This document shows, piece after piece, positions 1 to 64,000 of a stretch of 64,000 nucleotides of DNA. Below the pieces are notes generated by a model. That model was given only the letters and a program-made list of their open reading frames with translations, searched no databases and was not told where the DNA came from. This DNA comes from Synechococcus sp. Cruz-7E5 (GTDB taxonomy: Bacteria; Cyanobacteriota; Cyanobacteriia; PCC-6307; Cyanobiaceae), in NCBI RefSeq assembly GCF_024345995.1, contig NZ_JAGQCE010000001.1, positions 124,001 to 188,000 of the forward strand, in the 5' to 3' direction. How positions within the stretch are numbered: position 1 is the first letter of the stretch; the number at the start of each line of letters is the position of its first letter. The position numbers and the translations under genes are program-made.

Positions 1-376
1 CGCGAAGCAGAAGCACCCATTCGGCCTCCGGCTGGTCGTACCACTGGCCGGGGGCTGTGCAGTGGGCACAGGAGTGAATCCGCTCCAGTCGCAGGCCGGG
101 GCTTTCCAGCAGCAGATCCAGCCGTTCCTGCCCCGCCGGCGGACAGGGGCTCTGGAGCAGGTTGTCCGCTCCAGCGCCCCCCCCGGGAGCGGGGTCCTGT
201 TCTCCCCAGCGCTTGCCGATCTCAAAGCCCTGCTGCCTGGCCAGGGCCACCACCTCGTGATGGCTTGAGCAGGCCGCAAGGTCGTCCCGCAGCTTGGGCC
301 TGGCTTCACTCAAGGCCACGAAGGCGTTGAGCTGGCGCACTTTCTCGAGAAAGGCCTGCAGTTGCTCCTCGGCCAT
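1..376 (-). CDS. Nif11 domain / cupin fusion protein, 3' end outside window
   Basis: The frame opens with ATG at 376 and stays open to the window edge (about 125 codons), so the C-terminus is missing. Residues 1-60 read as a Nif11 domain: MAEEQLQAFLEKV start, then a ..LAACSSHHEVVALARQQGFEIG.. segment, the usual signature of Nif11 leader/nitrogen-fixation-11 proteins. After a Gly/Pro-rich linker, residues 83 onward (RLDLLLESPGLRLERIHS, then GQWYDQPEAEWVLLLR) look like the start of a small cupin barrel. Fusions of this kind are known in Synechococcus; their function is not established. Start lies 10 nt after the stop of the upstream GNAT gene, suggesting co-transcription. Confidence 0.75.
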   Translation of the reverse strand, partial: MAEEQLQAFLEKVRQLNAFVALSEARPKLRDDLAACSSHHEVVALARQQGFEIGKRWGEQDPAPGGGAGADNLLQSPCPPAGQERLDLLLESPGLRLERIHSCAHCTAPGQWYDQPEAEWVLLLR

Positions 377-386
377 GACGAAATGC

Positions 387-866
387 TCAGTCCTGGAGCA
401 GATCCTTGACCATACGGAAGCGGCGAAAGGGAACCGAGGTGATCGTGAGTTCCTCGATCCAGTCGACGCTCCAGCCTTCCCGCTCGAACAGGGGGCGCGA
501 GAGGAAGCTGGCTTCGGTGCGCAGCCGCTGGCTGCCGTAGCCACGGGCCAGGGCCTCCAGGGCCCGCAGCAAGCTGGTGGCACGGCCCTGGCGACTGGCC
601 CTTCCGCGGCAGTAGAGCAGGGAAATGCGATCGAGGGGCTCCAGCACCGCGAATGCCTCGATCACCTCACCTGCGCCGGAGCAGCTGGCCAGGCCCAAAC
701 CCTTCGCCAGGATCTCCTCGAACGGTGAGCTCTCCTGCACCACATCCGCCCAGGCCCTGACCTGCTCCGGGGTGTAGAGCTGCGGGGCCTGGCTGAGCAC
801 CGCGTCACGATATACCTCGCGCACCTCTTCGAGGTCCTGGGGAACGAGCGGTCGCAGGCTGTGCAT
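387..866 (-). CDS. GNAT-family N-acetyltransferase
   Basis: A 159-residue protein of the right size for a single GNAT domain. The N-terminus MHSLRPLVPQDLEEVREVYR is typical of the first GNAT strand and helix. The acetyl-CoA pyrophosphate loop is recognisable in CRGRASRQGRATSLLRALE (Q/R-x-x-G-x-A type), followed by a conserved FLSRPLFEREGW segment resembling the C-terminal ..A..FYe..GF.. motif. Substrate cannot be told from sequence. It sits 10 nt upstream of the Nif11/cupin gene on the same strand, so the two probably form a transcription unit. Confidence 0.8.
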   Translation of the reverse strand: MHSLRPLVPQDLEEVREVYRDAVLSQAPQLYTPEQVRAWADVVQESSPFEEILAKGLGLASCSGAGEVIEAFAVLEPLDRISLLYCRGRASRQGRATSLLRALEALARGYGSQRLRTEASFLSRPLFEREGWSVDWIEELTITSVPFRRFRMVKDLLQD

Positions 867-1033
867 CGGCTAGCCCCTGGCTGGTTGCTGGGACGGTATC
901 GGGGCGGCCCACCCATTGAGACAACTTTGTTGCGGCCCCCTGGGTGTGGCCCAGAGCCGTCCAACCTGCTGCATAGCGTGGATCCAGGTTCAGCGTTTGG
1001 CCTTGCCCCAACGGCGAGCGCCGGAGATCCCCC

Positions 1034-1267
1034 ATGGCCGACTCACGTCCACTCAGCATCGGTGAACTGGAGGCGGGCTTTTCGGCCTACTGCCAGGCCC
1101 TGAGACGGCTTGTGGCCGACGGACACAGCATCGAGCGCATCGAGCGCACTCTCTGCTGGCATAACCTCAGCGCCCTGCACAGCTCACTGCCCCAGCGCTA
1201 CCGCTCACCGGAGGATCTCTACCGTCGCTACCTGCGGGCCCGTGCGGCTGAAAGCACGCCAGAGTGA
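1034..1267 (+). CDS. Small cyanobacterial protein, DUF3136-like (copy A)
   Basis: A 77-residue protein with the pattern SIGELEAGFSAYCQALRRL, then TLCWHNLSALHSSLPQRY and SPEDLYRRYLRA. The same pattern occurs in the protein encoded at 8276-8515 (VGELEANYHLYCKAMKML; TVCWSRLETLHNCLPSMY; APDYLFTLLRRE), so the two are paralogs. I associate this with the picocyanobacterial family DUF3136, from memory; function unknown. It ends 25 nt before the downstream cytochrome c gene on the same strand. Confidence 0.75.
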   Translation: MADSRPLSIGELEAGFSAYCQALRRLVADGHSIERIERTLCWHNLSALHSSLPQRYRSPEDLYRRYLRARAAESTPE

Positions 1268-1292
1268 CCGTCTTGGCAAGGAGCGAGAGCGG

Positions 1293-1682
1293 GTGTCTTT
1301 GATCCAACCCTCATCGCCCAGCCATCCGACCCGGCGCCGGTGGCTGGTGATTCTGGCGTTGTTCGGTTTGCTGCTGCTGGTCTGGTGGCCCCGGCCGGTG
1401 TGGGGTGACTCCCTGGCTACTCCTGACATGGCCTCAGGCGAAAGCCTGTTCGAGAACCATTGCGCCGGATGCCACATCAACGGTGGCAACATCCTGCGCC
1501 GCGGCAAGACCCTCAAACTCCAGGCCCTGGAGCGCAACGGCATCACAGGCCCGGAAGCCATCGCCGCCATCGCCTCAGCTGGCCTGGGTCAGATGTCGGG
1601 TTATGGGGAGGTGCTGGGGCCAGGTGGATCTGAGGCGGTGGCTGGATGGGTGTGGCAACAGGCTCAGCGGAACTGGAGCTGA
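1293..1682 (+). CDS. Secreted c-type cytochrome, c6-like
   Basis: A 129-residue precursor. GTG 1293 is chosen because AAGGAG lies at 1278-1283 and because translation from it gives a clean signal peptide (RRRW, hydrophobic residues 17-32, then a WGDS cleavage region). Mature part: one CAGCH heme motif (C57, C60, H61), a GGNILRRGKTLKL stretch as in cytochrome c6-like proteins, and M101 in GQMSGYG as likely axial ligand. It would act as a soluble electron carrier in the thylakoid lumen or periplasm. The sequence differs from classic PetJ around the heme, so it is probably a low-abundance c6-like paralog rather than the main plastocyanin substitute; partners cannot be inferred. Confidence 0.82.
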   Translation: MSLIQPSSPSHPTRRRWLVILALFGLLLLVWWPRPVWGDSLATPDMASGESLFENHCAGCHINGGNILRRGKTLKLQALERNGITGPEAIAAIASAGLGQMSGYGEVLGPGGSEAVAGWVWQQAQRNWS

Positions 1683-1730
1683 ACGACCGCGCCATCCCCA
1701 GCCACCAACGCCAGAAGTCCCTGAAGACTC

Positions 1731-2000
1731 CTAGAACGCCTGAATCCAGGGGTAGACCTCCACGCTGGTCCAGATCCCCTGGCGCCAGTAGACATCCCCC
1801 TTCACCAATGATTCAACCCGCTCCTGGCTGTCGGCTTCATAGATGCCGAACACTCGGGTGGTGCACGCAGTGGGCCCGAGGGTGATCAGCACCCCCTCCT
1901 CCTTCTGCAGCCGCAGTCCGGCCAGATGTTCCTCCCGATAGGGTCCTCGCCGCTCGAGCACGTCGTCGCTGTAGGTGCCCCAGAGGACGAATCTGGCCAT
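1731..2000 (-). CDS. YCII-related (YciI-like) protein
   Basis: An 89-residue single-domain protein. The N-terminal MARFVLWGTYSDDVLERRGPYREEHLAGL has the family pattern of a short beta strand followed by the R..HL..L helix; the middle (GVLITLGP) and the DVYWRQGIW region are also typical of YCII domains. Homologs form ferredoxin-like dimers, and some have cryptic hydrolase or dioxygenase-like activity. No specific role can be assigned here. It runs opposite to the cytochrome gene, converging on it. Confidence 0.75.
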   Translation of the reverse strand: MARFVLWGTYSDDVLERRGPYREEHLAGLRLQKEEGVLITLGPTACTTRVFGIYEADSQERVESLVKGDVYWRQGIWTSVEVYPWIQAF

Positions 2001-2054
2001 CGTTTGCTCCTGTAGAGGTGCTTCTGGTGTGAGGGTTAGGAATGCCCTTGGGCC

Positions 2055-2495
2055 TCAGCTGTTCACGCCCCGTCCCAGGAGCAGGTCGCGGGCGCCGTTG
2101 ACCAGCTGCATGGTGTCGTGCTGGCCGCCGCGGTCGGGGTGATGCTCAGCAGCGGCAAGCTTCCAGGCGCGGGTCACATCGCCGGCGGTGATCCGGCCGC
2201 AGCGAGGGAGGTGCAGTCGCTGGCGAGCGACGATGGCATCGAGATCGGGATGCTTGCCCAAGGGCCCCCAGTCGGCCTTGCTCAGGCAAGGGTTCCGTTT
2301 CTTGCCACCCTTGCCCTGGCCTCTGGCCTTGCCGGTGCTGGCTCCCGGCGCCCTGGTTGGGCCGAACCCCTGGCGCGCGCGGCCGCTCGAGCGATTGGTC
2401 TCGGCCTCGAATGGGCTCGACTCCTGCTCAGTGGGTCGGGTGCGAGCCAGGGGTGAGACAGGCTCGCGCAGGGTCTGGGGCATCACCGTCACCAA
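2055..2495 (-). CDS. J-domain (DnaJ-like) protein
   Basis: A 146-residue protein with a basic, low-complexity first half (Arg/Gly/Ser/Lys) and a C-terminal partial J domain: DVTRAWKLAAAEHHPDRGG carries the invariant HPD tripeptide between helices II and III, and LVNGARDLLL is the helix III end. The J domain is at the C-terminus and there are no Gly/Phe or zinc regions, so this is a type III J protein that would recruit an Hsp70 to an unknown client. The start is uncertain because the N-terminal half is poorly constrained. It is transcribed toward the YCII gene, 54 nt away. Confidence 0.7.
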   Translation of the reverse strand: MVTVMPQTLREPVSPLARTRPTEQESSPFEAETNRSSGRARQGFGPTRAPGASTGKARGQGKGGKKRNPCLSKADWGPLGKHPDLDAIVARQRLHLPRCGRITAGDVTRAWKLAAAEHHPDRGGQHDTMQLVNGARDLLLGRGVNS

Positions 2496-2720
2496 TCGTG
2501 CCTCCAGCCTGCTCCATCACCAACCGCTGGCCGACAAAGGGTTACGTGTTCGTCTACATACAGAGATGACTAAAAGACGACTGGCTGTCAAGCTGATGAA
2601 ATACACCGTTACGTTGGCTCAGGTTCCGGCTCTACCCATGGCCGCCGTCACACTTCCGATTGACAGCCTGCAGCCTCGAGGCGCTGGGGCCCAGACAGTC
2701 CAGAGAATGCTCCGCTTCCC
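2496..2720. other. Intergenic region, relatively A/T-rich in its middle
   Basis: Between the leftward J-domain gene and the rightward small gene at 2721. The stretch about 2535-2620 is visibly richer in A and T than the surroundings, as expected for divergent promoters. A TTGACA hexamer is present at 2660-2665, but I see no convincing -10 hexamer at the right distance. No supported gene. Confidence 0.3.
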
Positions 2721-2906
2721 ATGACCCTTCACCAAGGACAGATGGTCAGGCTTACCAACAGCCCCGATCACACCTATCAGGTGCTCAACATCGACGCCGA
2801 CGCCAGCACCTGCTGGGTGCGCCGCTGGCCCCTCCTGCGCCATGGTTCACGGCCATTTGCCCTTCCCCTCGATCAGCTCCAGCAGCTCGACACCGCCAGC
2901 ACCTGA
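2721..2906 (+). CDS. Small hypothetical cyanobacterial protein
   Basis: A 61-residue protein, MTLHQGQMVRLTNSPDHTYQ then VLNIDADASTCWVRRWPL and FALPLDQLQQL. It reads like a small beta-barrel with a charged turn (KOW/SH3-like pattern), and it uses codons like its neighbours. No recognised family, no signal peptide, no transmembrane segment. The role is unknown. It lies upstream of a 38-codon frame and feoA on the same strand. Confidence 0.5.
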   Translation: MTLHQGQMVRLTNSPDHTYQVLNIDADASTCWVRRWPLLRHGSRPFALPLDQLQQLDTAST

Positions 2907-2953
2907 GCGTTCCGATTATTCCGTGCCTGACCTCCATTCCAAGGAGACCCGTT

Positions 2954-3070
2954 GTGATTCCCATCCGCTTCCTGATCTGCTCCCGCCTCATGGGCGGCAC
3001 CACCCGCCTGCTCCTGCTTGGAGCGCTCACGGCCACCCTCGGCGAGCTGTTGGTTCACACGGGCCTCTGA
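2954..3070 (+). CDS. Candidate 38-residue hydrophobic peptide
   Basis: A short frame starting at GTG 2954, preceded by a strong AAGGAG at 2941-2946 with good spacing. The product has an N-terminal basic part (IPIRFLICSRLMGG) and one hydrophobic helix (TTRLLLLGALTATLGELLV). It is followed 40 nt later by feoA. The strong ribosome-binding site is the main argument; without homologs it remains a candidate small membrane peptide. Confidence 0.35.
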   Translation: MIPIRFLICSRLMGGTTRLLLLGALTATLGELLVHTGL

Positions 3071-3110
3071 TCGCTGCGCTGCTTCAATCCAGACAGCCGT
3101 GAACGAGGAT

Positions 3111-3338
3111 ATGAACCTGGCTGATGCGCCGCTCACTCAGCCTCTGGAGCTGCTCAGCCTGCCAAGTCGCCCCAGCCTCGAGAGCCGCCTGCGCGCCATG
3201 GGGGTCAAACCAGGCAGCCACCTGATGGTGATACGCCGGGGACGCCCCGGAGGCATCCTGCACTTACGCATGGGTCTGCTCGATTTCATGCTGCGCCGAG
3301 CAGACGCCGCCCAGATGGAAGCGCTGCCGCTCAGCTGA
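3111..3338 (+). CDS. feoA: FeoA-like protein of ferrous iron uptake
   Basis: A 75-residue FeoA/SH3-like domain: SLESRLRAMGVKPGSHLMVI then RRGRPGGILHLRMGLLDFML matches the FeoA pattern (R..LGh..G..h.hhr..P.GgP..h...g..h.lr). ATG 3111 is preceded by GAGGA; an in-frame GTG at 3099 is an alternative. FeoA is a cytoplasmic partner thought to bind the membrane GTPase FeoB. Unusually, feoA here points toward feoB and their 3' ends overlap by 8 nt, so the two cannot share an mRNA. Confidence 0.8.
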   Translation: MNLADAPLTQPLELLSLPSRPSLESRLRAMGVKPGSHLMVIRRGRPGGILHLRMGLLDFMLRRADAAQMEALPLS

Positions 3339-5139
3339 AACCAAGGCGAACTCCTCCCTGATACAGGAGAAAAGCCATCAGCCAGGCCAGGCTGAACGAC
3401 CACAGCAGCGACAGTGCCACGAAGCGGCCGCTGCGACTTTCCCTCAGCTGCACCGCCACCGTTGAGAGGCAGGGGGTGTACAGCAGGGTGAACATCATGA
3501 AACTCAAAGCCTGCAGCGGCCGGATCGCTCCCACCACCACGCTGGCCAGCGCACTCTCGCGGGTGGCATAGATCACCGCCATCGCCCCCAGCAGAATTTC
3601 CTTGGCGATGAAGCCGAAGATCAGGGAGATCGTCAACTCCGGGTTCATGCCGATTGGACCAAGCAGCGGTTGCACTGCCCGTCCGATCTGACCTGCCAAC
3701 GACTGGCCGGAGAGGTGATCCACTTCGGGAGGAAGGTTGTTGAGCAGCCAGATGGCGATCACTCCGAGAATGATGAAGCGGCGGGTGGTGAAGAAGAAGG
3801 TCACCATTTCGCGCCAGGCGCGGCTGAGCACCGTGCCAAGACTGGGAACTCGATAAGGTGGCAACTCCAAAACGAACCCCCCCTCACTGGGGAACACCTG
3901 TTTGAACAGAAGGGCGGTCAGCACCGCGGCAGCGAAGCTGACCACGTAAAAACCGAAGATCACCGTTCCAGCTGCCCACCAGGGCCTTGGGAAAAAGGCG
4001 CCGGCCATAAATACGAACACTGTCAACCGGGCCTGGCAGAGCGAAAACGGAATCATCAGCATCGCCAGCCAACGCTGGGGCCTGTCCCGAATCACGCGGG
4101 TGCCCATGATCGCCGGCACGTTGCATCCGAACCCCATGATCTGCAGCACGAAGCTGCGGCCATCGAGGCCCAGCCAATGCATCACCCCATCCATCAGGAA
4201 TGCCGAGCGGGCCAGATAACCCGAATCTTCAATCAAACCAATCATCATATAAAAAATAAAGATGATCGGCATGAAGCTGATCACCGTGGTGGCGCCCATC
4301 CACACCCCTTCGCTGAGCAACCGGCTGAGAAATTCTGGGACGGCCAGGCTCTGCAGGGTCGGTTGCAACAGCCGGGCCTCCAGGCCGTCGAACAGCATCA
4401 GGAGCCGGTCTTGAATCGGTTCACCCACTGCATAGATCAGCTGGAAAATCACCAGCATCACCACAAAGAAACTCAGCTGTCCCAGCAGCGGGTGTAACAG
4501 CAGCCGATCAAGTCGGTCCCGCTGGGGATCCGGATACGGTCGGTCGTGGCCTTCGATGCAGCTCGCCACCAGGCGGGCCCGGTGCGCCTCCAGCTCCGCC
4601 TCTGGCAGCAGTCGGGCAGGCCCTGGCTGGAGCCGGGCAAACCCGTGGATACGTTCCAGCAGCATTTCGAGGCCCTCCCCCTGGCGGGCGCTGATCACCA
4701 GCACCGGCAGACCCAGTTCAGCCTCCAGGCGCTGGTGGTCGATTCGCACCCCGAAGCGCTGGGCTTCATCGCCCATATTCAGCGCCAGGATCAGGGGCAG
4801 GCCGGTGGCCTGGAGCTCCAGGGCCAGCCTCAACTGGGTGTCGGCATGGCTGGCATTGAGCACCACCACGGCCAGATCCGGGCAGTTGACGCTGAGAAAC
4901 CGACGCACGATCTCCTCGTCCTCACTGCTTCCGCTCAGGTCGTGGATGCCGGGAAGATCGACCAGGTCATAGGGACGGCCGTCGGCGTCGGCAGGCAGGG
5001 AACCCCGCAGAAGTTCCACCGTGAGGCCTGGCCAGTTGGCCACATGGGCATGGCCGCCAGTGAGCCTGTTGTACAGCGTCGACTTGCCGGTGTTGGGCAG
5101 GCCCAGCAGGGCCACCTGCACCGCCGCGGCGGTGCTCAT
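3331..5139 (-). CDS. feoB: Ferrous iron transport protein B
   Basis: A 602-residue inner-membrane Fe(II) transporter. The N-terminal G domain has G1 GLPNTGKST (13-21), the G2 region with T40 in NWPGLT, G3 DLPG (61-64), G4 NMGD (121-124) and G5 SARQG (about 150). After residue 215 comes the membrane part with several helices and the conserved Gate motif MGFGCNVPAIMGTR with its cysteine. At about 600 residues it is short for FeoB, matching compact cyanobacterial forms. The start overlaps the stop of the upstream DUF938 gene by 4 nt (ATGA), suggesting coupling to the ndhL-trpA run. Confidence 0.93.
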   Translation of the reverse strand: MSTAAAVQVALLGLPNTGKSTLYNRLTGGHAHVANWPGLTVELLRGSLPADADGRPYDLVDLPGIHDLSGSSEDEEIVRRFLSVNCPDLAVVVLNASHADTQLRLALELQATGLPLILALNMGDEAQRFGVRIDHQRLEAELGLPVLVISARQGEGLEMLLERIHGFARLQPGPARLLPEAELEAHRARLVASCIEGHDRPYPDPQRDRLDRLLLHPLLGQLSFFVVMLVIFQLIYAVGEPIQDRLLMLFDGLEARLLQPTLQSLAVPEFLSRLLSEGVWMGATTVISFMPIIFIFYMMIGLIEDSGYLARSAFLMDGVMHWLGLDGRSFVLQIMGFGCNVPAIMGTRVIRDRPQRWLAMLMIPFSLCQARLTVFVFMAGAFFPRPWWAAGTVIFGFYVVSFAAAVLTALLFKQVFPSEGGFVLELPPYRVPSLGTVLSRAWREMVTFFFTTRRFIILGVIAIWLLNNLPPEVDHLSGQSLAGQIGRAVQPLLGPIGMNPELTISLIFGFIAKEILLGAMAVIYATRESALASVVVGAIRPLQALSFMMFTLLYTPCLSTVAVQLRESRSGRFVALSLLWSFSLAWLMAFLLYQGGVRLGFS

Positions 5140-5789
5140 GGCTGGGGCTCGGACTCCTCAGCAGCCATCCGGCGGAACACCAGCAGCCGGTTGTTGGCAG
5201 GCATCGACACATCATCAATGGCCTGCAGTCCGCAGTCAGCGGCAAGGGCGGTGAGCTCCAGGGCATCGCGCACGCCCATGGCGGGATCGAGGCTGCGCAA
5301 GTGCTGATCAAAAGCGGCGTTGCTCGGGCTGGTGTGACGGCCGCCCTCGTGGAAGGGGCCGTAAAGCAGCAGCAGGCCTGAGCAGCGCAGCACCCGGGCA
5401 CTGCCCTCCAGCAATCTCGGAACGGCACTCCAGGGCATGATGTGGGCTGTGTTGGCGCTGAAGACCGCATCGAACGGCCCATCTGGCCAGAGCGGCTGGA
5501 GCACGTCGAGTTCGACGGGAGGCAGCAACCAACCCAGGTGAGCGTTGGTCTGGCCCTCGAGTTGGCAGCGGCGGCGCAGATCGCTCAGGTTGATGGTCCT
5601 GTCGCTGGGTTGCCACACCACCCGCAGATGGCGGCAGACATGCACAGCGTGCTGGCCCGTGCCGGAACCCACCTCGAGCACCCGGTTGCCTTCAGCCAAC
5701 CACTGGCTGAGAGCCGCCAGGATTGGTTCCTTGTTGCGTTCGCAGGCCTCCGAGAAGGGCAGGGGAACATTTGATTCCTCAGGTGCCAT
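5136..5789 (-). CDS. DUF938-family SAM-dependent methyltransferase
   Basis: A 217-residue protein. Near the N-terminus PFSEACERNKEPILAALSQW is the hallmark opening of DUF938 proteins, followed by SAM-binding motif I in VLEVGSGTGQHAVHV. Later FDAVFSANTAHIMPW and LYGPFHEGGRHTSPSN are also characteristic of the family. Rossmann-fold methyltransferase of unknown substrate, cytoplasmic. It lies 8 nt after trpA and overlaps feoB by 4 nt on the same strand, so all three are probably on one transcript. Confidence 0.85.
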   Translation of the reverse strand: MAPEESNVPLPFSEACERNKEPILAALSQWLAEGNRVLEVGSGTGQHAVHVCRHLRVVWQPSDRTINLSDLRRRCQLEGQTNAHLGWLLPPVELDVLQPLWPDGPFDAVFSANTAHIMPWSAVPRLLEGSARVLRCSGLLLLYGPFHEGGRHTSPSNAAFDQHLRSLDPAMGVRDALELTALAADCGLQAIDDVSMPANNRLLVFRRMAAEESEPQP

Positions 5790-5797
5790 GGCCGGCC

Positions 5798-6628
5798 TCA
5801 GGTGTCGAGGGCCTGGCGCAGGCCGGCGACGAATGCCGCGGCGGCCTCGGCTGGATCGGTGCCCTCCTGATGAGCCGCGGCCATCACCTTCACCAGAGCG
5901 CTGCCCACGATGGCGCCTTCGGCGCCCCAGTCACGCACCTGCCTGGCTTGCTCGGGACCCGAAATTCCGAAACCCACCGCCACGGGTCTGGGGCCCAGGT
6001 CCTTGAGCTGTTGCACCAGATCGCCCACCCGGTTCTCCAGGCTCGTGCGCACCCCGGTCACTCCCGTCACGCTCACCAGGTAAGTGAAACCGCGACTGGC
6101 CTGAGTGATTCTCGCCATCCGCTCTGCCGGGGTGGTGGGAGCCACCAGAAGCACCAGATCGAGGCCGTGGCCAGCGGCAATGGGCGAGAGGCGCTCCGCC
6201 TCCTCCAGGGGCAGGTCGGGTACCACCAGCCCGGCAGCACCGGCAGCGGCAGCTTCACGGCAGAAGTTCTCGAGGCCTCGGTTCAGCAGCGGGTTGGTGT
6301 AGGTGAAGAGCACCACGGGCAGCGTCAGTTCACCCTTCAAGCTGGCGAGCATCTCCAGCACAGCCGTGGGGGTGGTGCCGGCGGCGAGGGCCCGGCTAGC
6401 GGCGGCCTGGATCACCGGGCCGTCCGCCAGCGGATCGCTGTAGGGGATGCCCAGCTCGATCAGATCGCTTCCCTCAGCCTCAAGGGCCAGAAGAGTGTTG
6501 CGGGTGGTGGCCAGGTCAGGATCCCCCGCCATCAGAAAAGGCATCAGGGCGCATCGCCCCTGCTGTCTGAGGCTGGCGAATCGCCGCTGGATCGGTGTGC
6601 TGGCAAGGGTGGTGGAAGCAGCACTCAT
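5798..6628 (-). CDS. trpA: Tryptophan synthase alpha subunit
   Basis: A 276-residue TIM barrel that cleaves indole-3-glycerol phosphate to indole and G3P for the TrpB partner. Diagnostic segments: [11 protein letters not shown], then [19 protein letters not shown] with the catalytic Glu, then [12 protein letters not shown] with the catalytic Asp region, and [11 protein letters not shown] with the phosphate loop. ATG 6628 is chosen because the protein then begins like other TrpA proteins ([21 protein letters not shown]); longer in-frame extensions look non-coding. It is in a leftward run after ndhL and DUF3007. Confidence 0.95.
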
Positions 6629-6671
6629 CGGGGCCGTGGAGCGGAGGCGGTCAGGCTCCGAGCCTATGGGG

Positions 6672-7007
6672 TCAGGCTGCGGCGTCGTCCTGCCACTGAC
6701 CGATCTCCCGCAGCAGCTTCTCCTGCTCCCCAGGGCTGAGGGCATCGAATTCTTTCTGCAATTCCTCAGTGGTGAGGGCATCAAAGGCTGCGCGGTACCG
6801 GCGCCGCTGCTCCATGAAACTCATCCTTCCGGTGACCACCCGCAGCAGGTAGGTGCCCGTCCAGCCCAAAACAATCACGATCAGCAGGGCCTCAGCGGCG
6901 ATGCCGGCCGAAAAGCCCTCGAATCCCGCTGCCTTGAAGCCCGCATAGCCGAGCCCGCCGGCCAGGAACACGCCCAGCCCGATCAGAAGTGCCTGACCAC
7001 GGTTCAT
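6672..7007 (-). CDS. DUF3007-like membrane protein
   Basis: A 111-residue protein with two hydrophobic helices (about residues 5-28 and 36-56), a basic patch ([17 protein letters not shown]), then an acidic helical tail ending in GQWQDDAAA. The position, overlapping the end of ndhL by 4 nt and preceding trpA, and the [21 protein letters not shown] tail match a cyanobacterial/plastid family I know as DUF3007. It is probably a thylakoid or inner-membrane protein; function is not established. Confidence 0.7.
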
Positions 7008-7246
7008 TCTCCCTGACCCGCCATGCGCAGATTCAGAAAGGGGGCGAACAGGATCAGGCCGGGAAAGAACAGAAATACCAGGCCGTAGACCGCCGTCCGC
7101 TCGATCTTGCCCATCACTGTCCAGCGCTTGTGCATCCAGGCGTAGAGAGCCAGGGGCACCGCCACCAGATAGGCACCAGCCAGAACCGCATAGGCGCCCA
7201 GCACCAACAGAGTGTCAGGGGAGACCATCCCGAGGGTCATCGTCAT
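7004..7246 (-). CDS. ndhL: NAD(P)H-quinone oxidoreductase subunit L
   Basis: About 80 residues with two transmembrane helices. The sequence from [20 protein letters not shown] through [20 protein letters not shown] to RMAGQGE is the conserved NdhL core. NdhL is a cyanobacteria/chloroplast-specific subunit of NDH-1 used in cyclic electron flow and CO2 uptake. In-frame ATGs at 7246, 7240 and 7228 are possible starts, and the frame opens at 7297; 7246 gives a typical length. It is the first gene of the leftward run ndhL-DUF3007-trpA-DUF938-feoB and divergent from tRNA-Leu. Confidence 0.9.
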
Positions 7247-7300
7247 CGAACTGAGCAACCCGGGCAGTGGCACGACCGTGAAGTAAAGGTGACGCAAATC

Positions 7301-7306
7301 TAGGAT
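7301..7306 (+). promoter_or_regulatory. Possible -10 element for tRNA-Leu
   Basis: TAGGAT lies 9 nt before the first base of the tRNA, the expected place for a -10 hexamer of a tRNA promoter. The matching -35 position (about 7278-7283) reads GTGAAG, a weak match. Position-based inference only. Confidence 0.3.
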
Positions 7307-7315
7307 CCAGAGGTC

Positions 7316-7399
7316 GGGGGCATGGCGAAATTGGTAGACGCAGCGGATTTAAAATCCGCAGACGGCGACGTTGTGGGGGTTCAAGTCCCCCTGCCCCCA
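7316..7399 (+). tRNA. tRNA-Leu (anticodon UAA), uninterrupted
   Basis: 84 nt. The acceptor stem GGGGGCA (7316-7322) pairs perfectly with TGCCCCC (7392-7398); discriminator A at 7399. Anticodon arm GCGGA / TTTAAAA / TCCGC puts anticodon TAA at 7350-7352. The long variable arm (GACGGCGACGTTG region) is the class II feature of tRNA-Leu, and the T arm reads GGGGGTTCAAGTCCCCC. CCA is not encoded. Many cyanobacteria carry a group I intron in this anticodon loop; there is none here. Confidence 0.97.
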
Positions 7400-7516
7400 T
7401 CGCCTCAGCGCCTTCTGGCCTGGGCCCCTGCCGGCCTTGCATTCAGCTCCGCTGGGCGCCCAGACCGGCGGCTGCATGTTACGGGGCGGATTGGGTCTGC
7501 TCCCCAGCGGCTATCT

Positions 7517-7535
7517 GGGGGGGGTTGAGCCCCCT
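7517..7535 (-). terminator. GC-rich hairpin between converging tRNA-Leu and secreted-protein gene
   Basis: A GGGGG...CCCCC inverted repeat with a short TTGAG loop lies about 5 nt beyond the stop codon of the leftward gene ending at 7540; a second CCCCAG/CTGGGG pairing overlaps it (about 7502-7520). It sits between two converging transcription units, as expected for a bidirectional terminator, but there is no T-run on either side, so termination activity is uncertain. Confidence 0.3.
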
Positions 7536-7539
7536 TGGC

Positions 7540-8199
7540 TCAGGGTGCTGGCAGGGCGGCTGGCTTGGCGGCTGGCTTGGCGGCTGGCTTGGCGGGGCCG
7601 GGGCTGGTGGCCTTCGGTTGGCTGGCAGCGCCGGGCTGGGCCGGGGCTTCGCTGGCGGTGCTGGGCAGCGGCCTGGCATTGGCGCAAAGGTTGGCCACCA
7701 TCTGATCTTCGCCGCCTGTGGCCGCCGATTCGTTCAGGCTCAACGGCAGCCGCCATGACTCCCACTGGGCATCGGCCACCTGTCGGCTGATGCGCAGGCT
7801 GGGGCAGAAGACAGCCACATTGCCGGTGATCGGCGGGTCTCCGCAGCGGAAGTTGGTGGTACGAACCCCTTTTGCGCTCAAGCGCCAGGCGGTCCAGTCG
7901 TACTGGCAGGCCCCGAAACTGCGCCAGCGGGGGGCCTTGAGCTTGCGGATCTTCTCAAGCAGCTCCTTTTCCCTCGCGGTGGGTGCATCAGCTGGCTCAG
8001 CAGCGGCCCCCTTGGCCGGCGTGGCCACAGCTGGCGCCTCCGCGGACTCTGCCTCTGGGGGAACGTCCTGCTGGGCCAGGGCATGACCACTGGCCAGGTG
8101 AGGGAGGGTAAGCAGCACGAAAAACACGGCGCCGAACCAGGAGGCCGCCCTGAGAGGGTGCAGCGACACCGGAAACCTGCTGGATGCTGTCAGTTTCAT
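7540..8199 (-). CDS. Hypothetical secreted protein with Ala/Pro/Lys-rich tail
   Basis: About 219 residues from ATG 8199 (the frame runs to 8307, but the extension is Cys-rich and unlike a signal sequence). The N-terminus MKLTASSRFPVSLHPLRAAS then WFGAVFFVLLTLPHLASGHALA looks like a signal peptide ending near AQQD. The middle (WRSFGACQYDWTAWRLSAKG, then RTTNFRCGDPP and VAVFCPSLRISR) contains four cysteines and many aromatics, compatible with a small extracytoplasmic domain. The C-terminus is low-complexity AKPA repeats encoded by a 12-bp tandem repeat. No recognised family. Confidence 0.6.
   Translation of the reverse strand: MKLTASSRFPVSLHPLRAASWFGAVFFVLLTLPHLASGHALAQQDVPPEAESAEAPAVATPAKGAAAEPADAPTAREKELLEKIRKLKAPRWRSFGACQYDWTAWRLSAKGVRTTNFRCGDPPITGNVAVFCPSLRISRQVADAQWESWRLPLSLNESAATGGEDQMVANLCANARPLPSTASEAPAQPGAASQPKATSPGPAKPAAKPAAKPAALPAP
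7555..7595. repeat. 12-bp tandem repeat within a coding tail
   Basis: The unit GGCGGCTGGCTT occurs three times in perfect tandem (7555-7590) plus a partial fourth copy. On the minus strand it encodes AKPA repeats at the C-terminus of the secreted hypothetical protein. Such in-frame minisatellites change copy number by slippage without shifting the frame. Confidence 0.9.
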
Positions 8200-8275
8200 C
8201 CGTCGGGGGCTGAGGTTGGCACCCGTAAGCCTGTAGCAGGGCGGGCAAACTGACAAGCAGGTTGTATGGAGCAGG

Positions 8276-8515
8276 CTATTTAGGAGCTTTCTTCTGCATA
8301 TGCTCACGCCGCAGCAATGTAAAGAGATAATCGGGAGCCTTGTACATGCTCGGCAGGCAATTGTGGAGCGTCTCCAGGCGGCTCCAGCACACTGTCCGTT
8401 GAATTTCCTGAGAAGTTCTCTCCTCCATGATCAACATTTTCATGGCTTTGCAATAGAGGTGATAGTTCGCCTCAAGCTCGCCGACCGTCAGGGAGGCTGC
8501 TTCAGTCATGGCCAT
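8276..8515 (-). CDS. Small cyanobacterial protein, DUF3136-like (copy B)
   Basis: A 79-residue protein: SLTVGELEANYHLYCKAMKM, TVCWSRLETLHNCLPSMYKA, then PDYLFTLLRREHM. It is the closer match to the family consensus I remember for DUF3136 and a paralog of the protein at 1034-1267. It is probably helical and cytoplasmic; function unknown. ATG 8515 and 8509 are both possible starts. Confidence 0.75.
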   Translation of the reverse strand: MAMTEAASLTVGELEANYHLYCKAMKMLIMEERTSQEIQRTVCWSRLETLHNCLPSMYKAPDYLFTLLRREHMQKKAPK

Positions 8516-8872
8516 TCAGAACCGGTTTTTCAGGGGGATTGGATCGCTTGGATCCTGGACGGGACACTGGGTCGATCAGAACATCCATGGGCTGAGATCG
8601 ATCCGGCATTCAGCAGCTCACGGATGCAAACCACCATAAACCTTTGCTGGGGCTGCGCGCTCACCGGCATCTCGCATAGCGCCGATGAAGCCCCCATAGG
8701 GGGGCGGCCTACAGTGACAGAGGTGCGACTAGAGCTTGGCCGCACAAGCAGCCAATTGTTGAAAGATATCGTCACCGGAGTTAGCCACTATCAGCTCCAT
8801 TCCTGAGGGGAAATACCTAGGGATGCAGGGTTCCAGCTTCTTCGCCAGACTTGAAACCCTGATCTGCACAGC
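8516..8872. other. Intergenic region without a supported gene
   Basis: About 357 nt between two divergent genes (8276-8515 leftward, 8873 rightward). Short open frames exist but their translations have no recognisable motif and no ribosome-binding site. A small CCCCC-ATA-GGGGG inverted repeat lies near 8693-8706. This region probably holds the two divergent promoters. Confidence 0.4.
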
Positions 8873-9280
8873 ATGGAATTGAGCGATGAGCGCTGCGTGC
8901 CATGCCGCGATGGCGCCCCGACTCTCACCAGCGAGGAGCTCGACGACCTCCTGCCCAGCCTGGGCGGCTGGCGGGTTGTCGACCACCACCATCTCCACAA
9001 GGTCTGGTCATTTCCCGATTTCCAATCGGCACTCGACTGGCTCAACCGGGCCGGGGCGGTCTGTGAGGCGGCTGGTCACCACGCCGATTTCTGTCTGGGC
9101 TGGGGCCGCGTGGAGGCTGCGATCCACACCCACAAGGTGGATGGCCTCACCCGAGCGGATGCGGTTCTGGCTGCCAAGCTCGATGCCATCGGCGAAAAGC
9201 CGATCAAACCCTACGGGGGCTATGCCGCTGCCTCGCTGCCTTCGGGCTCTGGGTCGGAGACCTTGAGCTCAATGATGTAG
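8873..9280 (+). CDS. Pterin-4a-carbinolamine dehydratase (PCD/DCoH)
   Basis: A 135-residue protein, a little longer than the usual PCD of about 100. The core reads LDDLLPSLGGWRVVDHHHLH, FPDFQSALDWLNRAGAVCEAAGHHADF, then AIHTHKVDGLTRADAVLAAKLDAI. The two adjacent His in GHHAD and the later His in HTHKVDGLT correspond to the catalytic histidines (normally HHPD; here Ala replaces Pro). In cyanobacteria the enzyme recycles pterin cofactors or has moonlighting roles. The last 61 nt overlap the 3' end of the opposite transglutaminase-like gene. Confidence 0.85.
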   Translation: MELSDERCVPCRDGAPTLTSEELDDLLPSLGGWRVVDHHHLHKVWSFPDFQSALDWLNRAGAVCEAAGHHADFCLGWGRVEAAIHTHKVDGLTRADAVLAAKLDAIGEKPIKPYGGYAAASLPSGSGSETLSSMM

Positions 9281-10116
9281 CTGAGCTGGGAGCCAACGTC
9301 GGTGCCCCGGTAGGTGCCGGTGGTGGGAGCGGCCATCAGGTGGTCGGGCGAAGCCGCCAGAGCCACATGGCCATCAGCCACCGCCAGCCCCAGACTGGGG
9401 TCGTAGCCGCGCCAGCCACCGCCCGGCAGGTACACCTCGGCCCATGCGTGGAGTTCATGCTCGCTCACCTCCGGAGGGTGATGCATGGAGTAGCCGCTCA
9501 CAAACCGTGCTGCCAGACCCTGGCTGCGGCAGGCTGTCACGTAAAGCATGGCCGTGTCGCGGCAGGCTCCGCAGCGGCTGGAAAGGGTGTCCTCCGGGCT
9601 GAGTGGCTCACCATCCAAGCGGCCGATGTGGTGAAAACCGTGGTGAATGTCGTCAGCCAGCCGCATCAAAAAATCCGGGGTGGAATGCTCCACCTCAGCC
9701 GAAATTGCCGCTGCCCAGGAAGCCACAGGTGTGGAGCCAGGTTCGCTGGCCCCTGAAGTGGTGGAGAGGCTCGGAGCCAGGGAGACCGCTTCAGCGGCGG
9801 GATAGGAAGCCGGGAGTCGTTGGGCCTGGGGGTGGGTGAGGATCCAGTCGAACGGATTGCAACGCAGGGTCTCCACCACCGAGTGCACCTGAAGGTGAAG
9901 ATGCTCTCGCTTGTCGCTGAACCAGAGCACCCGGGCGTCGGTGCCATCGGGTTCGAGGATCAGGCTGTGACCTGCCGGGGCCTCGGTCACTGTCAGCTCA
10001 TGGGAGATCAACCGCTGGGTCACGTCCTGGCGTGGACTGAGCCGCACGATCATCGGCTCGAGAAAAACCGGCCGCTCATAGCTGAACCGAATGGAATGGC
10101 GGATCTCGAACAGCAT
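9220..10116 (-). CDS. Transglutaminase-like cysteine protease-fold protein (copy 1)
   Basis: A 298-residue protein starting with the bacterial transglutaminase N-terminal beta domain (MLFEIRHSIRFSYERPVFLE, PRQDVTQRLISHELTV). The catalytic core has C185 in CGACRDTAMLYVTACRSQGL, H223 in HELHAWAEVYLP and D239 in WRGYDPSLG, a complete triad. No signal peptide, so cytoplasmic. Such proteins act as amidases/peptidases or protein cross-linkers; the substrate is unknown. A second, divergent family member lies at 22183-22995. Confidence 0.85.
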   Translation of the reverse strand: MLFEIRHSIRFSYERPVFLEPMIVRLSPRQDVTQRLISHELTVTEAPAGHSLILEPDGTDARVLWFSDKREHLHLQVHSVVETLRCNPFDWILTHPQAQRLPASYPAAEAVSLAPSLSTTSGASEPGSTPVASWAAAISAEVEHSTPDFLMRLADDIHHGFHHIGRLDGEPLSPEDTLSSRCGACRDTAMLYVTACRSQGLAARFVSGYSMHHPPEVSEHELHAWAEVYLPGGGWRGYDPSLGLAVADGHVALAASPDHLMAAPTTGTYRGTDVGSQLSYIIELKVSDPEPEGSEAAA

Positions 10117-10212
10117 GCCGATGGTTGCGTGGGCTGAAGGATTCCACGCCTCTGAGACCGTTGCCAGCCAGAGGCGGGGTACTGCTGTCCGGATCAGCGC
10201 CGGCCGAGCAAA

Positions 10213-10230
10213 TCCTCCCAGCTGGGAGGA
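10213..10230. promoter_or_regulatory. Perfect 18-bp palindrome, possible operator
   Basis: TCCTCCCAGCTGGGAGGA equals its own reverse complement. It lies in the 188-nt gap between the divergent transglutaminase-like gene (start 10116) and the small gene at 10305. The half-motif CTGGGAG recurs near 10239 and again next to the ribosome-binding site near 10295. A dimeric repressor site is the simplest reading; a hairpin is also possible. Confidence 0.4.
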
Positions 10231-10304
10231 GCTTGGTGCTGGGAGCCTGCTGACTTGAGGCTCTTACGTTTGGAGTTGGCCTGGTTCAGGCTCTGGGAGG
10301 AGAA

Positions 10305-10538
10305 ATGTCTGATAGAGCGGTCAGCGGAAAACAGTCCCGCTGGAGAAAGGTTGATGGTCATGGGGAAACAGGTGTGATCTGGTCATGGTTTCGGCACCGG
10401 TCCTCACCCGCAGATCCTGTTGGGACCGTCGTGGCGGATGGCTCTGGGAACCTGATGGCCGCCCCGGGAAGCAAAGGGGCTGGCGCGTTGCTGGATCAGG
10501 CTCTGTGCGAGCTGCGCGGCTCGCCGGCTTCAGCCTGA
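10305..10538 (+). CDS. Hypothetical small protein with strong ribosome-binding site
   Basis: A 77-residue protein. ATG 10305 is preceded at close spacing by GGGAGGAG, one of the strongest Shine-Dalgarno sequences in the window, which argues for translation. The product is basic and polar at the N-terminus (SDRAVSGKQSRWRKVDGHGE) and Ala/Gly-rich at the end, with no transmembrane segment and no recognised family. Codon composition is less typical than its neighbours. Confidence 0.4.
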   Translation: MSDRAVSGKQSRWRKVDGHGETGVIWSWFRHRSSPADPVGTVVADGSGNLMAAPGSKGAGALLDQALCELRGSPASA

Positions 10539-10591
10539 CTTAGACACCATAACCCCATAAGGCCGTCACCCGGCTGCACGCTTGCATGCAG

Positions 10592-11632
10592 TCATGAACT
10601 GAGCACGGAGACGATCTGGTCTCGGCCATTGGTCTTGGCCAGCTCCAGGGCTCGCTCGGCCCGCTGCACCAGGTCGCCGAAGCTGGTGTCGTCGTGGGCG
10701 AGCGCCGACACTCCGCCGCTGATGCTCAGGTGGTAGCCGGAGCGGGTGAACACACCGCTCATTCGGCTGACGGCGTCGCGAATCCGCTCGGCCAGCTGAA
10801 GAGCAGCATCGCTGTTCTGGCCGATCAGCAGGATCACGAATTCCTCATCACCAAGGCGGGCGATGAAATCCTGCTCACGCAGAAAACCCTTGCAAAGGCG
10901 GCTGAAATCGAGCAACACCTGGTCTCCAGCTGGATGCCCCCAGCGGTTGTTGATCTGGCGAAAGTTATCAATGTCGAGGCAGATCAGGGCCATGGGGTCA
11001 GCGGCGCTGCGAGCCTGCTCCATCTCCCGTTGCCCCACGCTGAACAGGGCGCCGCGGTTGGAGAGCCCCGTAACGGGGCAGAGGCTGGAGTCGTGGCGCC
11101 ATTCGATTTCGCGCATCACCACGTCGGCCAGCATTCGCAACTGCTGCTGCTGCTCCGGGCTGAACTCCCTCGGTTTCTGATCGATCACGCAGAGTGTGCC
11201 GAGGTTGTGGCCGTCTTTGGTTCGCAGGGGGGCCCCGGCGTAGAAGCGGATGCCAGGCGGGGAAAGCACGAAGGGGTTGCTGCTGAAACGTTCGTCCTGG
11301 AGGGCATCGGGCACGACCATCACCTCATTGCCGGCAATGGTGTGCGCGCAGAAGGCCACTTCCCGCGGGGTCTCGCTGACCTCCAGCCCTTCGCGGGAGA
11401 GGAACCACTGCCGGTCGTGATCCACCAGGGAGATCAGGGCGATGGGCATGTCGAAGATGGTGCTCGCCAGTTTGACGATCCGATCGAAGTGCTGATCGCC
11501 GTCATGATCAAGCAATTGATGGCGTTGCAGCTCCCTCAGGCGCAGGCCTTCATCAGCTGGAACCGGGTAGGAGCGGGCCAACCCATCGCTTGCTGTCTGG
11601 TTCACGTCGTCTCCCTGCAGTCCTGGTTTCAA
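10592..11632 (-). CDS. GAF domain plus degenerate GGDEF domain protein
   Basis: A 346-residue soluble protein. Residues about 45-175 form a GAF domain (FDMPIALISLVDHDRQWFLS, FCAHTI, IRFYAGAPL). Residues 184-346 are a GGDEF domain: DIDNFRQINNRWGHPAGDQVL is the intact N-terminal metal/nucleotide segment, but the signature at 261-265 is GDEEF instead of GG(D/E)EF. The inhibitory-site RxxD (R252, D255) is kept at the canonical five-residue distance. Known family logic: GAF senses a ligand, GGDEF makes c-di-GMP; here the altered signature makes synthesis doubtful, so a c-di-GMP-binding receptor role is inferred. Confidence 0.85.
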   Translation of the reverse strand: MKPGLQGDDVNQTASDGLARSYPVPADEGLRLRELQRHQLLDHDGDQHFDRIVKLASTIFDMPIALISLVDHDRQWFLSREGLEVSETPREVAFCAHTIAGNEVMVVPDALQDERFSSNPFVLSPPGIRFYAGAPLRTKDGHNLGTLCVIDQKPREFSPEQQQQLRMLADVVMREIEWRHDSSLCPVTGLSNRGALFSVGQREMEQARSAADPMALICLDIDNFRQINNRWGHPAGDQVLLDFSRLCKGFLREQDFIARLGDEEFVILLIGQNSDAALQLAERIRDAVSRMSGVFTRSGYHLSISGGVSALAHDDTSFGDLVQRAERALELAKTNGRDQIVSVLSS

Positions 11633-11683
11633 TGTAGGCAGAGCCGATCCGCCGGGTAGGCCCGGGCCAGGAGGGATACGGCT

Positions 11684-12853
11684 TCAGGGTGAGGTGCTGG
11701 ATACAGCCGGCTCAAGCCGGATCAGGGCTCCATCGCCGGCTCCGTCGGTGAGCACGTGCAGGTGGCCGTCGGGACCTTCACCCACATCCCTCACCCGATC
11801 CCCCACCGGCAGAATGGTTTGAGTCAGCACCTCCCCGGACGGGCTGAGCTGGATGCGGCGCACATCACCAGAAACGAGTCCGCCGGCAAACAGGTTGCCC
11901 TTCCACGATTTGACCGCCCGGCCGCTGCCCACCGCCAGACCCGAGGGGGCGATGGCCTGCATCCAGACCAGCCGAGGGTCCACAAGGCCTGGAGCGCTCC
12001 TTAGCGACGTGATCTCAGGACCGGAGTACTCACGACTGTGGGTCACCGTTGGCCAGCCGTAATTCCCCGCCGCAACGACCAGATTCAGCTCATCCCCGCC
12101 TCTGGCGCCGTGCTCACTCGCCCAGATCCGCCGATGCAGCGGGTCGTAGGCGAGCCCCTGAATGTTGCGGTGCCCCAGGCTCCAGACGGCCGGATCGGCG
12201 CCGGGATCCGATCGGAAGGGATTGTCGGCTGGGATGGTGCCATCGTCGTTCAGCCGCAGAATTTTGCCCAGGCCGCTGCCCCGGTTCTGGGCCTGAAGCC
12301 GGATCGCCTTGCCCTCCAGTTCAATGGGCGGATTGCCCCCGTCTCCCACCGAAACGAGCAAGGTGCCATCTGGAAGCCAGAGCAGGCGAGAGCCAAAGTG
12401 CTGACCGCCGGTCTTGGCTGGTGTCACCGCATGAAGCAGGGTCAGCTCCTCGAGGCGGTGATCGACCAGGCGAGCCCGGGCCACCCGGGTCTGATTCGCC
12501 TGGGCATTTCCCGCCGCATAGGTGAAGTACACGAGCTGATTGCTGGCAAAGCGAGGATGCACAGCCACATCCAGCAGGCCTCCCTGACCCAGGACCAGCA
12601 GTGGCGGAAGTCCGGCGATCGGCCTGGGGTCGAGCACTCCCTGGCGCACCAGGCGCATCCGCCCTGGCCGTTCCGTGATCAGCAGGTCGCCATTGGGCAG
12701 CCAGGCCATGCCCCAGGGGTGCTCCAGACCACTCACCAGCACCGTGCGGCGCAGCTCGGACTCCGTGGGCGTGGCCTCCGGCTTTGCCCAGGAGCAGCCC
12801 GGGGCGACACCCAGGACCAACACGGCCAGCAGCACAAGCCTCGTTAAGATCAC
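11684..12853 (-). CDS. PQQ-dependent sugar (aldose) dehydrogenase-like protein
   Basis: A secreted six-bladed propeller of the glucose/sorbosone dehydrogenase (Asd/YliI) family. Conserved pieces: LEHPWGMAWLPNGDLLITER, GQGGLLDVAVHPRF, TGGQHFGSRLLWLPDGTLLV with the catalytic-type His, SLGHRNIQGLAYDP, EHGARGGDELN and WMQAIAPSGLAV. Such enzymes oxidise sugars in the periplasm if PQQ is available; no PQQ genes are nearby. GTG 12853 gives a clean signal peptide (MILTRLVLLAVLVLGVAPG); ATG 12892 and 12913 are in-frame alternatives, and 12892 would share the CATG with the divergent sdhC start. Confidence 0.85.
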   Translation of the reverse strand: MILTRLVLLAVLVLGVAPGCSWAKPEATPTESELRRTVLVSGLEHPWGMAWLPNGDLLITERPGRMRLVRQGVLDPRPIAGLPPLLVLGQGGLLDVAVHPRFASNQLVYFTYAAGNAQANQTRVARARLVDHRLEELTLLHAVTPAKTGGQHFGSRLLWLPDGTLLVSVGDGGNPPIELEGKAIRLQAQNRGSGLGKILRLNDDGTIPADNPFRSDPGADPAVWSLGHRNIQGLAYDPLHRRIWASEHGARGGDELNLVVAAGNYGWPTVTHSREYSGPEITSLRSAPGLVDPRLVWMQAIAPSGLAVGSGRAVKSWKGNLFAGGLVSGDVRRIQLSPSGEVLTQTILPVGDRVRDVGEGPDGHLHVLTDGAGDGALIRLEPAVSSTSP

Positions 12854-12890
12854 TTCAGGCCATTGCGTGGGCTTGAGGTCAGTCACTGGC

Positions 12891-13523
12891 ATGGCCCAGG
12901 CGATTCCGATCACGGCAGCAATTCTGATTCTGTTCGTCCTGGCCCATGGGCTGGGGGCATCTCTGGCGCTCCTGGATCCAGCTGGCTTCGAGAGCTATGC
13001 AACGGCATTGCATCACGCTCCATGGCTGCCGCCCCTGGAGCTCACCCTGGCCCTGGCGGGCCTTGTCCACCTGGCCCTCACCCTGCTGCGTGTGATCACG
13101 AACCGCCGAGCCCGGGGCACGGCGCCCTACGCCCAGTGGCGCAGCCGGCGTCTTCAACCTCTGACGTCCCTGGCTGGTCGTACGGCTCCGTTCAGCGGTG
13201 CGCTGCTGCTGCTTTTCCTGGCCGTGCACCTGGGCCAGCTGCGCTGGCCCAGGCCGGGGGATGGCCTGGAGCGGCAGACCCTTCTGCTGGCGCTGGCCTC
13301 TCCCTGGGCCCTGGGGCTCTACGTCCTGGCGGGCGTGGCCCTTGGTCTCCATCTTCTTCACGGTGCCGAAAGTCTGGCCCGCAGTCTGGGCTGGTTGGAT
13401 GAGACCAACGCCCCAGGGCTGCGCCTGGCCGGCCGTACCCTGGCGGCCCTGATCGGTGGTGGCTTCGCCCTGCTGCCCCTGGCACTGCGGGCCACAGGCG
13501 CTCTGGCAAGGGCTGGGTTCTGA
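12891..13523 (+). CDS. sdhC: Succinate dehydrogenase cytochrome b membrane anchor
   Basis: A 210-residue membrane protein with about five transmembrane helices, as in the single-subunit di-heme anchors of type B succinate:quinone reductases (B. subtilis SdhC). Candidate heme-ligand histidines lie within or next to helices: FVLAHGLGASL, LTLALAGLVHLALTL, LLFLAVHLGQL and GLHLLHGAE. The identity rests largely on context: it overlaps sdhA by 1 nt (TGATG) and precedes sdhA-sdhB. It anchors the SdhAB dimer and passes electrons to quinone. Confidence 0.8.
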   Translation: MAQAIPITAAILILFVLAHGLGASLALLDPAGFESYATALHHAPWLPPLELTLALAGLVHLALTLLRVITNRRARGTAPYAQWRSRRLQPLTSLAGRTAPFSGALLLLFLAVHLGQLRWPRPGDGLERQTLLLALASPWALGLYVLAGVALGLHLLHGAESLARSLGWLDETNAPGLRLAGRTLAALIGGGFALLPLALRATGALARAGF

Positions 13524-15433
13524 TGCGGCTCGATCCTCTGCTGCCACCGGGCCCGGTGGCTGACGCCTGGAGCCGGTGCCGTCAGGATTTAAAGCTGATT
13601 GCTCCCGCCAATCGGCGCCATTTCAGGCTGCTGGTGGTGGGCAGTGGCCTGGCGGGCTCATCCGCCGCCGCCAGCCTTGCTGAACAGGGCTATCAGGTGA
13701 GACTGATCACCTACCACGACAGCCCCAGAAGGGCCCATTCGGTGGCGGCCCAGGGGGGCATCAACGCAGCCCGCAACTATCAGAACGACGGCGACAGCGT
13801 TGAGCGGCTGTTCCGCGACACCGTACGGGGCGGTGATTTCAGGGCGCGCGAGGCCGGCTGTCACCGACTGGCTGAGATCAGCGGAACGATCATCGACCAG
13901 TGCGTGGCCCTGGGGGTGCCCTTCGCCCGTGAGTACGGCGGAACCCTCTCCAACCGCAGCTTCGGTGGCTCCCAGGTGAGCCGTACGTTTTATGCCCGCG
14001 GTCAGACGGGCCAGCAGCTGCTCTACGCCGTGGTCCAGGCTCTGATGCGGCAGGTGGAGGCTGGCCGGGTGGAGCTCTGCCCCCAGCGGGATCTGCTCGA
14101 TCTGATCACCTTCGAGGGCGTGGCCCGCGGCGCCATCTGCCGCCACCGGCTCAGCGGTGCCCTCGAGACCCACACGGCCCATGCGGTGCTGCTGGCCAGC
14201 GGCGGCTACAGCAACGTGTTCCATCGCTCCACCAACGCTGTGCGCTCCAACGCCAGCGCCCTCTGGCGCGCCCATCGCCGCGGCGCCCTGATGGCGAACC
14301 CCTGCTTCACCCAGATTCACCCCACCTGCATTCCCAGCGGCGATCCCGACCAGAGCAAGCTCACCTTGATGAGCGAAAGCCTGCGCAACGACGGGAGGGT
14401 CTGGCTGCCGCGGCAGCCGGGTGATCAGCGTCGCCCCGATCAGGTGCCGGAGGCTGAGCGCGATTACTTCCTCGAGCGGCTCTACCCCAGCTACGGCAAC
14501 ATGGTTCCCCGTGATGTGGCCTCCAGGCGCGCCCGCGAACTCTGTGGGGCCGGCCATGGGGTGGGGCCGGCAGGCCGCTCGATCTATCTGGATTTCAACG
14601 AGGCGATCGAGCGCGAGGGACGCGCTGTGATTGAAGCCCGCTACGGCAATCTCTTCTCGATGTACGAGCGCATCACCGGAGCCGACCCCTACCGGGAGCC
14701 GATGCGCATCTATCCAGCTCCTCACTACACGATGGGTGGCCTGTGGGTGGATTACCACCTGATGAGCACGATCCCGGGCCTGTTCGTGCTGGGGGAGGCG
14801 AACTTCTCCGAGCACGGCGCCAACCGGCTCGGTGCCAGCGCCCTGATGCAGGGCCTGGCCGATGGGTTGTTCATTGCCCCGGCCACCGTTCCGGCCTGGC
14901 TGGCCGAGCATCAGCACCCCGTGATCGACCCCGACCACCCCGTCTGCCGCGCGGCCTTGGAGGGCGTGCGGCAGCGCATCACCCGACTGCGGTCCAGCGG
15001 CGGCGCCCAGCCGGCGGAGGGGCTGCGGCGTCAACTGGGTGCCCTGCTGATCGAGAGCTGCGGCATCAGCCGCTCGGCCGCTGGTCTGCGCTCGGGGCTT
15101 GCGGAGGTGGCAGCCCTGCGGGCAAGCTTCGATCAGGACCTGCTGCTCCCGGATCCCGGCACATCCCTGGATCCAGAGCTGGAGAAGGCCCTGCAGCTGG
15201 AGGATTACCTCGAGCTGGCTGACCTGATGCTGCGCGATGCCCTGGCACGAGAGGAGTCGTGCGGGGCCCATTTCCGCGAGGAGCACCAGAGCGAGAGCGG
15301 CGAGGCCCTGCGTCGCGACGCCGAGTTCAGCCACATCGCGGCCTGGGAATGGCGAGCTGATGGAAAACCCATCCGCCACCAGGAACCGCTGCACTTCACT
15401 CAGATCAGCCCCACGGCTCGCAGTTACCGATGA
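13523..15433 (+). CDS. sdhA: Succinate dehydrogenase / fumarate reductase flavoprotein subunit
   Basis: A 636-residue FAD subunit. Dinucleotide-binding motif VVGSGLAGSSAAASLAEQGY at about residues 36-55; RRAHSVAAQGGINAARNYQN contains the His that binds FAD covalently; the substrate/catalytic regions include QIHPTCIP, VPRDVASRRARE and HYTMGGLWVDY, and GEANFSEHGANRLGASALMQ is the late FAD motif. The sequence belongs to the B-type group by its size and partner. The start overlaps sdhC, and the stop overlaps sdhB by 4 nt. Confidence 0.93.
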   Translation: MRLDPLLPPGPVADAWSRCRQDLKLIAPANRRHFRLLVVGSGLAGSSAAASLAEQGYQVRLITYHDSPRRAHSVAAQGGINAARNYQNDGDSVERLFRDTVRGGDFRAREAGCHRLAEISGTIIDQCVALGVPFAREYGGTLSNRSFGGSQVSRTFYARGQTGQQLLYAVVQALMRQVEAGRVELCPQRDLLDLITFEGVARGAICRHRLSGALETHTAHAVLLASGGYSNVFHRSTNAVRSNASALWRAHRRGALMANPCFTQIHPTCIPSGDPDQSKLTLMSESLRNDGRVWLPRQPGDQRRPDQVPEAERDYFLERLYPSYGNMVPRDVASRRARELCGAGHGVGPAGRSIYLDFNEAIEREGRAVIEARYGNLFSMYERITGADPYREPMRIYPAPHYTMGGLWVDYHLMSTIPGLFVLGEANFSEHGANRLGASALMQGLADGLFIAPATVPAWLAEHQHPVIDPDHPVCRAALEGVRQRITRLRSSGGAQPAEGLRRQLGALLIESCGISRSAAGLRSGLAEVAALRASFDQDLLLPDPGTSLDPELEKALQLEDYLELADLMLRDALAREESCGAHFREEHQSESGEALRRDAEFSHIAAWEWRADGKPIRHQEPLHFTQISPTARSYR

Positions 15434-16176
15434 GCGGTCCTTCCAGCCTCAGCCTCACCCTTCGAATCTGGCGTCAGCGCCAGGACGAGCCCAGGGGACG
15501 CTTCGTCGACCATCTCCTCACGGACCTGAGTCCGGCTCTCTCCCTGCTGGAGGCCCTTGATCGCCTCAACCAGCAGCTGCTGCTGGCGGGCGAGCGGCCG
15601 GTGTACTTCGATCACGACTGCCGTGAGGGCATCTGCGGGTCCTGCGGATTCATGATCAATGGCCAGGCCCAAGGGCCCCGGAGCGGCACGACTGTCTGCC
15701 AGCTCTACCTGCGCGACTTCAGCGATGGCCAGGTTCTCACTCTCGAGCCGTGGCGCGCTCGGGCCTTCCCCCTGATCCAGGATCTGGCGGTCGATCGCTC
15801 CTCCCTCGATCGACTGCTGATGGCCGGGGGCTATGTGTCGGTGAACATCGGCAGCGCCCCTGAGGCCAATGTTCTGCCAGTCGGCCTGGATCTGGCTTCC
15901 CAGGCCTTCGATGCCGCCAGCTGCATCGGCTGTGGAGCCTGCGTGGCAGCCTGCCCCAATGCGTCGGCCAGCCTGTTCGTGGCGGCCAAGCTGGCCCATC
16001 TCGAGCTCCTGCCCCAGGGCCAGCCGGAAGCTCCCCGGCGCTCCAGACGGATGCGCCAACAGATGGAGGCGGAGGGCTTCGGAGCCTGCGGCAACCAGCT
16101 GGAGTGTTCGGCGGTCTGCCCGAAGGAGATTCCCTCCAGCCTGATCAGCCGCATGAACCGCAAGACCAGCGATTGA
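15430..16176 (+). CDS. sdhB: Succinate dehydrogenase iron-sulfur subunit
   Basis: A 248-residue protein with a complete set of cluster ligands: 2Fe-2S C64, C69, C72, C90; 4Fe-4S C165, C168, C171 with C175 leading into the next cluster; and C220, C226, C230 for the remaining ligands of the 3Fe-4S/4Fe-4S pair. It relays electrons from the SdhA flavin to the SdhC hemes/quinone. ATG overlaps the sdhA stop by 4 nt. Its 3' end faces chlD across a 44-nt gap. Confidence 0.93.
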   Translation: MSGPSSLSLTLRIWRQRQDEPRGRFVDHLLTDLSPALSLLEALDRLNQQLLLAGERPVYFDHDCREGICGSCGFMINGQAQGPRSGTTVCQLYLRDFSDGQVLTLEPWRARAFPLIQDLAVDRSSLDRLLMAGGYVSVNIGSAPEANVLPVGLDLASQAFDAASCIGCGACVAACPNASASLFVAAKLAHLELLPQGQPEAPRRSRRMRQQMEAEGFGACGNQLECSAVCPKEIPSSLISRMNRKTSD

Positions 16177-16220
16177 GCAGCGGCGGGTGAACTGCCCTGT
16201 CCGGCTGGGTATGGGGACGC

Positions 16221-18248
16221 TCAGACGGGCCTGATCGCCCCGCGGGCAGCCGCCGCGATCGCACGCTCTCCGGCCCTGGGCAGCGCCAGATAGCTGGCGC
16301 CGGCCCGTTGTGCCAGTTCGCGGCCCAGACCCGAGGCGATGTAAGGATTCTCGGTGTCAATCACCAGCATCTCCAGGCCGAGGCGGCGGATCGCCGCCGC
16401 GATCGTCAGCAGTTCATCCTTCAGGCCCGCACCCGCATCGGAAGGGGCTCCCTGCCGCTCTTCCCGCAGGGAACGGGCCAGGGGCACGTTGGCCTTGCCG
16501 TCGCTGATGAGCACCAGCACCACCTCGCCGATGTCCTTTGAGCGACGTGCGTTCAGAGCCAGCCGCACGGCCAGTGTCAGGCCATGCGCCAGTGGCGAGC
16601 CGCCGCCGCAGGGCAGCCGCTCCAGCCGACGCGACGCCGCCGTGATCGAACGGGTGGGCGGCAGCAGCACCTCGGCACGATCGCCGCGGAACACGATCAG
16701 GGCGATCTGGTCACGGCAGCGGTAGGCCTCGCTGAGCAGTTCCAGCACCGCTCCTTTGGCGGCCTCCATCCGGTTGAGGGCCATCGAGCCGGAGGCGTCG
16801 ACCACGAAGACGATCAAGGCACCCGCCTTGCGGGCGAGGCGCTTCACCCGCAGGTCGTCTTCGCTGATGAAAACGTGGTGGCGCTGGCTGCGGGGATGGC
16901 TGCGGCGGCGGGCCTTCTGATGCGGCGCGGCTGCCCTGAGTGTGGCGTCGATCGCGACCCTCAGAATCGGGCCATGGGGCAGCACCGGCTTCACGTAACG
17001 GCCCCGCTCCTGCGAAAGAATCACACCCCGCCCGCCGGCCTTGCCATGGCGGCGACGGGCCCGCTGCGTGAAGGCCAGCAGGGCTGGATCGAGCAGGATT
17101 CCCTCGGGGCTGAACACGAACTCCTCAGGTATGGCAGCTGCTTCCGGTGGTGGACGGTCCCGCTGCTCATCCGGTTCGGCTTCCCCCTCCAGCGGCGGTT
17201 CGGAGGGGGGCTCAGGCGTGCGATGCGGGGGGTTGTCCTGCGGGGGCACTTCTGGCTCCACCGCTGCCGCCCTGGGAACGATCACGAGTTCCACCGCGCG
17301 GTGTAGATCCTCGGCGGACACGGCCGCCCGCCCCGCCAGGGCCGCATGGGCCAGAGCCGCCCGCACGGCGAACAGATCGGCGCGCTGGCCCTCCACGCGC
17401 GCCCGGATCGCTTCGTTCACCAGATAGCGGACCTGATCGGGCTGGATCCGCAATCTTGGCAGCCGCGTACGCGCATCCGCCACACGGCGGCGCAGCACCT
17501 CCAGCCCGGCCACGTAGGGAGCCCAGAAGCGCACAGGGTCGTCCTGATGCGCCAGCACCCGTGCCACCGCCTCCACACGCTCCTGCAGCGTCAGCTCGGC
17601 ATCGGCCGAGAGCACGATCGCGAATCGGTCCACCAGATGGGGCCGCAGCTCTCCCTCGTCCGGGTTGTAGGTGGCGATCAGCAGAGGCCTGCAGGGGTGC
17701 TGGAAGCTGATCCCCTCTCGCTCCACCCGATTGGTGCCGTCGGCCAGAACCGTGAGCAGCAGGTTGCCGATATGGGGCTCCAGCAGGTTGATCTCATCGA
17801 CGTAGAGCACGCCCCGGTGCGAGGCGGCCAGCAGACCCGGCTGGAGCACCGGGGCACCGCAGCGGATCGAGCGGCTCACGTCCACCGAGCCCAGCAGCCG
17901 GTCCTCGCTCACTCCAAGGGGCACCTGAACGAAGGGGCTGGGGATCCAGCGGCTCGGCAGAGCGCGACTGCTGCGCTCCCTTCGCCCCCGGGTGTCGTCG
18001 TCCCACTCCCAAGGCCTGTCCGGATCGGCGTTGCAGCAGGAGCTGCGGATCACGCGGATCGGCGGAAGCAGGCTCTGGAGCGCACGGGCCAGAACCGATT
18101 TCCCCGTGCCCCTCCGACCGGCGATCACCACACCCCCGAGTCCGGGGTCAACGGCCAGCAGCAGCAACGCCGTCTGGATCGGCTGCTGCCCCACCACCGC
18201 GTTGAACGGGAAGCCGCCGGCGGCCGGCGCCGGACTGGAGGATTGCAC
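16221..18248 (-). CDS. chlD: Magnesium-chelatase-type AAA+/VWA subunit (ChlD-like paralog)
   Basis: A 675-residue protein of cyanobacterial ChlD length. Domains: AAA+ module with Walker A GRRGTGKS (44-51), Walker B VLYVDEINLL (147-156) and arginine-containing HPCRPLLIATYNPDEGE; a Pro/Glu-rich linker (about 331-372); a VWA/integrin-I domain with MIDAS DASGSM (484-489). It would assemble with a ChlI hexamer and drive a ChlH-type metal-inserting subunit. It starts with GTG overlapping the chlH-like stop by 1 nt (TAGTG). The variable insert at about 70-100 and other differences from the ChlD I remember from picocyanobacteria suggest a second, divergent copy; no chlI is present here. Confidence 0.88.
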   Translation of the reverse strand: MQSSSPAPAAGGFPFNAVVGQQPIQTALLLLAVDPGLGGVVIAGRRGTGKSVLARALQSLLPPIRVIRSSCCNADPDRPWEWDDDTRGRRERSSRALPSRWIPSPFVQVPLGVSEDRLLGSVDVSRSIRCGAPVLQPGLLAASHRGVLYVDEINLLEPHIGNLLLTVLADGTNRVEREGISFQHPCRPLLIATYNPDEGELRPHLVDRFAIVLSADAELTLQERVEAVARVLAHQDDPVRFWAPYVAGLEVLRRRVADARTRLPRLRIQPDQVRYLVNEAIRARVEGQRADLFAVRAALAHAALAGRAAVSAEDLHRAVELVIVPRAAAVEPEVPPQDNPPHRTPEPPSEPPLEGEAEPDEQRDRPPPEAAAIPEEFVFSPEGILLDPALLAFTQRARRRHGKAGGRGVILSQERGRYVKPVLPHGPILRVAIDATLRAAAPHQKARRRSHPRSQRHHVFISEDDLRVKRLARKAGALIVFVVDASGSMALNRMEAAKGAVLELLSEAYRCRDQIALIVFRGDRAEVLLPPTRSITAASRRLERLPCGGGSPLAHGLTLAVRLALNARRSKDIGEVVLVLISDGKANVPLARSLREERQGAPSDAGAGLKDELLTIAAAIRRLGLEMLVIDTENPYIASGLGRELAQRAGASYLALPRAGERAIAAAARGAIRPV

Positions 18249-21200
18249 TAGGCCGCCACGCCTTCGAGTTCGGCGTCGGTGAGGTCGTAGAGGTTGCGCA
18301 GCTGGACCAGCTTTTCGGGAGTGGCCGTCCAGATGCCGCGGGCGTTGGCCTCCAGCATGCGGCCCACGAGATTGCGGAAGGCCTCTGGATTCGCTTCCCG
18401 CAGCCGCCGGGCCATCTCCGGATCAAAGGCGTAGGTGTCAGCCGCTTGGTCGTACACCCAGGCGTCGCAGAAGTCGGCGGTGCCGGCCCAGCCGATCAGG
18501 GCCGTCATCCTCTGGGAGATCTCGTAGGCGCCGCCTGCACCCATCGCTGCCATCGCCTCGGCCCACTTCGGGTTGACCAGCTTGGTGCGGTACTCCATCC
18601 GCAGCAGCTCTTCCAGATCGCGGGGGGTGATGTCCTTCGAGAAGCTCTCAACGAAACTGGCCGTCACCTTGGCGCCCCGCTGCTGCTCGGCGGCCTGCTT
18701 CAGCGCTCCTGTGTTGGCGTAGTACTCCTGGATGTCGGTGAGGCCGAATTCCACAGAGTCGATCTGCTGCACCACACGCTCAGTGCTGCCCAGCAGCGTG
18801 CGCAGCACCTCGGGGCGGGCTTCGCCCCGGTCGCCCCGGCCGTAGCTGTAGCTGTTGCGCTCCCGCCAGGTGGATCCGAGTTCCTCGCCGCTGTCCCAGT
18901 TGGAATCGGTGACCCGCTCGTTCACAAGCGACCCGAAATCCCCGGCCGGGTTTGAGAACAGTCGCGCCGTGGGGTTCTCGATCCCCTGCGCTTCGAGGGC
19001 GCGGGCATGGCGGCGGATGAAGTTATCGCTCTCGGACTCCTCGGCGGCGGCAGCGCGCCGGAAGAGGTCATCGAGCAGCTCGACGATGTTCACGAAGCTG
19101 TCGCGGAAGATCCCGGAGAGGTTCACCAGCACGTCCACGCGGGGATGGCCCAGCTCCTGCAGCGGCCGCAGCGCGTAGCGCACGATCCTGCCCGTGCCTT
19201 CCTTCACCGGCTCGGCCCCCACCAGCTCCAGCAGGATGCCGAGCGATTCGCCGCGGGTCTTGATGGCATCGAGGCCCCAGAGCATCACGGCCACTGTTTC
19301 GGGCCATGTCCCGTTCTCCTGGCGGTGCTGCTCGAGGATGCGCAACGCAATCGCCTTGCCGCGCGCGACGGCAGCGGGCGAGGGCATGCGGTAGGGGTCG
19401 AGGGCATGAATGTTGCGGCCCGTGGGCAGCACGCCTGGGCCGTCGCGGAGCAGATCGCCGCCGGGTGCCGGCGGAATGTATTCACCATTGAGGCCGCGCA
19501 GCAGGTTGGTGAGTTCCTCCGTGCTGCGCGCCAGCAGGTGGCTGATCAGCAGCGCCTCCTCCACCCGAGGCCGCAGGACGTCGAGGCGGCCGGGTGCGAG
19601 CCGATCGATCAAGGCGGCAGCCTGGGCGCTGCGCTCCGCCTCCCCGCTCGCGGCCTTCTCCAGGCTGATCGCGCTCACCAGTTCAGGCTCCAGGTCGTCG
19701 CCGAAGTAGGCCTTGAGATACCCCTCCAGCTCCTCGGGGTCTGGCGCCTGGCCGAGCACATGCAGGCCGCTGGAGAACAGACGGTTCTCAAGCAGCTGGA
19801 GGTACTCGCTCAGCCGCACCAGGTAGGCGGTGAACGACTCGGCGGCGGCTGGCCCGGCCGTGAGCACCTCGCCGGGCGGGCAGTCGGCATCGAGTCCGGT
19901 GTCGAACACCTTCTTGGTGATCGCCTCGCACAGCGCAGCGTTCCGCTCCGGATCCTCCCGGTACTCGCTGATCAGATCACGCAGCAACACGAGTTCGCGG
20001 TAGAGCCCGGCTCGGCCGTAAGGGGGCACGTTGTGGGAAATCAGCACGCCATAGCCGCGCCGCCTGGCGAGCATCGATTCAGATGGATTATTGGCGGCAT
20101 AGATATAAAGATTCGGCAGGTCGCCCATCAGGATGTCGGGCCAGGAATAGCCCGTGTTCCCGAGTGGGCAGCCGGGCAGCCACTCCACCGTGCCGTGCAT
20201 GCCGAAATGCACCACTGCATCGGCGCGGAACTCGTTCTGCAGCCATTTGTAAAAGGCGGCGTACTCCGGATGGGGCGTCAGATCCCGCTCGTACATCAGC
20301 CGCATCGGATCACCGGCCACCCCGAGCGGCGGCTGCACTCCGATCCAGACGTTGCCCAGCCTCACGCCACCAAGCAGGAAGCGATCGCCGATCGTGCGGA
20401 TGCCGCTGCCGCCCAGCGACCGCCACTGCGCCTCGATCCTGCGGGTATCGAAATCGCCCAGCCAGTCCCGCAGGGTGTCGGTACGCACGGTGGCGATCGG
20501 CGCCTCGTCGAGCGAAACGCCCTCGGGCACACGGCCGATCCAGGCCTGGTCGGCCTCCCGCACCCGCTGCAGCAGCACCTCGGGGTCGTCGGGGAGCTCC
20601 CCCACGTCGTAACCCTCGGCCTCGAGCGCCCGCAGCAGCCGCAGCAGCGACTGGGGCACCTGCAGCAGCGCCGCCGTGCCGGTGGCGCCGTAACCCGGCG
20701 GGAAGCCGTAGAGCACGATGGCGATCCGCCGCTGCGCCGGGGGCTTGCTGCGCAGCGCGATCCAGTGGGTGAGCCGCCCCGTGAGCCGCTTGAGCCGCTC
20801 GGGGATCAGGTGGATGCGGTCCCCCACCAGGCCGCCGAGCGGCACCGGGTCGATGGCGCCATCCAGTTCGGGCAGGGCGTAGAGAACCACGCTCTGCAGG
20901 CCGCCGATGCCCTGTCGCGTCCAGGAGTGGATGTCCTGGATCAGCAGCGGCGCCGAAACCACATATGGGACGTTCTTGGCGCGCAGGATCCGCTGAGCCA
21001 CCTCTTCGCGGCGTCCGGCCTCCATCGAGCCGGCCGGACCGCCCACCAGAGGAAAACCGATCGTCGAGACGATTGCGTCCACCACCACGGCCTCCCGGCC
21101 GGACGTCCCGGCGGCGATCTCGGCCGGGCTGGTCATCCAGTCGCGGACGGCCATGTGACCCTCCACTCCGTTGATGAACACCGGCAGGGGCAGCAGCCGC

Positions 21201-21994
21201 GCCTGCTCGAAGCTGCGGATCAACTGCGGGATGTAGGGCTGTGCGGTGATCACGTGCTTGCGGTACAGCAGCACGCCCACCACCGGCCAGCCAGCACTGC
21301 CGGGCCGGCTTTGGTGGAACCAGTACAGATAGGCGCGGGGAGAGGTGAAGAAACCGTCGTGGTCCGGGTGCAGCAGGCCGAGATCGGGGGTTTCACACGG
21401 CGGTGGCACGGGCCCCACGTCCAGGCCGAGGCATTCCCGCGCCAGCAGCAGGAACAGGGCCGACACGTTCTCGGAGCCGCCGGCGTTCCAGTAGCCGTAG
21501 ATGATCAACCAGCGACGCAGGTCCTGGGCCCGGCGCAACGGGATGAAGCGCAGCAGCTTGGGACCCACCTTGAGAAACCCGATGTAGCCAGCGAGCCTGT
21601 CTTCCTCGCGTCCGCTGCTGAACTTGGCCAGGAGCGCCCGCACCGGCTTCGGCATGCCGCTTGACGAGCCGCCCATCTCGAAACGTCCCAGCCGGGTGAG
21701 CGCCATCAGCTCCAGCGCCGATTCGAACACCAGGCGGGTGGGGATCGCTGCGATGCGTGGCCGCAGCCATTCCACCTGGTCGTAGTCGAAGATCAGGCTG
21801 GCAAACAGAACCTGTGCGCCCCGGAGCGCCGCTTCCACCTCGGCTGGCCGGCCTGCCAGATCCCGATCGCTGAAATTACGGATCTCCAGTGCCGGACACC
21901 GGCCCATCGCCGCCTCTGCTGCCTGGCGATAGAGGCCGGCGTTGAACGACTCGAACCCGGCGATCAGAACAATTCGGTGTGATGCCATCGGCAT
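18248..21994 (-). CDS. ChlH/BchH/CobN-family large chelatase subunit
   Basis: A 1248-residue porphyrin-binding chelatase subunit. Diagnostic regions: FASLIFDYDQVEWL (N-terminal), VVHFGMHGTVEWLPGC, YAANNPSESMLARRRGYG, GEYIPPAPGGD, PTGRNIHALDPYRMPSP, VMLWGLDAIKTRGESLG and VLVNLSGIFRDSFVN. It is about 80 residues shorter than the canonical ChlH I remember from cyanobacteria and lacks its N-terminal start (MFTQV..), and HFGMHGTVEWLPG differs from the usual HFGTHGSLEFMPG. It therefore reads as a BchH/CobN-like paralog. The metal (Mg or Co) is not decidable from sequence. Translationally coupled to the ChlD-like gene. ATG 21994 or 21988. Confidence 0.85.
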   Translation of the reverse strand: MPMASHRIVLIAGFESFNAGLYRQAAEAAMGRCPALEIRNFSDRDLAGRPAEVEAALRGAQVLFASLIFDYDQVEWLRPRIAAIPTRLVFESALELMALTRLGRFEMGGSSSGMPKPVRALLAKFSSGREEDRLAGYIGFLKVGPKLLRFIPLRRAQDLRRWLIIYGYWNAGGSENVSALFLLLARECLGLDVGPVPPPCETPDLGLLHPDHDGFFTSPRAYLYWFHQSRPGSAGWPVVGVLLYRKHVITAQPYIPQLIRSFEQARLLPLPVFINGVEGHMAVRDWMTSPAEIAAGTSGREAVVVDAIVSTIGFPLVGGPAGSMEAGRREEVAQRILRAKNVPYVVSAPLLIQDIHSWTRQGIGGLQSVVLYALPELDGAIDPVPLGGLVGDRIHLIPERLKRLTGRLTHWIALRSKPPAQRRIAIVLYGFPPGYGATGTAALLQVPQSLLRLLRALEAEGYDVGELPDDPEVLLQRVREADQAWIGRVPEGVSLDEAPIATVRTDTLRDWLGDFDTRRIEAQWRSLGGSGIRTIGDRFLLGGVRLGNVWIGVQPPLGVAGDPMRLMYERDLTPHPEYAAFYKWLQNEFRADAVVHFGMHGTVEWLPGCPLGNTGYSWPDILMGDLPNLYIYAANNPSESMLARRRGYGVLISHNVPPYGRAGLYRELVLLRDLISEYREDPERNAALCEAITKKVFDTGLDADCPPGEVLTAGPAAAESFTAYLVRLSEYLQLLENRLFSSGLHVLGQAPDPEELEGYLKAYFGDDLEPELVSAISLEKAASGEAERSAQAAALIDRLAPGRLDVLRPRVEEALLISHLLARSTEELTNLLRGLNGEYIPPAPGGDLLRDGPGVLPTGRNIHALDPYRMPSPAAVARGKAIALRILEQHRQENGTWPETVAVMLWGLDAIKTRGESLGILLELVGAEPVKEGTGRIVRYALRPLQELGHPRVDVLVNLSGIFRDSFVNIVELLDDLFRRAAAAEESESDNFIRRHARALEAQGIENPTARLFSNPAGDFGSLVNERVTDSNWDSGEELGSTWRERNSYSYGRGDRGEARPEVLRTLLGSTERVVQQIDSVEFGLTDIQEYYANTGALKQAAEQQRGAKVTASFVESFSKDITPRDLEELLRMEYRTKLVNPKWAEAMAAMGAGGAYEISQRMTALIGWAGTADFCDAWVYDQAADTYAFDPEMARRLREANPEAFRNLVGRMLEANARGIWTATPEKLVQLRNLYDLTDAELEGVAA

Positions 21995-22182
21995 GGGTCC
22001 TTGTTCAGCCAGGTCCCCCCGTGCTGGGACGAATTGCGGGGGGCGTGCCGATCATGGGGCGGAACTGGCGTGGATTGAGCCTACGGATCTCCGTGCAGTG
22101 TCCGGTGGTCCGTTTTCCGGCCAGGGTCGAGCTGGCCGAGCTGAACTTCTGTCTAACCAGGAGCCGGTGATCGAGCCTCCGC

Positions 22183-22995
22183 TCAGACTGCCGCCAGGGC
22201 TTGGGTGATCACCTCGAACCTGGTCAGGTCGTGGGGGCCGAAGGAATGGAGGAACGGCACATCGCCGGCATCGCGGCCGCGACCGATCAGCACCCGGCCG
22301 ATCCGCGGGGTGTTGTAGCGGGCATCGAAGACGTGCCAGCCCCCCTCCAGATAGGCTTCGAACCAGGCGGAGAAATCGATCGGTTCCGGCCCGCGCGGCA
22401 CCCCCGTGTATCCCACATAGCCGGTGCAGTAACGCGCCGGGATATTCAGGCTGCGGCAGAAGGCGATCGCCAGATGGGCGAAGTCGCGGCAGACACCCTG
22501 CCCCTCCTCCAGCACCTCGAGCGCGGTCTTGGTGGGGCGGGCCTGGCCCATGTCGAAGTGAATGCGGGAGTGCACCGAGTCGCAGATCGCCTGCACCTGC
22601 GGCCAGCCCGCAGGGATCTCGCCGAACAGGTCCCAGGCCGTCTGATCCAGCCGGTCGGTCTCGCAGTAACGACTGGGGCGCAGGAACTGATAAGTCTCCG
22701 GAGGCAGGACCTCAACGGGCACCGCGCTGAGATGGGGGAGCACCGGATCGGGCTGGGCGCTGCACTCCACCAGTGCCCGCAGGCGGAGCTGGGTGTCGCC
22801 TGCCGATGCCACCAGGCGGCAGCACCGGTTGCCGAAGCCATCCACGAACTCCGTCACAGGAACGGCAGGCTTCGAGATCAGCTGATCGTCGCTCACCAGA
22901 TCACCCCGGCGGCTGGTGTGGGGCTGCACCATCAGCAGCAGGGGTGTGGGCTGCAGACAGGCCACCGTCAGATCGCAGCCGACCGTGATCCTCAT
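22183..22995 (-). CDS. Transglutaminase-like protein lacking the usual catalytic His (copy 2)
   Basis: A 270-residue protein with an N-terminal beta domain and a transglutaminase core. C169 sits in EEGQGVCRDFAHLAIAFCRS and D224 in WHVFDARYN, followed by the family-typical PRIGRVLIGRGRDAGDVPF. Aligning IDFSAWFEAYL with HELHAWAEVYL of the protein at 9220-10116 puts S209 where the triad His is expected. It may be a subfamily feature or a non-proteolytic member. It is on the same strand as, and 189 nt upstream of, the chlH-like gene. Confidence 0.8.
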   Translation of the reverse strand: MRITVGCDLTVACLQPTPLLLMVQPHTSRRGDLVSDDQLISKPAVPVTEFVDGFGNRCCRLVASAGDTQLRLRALVECSAQPDPVLPHLSAVPVEVLPPETYQFLRPSRYCETDRLDQTAWDLFGEIPAGWPQVQAICDSVHSRIHFDMGQARPTKTALEVLEEGQGVCRDFAHLAIAFCRSLNIPARYCTGYVGYTGVPRGPEPIDFSAWFEAYLEGGWHVFDARYNTPRIGRVLIGRGRDAGDVPFLHSFGPHDLTRFEVITQALAAV

Positions 22996-23540
22996 TGCAC
23001 TGGGGGGATACGACCCGGTCTTAAATCTGCAGGGAGTCTGGCGATGGCCCCACGGTTGCGCGAGCCGATGTCAGGAGATGCGGCCCCAGACTTTCCGGTG
23101 CGGGGCCGATCGAGAAGTCCGATGGGAATTTCTGGGGATCTTGCGGCCGCCTTGCTCATCCAGTGCCTCTGCAGACTGCCTGTAAGTTCTCAGAAAACAG
23201 TTGAAAACTCAGGCAGCAAGACCTCAGGCAGCAGCCTGAACGATTGAACTGGACTTCTCAATCAGCTGGCATTAAACGGGAAAGGCAATATCCCACGCTG
23301 CCCCTGGTGCTGGACGTCCGTTGAGTGGGGTGTTCTACTCAACCATCTCCAAGGCCTGCCACCACCACCGCCAGATGCAGCTGCACCCCAGACAGTGCAC
23401 CGTTTCTGGCCTCACACCGCCGAGCACCAGTCAGGAACCCCCATCAGCACTTGGTCACCGAACGCCATCGACGCAACGGGCCAACGGTTGAGCGGCCGGG
23501 GGGTGGCCTGCACTGCCATGCTGGCCCAGGGGCAGGCGCC
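22996..23540. other. 545-nt intergenic region with short repeats
   Basis: Lies between two divergent genes. The stretch 23170-23280 is more A/T-rich than the rest. Visible structure: TCAGGCAGC occurs twice about 18 nt apart near 23205-23235, the second copy forming a CAGGC/GCCTG inverted repeat, and a further inverted repeat at 23320-23343. Open frames here have no recognisable product. It probably carries the promoter and 5' leader of pyrF-pyrE. Confidence 0.35.
23320..23343. promoter_or_regulatory. 7-bp inverted repeat in pyrFE leader region
   Basis: GTTGAGT and ACTCAAC are separated by 10 nt, about 200 nt upstream of the pyrF-pyrE start. The spacing fits a dimeric regulator site or an RNA hairpin in a long leader. 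There is no T-run and no direct evidence for either use. Confidence 0.25.
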
Positions 23541-25094
23541 ATGAGCTTTTTCGTCAAACTCACCGAAGCGATGGCCAGCCGCCAGTCGCTGCTGATCACC
23601 GGCTTGGATCCCAATCCGGAGATGCTGCAGACCTGGACGCGCCACAACGCCGGCAGCGGTTCCTTTCTGGCCCAGGCCCGCCGCTGGATCAAGGCGGTGA
23701 TCGAGGCCACCTCCGACAACGTCTGCGCCTACAAACCGAGCCTGGGCTTCTACCAGGCCCTGGGGCCGATCGGCCTGGAGTTGCTGCGCGAGGTGCGCGA
23801 ACTGGTGCCGCCGGAGCTGCCCCTGATCCTCGATGCCAAGCACGGCGATCTCAACAGCTCCTCGGCCCTGGCCCACTACATCTTCCGCGACCTCGGCGTG
23901 GATGCGGTCACCCTCTCCCCTCTGGCGGGACAGGACATCGCCGCCCCCTTCCTGCTCTACCCGGACCGGGCGGTGGTGCTCACCTGTCACAGCTCGAATC
24001 CCGGCGCCCGGGTGGTGCAGCACCATCCCAACGAGGACGACCCGCTCTTCATCACGATCGTGCGCGAAACCCAGCTCTGGGGCACCCCGGAGCACCTGTT
24101 GCTGGAGGTGGGAACCAGCGATCCGGCCATTCTGGCGCGAGTGCGGCGGGAAGCACCAGAGCGTTTTCTGATCCTGCGCAGCCTCTGGGGCGAGGAAGAG
24201 CGGCTGGAAGCGTTGCTTCAGGCGGGTCTCAACGCTTCCGCCGATGGATTGCTGCTGCCCCTGCCCCAGCACCTGCTGGTGGAGGAGGGAATGGCGGCGG
24301 GTACCCAGGCCCTGCGAGAGCAGATCGCGACGATGCGAGCCAACTGGGATGGAGGAACGGCCGATCGCTGCGAGCTCTGGTTGCCCGCTCCCAGGGCAGC
24401 GGCGGCGGCAAACAGCCTGCTCGACGCCAAGAACCTTGAGCTGCAACGGCTGGAGGAACAGGACCTCGATGAGCAGCGGCTCGATGAGCTGCTGGTGGAT
24501 CTGTTCGACATCGGCTGCCTGCTCTTCGGTGAATACGTGCAGGCTTCAGGTGCAGTGTTCAATTACTACATCGATCTGCGCCGGATCATCTCCGATCCGA
24601 ATCTGTTTCACCGGGTACTGCATGCCTATGCGCAGCCACTGGCCCGTCTTCAGTTCGATCGAATCGCCGGTATTCCCTATGGATCACTGCCGACGGCCAC
24701 GGGGCTGTCGCTGCAGCTGCATGTGCCCTTGATCTATCCGCGCAAGGAGGTCAAGGCCCATGGGGCCCGGCGCCTGATCGAGGGGGATTTCGAGGAGGGC
24801 GAAACCGTCGTCGTCGTCGATGACATCCTGATCACAGGCGGCAGCGTGCTGGAGGGCATCGCCAAATTGGAGTCGTCAGGGTTGAAGGTTCGCGATGTGG
24901 TGGTGTTCATCGACCACGGGGGTCAGGCTGTCTCTCGTCTGGCCACTGAGGGCTATGCCTGCCACGCAGTGGTCGGGATTGAGCGGATCACCGCTGCGCT
25001 GCGCGCCGCTGGGCGTCTCAGCCAGGATCAGGCCGACCTGCTGGCTGAGCACACCACGGCAGCCCCGGCTCCTGCCAGACGGGCCAAGGTCTGA
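23541..25094 (+). CDS. pyrFE: Bifunctional OMP decarboxylase / orotate phosphoribosyltransferase fusion
   Basis: A 517-residue fusion carrying the last two steps of de novo UMP synthesis. N-terminal OMP decarboxylase (about 1-300): LLITGLDPNP, AYKPSLGFYQ, and LILDAKHGD with K100 and D103 as the catalytic-type residues. C-terminal OPRT (about 325-517): IPYGSLPTATGLSLQLHVPL then IYPRKEVKAHG, and the PRPP motif VVVVDDILITGGS. The order decarboxylase-transferase is the reverse of the animal/plant UMP synthase, as known for some cyanobacteria. ATG 23541 (MSFFVKLTEAMASRQ) is the natural start. An antiporter separates it from pyrC. Confidence 0.92.
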   Translation: MSFFVKLTEAMASRQSLLITGLDPNPEMLQTWTRHNAGSGSFLAQARRWIKAVIEATSDNVCAYKPSLGFYQALGPIGLELLREVRELVPPELPLILDAKHGDLNSSSALAHYIFRDLGVDAVTLSPLAGQDIAAPFLLYPDRAVVLTCHSSNPGARVVQHHPNEDDPLFITIVRETQLWGTPEHLLLEVGTSDPAILARVRREAPERFLILRSLWGEEERLEALLQAGLNASADGLLLPLPQHLLVEEGMAAGTQALREQIATMRANWDGGTADRCELWLPAPRAAAAANSLLDAKNLELQRLEEQDLDEQRLDELLVDLFDIGCLLFGEYVQASGAVFNYYIDLRRIISDPNLFHRVLHAYAQPLARLQFDRIAGIPYGSLPTATGLSLQLHVPLIYPRKEVKAHGARRLIEGDFEEGETVVVVDDILITGGSVLEGIAKLESSGLKVRDVVVFIDHGGQAVSRLATEGYACHAVVGIERITAALRAAGRLSQDQADLLAEHTTAAPAPARRAKV

Positions 25095-25129
25095 GAGCAC
25101 CACCACAATCACCTGCCACTGATCAGCTG

Positions 25130-26503
25130 ATGCTCCACTCACCAACGTTATTGCACATTCTGGCAGCTGCTCCCTCGGATCAGGCGAATGCCCTGGACCT
25201 CCCGATCCAGGCTCAGCTGTTGTTCATCGGGATTCTGTTTCTTGGAACCCTGGCCATCAGCCGCTTCTCTCCAAAGATCGGCATACCCGCCATCCTAGGA
25301 GTGCTGCTGCTGGGCCTGTCGATCAACGTAAGCAGCCTCGACATCACCCATGCCCAGGCGGCAAACTTTCAGATGCTGGGACTGGCACTACTGTTGTTCT
25401 ATGCCGGGCTGAAGACTGATCTGGCGGCTATTCGAGGATTCTTCGAATACGGAATCATGCTCGCCGTTGGTGGTGTAGTGATTTCATCATTGCTGTTGGG
25501 TGGGTTTATCTGGATGGTGGGTTCTCCCTACGCCAGCGCCATCAGCATGGGGCGCGTTGAAGCCATTCCTCTGGGTGCGGCGATGCTGGTCGCCGCCTGC
25601 CTCGGCTCCACCGACGCGGGAGCCACCTTGAGCGTGTTGCGATCGGTGCGGCGCAAGGTTCCCATGCGACTTCAGCACCTGCTGGAGTTTGAATCCTCAG
25701 TGAATGATCCCTCTGCTCTGCTTTTCTATGGGCTGGTGGTGGGCGTCTTTGTCAGTGCCGGTGCTGCCGCCGGATCCTCCAGCCTTGAAAGCACGGTGCT
25801 CACCCAGGTCAAGATCTTTCTTCAGCAGATCGGCATCGGCCTGATGGTGGGCTTTATGTTCGGTTATATGGCTCGCTTCGTGATTAATTATCTGGTGGAA
25901 GATCGCTCCCAGCTGCTGGTCGTGGCTGTCTCGATCGCATTTGTGGTCTACGGCGTGACAACACTGTTTGGGGGTTCAGGATTCATCGCCATCTATGTGA
26001 ACGGACTGTTTCTCACCAATACCATCTATCGTTCGCCCGAGATCAATCACATCACTATCCAGGAGGTCCTTCTCCCCTTCAACACAATGACGGAGATCGC
26101 GATCTTCCTGGTCTTCGGTCTTCTGGTCTATCCCCCCGACCTGATCGATGCACTGCCGATCGGCATTCTTGCGGCTTTGGGTCTGATGCTGGTGGCACGG
26201 CCTATCAGTGTGCTGATTTTTCAGCCGTTCTCACCCTTCAGCATCAAGGAATCGTTATTGGTGTCGTGGTGCGGTCTGCGCGGCGCTGTTCCCCTCGCCC
26301 TCGCCCACGATCTCAGCCTGGCTATCCCCAGAATCCGGGGCATCGATCAATCGATCGTCGCAGAACTAAGCCATAACGTCCAGAGCATCATCTTCATCGT
26401 TGTGGTGATCAATCTTTTCATCCAGGGCATCAGCCTGCCCTATCTGGCCCGTTTCCTCGGGCTGGTACCTGCCTCCTCGGCCAGACCCGAGCTGATCTCC
26501 TAG
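25130..26503 (+). CDS. NhaP-type Na+(K+)/H+ antiporter (CPA1 family)
   Basis: A 457-residue integral membrane protein with about 12 helices. Family marks: GILFLGTLAISRFSPKIGIP, LALLLFYAGLKTD, AACLGSTDAGATLSVLRSV with the conserved Asp of the transport site, FESSVNDPSALLFYG (the ND motif), and LVSWCGLRGAVPLALA. It exchanges cytoplasmic Na+ or K+ for H+ and would support pH homeostasis and Na+-dependent uptake systems. The gene is visibly richer in A/T than its neighbours and its 3' end overlaps pyrC convergently by 4 nt. Confidence 0.88.
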   Translation: MLHSPTLLHILAAAPSDQANALDLPIQAQLLFIGILFLGTLAISRFSPKIGIPAILGVLLLGLSINVSSLDITHAQAANFQMLGLALLLFYAGLKTDLAAIRGFFEYGIMLAVGGVVISSLLLGGFIWMVGSPYASAISMGRVEAIPLGAAMLVAACLGSTDAGATLSVLRSVRRKVPMRLQHLLEFESSVNDPSALLFYGLVVGVFVSAGAAAGSSSLESTVLTQVKIFLQQIGIGLMVGFMFGYMARFVINYLVEDRSQLLVVAVSIAFVVYGVTTLFGGSGFIAIYVNGLFLTNTIYRSPEINHITIQEVLLPFNTMTEIAIFLVFGLLVYPPDLIDALPIGILAALGLMLVARPISVLIFQPFSPFSIKESLLVSWCGLRGAVPLALAHDLSLAIPRIRGIDQSIVAELSHNVQSIIFIVVVINLFIQGISLPYLARFLGLVPASSARPELIS

Positions 26504-27570
26504 CGGGATGGAGACCTGATCTGCCAGGACATGGTTTCGCCGGCCTGAAACGGCACCAGCGGCTGGGGCGAATCTCCCTCCCCCCCCAGTTCCAGCATCA
26601 GGGGAACCTCCAGGGGCTGGCGCACCAGTTCGATCGTGCCCCCGTTGAGCGGCAGACCATAGAAGCTGGGCCCGAACACCGAAGCGAAATCTTCCAGCCG
26701 CTCCAGGACACCCTCCTGCTCAAACACCTGTGCATAACTCTCGAGCGCATGGGGCGCATTGAAGATGCCGGCGCAACCGCAGGCGGATTCCTTGGCGCTG
26801 CGCGAATGTGGGGCTGAATCGGTACCCAGGAAAAACTTCGGGTTGCCGGAGGTGGCGGCCCCCCGCAGGGCGATCCGGTGCAGTTCTCGCTTGGCCACCG
26901 GCAGGCAGTAGGCGTCAGGACGCAGTCCGCCCAGGAACATGGCGTTGCGGTTGATCTGCAGGTGGTGAGGGGTGATCGTGGCGGCCAGGGTTGGCGGTCC
27001 TCCCTCAACGAAGGCCACGGCCTCGGCGGTGGTGATGTGCTCGAAGACCACCTTCAGACCCTGGTGACGTTCCAGCAGGGGCTGAAGGTGGCGCTCGATG
27101 AACACCGCTTCTCGATCGAACACATCCACTTCGGGGTCAGTCACCTCCCCGTGGATGAGCAGAGGCATGCCGATCCGCTCCATGGTCTCCAGCACAGGCG
27201 CAATGCGGGCCGGATCGCTCACCCCGGACTCGGCGTTGGTGGTGGCCCGGGCCGGATAGAGCTTGGCAGCTGTGAAGACCCCGTCCGTGAAGCCGCGCTC
27301 CAGCTCACCGGAATCGATTGTGTCGGTCAGGTAAGCCGTCATCAGGGGCTCGAATTCGTCGCTTTCAGCCGCCGCCGCCAGGATGCGCTCGCGGTAGGAG
27401 GCTGCGGCCGCTGCCGTGGTGATCGGTGGCAGCAGGTTGGGCATCACGATCGCCCGACGGAACACACGGGCCGTACTCGGGACCACGGCCCGCAACATCG
27501 CCCCATCGCGCAGGTGCACATGCCAGTCGTCTGGTCGGCGGATCAACAGTCGGTCAGGAAGGGCCGCCAT
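26500..27570 (-). CDS. pyrC: Dihydroorotase, type II
   Basis: A 356-residue zinc amidohydrolase closing carbamoyl aspartate to dihydroorotate. Metal ligands are in DDWHVHLRD (H17, H19); the carboxylated Lys is in FTAAKLYPARATTN; HGEVTDPEVDVFDREAVF and FEHITTAEAV carry further His; GTDSAPHSRSAKESACGCAG contains the catalytic Asp. This is the genuine catalytic enzyme, unlike the degenerate homolog at 61933-63207. It lies near the pyrFE fusion, with the antiporter gene between. Confidence 0.95.
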   Translation of the reverse strand: MAALPDRLLIRRPDDWHVHLRDGAMLRAVVPSTARVFRRAIVMPNLLPPITTAAAAASYRERILAAAAESDEFEPLMTAYLTDTIDSGELERGFTDGVFTAAKLYPARATTNAESGVSDPARIAPVLETMERIGMPLLIHGEVTDPEVDVFDREAVFIERHLQPLLERHQGLKVVFEHITTAEAVAFVEGGPPTLAATITPHHLQINRNAMFLGGLRPDAYCLPVAKRELHRIALRGAATSGNPKFFLGTDSAPHSRSAKESACGCAGIFNAPHALESYAQVFEQEGVLERLEDFASVFGPSFYGLPLNGGTIELVRQPLEVPLMLELGGEGDSPQPLVPFQAGETMSWQIRSPSR

Positions 27571-27624
27571 GGAGCCGGTGCCGCGCGCAGACCTCCCATT
27601 CTCCGCCGCTGCGGTCGGCTCTGC

Positions 27625-29091
27625 TCAGAGGTAGATCTCTTCGTGCTGGTAGGCGATGCGTGACGTGGGGTGCGTACCGAAGATCGCGGAAAGCAGCAAC
27701 AGGATGCCGATCCGGCCCACGAACATTCCCACCATCAGCACCAGCTGGCCCCAGCGGTTCAGCTCTGCGGTGACCCCCACATCAAGGCCCACAGTGGCGA
27801 AGGCGGAGATGCAGGTGAACAACTTCTCCAGAAAGGAGAACGACTGGCCGTCGCTGCCGACGGCACGATCAAGAACCAGCACCAGGGCCATCAGCAGTAC
27901 GAACAGCAAGGAGGCCAGGGTCACCCCCACTGCCCGCAGCACCACCTTGTCGGAGATGGCCCGGCGTCGGATCACCACGGTGTCCTCACCCCTGAGGGTG
28001 GAGCGGGTGGCCGCCACCAGGCTGGCGAAGGTGGTGGTCTTGATGCCACCGCCAGTGCCCCCGGGACTGGCGCCGATGAACATCAGCGTCATGATCAGCA
28101 GCAGACCTGCTTCAGAGATTGCATCCACCGAAAGGGGCACGGTGTTGAAGCCGGCGGTACGGGTGCTCACCGACTGAAAGATCACCACCTGCAGCTGCTG
28201 CCACCAGGTCAGGGTCGGGAGTCCACTGGAGCGGGTGAAGTGCTCGGTGAACAGCAACCCCGCCGCACCGATCACGATCAGGCCGATCGTGCAGCGCAAC
28301 ACCAGACGGGTGTGCAGGCTGAAACTGCGAATCAGCCGCACCTTGAAGCGTTTCTGCCACAGGTCGTTCGTGACCCTGTAGCCGATCCCTCCCGTGACGA
28401 TCATCACCATGATCACCAGGTTCACGACCGGATTGGCCCTGTAGCCCATCAGGCTGTCGCTCCAGAGCCCGAAGCCGGCGTTGTTGTAGGCGCTGATGCA
28501 GTGGAAGAGAGCGGCCCAGAGCCTCTCGCGCGGCACGGCGATGTCACGAAAGCCGACGGTGAAGAGCACGAGAGTGCCCATGCCGATCACCCAGGCTGCG
28601 GTGATCAGGATCGAGTGAAACGTGTTGCCGATGCCGCCCACGCCGAACTCGTCCATGGCCCGGCCGCGATCAAGCCGGCGCCTCAGGCGCGAGCCCCGTT
28701 GCACAAAGCCCTGCAGAAAGGTGGTGATGGCCATCAACCCCAGGCCACCGGTGAGGATAAGTAGGGCCAGCAGCACCTGCCCGGGGAAGGTGAGATCCTT
28801 GCCCACATCCACCACCGACAGCCCTGTCACGGTGATGGCGGAAATCACCGTGAACAGGGCCTCCCACAGCCCGACGCTATCGCTGGAGAAGACGGGCTGG
28901 GCCATCAGAACCGTGCCCACTGCGATCACCAGAAGGCCGGTGAGCACGGTGAACTGGGGAACAGTCAGGCGTGAGCGTCGTTGCTGGAAGCGTTCCAGCA
29001 GCTCGCGGATGGGATTTGGGCTCGTGCTGGTGGATGGACTGAAGGGGGAACTGGCGCTGCCTGGCACCCATCGATTCCGCAGAGAGCCCAT
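27625..29091 (-). CDS. ktrB: KtrB/TrkH-type potassium transporter
   Basis: A 488-residue K+ translocating subunit built from four membrane-pore-membrane repeats. The four selectivity regions are visible: ISAITVTGLSVV, ISAYNNAGFGLW, SVSTRTAGFNTV and ISAFATVGLDVG. Also IGASPGGTGGGIKTTT (third-repeat loop) and the C-terminal YQHEEIYL are typical for KtrB. It normally works with the cytoplasmic RCK ring KtrA, which is not in this window. It is upstream of pyrC on the same strand and divergent from the amino-acid ABC transporter. Confidence 0.9.
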   Translation of the reverse strand: MGSLRNRWVPGSASSPFSPSTSTSPNPIRELLERFQQRRSRLTVPQFTVLTGLLVIAVGTVLMAQPVFSSDSVGLWEALFTVISAITVTGLSVVDVGKDLTFPGQVLLALLILTGGLGLMAITTFLQGFVQRGSRLRRRLDRGRAMDEFGVGGIGNTFHSILITAAWVIGMGTLVLFTVGFRDIAVPRERLWAALFHCISAYNNAGFGLWSDSLMGYRANPVVNLVIMVMIVTGGIGYRVTNDLWQKRFKVRLIRSFSLHTRLVLRCTIGLIVIGAAGLLFTEHFTRSSGLPTLTWWQQLQVVIFQSVSTRTAGFNTVPLSVDAISEAGLLLIMTLMFIGASPGGTGGGIKTTTFASLVAATRSTLRGEDTVVIRRRAISDKVVLRAVGVTLASLLFVLLMALVLVLDRAVGSDGQSFSFLEKLFTCISAFATVGLDVGVTAELNRWGQLVLMVGMFVGRIGILLLLSAIFGTHPTSRIAYQHEEIYL

Positions 29092-29161
29092 TATCAGCCC
29101 GGGTTAGCGGCATGTCCGTGGCAGAGCTGGCAAACTGCGCCCACTGCTTTGCTTCCGGTTG

Positions 29162-30232
29162 ATGCAACCCTCGCCCCGCTGGCTCCTCACCCTGCCCTTG
29201 CTGTTGGCCTTCACCCTCAGTGGTTGCGCCGACGAAAGTGGCAGCGGAGGCGGTGTTCAGAGCATCAAGCTCTCCACCATCCGAGGTCGCGACAAGCTGG
29301 TCTGCGGCGTGGACGGGAAGCTGCCAGGCTTCAGCTTCCTCGGCCCCGATGGCACCTACAGCGGACTCGATGCAGACACCTGCCGCGCTGTGGCGGCGGC
29401 TGTGCTGGGTGACCCAGCCAAGGTGGAGTACCGCGACCTCAACTCCAGTGAGCGCTTCGCGGCCCTGGCCAGCGGTGAGGTGGACATGCTGGCCCGCAAC
29501 ACCACCATGACCCTGAGTCGCGATTCGGCCGGAGGCAACGGCATTTCGTTCGGTCCCACCACCTTTTATGACGGTCAGGGGGTGATGGTGCCTGTGGCCA
29601 GCGGGGCCCAGACCCTCAAGGATCTCGACGGCAAACCGATCTGCGTGGAGAGCGGCACCACCACCGAACTCAACCTGGCCGATCGCATGCGGGAGCAGGG
29701 CATCGCCTACACCCCGCTCAAGTTCCAGACCGGCGATCAGACCTACGCGGCTTACCTGGGCGGCCGTTGCGTCGCCGTCACCAGCGACCGCTCCCAGCTG
29801 GCAGCCAAGCGCAGCAGCTTCCCCAAACCCGATGAGCACATCCTTCTGCCGGAGGTGATGAGCAAGGAGCCCCTCACCCCCGCCAGCGTCAATGGCGACC
29901 CAGCCTGGGCCGATGCCATGCGCTGGGCCGTGTTCGCCCTTTTCCAGGCTGAGGAGCTGGGCATCACCAAGGCCAATGTGGCAGCCAAGGTGGCGGAGGC
30001 CAAGGCCAACAAGAACCTGGCCGACCTGCGTCGCTTCCTGGGGGTGGAGGGTGATTTCGGCAAGCAACTGGGTCTGCCGGCCGACTTCGTTCCCAAGACG
30101 ATCGCAGCGGTTGGCAACTACGGCGAAATCTTTGAGCGCAACGTGGGCAGCGGCTCCCCGCTCAAGCTCGAGCGGGCCGAGAACCGCCTCTGGAACCAGG
30201 GTGGTCTGATCTATTCGCCGCCCTTCCGTTGA
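29162..30232 (+). CDS. Polar amino-acid ABC transporter substrate-binding lipoprotein
   Basis: A 356-residue periplasmic binding protein. The signal ends in a lipobox LSGC (C22). The body has RDKLVCGVDGKLPGFSFLGP, YSGLDADTCRAVAAAVLGDP and NTTMTLSRDSAGGNGISFGP, then GTTTELNLADRMR, matching the AapJ/BztA/NatF group for glutamate, aspartate, glutamine and neutral amino acids. ATG 29162 is chosen over TTG 29159. First gene of a four-gene rightward operon (binding protein, two permeases, ATPase). Confidence 0.9.
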   Translation: MQPSPRWLLTLPLLLAFTLSGCADESGSGGGVQSIKLSTIRGRDKLVCGVDGKLPGFSFLGPDGTYSGLDADTCRAVAAAVLGDPAKVEYRDLNSSERFAALASGEVDMLARNTTMTLSRDSAGGNGISFGPTTFYDGQGVMVPVASGAQTLKDLDGKPICVESGTTTELNLADRMREQGIAYTPLKFQTGDQTYAAYLGGRCVAVTSDRSQLAAKRSSFPKPDEHILLPEVMSKEPLTPASVNGDPAWADAMRWAVFALFQAEELGITKANVAAKVAEAKANKNLADLRRFLGVEGDFGKQLGLPADFVPKTIAAVGNYGEIFERNVGSGSPLKLERAENRLWNQGGLIYSPPFR

Positions 30233-31218
30233 GCGCCACCCTCGAGCGAATCCCCTGGTGGCGTGACCGCCGGGTAGTGCCCTGGATCGTTCAGGCGGTG
30301 GTGGGCCTGGCACTGCTCCTGGTGATCACCCTGCTGGTCGGCAACCTGGTGCGCAACCTCACTGCCGCCGGGCTGTTGCTGAGCTGGCGCTGGCTGGGCC
30401 AGCCGGCCAGCTTCGATGTGGCCGAGAGCCTGATCCCGTTTGATGCCTCGATGCCCTACTGGCGGGCCCTGCTGGTGGGATTGGTCAACAGTCTGCGAGT
30501 GATTCTGGTGGGACTGGTGGGGGCCACCCTGCTGGGTACGGCCATGGGTATGGCCTCCTTCAGCGGCAATGGCCTGCTGCGGCGGCTGGCCCGGGTGTAC
30601 GTGGAGTTGATCCGCAACATCCCCTTGCTGCTGCAGCTGTTGTTCTGGTATTTCGTGGTGTTCCTGGCCCTCCCCAACGGCACCGCCGCCTTTCAGCTGC
30701 CCGGCATCGTGCTCTCGAAGTCGGGGCTGTATCTGGCCTGGTTCGCCCAGGGCCTCAGCTGGCAAGGCCCGGAGCTGGTCAATGGGGTATGGCAGGCACC
30801 ACTGCGCCTTTCGGTGGAGTTCACAGCCCTGCTCACCGGCCTGATCACCTACACCGGCGCGTTCGTGGCCGAGGTGGTGCGGGGCGGCATCGCCTCTGTG
30901 CCGAAGGGCCAGTGGGAGGCGGCCACCTCACTGGGCCTGCACTGGAGCGCCAGCATGCGCTCTGTGGTGCTGCCCCAGGCCCTGCGGGTGATCGTGCCGG
31001 GTCTGAACAGCCAGTACATCTCCCTGGCCAAGAACTCCTCCCTGGCGGTGGCCGTGGGGTATGTGGATCTGTACTCCGTGTCGGAGACCACCCTCAACCA
31101 GACCGGACGGGCCCTGGAGGTGTTTCTGCTGCTTCTGGGCTCGTACCTGATCATCGATCTGCTGATCTCCGCTGTGATGAACGGCGTGAATCAGCTGGTG
31201 CAGATCCGGGAGCGCTGA
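30229..31218 (+). CDS. Amino-acid ABC transporter permease (AapQ/BztB-like)
   Basis: A 329-residue inner-membrane permease starting at TTG 30229, overlapping the binding-protein stop by 4 nt. Residues about 20-45 form the first helix; a long periplasmic segment follows, as in AapQ. The cytoplasmic EAA loop is clear: EVVRGGIASVPKGQWEAATS then LGLHWSASMRSVVLPQALRV. It pairs with the downstream permease to form the membrane channel of the same importer. Confidence 0.9.
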   Translation: MSATLERIPWWRDRRVVPWIVQAVVGLALLLVITLLVGNLVRNLTAAGLLLSWRWLGQPASFDVAESLIPFDASMPYWRALLVGLVNSLRVILVGLVGATLLGTAMGMASFSGNGLLRRLARVYVELIRNIPLLLQLLFWYFVVFLALPNGTAAFQLPGIVLSKSGLYLAWFAQGLSWQGPELVNGVWQAPLRLSVEFTALLTGLITYTGAFVAEVVRGGIASVPKGQWEAATSLGLHWSASMRSVVLPQALRVIVPGLNSQYISLAKNSSLAVAVGYVDLYSVSETTLNQTGRALEVFLLLLGSYLIIDLLISAVMNGVNQLVQIRER

Positions 31219-31222
31219 GTCG

Positions 31223-32506
31223 ATGACCTCCATCCAACCCGGACCGGAGTCCGGAACCAACCAACCCCTGCGCCCTGCCAGGCCGGCACCGGAGTCGGTT
31301 CAGCCCAGCTGGGCAGGTGCCCTGCGCCAGGAACTGTTCGCCAGCCGCACCGATGGCCTGGTTTCGGTGCTGCTGATCCTGGTGATCCTGGCTGCAGCGC
31401 TGGGGCTGCTGCGCTGGGCGCTCGCTCAGGCCCAGTGGGCCGTGATCCAGGCCAACACCAGCCTGTTCGCCATCGGGCGCTACCCCATCCAGCAGCAGTG
31501 GCGCCTCTGGCTGCTGGTTGTGCTGGTGGCAGGCCTCAGCGGCGTGAGCTGGGGCTTGCTGCGGGCTTTTCCGCGGGCTGATCGCAGCGGCGAGATCTGG
31601 CCATTCAACGACCGGCTGGCGGTGGTGCTGCTTGGTTTCCTGGCTGCCTGGCTGCCGGCGGCCCTGGCGCTGGGTCTTCCCCTGCAACTGCGCTGGTGGG
31701 TGATCACTGCCCTGCTGGTGACCATGCGCTGCCTGGCTGGCTCCTGGGGGCGGAGCTTGCCTTCGCGGCTGGTGAGACTGGTGCCCCTGAGCTGGCCGTT
31801 GCTCTACCTGTTCGGCATGGTGCTGATCGCCGGCGGACTGGGCATTCCCCGGGTGCCGCCGTCTGAGTGGGGCGGGCTGCTGCTCACCTTGCTGATGGCC
31901 AGCTTCGCGATCCTGCTCAGCTTTCCGATCGGCGTGGTGGTGGCCCTGGGGCGCCGCAGCAGCCTGCCGTTGCTGCGCTGGAGCTCGGTGCTCTACATCG
32001 AGTTCATCCGCGGAGCCCCGCTGATCACCCTGCTATTCCTTGGCCAGAACATCCTGGGCTACATGCTCCCCGGCGGCTGGGCTCCGGACCGGGTCTGGCG
32101 GGCCGCCTGGGTGCTCACTTTATTCTGCGGCGCTTACCTGGCCGAGGCGGTGCGCGCCGGCCTCACTGCCGTTCCCCCCGGCCAGCTGGAAGCGGCCCGT
32201 TCTCTGGGCCTCTCGATGCCCCTGGCCCTGCAGCGGGTGGTGCTGCCCCAGGCCCTGCGCATTGCCCTGCCGGCCGCCGTGGGGCAGTTCATCTCCCTGC
32301 TGCAGGACACCACCCTGCTGTCGCTGATCGGCTTGCTCGATCTGCTCGGCACCGCCCGAACCGTGATGGCCAATCCCGAGTTTCTGGGCAAGAACGCCGA
32401 GGTGTATCTCACCCTGGCTGTGCTGTTCTGGTGCTGTTGCGCAGCCCTCGGGCTGGGCAGCCGGGCCCTGGAGCGCCGCCTCGATCCCACCCATTCCCCC
32501 GTCTGA
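31223..32506 (+). CDS. Amino-acid ABC transporter permease (AapM/BztC-like)
   Basis: A 427-residue permease, longer than the first one, as in AapM/BztC. After an extended N-terminal region with several helices, the conserved part reads YIEFIRGAPLITLLFLGQNI and the EAA loop GLTAVPPGQLEAARSLGLSM then PLALQRVVLPQALRI. The gene begins 4 nt after the first permease and ends 3 nt before the ATPase start. Confidence 0.9.
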   Translation: MTSIQPGPESGTNQPLRPARPAPESVQPSWAGALRQELFASRTDGLVSVLLILVILAAALGLLRWALAQAQWAVIQANTSLFAIGRYPIQQQWRLWLLVVLVAGLSGVSWGLLRAFPRADRSGEIWPFNDRLAVVLLGFLAAWLPAALALGLPLQLRWWVITALLVTMRCLAGSWGRSLPSRLVRLVPLSWPLLYLFGMVLIAGGLGIPRVPPSEWGGLLLTLLMASFAILLSFPIGVVVALGRRSSLPLLRWSSVLYIEFIRGAPLITLLFLGQNILGYMLPGGWAPDRVWRAAWVLTLFCGAYLAEAVRAGLTAVPPGQLEAARSLGLSMPLALQRVVLPQALRIALPAAVGQFISLLQDTTLLSLIGLLDLLGTARTVMANPEFLGKNAEVYLTLAVLFWCCCAALGLGSRALERRLDPTHSPV

Positions 32507-32509
32507 GCC

Positions 32510-33253
32510 ATGCCGTCCACCCAGCCGATGATCGAGGCCCGTGGGGTGCAGAAGTGGTACCCCAATGGCTTCCACGCCCTGCGCGGCGTCGATCTGAGCG
32601 TGTCGAAGGGGGAAGTGGTGGTGATCATGGGGCCATCGGGCTCCGGCAAGAGCACCTTCATCCGTACCTTCAACGCCCTTGAGGAATTCCAGGAAGGTTC
32701 CATCAGCGTTGATGGGATCGCCCTCTCCAACGACCTGCGCAACATCGATGCGATCCGCTGCGACACCGGCATGGTGTTTCAGCAGTTCAACCTCTTCCCC
32801 CACCTCACCGTGCTGGAGAACCTCAGCCTGGCCCCGGTGGTGGTGCGCAAGCGGCGGCGAACTGAGGTGGAAACCCAGGCGATGGCCCTGCTGGAGCGTG
32901 TCGGCATTGCCGAGCAGGCCAGCAAGTACCCAGGCCAGCTTTCGGGCGGCCAGCAGCAGCGGGTGGCGATTGCCCGCTCCCTCTGCATGGAACCGAGGAT
33001 CCTGCTCTTCGATGAACCCACCAGTGCCCTGGATCCGGAGATGGTGGGCGAGGTGCTGGAGGTGATGCGCGGCCTGGCCGCCGACGGCATGACCATGGTG
33101 GTGGTGACCCATGAAATGGGCTTCGCCCGCGAAGTGGCCCACCGGGTGGTGCTGATGTCGGAAGGCCAGATCGTCGAGGAGGCCGCTCCTGAAGCGTTCT
33201 TCACCAACCCCCAGCACGAGCGCAGCCGCCAGTTCCTGGCCCAGATTCTCTGA
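32510..33253 (+). CDS. Amino-acid ABC transporter ATP-binding protein (AapP/BztD-like)
   Basis: A 247-residue ATPase with Walker A GPSGSGKS, signature [15 protein letters not shown], Walker [15 protein letters not shown] and switch His in [10 protein letters not shown]. It is specific to the polar amino-acid class by its [20 protein letters not shown] start and the [17 protein letters not shown] loop. Terminal gene of the four-gene operon. The organism would use this importer to recover glutamate/glutamine-type amino acids. Confidence 0.95.
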
Positions 33254-33320
33254 GGGTCCGGAGGCCTGGAGTACTTCCGAAGGCCGCAGGTTCACTTGGC
33301 CCTGATTCCGGGCTGGACTC

Positions 33321-35484
<2,164 letters not shown>

Positions 35485-35560
35485 GCAGCCACCGGTCCCT
35501 CGCGCTCCGGGGCGCCAGACCATTACGGTCATTGACGTCACTTCGGCGTTGGCGCCCCCT

Positions 35561-36298
35561 GTGCCCAGCCTTGATCTGTTTGGCCCTGCCCCCCACCTGA
35601 GCGCCGCTGCGCTGTTTGGTCAGTCATCACTCTTCGGGTTCGGCATTGCCTTCAGCCCGTTGCACATTGCTGTGGTGGTGCTGCTTCTCCTGGGAGAATC
35701 CCCGCTGAGGCGTGCCTTGGCCTTCGTGAGTGGTTGGGCCAGTGCCAATGGACTGGCGATCGTGGCCCTGATGGTGGTGGGCGACAACCTGGGCCTTGCT
35801 CTCAACCACGGAGAACGGGGCCAGGTGATCATCGATCTGGTCGGCGCGGCCGTGTTGATGGGTCTTGGCCTCTATCAACTGACTCCGGCCGCTGCAATCG
35901 GCGAGCAGGGCATGGCGATGCGTCTGATCAGTCAGCTGCCTGATTTCAGCACACCGATGCTCGCCTTGATTGGCGCGGCCAGCGCCCTGCTGACTCCAGA
36001 GAATCTGGTCTTCTATCTCAAGGAAGCCGGCTTGCTGTTGATCAATCAGCCGGGGGTCAGCACCGACCTGGAACTCACCGGTGTGTTCGTGGCGGTGGCC
36101 AGCTCATTGTTGCTGCTGCCTCCACTGGCCTGGATCGCCACAGGAGGCGGCATCCGTGTCCCCCTCAGCCGACTTGAGGGTTGGATGGAGGACCACGGCG
36201 AGTGGCTGGTCGGTGTTTTGGCCCTGTTGATCAGTGCCTATCTGATCTGGGAGGGCCTGCATGGACTCTGGTTGATGCAGGGAGCAGTACCCCTTTGA
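35561..36298 (+). CDS. GAP-family (LysE-like) membrane protein
   Basis: About 245 residues from GTG 35561; the frame is open upstream into glnB, so the start is uncertain (TTG 35549 is an alternative). It has about six transmembrane helices: IAFSPLHIAVVVLLLLGESP, RALAFVSGWASANGLAIVAL, DLVGAAVLMGLGLY, STPMLALIGAASALLTPENLVFY (with the conserved TPEN) and further ones. This resembles the GAP/Sap family of LysE-like exporters. Substrate unknown. It starts 76 nt after glnB and may share its transcript. Confidence 0.7.
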   Translation: MPSLDLFGPAPHLSAAALFGQSSLFGFGIAFSPLHIAVVVLLLLGESPLRRALAFVSGWASANGLAIVALMVVGDNLGLALNHGERGQVIIDLVGAAVLMGLGLYQLTPAAAIGEQGMAMRLISQLPDFSTPMLALIGAASALLTPENLVFYLKEAGLLLINQPGVSTDLELTGVFVAVASSLLLLPPLAWIATGGGIRVPLSRLEGWMEDHGEWLVGVLALLISAYLIWEGLHGLWLMQGAVPL

Positions 36299-36308
36299 AA
36301 AGGAGATC

Positions 36309-36710
36309 TCAGCCAGGCAGCATCACCCGGTTGATCACATGCACGATGCCGTTATCGCAGACCACATCAGCGGCATTCACGCTGGCATTTTTCACTTCGA
36401 ATGGATCGGCACGGCGGATCGGCAGCGGCGCTCCTTCCAGGGTGGTCCATTCCGGTTGGCCGAGCAGCTGCTCACGGGTGTACTGACCCGAGAGCACGTG
36501 ATACTTGAGGATCCGTGCCAGTTGAGGTGGATTCTGCACCAGGGTCTGAACGGTGCCGGGCGGCAAGGCGGCAAAGGCTTCGTCCACCGGGGCGAACACG
36601 GTGAACGGCCCCGGGCTGGCCAGGGCTTCAAGCAACCCTCCCGCCTCAACGGCAGCCAGCAGGGTCTGAAAACAGCCGGCCGCACGGGCGGTGTCGAGAA
36701 TGTCAGGCAC
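36309..36710 (-). CDS. cupS: Fasciclin-domain protein, CupS-like
   Basis: A 133-residue single fasciclin domain: [52 protein letters not shown], and the final [16 protein letters not shown], all strong FAS1 marks. No signal peptide, so it is cytoplasmic. It starts 32 nt after the CupA-like gene in the same direction. In Synechocystis the last gene of the ndhF3-ndhD3-cupA operon, cupS (sll1735), encodes a fasciclin-fold subunit of the NDH-1MS complex, so position and fold together support CupS. Confidence 0.75.
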
Positions 36711-36742
36711 GGTGGTGGTTGACAGAGAAACGATGAATCAAC

Positions 36743-38035
36743 TCAGCGGTAGTCCTGGGTCTGCACATCGCGCAGACGTGCTTCAGGCCTCAGGAAGCGA
36801 TCCATCTGGCTTTCGAAGAAGCGGCGGTTGGCGAGAAGATGCTCCGGATCGGGATCATCCAGGGGATAGAACAGCGCCGCCCTCAGGGCCTGGATCACCG
36901 CTGAGGTCACGTTGTACATCGAGCGCTGAAAGGTGATGCCCAGCTGAATCAGCTGATCTTCCTCGCCGCGACGGTGTTTGAGGTAGATCTCCTTGAGATA
37001 GGAGGGCAGGAAATGCACCATGTCCTGCATCAGCAGGGTGGGTGGAATACCGGCAGACCCCACAGGAAACACATCGGCATAGAGGATGCCGTAGTGAAAG
37101 TCGGCCTGCTGATCCGGCACCTGTCCCGCCTGGGCATTATACGACTTGGTGCCACGAAATGGCGCGGTGCGGTAGAAGACAGCCTCCACATAGGGCAAGG
37201 CAGCTTCGTAGAGCCAGGTGAAGCCTTCTGATTTGGGGATGATCTCCAGACACTCTCCAGCAATGTAGACATGATGATAAATCGGACGTCCCGCCACGGC
37301 AAAGATGCCGTTCACCAGGAAGTTCATGGCATCAGGTACCCCTGCAAAACCCCCTTCGTCGTAGATATCACTCATCTCGAAAAAGACCGGTGCCATCACC
37401 TCCCAGAACAGGCCGAGATTGGCGTAGTAACTGAGCTTGCGCACCTGCTCCAGAAACATCTCTGGAAACAGCTTGTGCAGACCCATCATCAGGGGATTGC
37501 CCTTGAAATAGGCCTTGATCGCCAGATCGGCATTGGCCTTGTAGGTGTCGCTCTCCAGGTAGTCGTAGAAGCGCCCGCCCATGCCTTGGTGCCAGAACAT
37601 GGCATCCATGCAGGCCTCCGCAAACTCCATGTTGATGCGGTCGTGCCAGAGGTGATGGAGCAGCTTGGGCATCCGCCGCGTTTCACCTTTCTCCATGAAC
37701 TCCAGCAGCTCGGGGTGCGCTCCGGCCTCGCCCCGCCAGATGCGCAGGTCGGCGCTCTCTCCGGCATAGGAATTGGGGAGATCGAGGTACTCCTGGCTGG
37801 GAAAGTACTTGAACGCCGGCAGGGGATTGAGGAACACACGCTCGGCGATGTACAGGAGATCCCGCCAGTAGAAGTCCATCGGCACGGCGTAGGCCTTGTA
37901 GATGCCGATGATCTGGGTGAGGTTTTCCGGGGTGTCAGGAAGCATCGAACCACCCGCTTCAAGCCTTTCCACCACTTCGGCGAAGGGGTGGGTGGACGGG
38001 GGGAGCAGCGTGGGCCTGGAGGTGAGCACCGTCAT
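36743..38035 (-). CDS. cupA: CO2 hydration protein of NDH-1 (CupA/ChpY type)
   Basis: A 430-residue Chp/Cup protein that couples CO2 hydration to NDH-1 activity. Conserved blocks: LIYIAERVFLNPLPAFKYF-like start (LLYIAERVFLNPLPAFKYFP), HHLWHDRINMEFAEACMDAM, MFWHQGMGGRFYDYLES, AIKAYFKGNPLMMGLHKLFP, YYANLGLFWEVMAPVFFEMS and AGRPIYHHVYIAGE. Several conserved His and Cys could ligand zinc. Its length and the adjacent fasciclin gene favour CupA (NDH-1MS) over CupB. Start overlaps the ndhD stop by 4 nt. Confidence 0.85.
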   Translation of the reverse strand: MTVLTSRPTLLPPSTHPFAEVVERLEAGGSMLPDTPENLTQIIGIYKAYAVPMDFYWRDLLYIAERVFLNPLPAFKYFPSQEYLDLPNSYAGESADLRIWRGEAGAHPELLEFMEKGETRRMPKLLHHLWHDRINMEFAEACMDAMFWHQGMGGRFYDYLESDTYKANADLAIKAYFKGNPLMMGLHKLFPEMFLEQVRKLSYYANLGLFWEVMAPVFFEMSDIYDEGGFAGVPDAMNFLVNGIFAVAGRPIYHHVYIAGECLEIIPKSEGFTWLYEAALPYVEAVFYRTAPFRGTKSYNAQAGQVPDQQADFHYGILYADVFPVGSAGIPPTLLMQDMVHFLPSYLKEIYLKHRRGEEDQLIQLGITFQRSMYNVTSAVIQALRAALFYPLDDPDPEHLLANRRFFESQMDRFLRPEARLRDVQTQDYR

Positions 38036-39513
38036 GAGGGGAGCTCCTGAAGGAGTGAGGTGGCAGGGAGGGACGCGATCAGGGGGTGGTGCAGAGCCAG
38101 GGGTGTGGTGACGGATTCACTCCAGCCCAGGGTGAGCGGCGGCCAGAGGCCACCCACCAACACCAGAGTGGAGAGGGCCAGGGCAGGTAGCCGCTCGGAC
38201 CAGGTGGTGGCGGGATAGAAGGCCTTGGCGTTGTCAAGCTTGCCGAAGCCCACCCTGTTGAACAGGCGAATCGCATACACCGCCGTGAGTCCGGAGGCGA
38301 AGAGGCAGCCGAGGGTGGGCAAGGGGAACACGGTCCAGCTGCCCTGGAAGACAACCAGTTCCGCCACGAAGCCCACCATGCCGGGCAGACCTGCGGCGGC
38401 CATCAGGGCCAGCAGGAACATCCCCAGGGTGAAGGGCAGTCCCCGCAGGGGGTTGAGCAGGCCGGAGAGTTCGGCGATCTCGGCGGTGCCTGTCTTGGCT
38501 TCGATCAGACCAACCACACAGAACAGCAGCGAGGAAATCAGGCCGTGCGCCAGCAGCTGGGCGACGGCTCCCTGAAGGCTCAAGGGGGTGGCGGCCGCCA
38601 TGGCCAGCAGCAGCAGACCCATGTGGCCGAGCGAGCTGTAGGCCACCAACCGGCGCATGTCGGTCTGGGCGATGGCGTTGAGGGCTCCATACACAGCACC
38701 GGCGGTGCCCGCCACAGCGATCAGAGGCGACCAGGCCTCCCAGGTGTCACCCATGAAGCCCACCCCGAAGCGCAGCAGGCCGTAGGCCCCGAGCTTCGAG
38801 ACGGCTCCGGCCAGCAGCATCGCCACCGGTGAGGAGGATTCGCTGTAAGCCAGGGGCTGCCAACCATGCAGGGGCACCGCCGGCAGCTTCAAGCCAAAGG
38901 CCAGGATCAGCAGCCCCAGGATCCAGACCTTGGAGCCCTGGGGCAGCACCGCTGTTGCCAGGTCGTCGTAGGCGAGGCTGAACCCATTGGTATTGAGCAG
39001 GCCGAGAGCCAGCACCGCCGCCAACAGGGCCACACCCGATGCGGCGCCATACAGCAGATAGCGAATGGCGGCCTCGCGGCTGCGCTCATGGCCCCAGATC
39101 GCGATCAGCAAGGTGGTGGGAATCAGGATCAGCTCGAAGGCCAGCACGAAGAGCAGGCCGTTGCGGGCGAGCAGGGCTCCCTGAAGCCCGAGGTTGGTGG
39201 CCATCACCAGAGAGAAGAACAGCCGCTCCCTCGGAATCCCCAGGCTGGTGGCGGCGACGGCCATCAGAGTCAGCAGGGAGGTGAGGCCCACCAGGGGAAG
39301 CGAAAGGCCATCCTGGCCAAGATGAAAGTCGAGGCCCAGCTGGGGCAGCCACGCCACCCTCAGCTCGCTGGCGGGCTGCATCACCATCCTGACCAGCAGC
39401 AGCAGTTGCAGACCAGGGATCAGCAGGGCGAGACGTCGGGGCAAGGGCCCAGCTGGAGCGAGGATCATCGCCAGCGCAGCCGCCAGCGGAAGCAACAGGA
39501 GCAGAAGCAACAT
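38032..39513 (-). CDS. ndhD3: NDH-1 membrane subunit NdhD, CO2-uptake type
   Basis: A 493-residue antiporter-like subunit with about 14 helices. Recognisable blocks: LVGLTSLLTLMAVAATSLGI, ILIPTTLLIAIWGHERSREA, LLAFGLKLPAVPLHGWQPLA (Lys in the conserved proton path), YSESSSPVAMLLAGAVSKLG and SSLGHMGLLLLAMAAA. Assigned to the D3/D4 class because it is directly coupled to the cup gene. The cupS-like gene points to D3 and thus to the inducible high-affinity complex. Confidence 0.85.
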   Translation of the reverse strand: MLLLLLLLPLAAALAMILAPAGPLPRRLALLIPGLQLLLLVRMVMQPASELRVAWLPQLGLDFHLGQDGLSLPLVGLTSLLTLMAVAATSLGIPRERLFFSLVMATNLGLQGALLARNGLLFVLAFELILIPTTLLIAIWGHERSREAAIRYLLYGAASGVALLAAVLALGLLNTNGFSLAYDDLATAVLPQGSKVWILGLLILAFGLKLPAVPLHGWQPLAYSESSSPVAMLLAGAVSKLGAYGLLRFGVGFMGDTWEAWSPLIAVAGTAGAVYGALNAIAQTDMRRLVAYSSLGHMGLLLLAMAAATPLSLQGAVAQLLAHGLISSLLFCVVGLIEAKTGTAEIAELSGLLNPLRGLPFTLGMFLLALMAAAGLPGMVGFVAELVVFQGSWTVFPLPTLGCLFASGLTAVYAIRLFNRVGFGKLDNAKAFYPATTWSERLPALALSTLVLVGGLWPPLTLGWSESVTTPLALHHPLIASLPATSLLQELPS

Positions 39514-39540
39514 CGGAGTTGACGGCTGGGGAGTCGGGCG

Positions 39541-41367
39541 TCAGAAATGAAGTGGGGAGGGTGCCAGGGCCAGCTGACGCACGAGGAACCAGCCCCCCAT
39601 CAGCAGGACGCCCACGAGCACGGTGAGTGCATAGCCCTGCACCCGGCCTGAGGTGCTGTAGCTGAGCCGGCGAGCCCCTTCCATGGTCAGACCGCCGCTG
39701 CTGTCGCTGAAGCCATCCACCAGACGGCGATCCACCCAGCGACTGGCCGCTGCCAGCACCACCACCAGACCCACCACGGTGCGGCGGTAAAAAGTTTCTG
39801 TGTGCAGATCGGCCGCCAGCCAGTGCTGCAGGCCGTCGAGGGGATGGGGTAGCTGCTGCCAGGTGAGGGCTCCCCCCAGCAGGGTGGAGGCCAGCAGGGG
39901 CAGGGCCATGGGGCTCCAGTTGATGGCGCCGAACTCGGTGGGGGCCAGCAGCACAGGCAGATGCAGCACCAGTCCCGCTCCAACCATGGTGGGGAGCACC
40001 ATCAGCCAGAGCACTTCGGCCGAGCGGATCGTGAACACCGAGGGGGTTCCTCCCCAGATCCGCCGGAAAATGCGAACCAGTCCGGCGCTGATCAGGGCGT
40101 TAGTGAGCAGCAGAACCGCCAGCAGAGCGGCTGGAGCAGGGCCGTGTAACAGGGAACCGGCCAGTTGATTCAAGGCTCCGAAGCCGGCCAGGGGAGGCAG
40201 GGCCACAAGGCCGGCCGCACCGACGAGAAAGGCCAGGCCCGTGAGCGGCCGCCTTGACCAGAGGCCCCCCAGCTGGGTGAGGTCCTGGCTGACATTGCTG
40301 TTGATCACCGTGCCCACCGCCATCAGCAGCAGAGCCATCGGCAGGGGATAGATCAGCAGCATGTGCCAGGCCGCATCCACGGCCCCGCAACCCACGGCCA
40401 TGAACAACAGGCCGAACCAGCTGCTCACCAGAAACGAAAGGGCCCGCTTGATGTCGACCTGGGCCAGGGCGATCAGGGCACCCACCAGGGCCGTGGTGCC
40501 GCCCACCACCACCAGAAAGGCCTGGGCTGTGGGACTGATGGCCAGCAGGGGTTGAAGACGAAGCAGGACCCAGGCGCCACCCGCCACCACCACCGAACTG
40601 CGCAGGATCGTGGAGGGCAGAGGACCCTCCATGGCCTCATCCAGCCAGAGGTGGAGGGGAATCTGAGCGCATTTGCCCATCGGTCCGGCCACCAGGGCAA
40701 TCAGGATCAGGGTGAGGGCCGGGGAAGGTTCAGCCTCTGCGGCCCTCACGGCCAGGTCGTTGAAGTTCCAGCTGCCCGCCAGCGGCAGCAGGGCGATCAC
40801 ACCTGCGAGCAGCACGAGGTCGCCCACCCTTTTGGTGAGGAAGGCATCCCGGGCCCCCTTGACCACCAACGACTGGTTGTACCAGGTGCCGACGATCAGG
40901 TAGGTCCCCAGGGTGAGCAGCTCCAGGACGACATAGGAGAAGAAGAGTGAATCGGTGAGAACCAGGGCGCAAAGGCCTGCTTCGAAAAGATTCAGCGAAC
41001 CAAAAAAGCGAGGCCAGCCCCAATCCATTTCGAGGTAGCCAATCGCATAGACCTGGGCGAGGAGATGAACGCCACAGATGATCGTGATGGCGATCAATAC
41101 ACTGCGATCGATCGTGGCGTCAAAGTTGATCGTGAGCCCAGCGGTTGACAGCCAGGTCCAGCTGAAGCTGAGCGAACGACCAGAACACCCCATCCAGGCC
41201 AGCAGGCCATGGCCGAAGGCCAAGGCATTCATCAGCAGGTTGAGATACCCAGCAGGCCTCGGGCCGCTCTGGCTGATCAGGCCAGGGGACCAGAGGAAGG
41301 AGAGCAAACCGCCGAGCAACGGATAGAGCGGAATCATCCAGGCCGTCTCGAAGAAGGGGACGGTCAT
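39541..41367 (-). CDS. ndhF3: NDH-1 membrane subunit NdhF, CO2-uptake type
   Basis: A 608-residue NdhF homolog. Conserved membrane blocks: QVYAIGYLEMDWGWPRFFGS, LELLTLGTYLIVGTWYNQSL, KCAQIPLHLWLDEAMEGPLP, STILRSSVVVAGGAWVLLR and ALSFLVSSWFGLLFMAVGCG. The DEAMEGP motif replaces the PDAMEGP of respiratory NdhF1, a known feature of the CO2-uptake isoforms. First gene of the leftward operon ndhF-ndhD-cupA-cupS. It starts 174 nt from ppsA; a possible operator lies upstream at 41430-41449. Confidence 0.87.
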   Translation of the reverse strand: MTVPFFETAWMIPLYPLLGGLLSFLWSPGLISQSGPRPAGYLNLLMNALAFGHGLLAWMGCSGRSLSFSWTWLSTAGLTINFDATIDRSVLIAITIICGVHLLAQVYAIGYLEMDWGWPRFFGSLNLFEAGLCALVLTDSLFFSYVVLELLTLGTYLIVGTWYNQSLVVKGARDAFLTKRVGDLVLLAGVIALLPLAGSWNFNDLAVRAAEAEPSPALTLILIALVAGPMGKCAQIPLHLWLDEAMEGPLPSTILRSSVVVAGGAWVLLRLQPLLAISPTAQAFLVVVGGTTALVGALIALAQVDIKRALSFLVSSWFGLLFMAVGCGAVDAAWHMLLIYPLPMALLLMAVGTVINSNVSQDLTQLGGLWSRRPLTGLAFLVGAAGLVALPPLAGFGALNQLAGSLLHGPAPAALLAVLLLTNALISAGLVRIFRRIWGGTPSVFTIRSAEVLWLMVLPTMVGAGLVLHLPVLLAPTEFGAINWSPMALPLLASTLLGGALTWQQLPHPLDGLQHWLAADLHTETFYRRTVVGLVVVLAAASRWVDRRLVDGFSDSSGGLTMEGARRLSYSTSGRVQGYALTVLVGVLLMGGWFLVRQLALAPSPLHF

Positions 41368-41429
41368 CGCTTTGTGCGGTGCGCGGGAGATTCGCAGAAC
41401 CTTAAGGGCTTGCCGTGGGCTGCGTGGGC

Positions 41430-41449
41430 GGCAATGAAGTTGCGTTGCC
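41430..41449 (-). promoter_or_regulatory. Inverted repeat upstream of ndhF3, possible LysR-type operator
   Basis: GGCAA and TTGCC are separated by 10 nt, 63-82 nt before the ndhF start. The spacing resembles operators of LysR regulators; CcmR/NdhR controls ndhF3 operons in other cyanobacteria, but the half-sites here do not match its TCAATG/ATCAAT consensus closely. Confidence 0.3.
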
Positions 41450-41541
41450 TATGGCTCGGTTAAGAGTTGTTGATCGGCTCCAGTCCCCACCAGAGCGTCC
41501 GACTCAGGACCCGTCCCGGCTGATTCCAACCAGCTGCTGCT

Positions 41542-43968
<2,427 letters not shown>

Positions 43969-43995
43969 GGCGATCGGCTCGCACAGAAACTGACG

Positions 43996-45189
43996 TTAGG
44001 AACGGCTGGCCCCCGGGTCGGCCTTCAGCGGCGTCAGCCGCAGCTCGCCGGCCGGAGGAGTGCCGGGCGCGAGATCAAGGCGGCTGGCGGCCCCGCGCAG
44101 GGCCACCGGCTTGCCGGCCATGCGGGCTTTGAGGGCGTCGCAGAGATCGAGGGGTTTGGCCTTGGAATCCAGCCAATCCAGCGTCCAGGTCTTTGACGTC
44201 TGCCCCGCGTGGGAAGAGACCGCCACCAGCTGGCCCGTATCGAAGCCGGCGGCCTCCACCAGCCCAGGGGTGTAGCCATGGCGTTGCTTGAAGGCCAGCT
44301 CGAAACGGTCCCAGCCCGGCCCGCGGCTGAGCGAGTCGACCCCCAGCTGAGCCAGGGGCAAGGGTTCACGCACAGGGAACGGCCAGACCAGGGTCAGGTT
44401 CTCCGGAAGGTCGAGTTCGGCTACAGCCCGGGCGAGGGGGCTGCCGGGGGTTGTCATCACCACGAGGGAGGAAGGGGTGTACCAGCCCACGTCATCGCGC
44501 AGCTGGGCCAGCACCTTGGCGTTGGGATCCACGATTGCCTCGGGGTCGTTGGTGGGTCCCACGGTCCAGCCTCCGCTGCCTTGGATCGTCTCCACGAAGC
44601 GATCGGCCAGGGCCGCCTGCTCCGCTCCTCCGTCATGAATGACCATCACCTTGCCCTTGTTGTCCTCCAGCAGGCCCCTGGCCAGGCGGTCGGCCTCGAG
44701 GCTGCGGGACGGCAGCACTGGCCAGATTCTGTCGGCGCCAACCTGGCTGGGCAGCCGTTGCAGGGAGTAGCCCCGTTGCAATGGCAGCAGCACGTTCACT
44801 TCCCGGCTCTGGGCCAGCCGTCCGAAGGACAGCAGATTGACCGCAGGGGGAGCGATCAACAGCTCAGGCATCGGCACACCGAGCAACAGAGCTTCCGGAT
44901 CCTGCTCCGGCGGAAGCCAGCCCAGTCCCAGGCTGGGGGGTCGGAGGCCACAGGTTGTGGTCTCTTCCATGGCCAGTCCGTAGCCGCGGCGCAGGCTGTC
45001 TCCCACCCCCGCCAGCAACCCCTCACTGGGCAGCAGCATCAGCACCTCCTGGGGGAAGGGGGTGCTGGCCGCCAGGCTCTGAACCCCGACGAGCACGGCC
45101 GCCAGGCCAACACCGACACTCCAGAGGGGGAGACGCAACCCGTGCTCTGGGGAGGGTGGTGGCCCGCTTCCCAGTCCGCCAGTGGTCAT
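43996..45189 (-). CDS. Periplasmic binding-protein-like (type I fold) lipoprotein or secreted protein
   Basis: About 397 residues from ATG 45189, giving a hydrophobic signal segment (LPLWSVGVGLAAVLVGVQSL). The body has the features of a LivK-type type I periplasmic binding protein: EVLMLLPSEGLLAGVGDSLR then RGYGLAMEE near the N-terminus, a central VMVIHDGGAEQAALADRFVE strand-helix, and ELAFKQRHGYTPGLVEAAGF as the C-terminal core. No ABC transporter genes are beside it. The ligand is unknown. It is divergent from the tic22-like gene and followed by ppsA. Confidence 0.65.
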   Translation of the reverse strand: MTTGGLGSGPPPSPEHGLRLPLWSVGVGLAAVLVGVQSLAASTPFPQEVLMLLPSEGLLAGVGDSLRRGYGLAMEETTTCGLRPPSLGLGWLPPEQDPEALLLGVPMPELLIAPPAVNLLSFGRLAQSREVNVLLPLQRGYSLQRLPSQVGADRIWPVLPSRSLEADRLARGLLEDNKGKVMVIHDGGAEQAALADRFVETIQGSGGWTVGPTNDPEAIVDPNAKVLAQLRDDVGWYTPSSLVVMTTPGSPLARAVAELDLPENLTLVWPFPVREPLPLAQLGVDSLSRGPGWDRFELAFKQRHGYTPGLVEAAGFDTGQLVAVSSHAGQTSKTWTLDWLDSKAKPLDLCDALKARMAGKPVALRGAASRLDLAPGTPPAGELRLTPLKADPGASRS

Positions 45190-45262
45190 GGCCCATACCG
45201 TCCAGCCCAGCGAGATTAGGTGCAGCTCCGTTCCTAGGCTTGATCTTCTCGTTGAGGGACGC

Positions 45263-46069
45263 ATGCCAGGCCCCACCGTTCCACTGCAGGATTCGCATCT
45301 GGCCTCCCCAGCAGGGGCGTCGCGCCGCCGCCGCCTGATTGCTCTGCTGACCAGCTCCGGTCTGGGCTGCGCGGGGTTGGTGGGCCTGTTTCAGCCCGTG
45401 CCGGCGCTGGCCATTCCCCAGCAGGAGGCCATGAAGAAGCTGGCTGTGATCCCTGTGTTCGTGCTCACCGATTCCAAGGGAATCCCCCTGCCCCTGCAAA
45501 GGGACAAGGCCCTGGTGCTGCCCCTGTTCCTTGATCGGGGCAAAGCCGAGCAGGAATTGGCAGCCTTTCTCAAGGCCAACCCCACCATCAAGGCCGGGGT
45601 GCTGCCCATGCCCATGAACGTGGCCCTGGAGCGGGTGCAGGAGCTCAACAAGTCGCTGAAAGACCGCAAACTGCTTTCACCGGTGATTCCAGCTCCTTCC
45701 GACCTGAGCCAGGCTCGCATTCTGCTGGGCAAGCAGGGTCTTGATCAGAAAGCGATTCAAGAAGGTCTCTCCGTGCCGGTGTTCTTCACCACGCCACTGA
45801 TCACCGTCAAGACGCCCCAGGGGGAACGCGGGCTCTTCTTCTTCGACTACGGCTCGTTACAGAAGGCTATGGCGGCTATTCCAGACCGCAACAAGCTCAC
45901 CATTAAGGCCGCTGATCTCAGTGCAGTGATGGATCAGATCGTGAAACAGGCAAAGGACACCTACGCCTTTTACCCAACACCGGAGTACTTCCGCTTGGTG
46001 CAGCAACAGTCCAGAACCCAGGGGGCTGGCCCAGCTGGGGCTCCCCCGGCAGTGGCCCCACGCCGATGA
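45263..46069 (+). CDS. Tic22-like protein
   Basis: A 268-residue protein with a long N-terminal region containing a twin-Arg-like RRRR patch and hydrophobic segment (LIALLTSSGLGCAGLVGLF) then ALAIPQQEAM, consistent with export to the thylakoid lumen/periplasm. The mature domain (KLAVIPVFVLTDSKGIPLPL, VPVFFTTPLITVKTPQGER, GLFFFDYGSLQKAM, YAFYPTPEYFRLVQQ) is the Tic22 pattern. In cyanobacteria Tic22 is an essential periplasmic/thylakoid factor linked to outer-membrane biogenesis. Confidence 0.85.
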   Translation: MPGPTVPLQDSHLASPAGASRRRRLIALLTSSGLGCAGLVGLFQPVPALAIPQQEAMKKLAVIPVFVLTDSKGIPLPLQRDKALVLPLFLDRGKAEQELAAFLKANPTIKAGVLPMPMNVALERVQELNKSLKDRKLLSPVIPAPSDLSQARILLGKQGLDQKAIQEGLSVPVFFTTPLITVKTPQGERGLFFFDYGSLQKAMAAIPDRNKLTIKAADLSAVMDQIVKQAKDTYAFYPTPEYFRLVQQQSRTQGAGPAGAPPAVAPRR

Positions 46070-46109
46070 AACCGATCATCGCTAAGGGGGGCTGACCACC
46101 TAGTCCGAG

Positions 46110-46340
46110 CTAGTCGTCCGAGTTGTCCTCCTGATCGGCCACCGGTTCGGCCTCCGGTTTGGCCTCCGGCAGCAGCTGGGTGAACAGGCCTCCGGCCAGG
46201 AGCACCGCAGCGATGGCCAGAGCCAGGGGCCGGTTCGCTTCAGAGCCTTCGCTGTTCCAGAGTGCCGCGCTGAGAAAAGCACCTCCAAGCAACAGGGTTG
46301 GGACCAGCACGATGCCTTTGGCAGTGCGATTCAAGCTCAT
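46110..46340 (-). CDS. Small membrane protein with acidic tail
   Basis: A 76-residue protein with two hydrophobic helices (IVLVPTLLLGGAFLSAALW and LALAIAAVLLAGGLFTQLL) followed by a Glu/Asp-rich tail (PEAKPEAEPVADQEDNSDD). No recognised family. Its start overlaps the stop of the SNase-like gene by 4 nt, so it is the last gene of the leftward hemH-M23-ilvB run. Confidence 0.6.
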   Translation of the reverse strand: MSLNRTAKGIVLVPTLLLGGAFLSAALWNSEGSEANRPLALAIAAVLLAGGLFTQLLPEAKPEAEPVADQEDNSDD

Positions 46341-46816
46341 GCTTGCCTGGGGTCGTCCTTGCTGGACGGGCAGCCTTGTGGGCGAATCAGTGACGGCAAG
46401 GGCTGGGCCAGGCCTGCGCTGATCAGACCTGAGCCCAGGTCATTGCCTCCCCGCAGCACCTGAACACGGGCGAGCAGCACACCATCTGCGGAGCCCAGGG
46501 GACGCAGGTTCACCCGGGTTCGGCGTGGCAGCTCCTGGCGCAGCCAGTCCTCAGCGGCCCTTGACTGCTCGGGGGTGACGCTGATGCAGCCCAGCTGAAC
46601 CGGGTAGCTGCGGTTCTGATCGCCCACCTGGAGCAACACGCCACTGCGCACCTGCAGTACCTCAGCGGCAGCTGCCGGCAGGGCGGTCAGGGGGTCAAGC
46701 AGCAGGCCCAACACCAGGATCAAGGCAAGAAGCAGGGGAAGGGGACTCAGAGCTTGGCCCCGCAGCTGGGACAGAAGAGATGGGCACTTTCGGTGCTGAA
46801 GCCACAGGAGCCGCAC
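46337..46816 (-). CDS. Secreted staphylococcal-nuclease-like (SNase-fold) small protein
   Basis: 159 residues if started at ATG 46816, which overlaps the end of ilvB by 70 nt; a shorter start is possible but no ATG/GTG/TTG gives a better signal. The hydrophobic stretch [20 protein letters not shown] then LPAAAAEV looks like a signal peptide with an AAA-E cleavage site. The mature part [40 protein letters not shown] and [11 protein letters not shown] resembles the SNase barrel, but catalytic Arg/Glu/Arg residues are not evident. Function unknown. Confidence 0.55.
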
Positions 46817-48675
46817 TGGCGCGTGGTGTCGATCGCCAGCTCCGGATGGGTGGGAAGGCCCACCATCTGAGCATTGCTGGCGCCGGGGGGCACCATTGGA
46901 TAGCAGTTTTCGTTGCGGCGTACACGCACGTCGATCAGGGCAGGACCTGGATGGGCCAGGGCCTCAGCCAGCTGCTCGCGGAAGCCGTCTCGCTCGCTGA
47001 TTCCCACCCCTCTCACGCCGAAGGCCTCGGCCAGACGGGGGAAATCAGGCATGCCGCGGGTCATCTCCGAGGCGGAGTAACGCTCGCCGTAAAAGCTCTC
47101 CTGCCACTGCCTTACCATCCCCTGCCAGCCGTTGTTGAGGATCACCACCTTCACGGGCAGGTCGTACTGGGAGAGGGTGCCCAGTTCCTGGATGTTCATC
47201 AGGATGCTGGCGTCGCCGGCCACACAGATCACCTGGTCGTCCGGAAAGGCCACCTGCACGCCCATGGCCGCCGGGAGCCCGAAGCCCATGGTGCCGAGGC
47301 CGCTGCTGCTGATCCAGTGGCGTGGTGGATTGTTCAGGTACTGGGCGGCCCACATCTGGTGCTGGCCCACATCGGTGGTGACGAAGGCATCCGGAGCCAG
47401 ATCGCGCAGGGCAAGCACCACCTCCTGGGGAGCGATGGCCCCTTCCGGGGTGGGGATCACCAGCGGGTAGTGGCGCTTCCAGCGGTTGATGCGCTCCAGC
47501 CAGGGACCAGTGCGACCGTGATCGGTCTCACCGGCCGAGGCCTCCAGCAGAGCCTCCAGGGCCAGACGCACATCAGAGACGATCGGTACGTCAGGCAGGC
47601 GGTTCTTACCCACCTCGGCCGCATCGATATCGATGTGGATGACCTGGGCACGGGGGGCGAAGCTGTCGAGCCGTCCGGTGACCCTGTCGTCGAAGCGGGC
47701 CCCCGCTGCGATCAGCAGGTCGCATTCGGTGACGGCGAAATTCGCATAGGCGGTGCCGTGCATCCCCAGCATGCCCACCGCCAGGGGATGGCGCTCATCG
47801 AAAGCCCCCTTACCCATCAAGGTGGTGGTGACCGGTAGCTGGAAGCGCTGAGCCAGAGCGATCAAAGAAGTGTGGGCGCCGGAGCTGATGGCGCCGCCAC
47901 CGACGTAGAGAAGGGGGCGGCGCGCCTGGCGGATCAGCTCGATCGCCCGGGCGATCGCCTCAGGGGTGGGACCGCTGGGCAGCTGGTATCCCGGCGGGAT
48001 GGCCGCTCCCGGCTCCACGGGGGTGTAGTCGAACTCCTCGAGCCCCACATCCTTGGGGACGTCGATCAGCACCGGACCAGGCCGGCCCGTGGAGGCGATC
48101 AGGAAGGCCTCGGCCACGATCCGGCCGATGTCTGCGGGGTCGCGCACCACCCAGGAATGCTTCACGATCGGCAGGGTGATGCCGAAGATGTCGGTTTCCT
48201 GGAAGGCGTCGGTGCCGATCGATGCGCGGGGCACCTGACCGGTGATCACCACCATGGGCACCGAATCCATCTGGGCTGTGGCGATGCCGGTGACCAGATT
48301 GGTGGCCCCGGGTCCAGATGTGCCGAAACAGACGCCGACCCTGCCGGTGGCCCGGGCGTAAGCATCAGCGGCGTGGGCGCCCCCCTGCTCGTGTCGGACC
48401 AGCACATGCTTGAGCCAGCCCCGACTCTCGGCCTTGTGCAGGGCGTCGTAGATGGGCAGAATCGCTCCGCCGGGGTAGCCGAACACGTCGGTGACTCCGT
48501 GGCGATGGAGCGCATCCATCAGGGCGTCGGCGCCGCTGAGCCTCCCGGGCACAGCTGGTGCAACAGCCTCAGCAGGCATCAGAATCTGATCCGCCGGGAC
48601 AGGCGCTGCTGTGCTGGCCGAGGTGCTGACAGTTGTCGAAGTCACGGTGGTCACGGTCACTGTGGCGGGCAACAC
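46747..48675 (-). CDS. ilvB: Acetolactate synthase large subunit with C-terminal zinc-ribbon-like tail
   Basis: A 642-residue ThDP enzyme making acetolactate and acetohydroxybutyrate for branched-chain amino acids. [15 protein letters not shown] has the ThDP region start, [19 protein letters not shown] holds the catalytic Glu, [15 protein letters not shown] follows, and [15 protein letters not shown] is the ThDP/Mg motif. Near the N-terminus there is a 45-residue Thr/Ala-rich extension. The last 22 residues carry C621-x2-C624 and C635-x2-C638 (CGSCG and CPSCG), a zinc-ribbon pattern absent from E. coli-type enzymes. Confidence 0.95.
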
Positions 48676-48703
48676 ACGTAACGAAGACTGCCAGCGTAGG
48701 AGC

Positions 48704-49285
48704 TCAGTTCCGACCTTGGGAGAACTGTTGCGGGGACTGTGGCTTCAACCGCCGGCCGCGCACCATGGCGCGCAGGATCAGGCCCGGATCGAGCCAGGTG
48801 CCCCGGTAGCGGATTCCCCAGTGCAGGTGGGGGCCAGTGGTGCGCCCGCTCAGGCCCACATGACCGATCAGCTGACCGGCCCGCACCGTCTGGCCGGGGC
48901 GCAGCAGCACCGGGCCACTGGCGTAAACGCCGCCTCGCACCTCACCGGCCAGGTGGCAATACATGTGCTCATAGTCGCCAGAACGGATCACCACCCCCAC
49001 GCCGCAGCCACCGTCATGGAAGACGTCCGCCACCCTGCCGCCCCACCAGTTGCGGATGGGGGAGCCCAGGGGAGCGGCGATGTCGAGGCCGGAATGCATC
49101 TCCCGGCCACCACCAGGCCCGTTGCGACGGCCGAAATGACTCGTGTAGCCAGCGAAGTGGACGATTGGAAACACCCCGCGCGCCCAGCGCAGATCCGAGC
49201 GGGCAGGCGGGATGAGCACCAGCGCCAGCTGCAGACCAATCAGCCCGGTCGCGATGCCTCGTCGTTTAGAGAAGGCCGAGGGCAT
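48704..49285 (-). CDS. M23-family (LytM/NlpD-type) peptidase-like protein
   Basis: About 193 residues from ATG 49285 (the frame is open to ATG 49303). It overlaps the end of hemH by 20 or 38 nt. Signal-like start ([19 protein letters not shown]), then the M23 signatures: [14 protein letters not shown] holds the first zinc His and Asp, [10 protein letters not shown] the next His, [19 protein letters not shown] the HxH motif. All catalytic residues appear present, so it may cleave peptidoglycan cross-links. It is between hemH and ilvB on the same strand. Confidence 0.85.
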
Positions 49286-50441
49286 GGAGCGGGCCACGTC
49301 CACTCAGGAGCTCCAGCAGGAAAGCAGAGAACCCGAGCATCGCCAGACGGCCATTCCAGACCTCGGAACTGTTGTTCCAGCCCCAGGCCCATTTGTCCTG
49401 GGGGTAGAGCTTCACCTGGGTAGCCAGGGCGGCAGCCTGATCCAGATTCACTTCGGGGCCTGCCTGAGCCTGTTGCACCAGATCGGCCAGGCCCTTGATG
49501 AACGTTGGATAGGTATCGAGGGCGGGCACGCGCACGAAATTTCTGATGCCGGCTTCCGTGGCGATTTCCCGGTATTCGATATCGATTTCCTCGAGGGTCT
49601 CGATGTGCTCGCTCACGAAGCTGATCGGCACCACCACCAACTCCTGGACCCCCTCCTCACCCAGCCGCACCAAGGCTTCATCGGTGTAGGGCTTGAGCCA
49701 TTCCACAGGGCCCACCCGGCTCTGGTAGGCCAGGGTGTAGGGATTGCCATGGCCAAGCAGTTGCTCCAGCTTGGCCATCACCAGCCTGGAGCAGGCCTCG
49801 ATCTCCTGCTGATAGGGGTCACCGGCATCCTCCACATAGCTCTTGGGCACGCCGTGGGCGCTGAAGAACACGTGGGCGGCGGCTGGTTCCTGGCAGCTGC
49901 GCACCCCAGCGGCGATCAGCTCCGCCATCGCCAGCACATAACCGGGATGGTCGTACCAGCTGCGGATGCAGCGGATCGGCAACTTGCTGAAGGCGGGATC
50001 GGCCTGGCGCAGGCGCTGCAGTTCACGGAAGCTCGAACCGCTGGTGCTGATCGAGAAGTGGGGATAGAGCGGCAGCACAACCACCTCATCCACGGCATCC
50101 GCCTTGATGTCGCCCACTGCCGATTCGGTGAATGGATGCCAGTAACGCATCGCCACATAGGTGGTGGCCTGCACGCCCCGCTGGCGCAGCTCACTCTGGA
50201 GCTCGCGTGCCTGCTGCTCGGTGATGCGGCGCAGGGGGGAGCCGCCGCCGATGGCGCGGTAGGCCTCCTTGGACTTGTTGCTGCGCAGGGTGCTGATCAA
50301 CCAGGCCAGGGGTTTCTGCAGCAGGGGCGTGGGCAGCCTGATGATCTCCGGATCAGCGAAGAGGTTGTAAAGAAAGGGGCCAACATCTTCGATGCGCTCA
50401 GGCCCGCCGAGGTTCAGCAGCAAGACGCCGACCCTGGCCAT
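49266..50441 (-). CDS. hemH: Ferrochelatase with C-terminal chlorophyll-binding helix
   Basis: A 391-residue enzyme that inserts Fe(II) into protoporphyrin IX. The catalytic part (1-320) has [40 protein letters not shown] with the catalytic His, and [20 protein letters not shown]. The last 40 residues form the LHC-like CAB helix: [20 protein letters not shown] has E-x2-N-G-R-x-A-M-x-G-F, typical of cyanobacterial/plastid type II ferrochelatase. This links heme output to chlorophyll. Divergent from the integrase gene and upstream of M23-ilvB. Confidence 0.95.
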
Positions 50442-50511
50442 AGCTGAACTGATCCACTGAGTGGTTCAGAGCGTAACCCTGCTGCTGCCCGCTGGCGGTA
50501 GCCCCAGCTGA

Positions 50512-50700
50512 TCGATATCGTCGGCGCGCCCATCGCCGGCTCCAGTTCCTCTGACCCCATCCCTTGCCGCGATCGATGCGAAGCTGAGCCAGGAGAACGC
50601 CCGACTGGCGGCCAGCGGCCTGGCCCTGCGGCTGGAAAGGCGGGGGGGACGGCTTGCCCTGCGCGGTCCCCTGCCCTGCCCCCGGGGCGGTCCCCTGCGG
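50512..50700 (+). other. In-frame coding-like extension upstream of the integrase start
   Basis: From the stop TGA at 50509-50511 the reading frame is open into the integrase. Its translation (AIDAKLSQENARLAASGLAL, then RLERRGGRLALRGPLPCP) matches the N-terminal layout I remember of picocyanobacterial integrases (helix plus RGxRLxLRGxLP). It contains no ATG, GTG or TTG; a CTG at 50551 is the only near-start. Either a non-standard start codon or an upstream frameshift would explain it. Confidence 0.5.
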
Positions 50701-51705
50701 GTGCAGCGCCTGAGTCTGGGACTGGAGGCCAGCCCGAGTGGCCTGATCCAGGCCAGGCGGGAACTGAAACGGGTTAACCAGGCCCTGCGCCAGCAACGCT
50801 TCGACTGGGGCGACTGGGGCCGGCCCTGCGCAGCGACATCGGCGCTGGAGCAGCTGAAGGCCTTCGAGCAGGCATTTTTCGCCGATCCCCGCCGTCGGCG
50901 CAATCCCGCCGGCAGCCGCACCACCTGGAGCGCCGCTTATCAGCCCTACCTGCGCAAGCTGCGCGACCGGCTGGAGCAGGGTGAGCGTCTGGACAGCGCG
51001 CAGCTGGTGGAAGTGCTGGAGGCTTACCCCCCCGCCAGCCGCAGCCGCCAGCAGTGCGGCACCGCCCTGGCGGCCCTGGCCCGGCATTTGGAGCTGCCCC
51101 TTCCCGATGACTGGCGCGAACGGGCCGCCGGCTATGGCCTGCACCAGGCCCAGTACCGGCGCCTGCCCAGCGATGCACAGTTACTGGAATGGGTGGAGCG
51201 CATTCCAAACCCCCGCTGGCGGCTGGTCTACGGCCTGATGGCCGCCTACGGCCTGCGCAACCACGAGGTGTTCTTCGCCGATCTCTCCGCTCTGGCCCCG
51301 GGAGGCGACCGGGTGATCCGGGTGCTGCCCACCACCAAGACCGGTGAGCATCAGGTCTGGCCCTTCCAGCCCGAATGGGTGGACCGTTTCGATCTGCCCA
51401 TCCTCGGGGAGCACAATGACCGGCTACCTGCGGTCTGCACCGACCTGAGGCATACCACCCTGCAGCAGGTGGGCCGCCGCGTGGCGGAGCAGTTCCGCCG
51501 TTACGAGCTGCCGTGCACCCCCTACGACCTGCGCCATGCCTGGGCCGTGCGCACCATCCACATCGGCCTGCCCGACACGGTGGCGGCCCGGATGATGGGT
51601 CACTCGGTGGCGATCCACACCCGTACTTACCACCACTGGATCACCCGCCGGGACCAGCAGCAGGCGGTGGATGCGGCCCTGGCCCGCCAGCGGCTGACCC
51701 TCTGA
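50701..51705 (+). CDS. Tyrosine recombinase / integrase-like protein (probably resident)
   Basis: 334 residues from GTG 50701, though the frame runs about 63 codons further upstream. The C-terminal catalytic domain has R186 in YGLRNHEV, K213 in TTKTGEH, R278 in YDLRHAWAVR, H301 in GHSVAIH and Y310 in HTRTYHHW. The position usually held by a His (HxLRH) is Tyr275. No att sites, tRNA or phage genes flank it. It sits inside the hemH-cobO-pyrH block, which I recall as conserved in Prochlorococcus/Synechococcus, so it is likely a domesticated recombinase. Confidence 0.85.
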   Translation: MQRLSLGLEASPSGLIQARRELKRVNQALRQQRFDWGDWGRPCAATSALEQLKAFEQAFFADPRRRRNPAGSRTTWSAAYQPYLRKLRDRLEQGERLDSAQLVEVLEAYPPASRSRQQCGTALAALARHLELPLPDDWRERAAGYGLHQAQYRRLPSDAQLLEWVERIPNPRWRLVYGLMAAYGLRNHEVFFADLSALAPGGDRVIRVLPTTKTGEHQVWPFQPEWVDRFDLPILGEHNDRLPAVCTDLRHTTLQQVGRRVAEQFRRYELPCTPYDLRHAWAVRTIHIGLPDTVAARMMGHSVAIHTRTYHHWITRRDQQQAVDAALARQRLTL

Positions 51706-51752
51706 GACGGCCTGCGCGCCAGAGTGGCCGGTGGTTGTCGAGTTCAGCGTCC

Positions 51753-52430
51753 ATGTCCAACTCTGCTGCGGCCGACCCGCTCGACCAGGTGGCCGCTGAG
51801 CTCGGTCCCGGTGGGGACCTCGCCCCTGAGCGTGACGCCGAGGCCTACCGCCGCCGGATGCAACGCCGCCGGGAGGTGCAGCAGCAGCGGGTGGGTGAAC
51901 GCAGCCTCGAAAAGGGGCTGGTCCTGGTGTTCACAGGCGATGGCAAGGGCAAGACCACGGCCGCCCTGGGGCTGGTGCTGCGCACCCTGGGTCACGGCGA
52001 GGGGGTGGCGGTGGTGCAGTTCATCAAGGGTGGCTGGCAGCCAGGGGAAGCCCGGGCTCTGCAGCTCTTCGGCGATGACCTGGCCTGGCATGCTCTCGGA
52101 GAGGGCTTCACCTGGGAGACCCAGGACCGGGAGCGGGACCGGCAGCTGGTACAGCAGGCCTGGCAACGCTCTCTGGTCTACCTGGCGGATCCCGCCCGCA
52201 AGCTGGTGGTGCTCGATGAGGTCAACGTGGCCCTCAAGCTGGGCTATCTAGAGCTGGATCAGGTACTTGAGGGCCTCGATCGCCGCCCGGAGCTCTCCCA
52301 CGTGGCCCTCACGGGGCGGGGGGCGCCCCAGGGCCTGGTCGACCGTGCCGACCTCGTCACCGAGATGAAACTGGTGCGCCATCCCTTCCGTGAGCAGGGG
52401 GTGAAAGCCCAGGCCGGCATCGAATTCTGA
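51753..52430 (+). CDS. cobO: Cob(I)alamin adenosyltransferase (CobO/CobA type)
   Basis: A 225-residue ATP:corrinoid adenosyltransferase. The P-loop [20 protein letters not shown] is followed by [20 protein letters not shown], the [16 protein letters not shown] Walker B region and a late [20 protein letters not shown] then [10 protein letters not shown]. It transfers an adenosyl group to cob(I)alamin or pseudocobalamin. The first 50 residues are a polar extension ([20 protein letters not shown]). ATG 51753 is used. It is followed by pyrH on the same strand. Confidence 0.93.
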
Positions 52431-52510
52431 ACCGCGTGGCTGGCGCTTCTGTGCTTGCGAGCGCGGTTGCTACTGTGCCGCCGACTGTGTTCGCCGTGCG
52501 CTCAATTCCG

Positions 52511-53224
52511 ATGGCTTACCAGCGCATTCTGCTCAAACTCAGTGGCGAGGCACTGATGGGGGAGCAGGGCTACGGCATCGATCCCGCCATCGTTCAGGCC
52601 ATTGCGGCGGATGTTTCGGCTGTGGTGAACGCCGGCAAGGAACTCGCCATCGTGGTGGGGGGAGGCAATATCTTCAGAGGCCTCAAGGGTTCTTCAGCCG
52701 GCATGGACCGGGCCACCGCCGACTATGTGGGCATGTTGGCCACTGTGATGAACGCCATCACCCTTCAGGACGCCCTGGAGCGGGTGGGGGTGCCCACCCG
52801 GGTTCAGACCGCCATCGCCATGCAGGAGATCGCCGAGCCCTATATCCGGCGGCGCGCCATCCGTCATCTGGAGAAGGGCCGGGTGGTGGTGTTCGGCGCC
52901 GGCTGCGGTAATCCCTTCTTCACCACCGACACCACCGCCGCCCTGCGGGCAGCCGAGATCAACGCCGACGTGGTGCTCAAGGCCACCAAGGTGGACGGGG
53001 TGTATGACAAGGACCCGGCCCGCCACAGCGACGCCATCCGCTACGACCAGCTCACCTTCCAGGACGTCCTCAGCGGTGAGCTGGCCGTGATGGACAGCAC
53101 CGCCATCGCGCTGTGCAAGGACAACGCCATCCCGATCGTGGTCTTCGACCTGTTCGGGCCTGGCAACATCGGACGGGCCATCGCCGGCGAGCCGATCGGC
53201 ACCCGCATCGTTCCTGCCGGCTGA
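52511..53224 (+). CDS. pyrH: UMP kinase
   Basis: A 237-residue bacterial-type UMP kinase (aspartokinase fold). Segments: [89 protein letters not shown]. It phosphorylates UMP made by the pyrFE fusion. ATG 52511 ([12 protein letters not shown]) is the family start; the in-frame extension to 52436 is unlikely. It is followed by frr 24 nt later, the usual pyrH-frr pair. Confidence 0.97.
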
Positions 53225-53248
53225 CGCCGCATTATCCCCGCACCACCC

Positions 53249-53788
53249 ATGGACCTCGACGCCAGCATGCGCAAGTCGCTGGAAGCCACCCAGCGCACCT
53301 TCAATACCATCCGCACCGGCCGGGCCAATCCTTCCCTGCTCGACAAGATCAGCATCGAGTACTACGGCTCCGAAACGCCCCTGCGCTCGGTGGCCAGCCT
53401 CTCCACCCCCGATTCCCAGACAATCCAGATCCAGCCATTCGACACCGCTGCGATGGCGGCCATCGAAAAAGCCATCTCCATGAGTGATCTGGGCCTCACT
53501 CCCAACAACGACGGCCGTCTGATCCGCATCAACATTCCTCCGCTGACGGCTGAGCGGCGCAAGGAGTTCTGCAAACTCGCCGCCCGCTATGCCGAAGACG
53601 GCAAAGTGGCCCTGCGCAACATCCGCCGCGAAGCGATCGACAAGGTGAAGAAGCAGGAAAAAGACGGGGAGCTCTCCGAAGATCAGAGCCGCGATGAACA
53701 GGAGAAGGTGCAGAAGCTCACCGACCGCTACATCGTTGAACTGGAGAAAAGCCTCGCAGACAAGGAAGCCGACATCCTCAAGGTGTGA
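53249..53788 (+). CDS. frr: Ribosome recycling factor
   Basis: A 179-residue RRF, close to the usual 185. [80 protein letters not shown] and the long helix [20 protein letters not shown] are diagnostic. It splits post-termination ribosomes with EF-G. The stop overlaps the GTG of the next gene by 4 nt. Confidence 0.97.
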
Positions 53789-54951
53789 GCGTGGCCAGCG
53801 CTGCCCCCCGGCCAGCCTGTGATGCCGACGTGGTCGTGGTGGGCGCCGGAGCGGCCGGGGCGGCAACCGCTTACCACCTCGCTGCGCGGGGCTGGCGCGT
53901 CAGGATCCTGGATGCTGGCAGCCTGCCGCGGCAGAAGCCCTGTGGCGGCGGTATGGCCGCCTCCGTGCAGCGCCTGTTCCCCTTCGATCTCAGTCCTGCC
54001 GTCGATCGGGTGATCACCAGGGTGCGTTTCACCTGGTGCCTGGAGGATCCCGTGATCGCCGACCTGCCTGGGGAGGCACCCTTCTGGATCGTGCGCCGTT
54101 CCCGCCTGGATCATCTTCTGGCGGAGCAGGCGGTGGGCTGTGGTGCCGATCTGCTCGAGGCCACGGCCGTGCAGAGAATCACACGGGAAGGTGATCACTG
54201 GCTCGTGCACAACTCAGCGGGCGGCTGGATCAGCTGCAGGGCGGTGGTGATCGCCGATGGGGCTCGCTCGGCCTTCGGCCAGCCGCTGGGCCTGGGGTCA
54301 CTCCAGCCCCGCTACGCCTCCGCCGTTTCGGTGGAGGTGGATGCTGAAGTGCCTGAGCCCAACACGGCCCATTTCGAATTCGGCCTGGTGCGCCATGGCT
54401 TCAGCTGGATTTTCCCTCGCCAGGGTGGCCTCAGCATTGGGGTGGGCAGCTTCATCGGCCGCGAGCCCCTCGAGAGCGAGGCCGTGCTGGCTCGCTTGCT
54501 GCCCAGCTTCGGGCTGCCACCCGACAGCGGCGAACGGCGGGTGTCTCCCCTGCGGATCTGGGACGGGCATCACCGGCTCCACCACGATGCCGGCGCCCTG
54601 GTGGTCGGAGACGCGGCCTCCCTGGTGGATCCCTTTCTGGCGGAAGGACTGCGTCCCGCTCTACTCAGCGGCACCCGGGCCGCCGAAGCCCTCGACCGCT
54701 GGCTGGGCGGTGAGGCCGGCGCCCTGGCTGGCTACAGCGAGCGCATGCGCAGTGAATGGGGCCAGTCGATGGCCTGGGGACGACGCATCGCCCAGGTGTT
54801 CTACCGGTTACCCCGTGTTGGATATCAACTGGGGGTGAAGCGGCCCACCGCTCCGCGGCGCATCGCCCAGATTCTCTCCGGGGAGATGGGCTACGGCGAC
54901 ATCGCCCAGCGGGTGATCCGCCGACTGATGTTCAACCGCAGTCAGAGCTAG
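53785..54951 (+). CDS. Geranylgeranyl-reductase-family FAD oxidoreductase
   Basis: A 388-residue flavoprotein. Dinucleotide motif [20 protein letters not shown] at about 16-35, then [19 protein letters not shown], a region shared with geranylgeranyl reductases (KpCGGgl). FAD is also contacted by [16 protein letters not shown] and [20 protein letters not shown]. It differs from ChlP proper and is likely a paralog reducing an isoprenoid or lipid; the substrate is unknown. Starts with GTG overlapping frr by 4 nt. Confidence 0.8.
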
Positions 54952-55322
54952 CGCAGGCAGTCCTTGAGTTGGCGCAGACGCTGGTCGATCGAACTCAGTA
55001 GCTCGATGGCGAACATCGGCGATTCCTGAACGGCGAACAGGAACTTTTCCCGGTTCATCACCAGGATCCTGCAGGGGCTGATGGCCCTGGCATTGCCAAA
55101 ACGGCGGTGATCAGGGGTGACCAGCGCTCCTGCGCCGAAGACATCGCCTTCCTTGATCTCCTCATGGCCGGCATCACCGTTCCAGCTGAGTTGCACGCTG
55201 CCCTGCAGCAATCCGAACATGCAATCGCCGGATTCTCCGGCCTTGAAGATCAGATCACCTGGTTCATAGTCACGCACCTCGCCCTGGGTGGCCAGGGCAC
55301 GCAGGGTGTCAAGAGCATTCAT
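54948..55322 (-). CDS. Single cyclic-nucleotide-binding domain protein
   Basis: A 124-residue protein that is one cNMP-binding (CAP-type) domain: GEVRDYEPGDLIFKAGESGD, MFGLLQGSVQLSW, EIKEGDVFGAGALVTPDHRR, NARAISPCRILVMNREKFLF. The phosphate-binding cassette (GAGALV..RR.GNA) is recognisable but lacks the canonical GE. There is no DNA-binding helix-turn-helix, so it cannot be a CRP-type regulator by itself. It converges on the reductase gene with a 4-nt overlap. Confidence 0.85.
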   Translation of the reverse strand: MNALDTLRALATQGEVRDYEPGDLIFKAGESGDCMFGLLQGSVQLSWNGDAGHEEIKEGDVFGAGALVTPDHRRFGNARAISPCRILVMNREKFLFAVQESPMFAIELLSSIDQRLRQLKDCLR

Positions 55323-55357
55323 GGATCAGGCCTGGAAATGGGAGTCGTGCGGGCTGA

Positions 55358-56536
55358 TCAGGCACCGGCGGCCGTAAGGGCCAGCGGGGCACCCAGGCCA
55401 CCACGCACATCTTCGGGCACCAGCTTGCCGTCATGGTCGGTGTCGAGGGCATCGAAGACCGCATCGCTGCCCAGCCATTCCTCCCGGGTGATGCAGCCGT
55501 CGCCATCCATGTCGTTGAGCAGGAAGATCTCCTGGGCCGCGTGGGCGAAGGCGGCCTCCCCCTCCAGCTCGGCAAGGCGATGGGCCAGCTGGGCCTCGAG
55601 GGTCTCAATCGCCTTGCTGAAGCCGCGGATGCCCTCATCGAGCTTTTCGCTGGCCATCCGATCAGCCGCCATGGCGGCGGCGTAACCGGAGCTATCCAGG
55701 CTGAAGCGAGCCTCGGTAGGAGCAGGGTTGAGGGGATCGAGCTTGCGCGGCAGGGGCGCTTCGGTCTGACGAAGCTGATCGAGAAGCTTGGGAGAGATCG
55801 TGAGCAGATCGCAGCCGGCCAGCTCGATGATCTCCTCGATGTTGCGGAAACTGGCCCCCATCACTTCCGTGCGGTACCCGTAGGTTTTGTAGTAGTTGAA
55901 GATCTTGGTGACGGAGATCACACCGGGGTCCTCCGGCCCGGGATAGTGATCACGGCCGGTGTCTTGCTTGTACCAATCGAGGATGCGACCCACGAAGGGG
56001 GAGATCAGGGTTACGCCCGCCTCGGCGCAGGCCACAGCCTGGGTGAAGCTGAACAGCAGGGTGAGGTTGCAGTGGATGCCCTCCTTCTCCAGCGCTTCAG
56101 CGGCCTTGATGCCCTCCCAGGTGGAAGCGATCTTGATCAGCACCCGCTCTTTGCCGATACCGGCCTCGTGATACAGGCCAATCAATTTGCGGGCCTTCTC
56201 GATCGTGGCCTCTGTGTCGTAACTGAGCCTGGCATCCACCTCAGTGGACACCCGCCCTGGAACGATCTGAAGGATCTCCTTGCCGAAGGTGACGCAGATT
56301 TCATCAAGTGCTTCAAGCACCACCTCTTCGGCGGGCGCTGCGGACCCGATCACCTTTCTGGATGCCTTGAGGGATTCATCGATCAGTCCCTGATACAGCG
56401 GTATCTGGGCGGCCGCCAGGATCAGGGAGGGGTTGGTGGTGGCATCGCGGGGGGTGAACTGCTTGATCGCTTCCAGTTCACCGGTGTCAGCGACAACCAC
56501 CGTCATGGCAGCGAGTTGATCGAGCAGGTTGGGCAT
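55358..56536 (-). CDS. tal: Transaldolase with C-terminal EF-hand pair
   Basis: A 392-residue transaldolase B-type (about 330) with a C-terminal extension. Catalytic part: [60 protein letters not shown] holding the Schiff-base Lys, [31 protein letters not shown]. The extension contains EF-hand loop 1 (342-353, [12 protein letters not shown]) and loop 2 (365-376, [12 protein letters not shown]). ATG 56536 ([11 protein letters not shown]) is chosen; ATG 56548 is possible. It moves C3 units in the pentose phosphate pathway; Ca2+ or Mg2+ could modulate it. Confidence 0.92.
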
Positions 56537-56600
56537 GTCCCCATGCATCAGCATCTCTAAGGAGGCTAGCCAGGCTGAGCCGAGCCCAACCGGAGCGTCC

Positions 56601-58463
56601 TCAACCCCGCACCGTTGGCTGGCTTGCTTGCTTCTTGCCGGAGCTGGGGGGCACTTTCTCGAGCACGAGCAGAGCTTCGATGATCTCCTTGGCCGCCGGG
56701 ACCGCCACGGTGGAGCCGTAGGCATTGCCCCCCTGGGGCTCATCCACCACCACCAGCACCACATAGCGGGGATCGTCGATCGGCAGATGGGCCACGAAGC
56801 TGGTGATCCGTGCCCCCGGGATATACACCCCGTTGAGGGCTTTCTGGGCGGTTCCGGTCTTGCCACCGATGCGGTAGCCCGGCACCTGAACACCCTTGCC
56901 ACTGCCCTTGTCCACCACCGTTTCCAGCCAGGCCATCACCTGCTTGGTGACGGAGGGTTCCATAACCTGCAGGCCATTGGCGGCAGGAGCCTGGGCCAGG
57001 CTGTCGCCGGAGCGCAGGCCGCGGGTGATGTGGGGGCTCACCAGTCGCCCTCCATTGGCAATCATGGCGTGCAGCTGAAGCAGCTTCAGGGGTGTTAGCG
57101 AGAAGCCCTGGCCGAAGGCGGCCGTGGCCGGCTCGATCGGCTGGGTGGTGAACTGCTCGCGGGTCTTGAGCTCTCCAGCCACTGCTCCCGGCAGATCGGT
57201 GTCAGGAACGGTGTCGATGCCGATACGGCGCATCCACTCCCAGTAGGTGGAGGGTTTGACGAGGCGCATGGCCTGCACCATGGCCACATTGCTCGAAACC
57301 TGCAGAACAGTGGCGAAATCAAGAGTGCCGTTGGCCCGCCGGTCGTGGTTGAAGATCGGCCAGCCTCCGATCGTGAGCTGGCCCACGTCGTTGACGGTGC
57401 CGTTGGGCTGGATGGCCTTTTCCTGCAGGGCAATCGCCAGGTTGATCGGCTTGAAGGTGGAGCCGGGCTCATAGAGATCCTGCACCGACCACTCGCGGAA
57501 CAGCCCGGGTGAGTACTTCCAGAACCGGTTCGGCTCATAGCTGGGACTGGAGGTGAGCGCCAGCATTTCGCCATTGCGCACATCCATCACCATGGCGGAC
57601 CCGCGCTTGGCCTTCCACTGCTTCAGCTGTCTGGAGAGGGCCTGCTGGGCCACCCGCTGCAGACGGGCGTCGAGGGTCAGCTGCAGCCGCAGATCATCGG
57701 TGTAGAGAACACCGGACTGGAGACCGTCGGGCAGGGGCGTGCCGTCGGCGCCGCGGCGCATCTGACGGATGCTTTCCTGGCGGCGCAGGTCTTTGTCGCG
57801 GCTCTGCTCAAGGCCCGCCTGGGCGACCCGCTCAAGGTTTAGGAAGCCGACCACATTGGCGAACAGCTGACCCTGGGGATAGATGCGCTGGGGGTAGGGC
57901 TCGAGGTCAAGGCCACTGATGCCCAGTTCGCGCAGGCGACGAGCGGTTTCTGGATCGAGATCAGTGGCGAGTTTGACCCCGGATTTGCGGCCGTCGATCG
58001 TGCTCATCAGATCGGAGGCGGGCACCAGCAGCACCTTGGCGAGCTTCTGGGCCGTCTCGGAGCTGCTGCGGATCAGGTTGGGATCGTCACCGGGAAAGTT
58101 GAAGTAGCGGGGGTGGGCCCAGAGGGTGAAGCGTTCCTCGTCGATGGCCACCAAGCGGCCCTTGCGGTCGACGATCGGCCGGCGCTTGCCGATCGGCTTC
58201 GTCTTCTGGGTCTGGATCGCCCGGGCCCGCTGTTGCAGCCGGTCGCCCTCTTTCACCTGAAGCCAGGCCAGGCGTCCGGCCAGACCGACCAGGGCCAGGC
58301 AGAGGGTGAGATACACAGTGAGCAACCTGCCAGCTGGCACGGGTTGCAGCTGGATCACCCGACGCCGGCTGCTGCGCGGAGTCTCTGAATCAGTGGAGCT
58401 GGGTCCCCCTCGATGCAGGGGTATGGGGGGTGACCCAGTGGCCGAGCGACGCACCACCCTCAA
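56601..58463 (-). CDS. ftsI: Septal peptidoglycan transpeptidase (PBP2-like, FtsI)
   Basis: A 620-residue class B PBP. One N-terminal transmembrane helix ([20 protein letters not shown]), a dimerisation region ([20 protein letters not shown]), then the transpeptidase domain with SxxK in [13 protein letters not shown], SxN in [15 protein letters not shown] and KTG in [17 protein letters not shown]. It cross-links septal peptidoglycan. TTG 58463 overlaps the upstream stop by 4 nt (TTGA); GTG 58457 is an alternative. Confidence 0.93.
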
Positions 58464-59029
58464 TACCCAGCCCGAACAATCTTGGGGTCGAGGCTGATCC
58501 GGCTGAGTTCCACACCGAGCGCGCGGGGATCAAGGGATTGGAGGTTGAACGGCTGGGGCTGAGAATGGCTTTGATGCTGGCCGGTACTGGAGTTTTGCTG
58601 GCTCTCCGATGCCCTGGCGCTGGGAGAGGGCAGATGGATCAGGCGCTGAAGGCTGGTCGGCACCAGCAGGCCGGGGCGCCTGGCCATCGCCAGGTGGTGT
58701 TGCTCCAGGACCGCCGTGGATTCCTGCAGGCGGTGTTCCAGCACCTGGGTCGACTCCAGCCGCTCAAAACTGCTGGTCCACTGTCCCTGCCAGTGCAGGG
58801 TGAGGACGGTGAGGCCAACCATCGAGAGGCCTAAGGCCACCAGCAGGCCATCAGAGGCCCTGTGCAGACCAGCCAGCCAGGGGGCCTGACGCACCACACG
58901 CCTGGCGGAGAAAGAGCCCTGGATCAGCTCCAGAGAACGGCGCCTGAAGAAGGGCTGGGGCGACGGAACGGCGACCACCGGAACCTGACGAATCTCCGCA
59001 AGTGAACCATGGGGCGCAAGGGGCAGCAA
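58460..59029 (-). CDS. Single-pass membrane protein upstream of ftsI, candidate FtsL
   Basis: A 189-residue protein with a cytoplasmic basic N-terminus, one transmembrane helix (61-80, GLLVALGLSMVGLTVLTLHW) and a following helix with heptad-like leucines (89-113, ERLESTQVLEHRLQESTAVL). A proline/serine-rich tail ends the chain. FtsL has this bitopic layout and in E. coli is encoded just before ftsI; sequence similarity is low. Coupled by a 4-nt overlap to ftsI and 8 nt after the CPBP protease gene. The assignment is inference from topology and position. Confidence 0.65.
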   Translation of the reverse strand: MLPLAPHGSLAEIRQVPVVAVPSPQPFFRRRSLELIQGSFSARRVVRQAPWLAGLHRASDGLLVALGLSMVGLTVLTLHWQGQWTSSFERLESTQVLEHRLQESTAVLEQHHLAMARRPGLLVPTSLQRLIHLPSPSARASESQQNSSTGQHQSHSQPQPFNLQSLDPRALGVELSRISLDPKIVRAGY

Positions 59030-59037
59030 GCCAACGA

Positions 59038-60456
59038 TCAGCGAGCCAGCAACAGCAGGTTGGCGAAGGTGAGTCCGTTCCAGAGAGCATGGAGCCCCAC
59101 ACAGGTGCTCAGGCGTCCACTACTGAGACGCAGCCAGCCCAGGCCCAGGCCGAGGGTGAACAGGGGAGGGAACTCTCCGAGGCTGAGGTGGGCGATGCCG
59201 AAAACTGCGCTGCTGAGCAACACCGCGGACAGGGGGCCGAGCTCCCGTCCCAGCACCGGCAGCAACACCCCCCGGAAGATGGTTTCCTCGAACAGGGGGG
59301 CCAGCACGATCGCCGTGAAGGCGAAACAGGCAAGGGTCAGGCCGTTACCGCTGCGCAGCACCAGCTCCAGCAGAGGATTGCTCCCGCCGATGTCGCTCCA
59401 GACGAGCTGCTGCAGCCAGCCGACCAACGCCACCAGGGGCAGCACGATCAGCAGATACTTCAGCGACTTGCGCAGGGCTGAACCAACCGGCCGCCAGCGG
59501 AACTGCAGCCAGCCCCCCTGCGGGGCCTCGCCCCTCGAGCGCAGCAGCCAGAAGAGCATCAGCAGCGGCGCGGCCATCAGGCCGAGGTACATGGCGAGAA
59601 CCGTGACGCCATCAGCGAGGGGAGGCTTGATGGCCAGTGCGGAGAGAGTGGCCTGCAGCAGGGGGCTCAGCAGCACCGGCGTGAGGACTTCCCCCAGCAG
59701 CACGAACCCTCCGGCGATCAGCAGCACCACATCGATCACCCCCAGGTCGGGGCCGACCAGGCCAGGCAGCGGCTGTTGCTTGCCGCGCCAGCGCAGCCAG
59801 CCTTCCCGCAGAAGCAGCACCAGCCCAACCAGCAGGGCCAGGGCTGGCAGCAGGTTGATGCCCAGGAGCTGGAGCAGGGCGCGCCGCTCGGCAGCAGGCT
59901 CGCCGCAGTCGCTGCTGTTCGCCAGCACCTGGCAGCTCAGGCGCCGCACCAGCGGGTCCTCGAGCATGCCCAGCGCCTCGGCGGGCATGGTGCCGGCTTG
60001 GGGCAGCATCAGCAGCTGCTCGATCAGGGCCTGATCATCGGCGCTGGCAAGCAGTTGCAATTGCAGCAGCAGGGGGCGGGCGGCGGCCGGTTGTCCCTGG
60101 CGCAACTGCAGCAGCGCCCGCTCCAGCAGGCTGATCCTGGCCTCCCGTTCACCGGACGCCTGAGCGGCCGCTGAAGCCGTTGTGCTGTCGCCGCCCTCCT
60201 CTGCCTGCTGCTCCAGCTCAGCCAGCAACAGCCCTCCCGGGTCTTCGCCCACCAGGAGCGGCTGCAGCGAGGGCGGAATCGCCGGTGCTGCCAACGCACT
60301 CAGCTCCAGTTGCCGCCTGGAAAGGTCGTTACCCACCGATGGGCGCTCCAGACTCTCCAGCAGACCGTTGAGCCAGAGCAGCAGGCTCAGCAGCAGGCTG
60401 ACCATGGCCAGCCCCACTTTCAGGGACCCGGCCCGTCCTCGCCCTGCTGTTGCCAC
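59038..60456 (-). CDS. CPBP-family intramembrane protease
   Basis: About 472 residues from GTG 60456, which has AGGAG at a 5-nt distance (the longer frame is open to 60699 but overlaps the divergent phosphatase gene). Residues 17-30 make one helix, then a long soluble region with repeated Leu/Gln helices, then at least six helices. The CPBP (Abi) domain has EETIFRGVLLPVLGRELG with the Glu pair, GIAHLSLGEFPPLF and GLHALWNGLTFANL with conserved His. It may cleave membrane proteins; substrates are unknown. First gene of the run toward ftsL candidate-ftsI. Confidence 0.85.
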   Translation of the reverse strand: MATAGRGRAGSLKVGLAMVSLLLSLLLWLNGLLESLERPSVGNDLSRRQLELSALAAPAIPPSLQPLLVGEDPGGLLLAELEQQAEEGGDSTTASAAAQASGEREARISLLERALLQLRQGQPAAARPLLLQLQLLASADDQALIEQLLMLPQAGTMPAEALGMLEDPLVRRLSCQVLANSSDCGEPAAERRALLQLLGINLLPALALLVGLVLLLREGWLRWRGKQQPLPGLVGPDLGVIDVVLLIAGGFVLLGEVLTPVLLSPLLQATLSALAIKPPLADGVTVLAMYLGLMAAPLLMLFWLLRSRGEAPQGGWLQFRWRPVGSALRKSLKYLLIVLPLVALVGWLQQLVWSDIGGSNPLLELVLRSGNGLTLACFAFTAIVLAPLFEETIFRGVLLPVLGRELGPLSAVLLSSAVFGIAHLSLGEFPPLFTLGLGLGWLRLSSGRLSTCVGLHALWNGLTFANLLLLAR

Positions 60457-60550
60457 CCCAACTCCTCGCACTGGCCCGATTCTCCCTTGAGCCCGACAGG
60501 CAGCCGTAAGCGGAAGCGGCGATGAGCCGTGCAGGAATCCCTCCCATACG

Positions 60551-61933
60551 ATGACGGCGCTTCCAGCTCCAGACCCCGTGCCCCTCCGGCTCCTGCTCGT
60601 CCGCCATGGACTCAGCAGCTTCAACACCGAGCACCGCATCCAGGGCCGGGATGATCTCTCCTCCCTCACCGACGAGGGCCAACGCCAGGCCCGTCTCACT
60701 GGCGCAGCGCTGGCGGACCTTCGCCTCGATGCCGTCTACAGCTCCCCCCTGAGCCGTGCCGCCAACACAGCCGCCCAGCTGCTCGAAGCCCATGGGGGTG
60801 GGCTCGGCGCCGAGCTTGACGACGACCTGCTGGAGGTGGACCTGGCCCCCTGGTGCGGCCTGCTTGGAAGTGAGGTGAAAGAGCGCTTTCCCGAGGCCTA
60901 CCGCCTGTGGAGGGAGGCTCCCGATCAGCTGGAGCTGGAACGCTCCGATGGCAGCAGATTCCGGCCGATTCCAGAGCTGATGGACCAGGCCCGCCGCTGG
61001 GTGGATCGCCTTGAGCGTGAGCATCTCGATCAGGCTGATCAGGCGGGAGACGATCTGAACACGGTGCTGGTGGTGGCCCACAGCGCCATCCTGCGCTGCC
61101 TGGTGCTGCAGTTGCTCGGGCTCCCCGCCAGCCGCTTCCAGGGACTGCGTCTCGATAATGCCTCCCTCTCGGTGTTCAACCTGCAGCGTCAGGCAAGCGG
61201 CGTGCAGGTGCAGATCGAATCGCTCAATGTCACCGCTCACCTGGGCACCCGACTGCCGCCCAAGGGACCAGGAGCACGCCTGCTGCTGGTGCGCCACGGC
61301 GAAACCGACTGGAACCGCCAGGGTCGCTTCCAGGGTCAGATCGATATTCCCCTCAACAGCACTGGTCTGGCCCAGGCACGCTCCGCTGCCGACTTCCTCA
61401 GCGCCGTGCCGATCCAGAAGGCCTTCACCAGCTCGATGGCCAGGCCCCGCCAGACCGCCGAAGCCATCCTCACCGCCCATCCCGAAGTGACGCTCCACAG
61501 CCAGGAGGGCCTGGTGGAGATCGGTCACGGCCGATGGGAGGGGCGCCTGGAGCAGGAGATCTCTCAGGAATGGGGGGAGTTGCTGCAGCAGTGGAAAGAT
61601 GCGCCCCACACCGTGCAGATGCCAGAAGGTGAGAATCTGCAGCAGGTCTGGGACCGCTCGCTGGCGTGCTGGAGGGCTCTGGCTGCTGGTTTGGAGGCGG
61701 GGGAGACCGCCCTGGTGGTGGCCCATGACGCCGTCAACAAAACGATCCTCTGTGCCCTGCTGGGACTGACCCCAGCCGACATCTGGATGGTCAAGCAGGG
61801 CAACGGCGGGGTGAGTGTGATCGACTGGCCGCCGCCGGACAGTGCTGGCGGAACCCTGCCGGTGGTGACCTGCTTGAACCTCACAACCCACCTCGGTGGC
61901 GTGATCGACCGCACCGCTGCCGGCGCCCTCTGA
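60551..61933 (+). CDS. Double-domain histidine phosphatase (phosphoglycerate mutase-like)
   Basis: A 460-residue protein with two tandem histidine-phosphatase domains. Domain 1: RHG at 18-20 (LLLVRHGLSSFNTEHRIQGR) and the second His in LVVAHSAILRCL. Domain 2: LLLVRHGETDWNRQGRFQGQ near residue 250 and VVAHDAVNKTILCALLGL. Both keep RHG and the distal His, so both may be active. Some cyanobacterial homologs act as phosphoserine or 2-carboxy-D-arabinitol-1-phosphate phosphatases; the substrate cannot be told. The stop overlaps the next start by 1 nt (TGATG). Confidence 0.88.
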   Translation: MTALPAPDPVPLRLLLVRHGLSSFNTEHRIQGRDDLSSLTDEGQRQARLTGAALADLRLDAVYSSPLSRAANTAAQLLEAHGGGLGAELDDDLLEVDLAPWCGLLGSEVKERFPEAYRLWREAPDQLELERSDGSRFRPIPELMDQARRWVDRLEREHLDQADQAGDDLNTVLVVAHSAILRCLVLQLLGLPASRFQGLRLDNASLSVFNLQRQASGVQVQIESLNVTAHLGTRLPPKGPGARLLLVRHGETDWNRQGRFQGQIDIPLNSTGLAQARSAADFLSAVPIQKAFTSSMARPRQTAEAILTAHPEVTLHSQEGLVEIGHGRWEGRLEQEISQEWGELLQQWKDAPHTVQMPEGENLQQVWDRSLACWRALAAGLEAGETALVVAHDAVNKTILCALLGLTPADIWMVKQGNGGVSVIDWPPPDSAGGTLPVVTCLNLTTHLGGVIDRTAAGAL

Positions 61934-63207
61934 TGACTGCCCACCTGCTGCAGGATGTCCAGCTGCTGCAGGGGCCCGACCAGCCTCTCCTGCGCAGCGA
62001 TGTGCTGCTCGAGCAGGGGGTGATCACGGCGATTGGCGCCGGGTCCTGGGACGGGGCGGCACGCCTGGGGCTCACTCCCCTGCCAGCTGGCTCCTGGCTG
62101 TTGGCGCCTGCCTTGGTGGATCCCCACAGCTTTCTGGAGGAACCCGAAGACGGCCGCGCCGAAACCCTTGAAAGCCTGGTCCGCTCAGCTGCGGCAGCTG
62201 GCTACGGCACCGTGGCTCTGCTGCCGCGGGCGCGCAACTGGCGTGATCGCCCCGAATGCCTGCGCCTGGCGGTTGAGCCCCCGTTCGAACTGTGCCTATG
62301 GGGGGGGTTCAGCCTCGGTGGTCGCGGCGAAGACCTCTCTGCCCACGCCGATCTGCTGGCCGCCGGTGCCATCGGACTGGCGGAGGAAGGGGAGCTGCCG
62401 CCTCTGCCCCTGCTGGAACGCGGGCTCAGCATCGGCGAATGCTCTGATCGCCCTGTGCTGCTGGCACCGCGGAACGCCAGTCTTGATCACGGTGGTTTCG
62501 TGCGCGAGGGGGTGGAAGCCCTGCGGGCCGGCTGGCCCATGGATCCGCCCCTCAGTGAAACCATCCCCCTGCAGAACCTGCTGGCCCTTGGGGCCTCCCT
62601 GCCCCAGGTGAGCCTGCGCCTGGCGAATCTCTCCACCGCCGCTGGTGTGAAACTGCTGCGGGCGGCCGATCCGGCGCCGATGGCCACGGTCTGCTGGTGG
62701 CATCTGGTGGCCGACAGCGGCAGCCTTGATCCGGTGGCTGAAGGCTGGCGGCTGGTGCCCTCGCTGGGCACTCCCGAAGACCGCCGTGCCCTGGTGGCGG
62801 CGCTTGCTGATGGGGTGATCAGCGCGGTGGCCGTCCACCATCAACCGCTTGATCCAGAAGAGCAACTGCTGCCTCTGGATCAGCGCCGGCCTGGTCTGGC
62901 GGGTCACCGCTACGTACTGCCGCTGTTGTGGCACCAGTTGGTGCGGGAGCAGGGCTGGAGCCCCGAAGCGCTCTGGCGCGCCCTGTGCTGGGGACCGGCC
63001 CGGCTGCTCGATCTGGAGGAACCAGGGCTCCAGTGCGGTTCAAGGCGCTGGATCCTCTTCGACCCGGAGCTGGAGTGGACCCCCAGTGACGATGGCTATG
63101 CCTCCTATGCCTCCAAGGCGGCCAACCAGCCCCTGGGGGGAGAGCAGCTCAGGGGGCGGGTATTGGCGACTGGGCTGCTGCCCCAGCTTTGGCTGGGTCC
63201 CCGCTGA
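61933..63207 (+). CDS. Degenerate dihydroorotase-like protein (pseudo-DHO)
   Basis: A 424-residue homolog of type I dihydroorotase. It keeps the fold markers LLAPALVDPHSFLEEPEDGR, GYGTVALLPRARN, LANLSTAAGVKLLR and GPARLLDLEEPG, but the metal-binding HxH is HSF (65-67). Other ligand His regions are not evident either. In other bacteria such non-catalytic PyrC' subunits scaffold aspartate transcarbamoylase. The 3' end overlaps lepB by 59 nt convergently. The catalytic enzyme is the pyrC at 26500-27570. Confidence 0.82.
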   Translation: MTAHLLQDVQLLQGPDQPLLRSDVLLEQGVITAIGAGSWDGAARLGLTPLPAGSWLLAPALVDPHSFLEEPEDGRAETLESLVRSAAAAGYGTVALLPRARNWRDRPECLRLAVEPPFELCLWGGFSLGGRGEDLSAHADLLAAGAIGLAEEGELPPLPLLERGLSIGECSDRPVLLAPRNASLDHGGFVREGVEALRAGWPMDPPLSETIPLQNLLALGASLPQVSLRLANLSTAAGVKLLRAADPAPMATVCWWHLVADSGSLDPVAEGWRLVPSLGTPEDRRALVAALADGVISAVAVHHQPLDPEEQLLPLDQRRPGLAGHRYVLPLLWHQLVREQGWSPEALWRALCWGPARLLDLEEPGLQCGSRRWILFDPELEWTPSDDGYASYASKAANQPLGGEQLRGRVLATGLLPQLWLGPR

Positions 63208-63979
63208 GGGGATCCGGATCCCCAAGAGGGCCTGTGCGATCCAGTGGCCAGAAGCGGTAGAAGGCCCTGCCGATGATCTCCTTGTGGGGGAGGAAGGGAC
63301 CACCGGGCCAGAAGCGTCCATCCCAGCTGTTGGCGCGGTTGTCGCCGAGGGCCAGCACGGCTCCAGGTGGCACCACGGTGTCGAGGGTGCGGCAGGGGCC
63401 GGTGCCCTGGCTGTCGATCGGGCAGAAGTTCTGGACGTAGGTCTCGCGGATGGTCTGGCCGTTGATGGTCAGCTGCCCGCGGGGGTTGACCACCACCCGG
63501 TCACCGGGGATCGCCACCACCCGTTTGATGTAGGCATCGCATGCCGGTTCCTGCAGGCCGGGGATCGAGCCGATCAGGGGCAGATTCACCAGCAGGCAGC
63601 CCAGGGGGCTGGGGCGTCGATTGGCCTGGAGGGCGGGATCGAAGTGGAAGGGGGAGTGGAAAACCACAATTTCGCCCCGCTGGGGGGCACGGCTGCGAAA
63701 CGAGATTTTCTCCACCAGAAGGCGGTCCTGGATCTGCAGGCCGGGCAGCATGGAGCCAGACGGGATGAAGCGGGCCTCCAACAGAAACTGTCGGATCCCC
63801 AGAGCCACCGCCAGGGTGAGCAGCACACTGCGCCAGAAGGCCCAGGCGCTTTCCGTGCCGTGGACCGACTGCTGGTCTGGCTGAGGCCCCTTTTGCGGCT
63901 CGGGTTCAGGTGTCCCCGAAGGCGTGGTCGGTGATGGGGAGTCCTCGGCGATCAATGCTCTCCTGCTGGAGCCGGTCAC
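63149..63979 (-). CDS. lepB: Signal peptidase I
   Basis: A 276-residue leader peptidase. A Pro/Ser-rich cytoplasmic start, a membrane helix (WRSVLLTLAVALGIRQFLLE, about 49-68), then catalytic Ser76 in FIPSGSMLPGL and Lys152 in YIKRVVAIPGD. The box E segment ALGDNRANSWDGRFWPGG completes the family pattern. It removes signal peptides at the plasma and thylakoid membranes. The 3' end converges on and overlaps the pseudo-DHO gene. Confidence 0.95.
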   Translation of the reverse strand: MTGSSRRALIAEDSPSPTTPSGTPEPEPQKGPQPDQQSVHGTESAWAFWRSVLLTLAVALGIRQFLLEARFIPSGSMLPGLQIQDRLLVEKISFRSRAPQRGEIVVFHSPFHFDPALQANRRPSPLGCLLVNLPLIGSIPGLQEPACDAYIKRVVAIPGDRVVVNPRGQLTINGQTIRETYVQNFCPIDSQGTGPCRTLDTVVPPGAVLALGDNRANSWDGRFWPGGPFLPHKEIIGRAFYRFWPLDRTGPLGDPDPLSGDPAKAGAAAQSPIPAP

Positions 63980-64000
63980 CTTAGGGCTCCGGAGCCGGGC

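Follow-up and report, generated by a model that had tools for sequence, protein, structure and literature searches.

A near-universal gene of Cyanobacteriia, mostly found directly upstream of ftsI, very probably encodes a divergent FtsL

The ftsI locus of Synechococcus sp. Cruz-7E5

The window analyzed here is a stretch of 64,000 nucleotides from one contig of Synechococcus sp. Cruz-7E5. On its minus strand a gene for a CPBP (Rce1-like) intramembrane protease (59038..60699) lies upstream of a small gene of 172 codons, called ftsL-like below (58460..58978), which is followed by ftsI, the gene for a class B PBP (56601..58457). The first-pass annotation had proposed a longer open frame between the CPBP gene and ftsI, one that runs on upstream to a TTG at 59029 (58460–59029, minus strand). 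As to its existence this proposal stands: judged by its conservation the frame is a genuine gene and not a chance one, since its product is 79–93% identical to the proteins of same-genus relatives (the nearest named ones being Synechococcus sp. J7-Johnson, 1G10, and WH 5701) and since all 30 picocyanobacterial loci examined have the order cpbp–gene–ftsI. The proposed start does not stand. Homologs outside the genus begin with (M/V)VAVP, which corresponds to a GTG at 58978 in the window, and relatives start at this same Val/Met; the gene start should thus be GTG 58978, not TTG 59029.

The DNA that would encode the first 17 residues of the TTG form is non-coding, since it holds a conserved element, TGGTTCACTTGCG (58997..59009, minus strand; about 20–30 nt upstream of the gene start), that is shared between genera but lies in differing frames; when translated, this stretch reads GSLA, WFTG, or VVHL according to the genus. 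The fuller form of the element, (G/A)TGGTTCACTTGCG, is found at the corresponding position upstream of the gene in 26 family loci, across picocyanobacterial genera. With the GTG start the spacing between the CPBP gene and the ftsL-like gene, first given as 8 nt, becomes about 59 nt. The 4-nt overlap with ftsI that had also been described depends on a TTG start for the ftsI frame (56601–58463, minus strand), downstream of the ftsL-like gene, and this TTG is absent from several close relatives (L004, L006, L007, and L008). The start that is shared is a GTG 2 nt after the ftsL-like stop codon, which in the window is GTG 58457, the probable start of ftsI, and the overlap is accordingly without conservation in the sequences compared.

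Distribution and gene context in the phylum

The ftsL-like family is near-universal and single-copy in Cyanobacteriia. A profile made from its first members finds one copy in 111 of 114 genomes of this class and no match in 130 genomes of the other classes of the phylum. The later 65-member profile matches 378 of 390 Cyanobacteriia genomes (333 of the 336 that are of good completeness). These matches cover 157 of 160 genera, and there is one match per genome with a single exception. When the two tables of profile matches were compared by hand, 104 of 111 genomes had their best FtsI match directly downstream of the gene, with both on one strand; in the other seven (G039, G050, G054, G058, G099, G185, and G199) the gene is kept but relocated. 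A glutathione-S-transferase-like gene lies directly upstream or nearby in three of these seven (loci L076, L082, and L094).

In E. coli the order of these genes is rsmH–ftsL–ftsI. Of 20 ftsI loci fetched from the non-photosynthetic sister classes of Cyanobacteriia, 18 have a small gene immediately before ftsI and the remaining two show none at that place; rsmH precedes the small gene in 17 of the 18, and the contig of the last (L106) begins too late to tell. The best sister-class match of the window's FtsI is the FtsI of just such an rsmH–ftsL–ftsI locus. In Cyanobacteriia, two genomes of one oxygenic genus (G141 and G226; loci L278 and L277) carry a complete rsmH–family member–ftsI array, all on the same strand and separated by about 77 and 9 bases, and in a third genome (G039; L091) rsmH (confirmed as PF01795, 1.8e-99) immediately precedes the family member but ftsI lies at another site. 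The cyanobacterial family thus occupies the ftsL slot, as in the sister classes and E. coli. The E. coli-like position that the first-pass annotation had assigned to the gene is therefore borne out on the rsmH side by these three genomes as well as on the ftsI side by the 104 noted above. Most dcw genes have been reported as present in cyanobacteria and their cluster as almost completely dispersed, with ftsL unnamed in that study (PMC8871954); remnants of the ancestral dcw order, rsmH–ftsL in G039 and rsmH–ftsL–ftsI in G226 and G141, persist in some oxygenic cyanobacteria.

Architecture and conserved residues

The product is predicted to be bitopic, with a membrane helix that continues into the periplasm as in FtsL. 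AlphaFold models the 172-residue form with one unbroken helix at residues 33–99 (pLDDT about 98); the tail is loosely structured in the model. Within this helix the alignment places a hydrophobic membrane segment at about residues 43–63 (58790..58852, minus strand), and a periplasmic coil-like helix follows at residues 64–99 (58682..58789, minus strand), where hydrophobic periodicity peaks at 3.5–3.6 residues. This agrees with the topology first proposed for the protein, a single membrane segment and after it a periplasmic part that is helical and coil-like. A sister-class FtsL is modeled with a similar layout (helices 53–102 and 105–114). Among the 65 aligned proteins a tryptophan just outside the membrane (Trp67) is present in 64, and the conserved leucines Leu74, Leu84, and Leu91 are present in 62, 55, and 52, respectively. 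Beyond the coil lies a conserved segment, LVPTSLQRLIHLPSP (58622..58666, minus strand), which aligns with the tail segment of sister-class FtsL. The "VExxA" helix that follows the coil in the sister classes and in E. coli is missing in Cyanobacteriia.

The protein ends in Gly-Tyr (58463..58468, minus strand). The last residue is Tyr in 90 of 90 Cyanobacteriia proteins, 76 of which end in Gly-Tyr, and it is Tyr or Phe in all 18 sister-class FtsL proteins, so that it is aromatic in 108 of 108. It is conserved as protein, since neither the codons of the final two residues nor the stop codon is constant, and the start of ftsI is often many bases farther downstream. As read from these alignments, the C-terminal Tyr/Phe is a phylum-level signature and an independent link between the Cyanobacteriia family and the sister-class FtsLs.

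Relationship to recognized FtsL proteins

The small proteins of the sister classes can be taken as FtsL because they match curated FtsL models; 14 of the 18 match FtsL_Actino (NF053549; best 5.1e-7) and nine match ftsL_broad (TIGR02209). No member of the cyanobacterial family lies above the cut-off of a curated FtsL model (PF04999, TIGR02209, or NF053549); sub-threshold matches to ftsL_broad or FtsL_Actino occur in just 4–5 of the 65 members, and Pfam FtsL (PF04999) matches none of the 65. These curated models rise over their cut-offs in only 2 of 14 control genomes, and since they also miss many accepted FtsLs their failure here marks a limit of sensitivity and not a biological criterion; the missing VExxA helix is probably why they fail in Cyanobacteriia. 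The best Pfam/NCBIfam matches of the window protein itself, PepSY_TM (0.021) and lycopene cyclase (0.0043), were set aside as chance hits. Searches of the PDB by sequence and by fold were uninformative, the fold search giving no match.

Comparison of profile with profile (hhalign) does connect the families. The 65-member family matches sister-class FtsL at 95.7% with a score of 55.2, in an alignment that spans the membrane helix, the coil, and the tail segment, whereas control comparisons gave much lower values: 21.5 (4.6%) against sister-class FtsB, 22.0 (3.6%) against AtpF, another protein with a single helix and a coil, and 12–20 with reversed profiles. Permuting alignment columns within the membrane, coil, and tail blocks lowered the score to 16.1 (s.d. 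3.3), and in 100 such permutations 55.2 was never reached; permuting the coil and tail alone, or the membrane block alone, likewise never gave the observed score. When Cyanobacteriia were scanned by HMMER alone, with profiles of FtsL or FtsB from the sister classes, no match was significant, so it is the profile–profile comparison that links the families, and direct comparison of the family with the single E. coli FtsL sequence was not significant. The picocyanobacterial members taken by themselves have diverged too far to match sister-class FtsL (1.5%) but match the other cyanobacterial members at 98.9%; the argument is therefore a chain, in which the picocyanobacterial proteins reach the FtsL of the sister classes through the other cyanobacterial members only.

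Taken as a whole, the family shares with the sister-class FtsLs (NF053549, TIGR02209) the rsmH–ftsL–ftsI slot, the single helix running from membrane to periplasm, the hydrophobic segment after the coil, the C-terminal Tyr/Phe, and a significant profile match; it differs from them in having no VExxA, in its near-invariant Trp outside the membrane, and in falling below the curated cut-offs. The FtsLs of E. coli and Pseudomonas (PF04999; FtsWIQBL structures 8bh1 and 8p1u) are likewise bitopic, are encoded between rsmH and ftsI, and have a coil-like periplasmic helix, but similarity to them was not detected in direct sequence comparison, and E. coli FtsL ends in VVQK where the cyanobacterial proteins end in Gly-Tyr. 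The ftsL-like gene is very probably the cyanobacterial ftsL ortholog, descended vertically from the dcw gene between rsmH and ftsI and diverged past the reach of the curated models. The proposal of the first-pass annotation that an FtsL is encoded upstream of ftsI is thus upheld by a near-universal family, the rsmH–ftsL–ftsI slot, and a profile link to FtsL that withstands its controls.

It is quite improbable that this is instead an unrelated membrane protein that became fixed beside ftsI and resembles FtsL in topology only, such as a factor that specifically assembles or recruits FtsI. The family has no curated match, its tail is lineage-specific, and it lacks the VExxA segment, all of which would suit such a protein, but the profile match to sister-class FtsL is position-specific and survives all controls, the aromatic C-terminal residue is common to both groups, and the rsmH–X–ftsI slot is common across classes. 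Genome searches with FtsL models gave no other FtsL candidate, which also speaks against an unrelated protein; the genome of the window was checked for a different FtsL elsewhere, an outcome that had been named as counting against the proposal, and has no match to PF04999, to TIGR02209, or to the basal FtsL profile. A weak TIGR02209 match in another genome (G011; L063) proved to be an unrelated frame of 86 amino acids. A scan of genome contigs with the G046 protein gave no match.

A candidate FtsB and its bearing on the identity of the family

The sister classes have a recognizable FtsB (FtsB/DivIC, PF04977) encoded at other loci. In Cyanobacteriia, sub-threshold DivIC matches led to a second family of proteins of about 110–130 amino acids that have a single helix, a coil, and a tail resembling ERLAQEEGxLxxPNQRRVVW. 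It was found in 181 of 194 genomes, among them that of the window (match 9.3e-9); loci from other genomes are L128, L129, L134, L136, L217, and L221–L250. In profile comparison it scores 72.6% against sister-class FtsB and 48% against sister-class FtsL. This second near-universal family is a candidate for the cyanobacterial FtsB, an assignment less secure than that of FtsL.

That the ftsL-like protein is itself an FtsB/DivIC homolog relocated beside ftsI is most improbable: both are short bitopic proteins with a coil, and within the sister classes the profile of FtsL is similar to that of FtsB (94.6%), but the family compares with sister-class FtsB no better than with decoys, it occupies the ftsL slot and not the gene position of FtsB, it lacks the FtsB tail motif Gx(E)xLAR..LG, and a tail of the FtsB type is carried by the separate family in the same genomes. 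CyDiv (All2320) of Anabaena is a bitopic coil protein that is needed for division and has been proposed to be FtsB/DivIC-like (PMC4748335); it is reported to be absent from Synechocystis and S. elongatus (PMC7766704). It is encoded near glnB and not ftsI, and the ftsL-like family is near-universal, so in the features compared, position and distribution, the two differ. Within the loci fetched the second family does not lie beside glnB, and its identity with CyDiv is not indicated.

The neighboring CPBP protease

The product of the CPBP gene has a long N-terminal part. Its catalytic motifs EETIFR, FGIAH, and HALWN (EExxxR, FxxxH, and HxxxN) are all kept, and by these it is a glutamic-type (Rce1-like) protease, not an M50 protease. 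In Bacillus, FtsL turnover involves a protease of the M50 type. The first-pass annotation had imagined an M50/CPBP-type turnover of the division protein, and it would indeed fit such a scheme, in which intramembrane proteolysis by the adjacent protease sets the level of FtsL, that the CPBP gene adjoins the ftsL-like gene in 30 of 30 picocyanobacterial loci (more weakly in one further related lineage, G046) and has its catalytic motifs in place. But the linkage is restricted to the picocyanobacteria and this one related lineage, being absent at 54 other loci where the ftsL–ftsI pair mostly persists, and the CPBP type differs from the M50 type known to act in Bacillus. Neighborhood alone shows no substrate relation, nothing in the form of a cleavage site or a substrate points to cleavage, and the scheme is accordingly very doubtful.

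Proposed role and meaning

The first-pass annotation took FtsL to be unrecognized by sequence in most cyanobacteria, and two papers report that FtsL and FtsB are not found in, or absent from, these organisms (PMC4748335, PMC7766704). No named cyanobacterial FtsL was found in the literature outside subscription papers, so earlier recognition is possible. The reported absence of FtsL is probably undetected sequence divergence.

The Pseudomonas FtsWIQBL structure has an FtsL–FtsB coiled coil, an extensive periplasmic interface between FtsL and FtsI, and a contact with FtsW, and mutations in these FtsL interfaces abolish or bypass activation (PMC7614612). By analogy with this solved complex, the cyanobacterial protein most likely serves as a scaffold and switch between FtsQ/FtsB and FtsW/FtsI. 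As a bitopic protein of the inner membrane it would begin with a short cytoplasmic stretch; its one membrane helix would pass unbroken into the coil-like periplasmic helix, and after that would come a short beta-prone segment and a disordered tail ending in Tyr. Most likely it would pair with an FtsB-like partner and dock with FtsQ, and its periplasmic helix would press on the FtsI pedestal and the base of FtsW and so turn on septal peptidoglycan synthesis.

In E. coli, FtsA and FtsN act on FtsL. From cyanobacteria FtsA is absent and FtsN mostly absent (PMC7766704), so the input to the FtsWI switch must differ there, and the invariant tail is a candidate for this altered input. The role that we infer for the tail is that of a phylum-specific docking peptide (Gly-Tyr/Phe-COOH), which would provide FtsL with its own activating input to FtsWI or FtsQ in place of the FtsA/FtsN route; this is a tentative suggestion, rather unlikely as it stands. 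It includes the equally speculative notion that the tail persists even in proteins whose coil and post-coil parts have drifted. Such invariance of the C-terminal Tyr suggests an interaction that, to our knowledge, has not been described for FtsL elsewhere.

The reported absence of FtsL and FtsB left open how cyanobacteria control FtsW–FtsI. Recognition of this gene gives an annotation rule for nearly every cyanobacterial genome, namely the gene before ftsI whose product ends in Gly-Tyr. Should the ftsL-like protein and the companion family be FtsL and FtsB, respectively, concrete genes for both would become testable in model strains, and the FtsQLB control point would be ancestral and kept in cyanobacteria.
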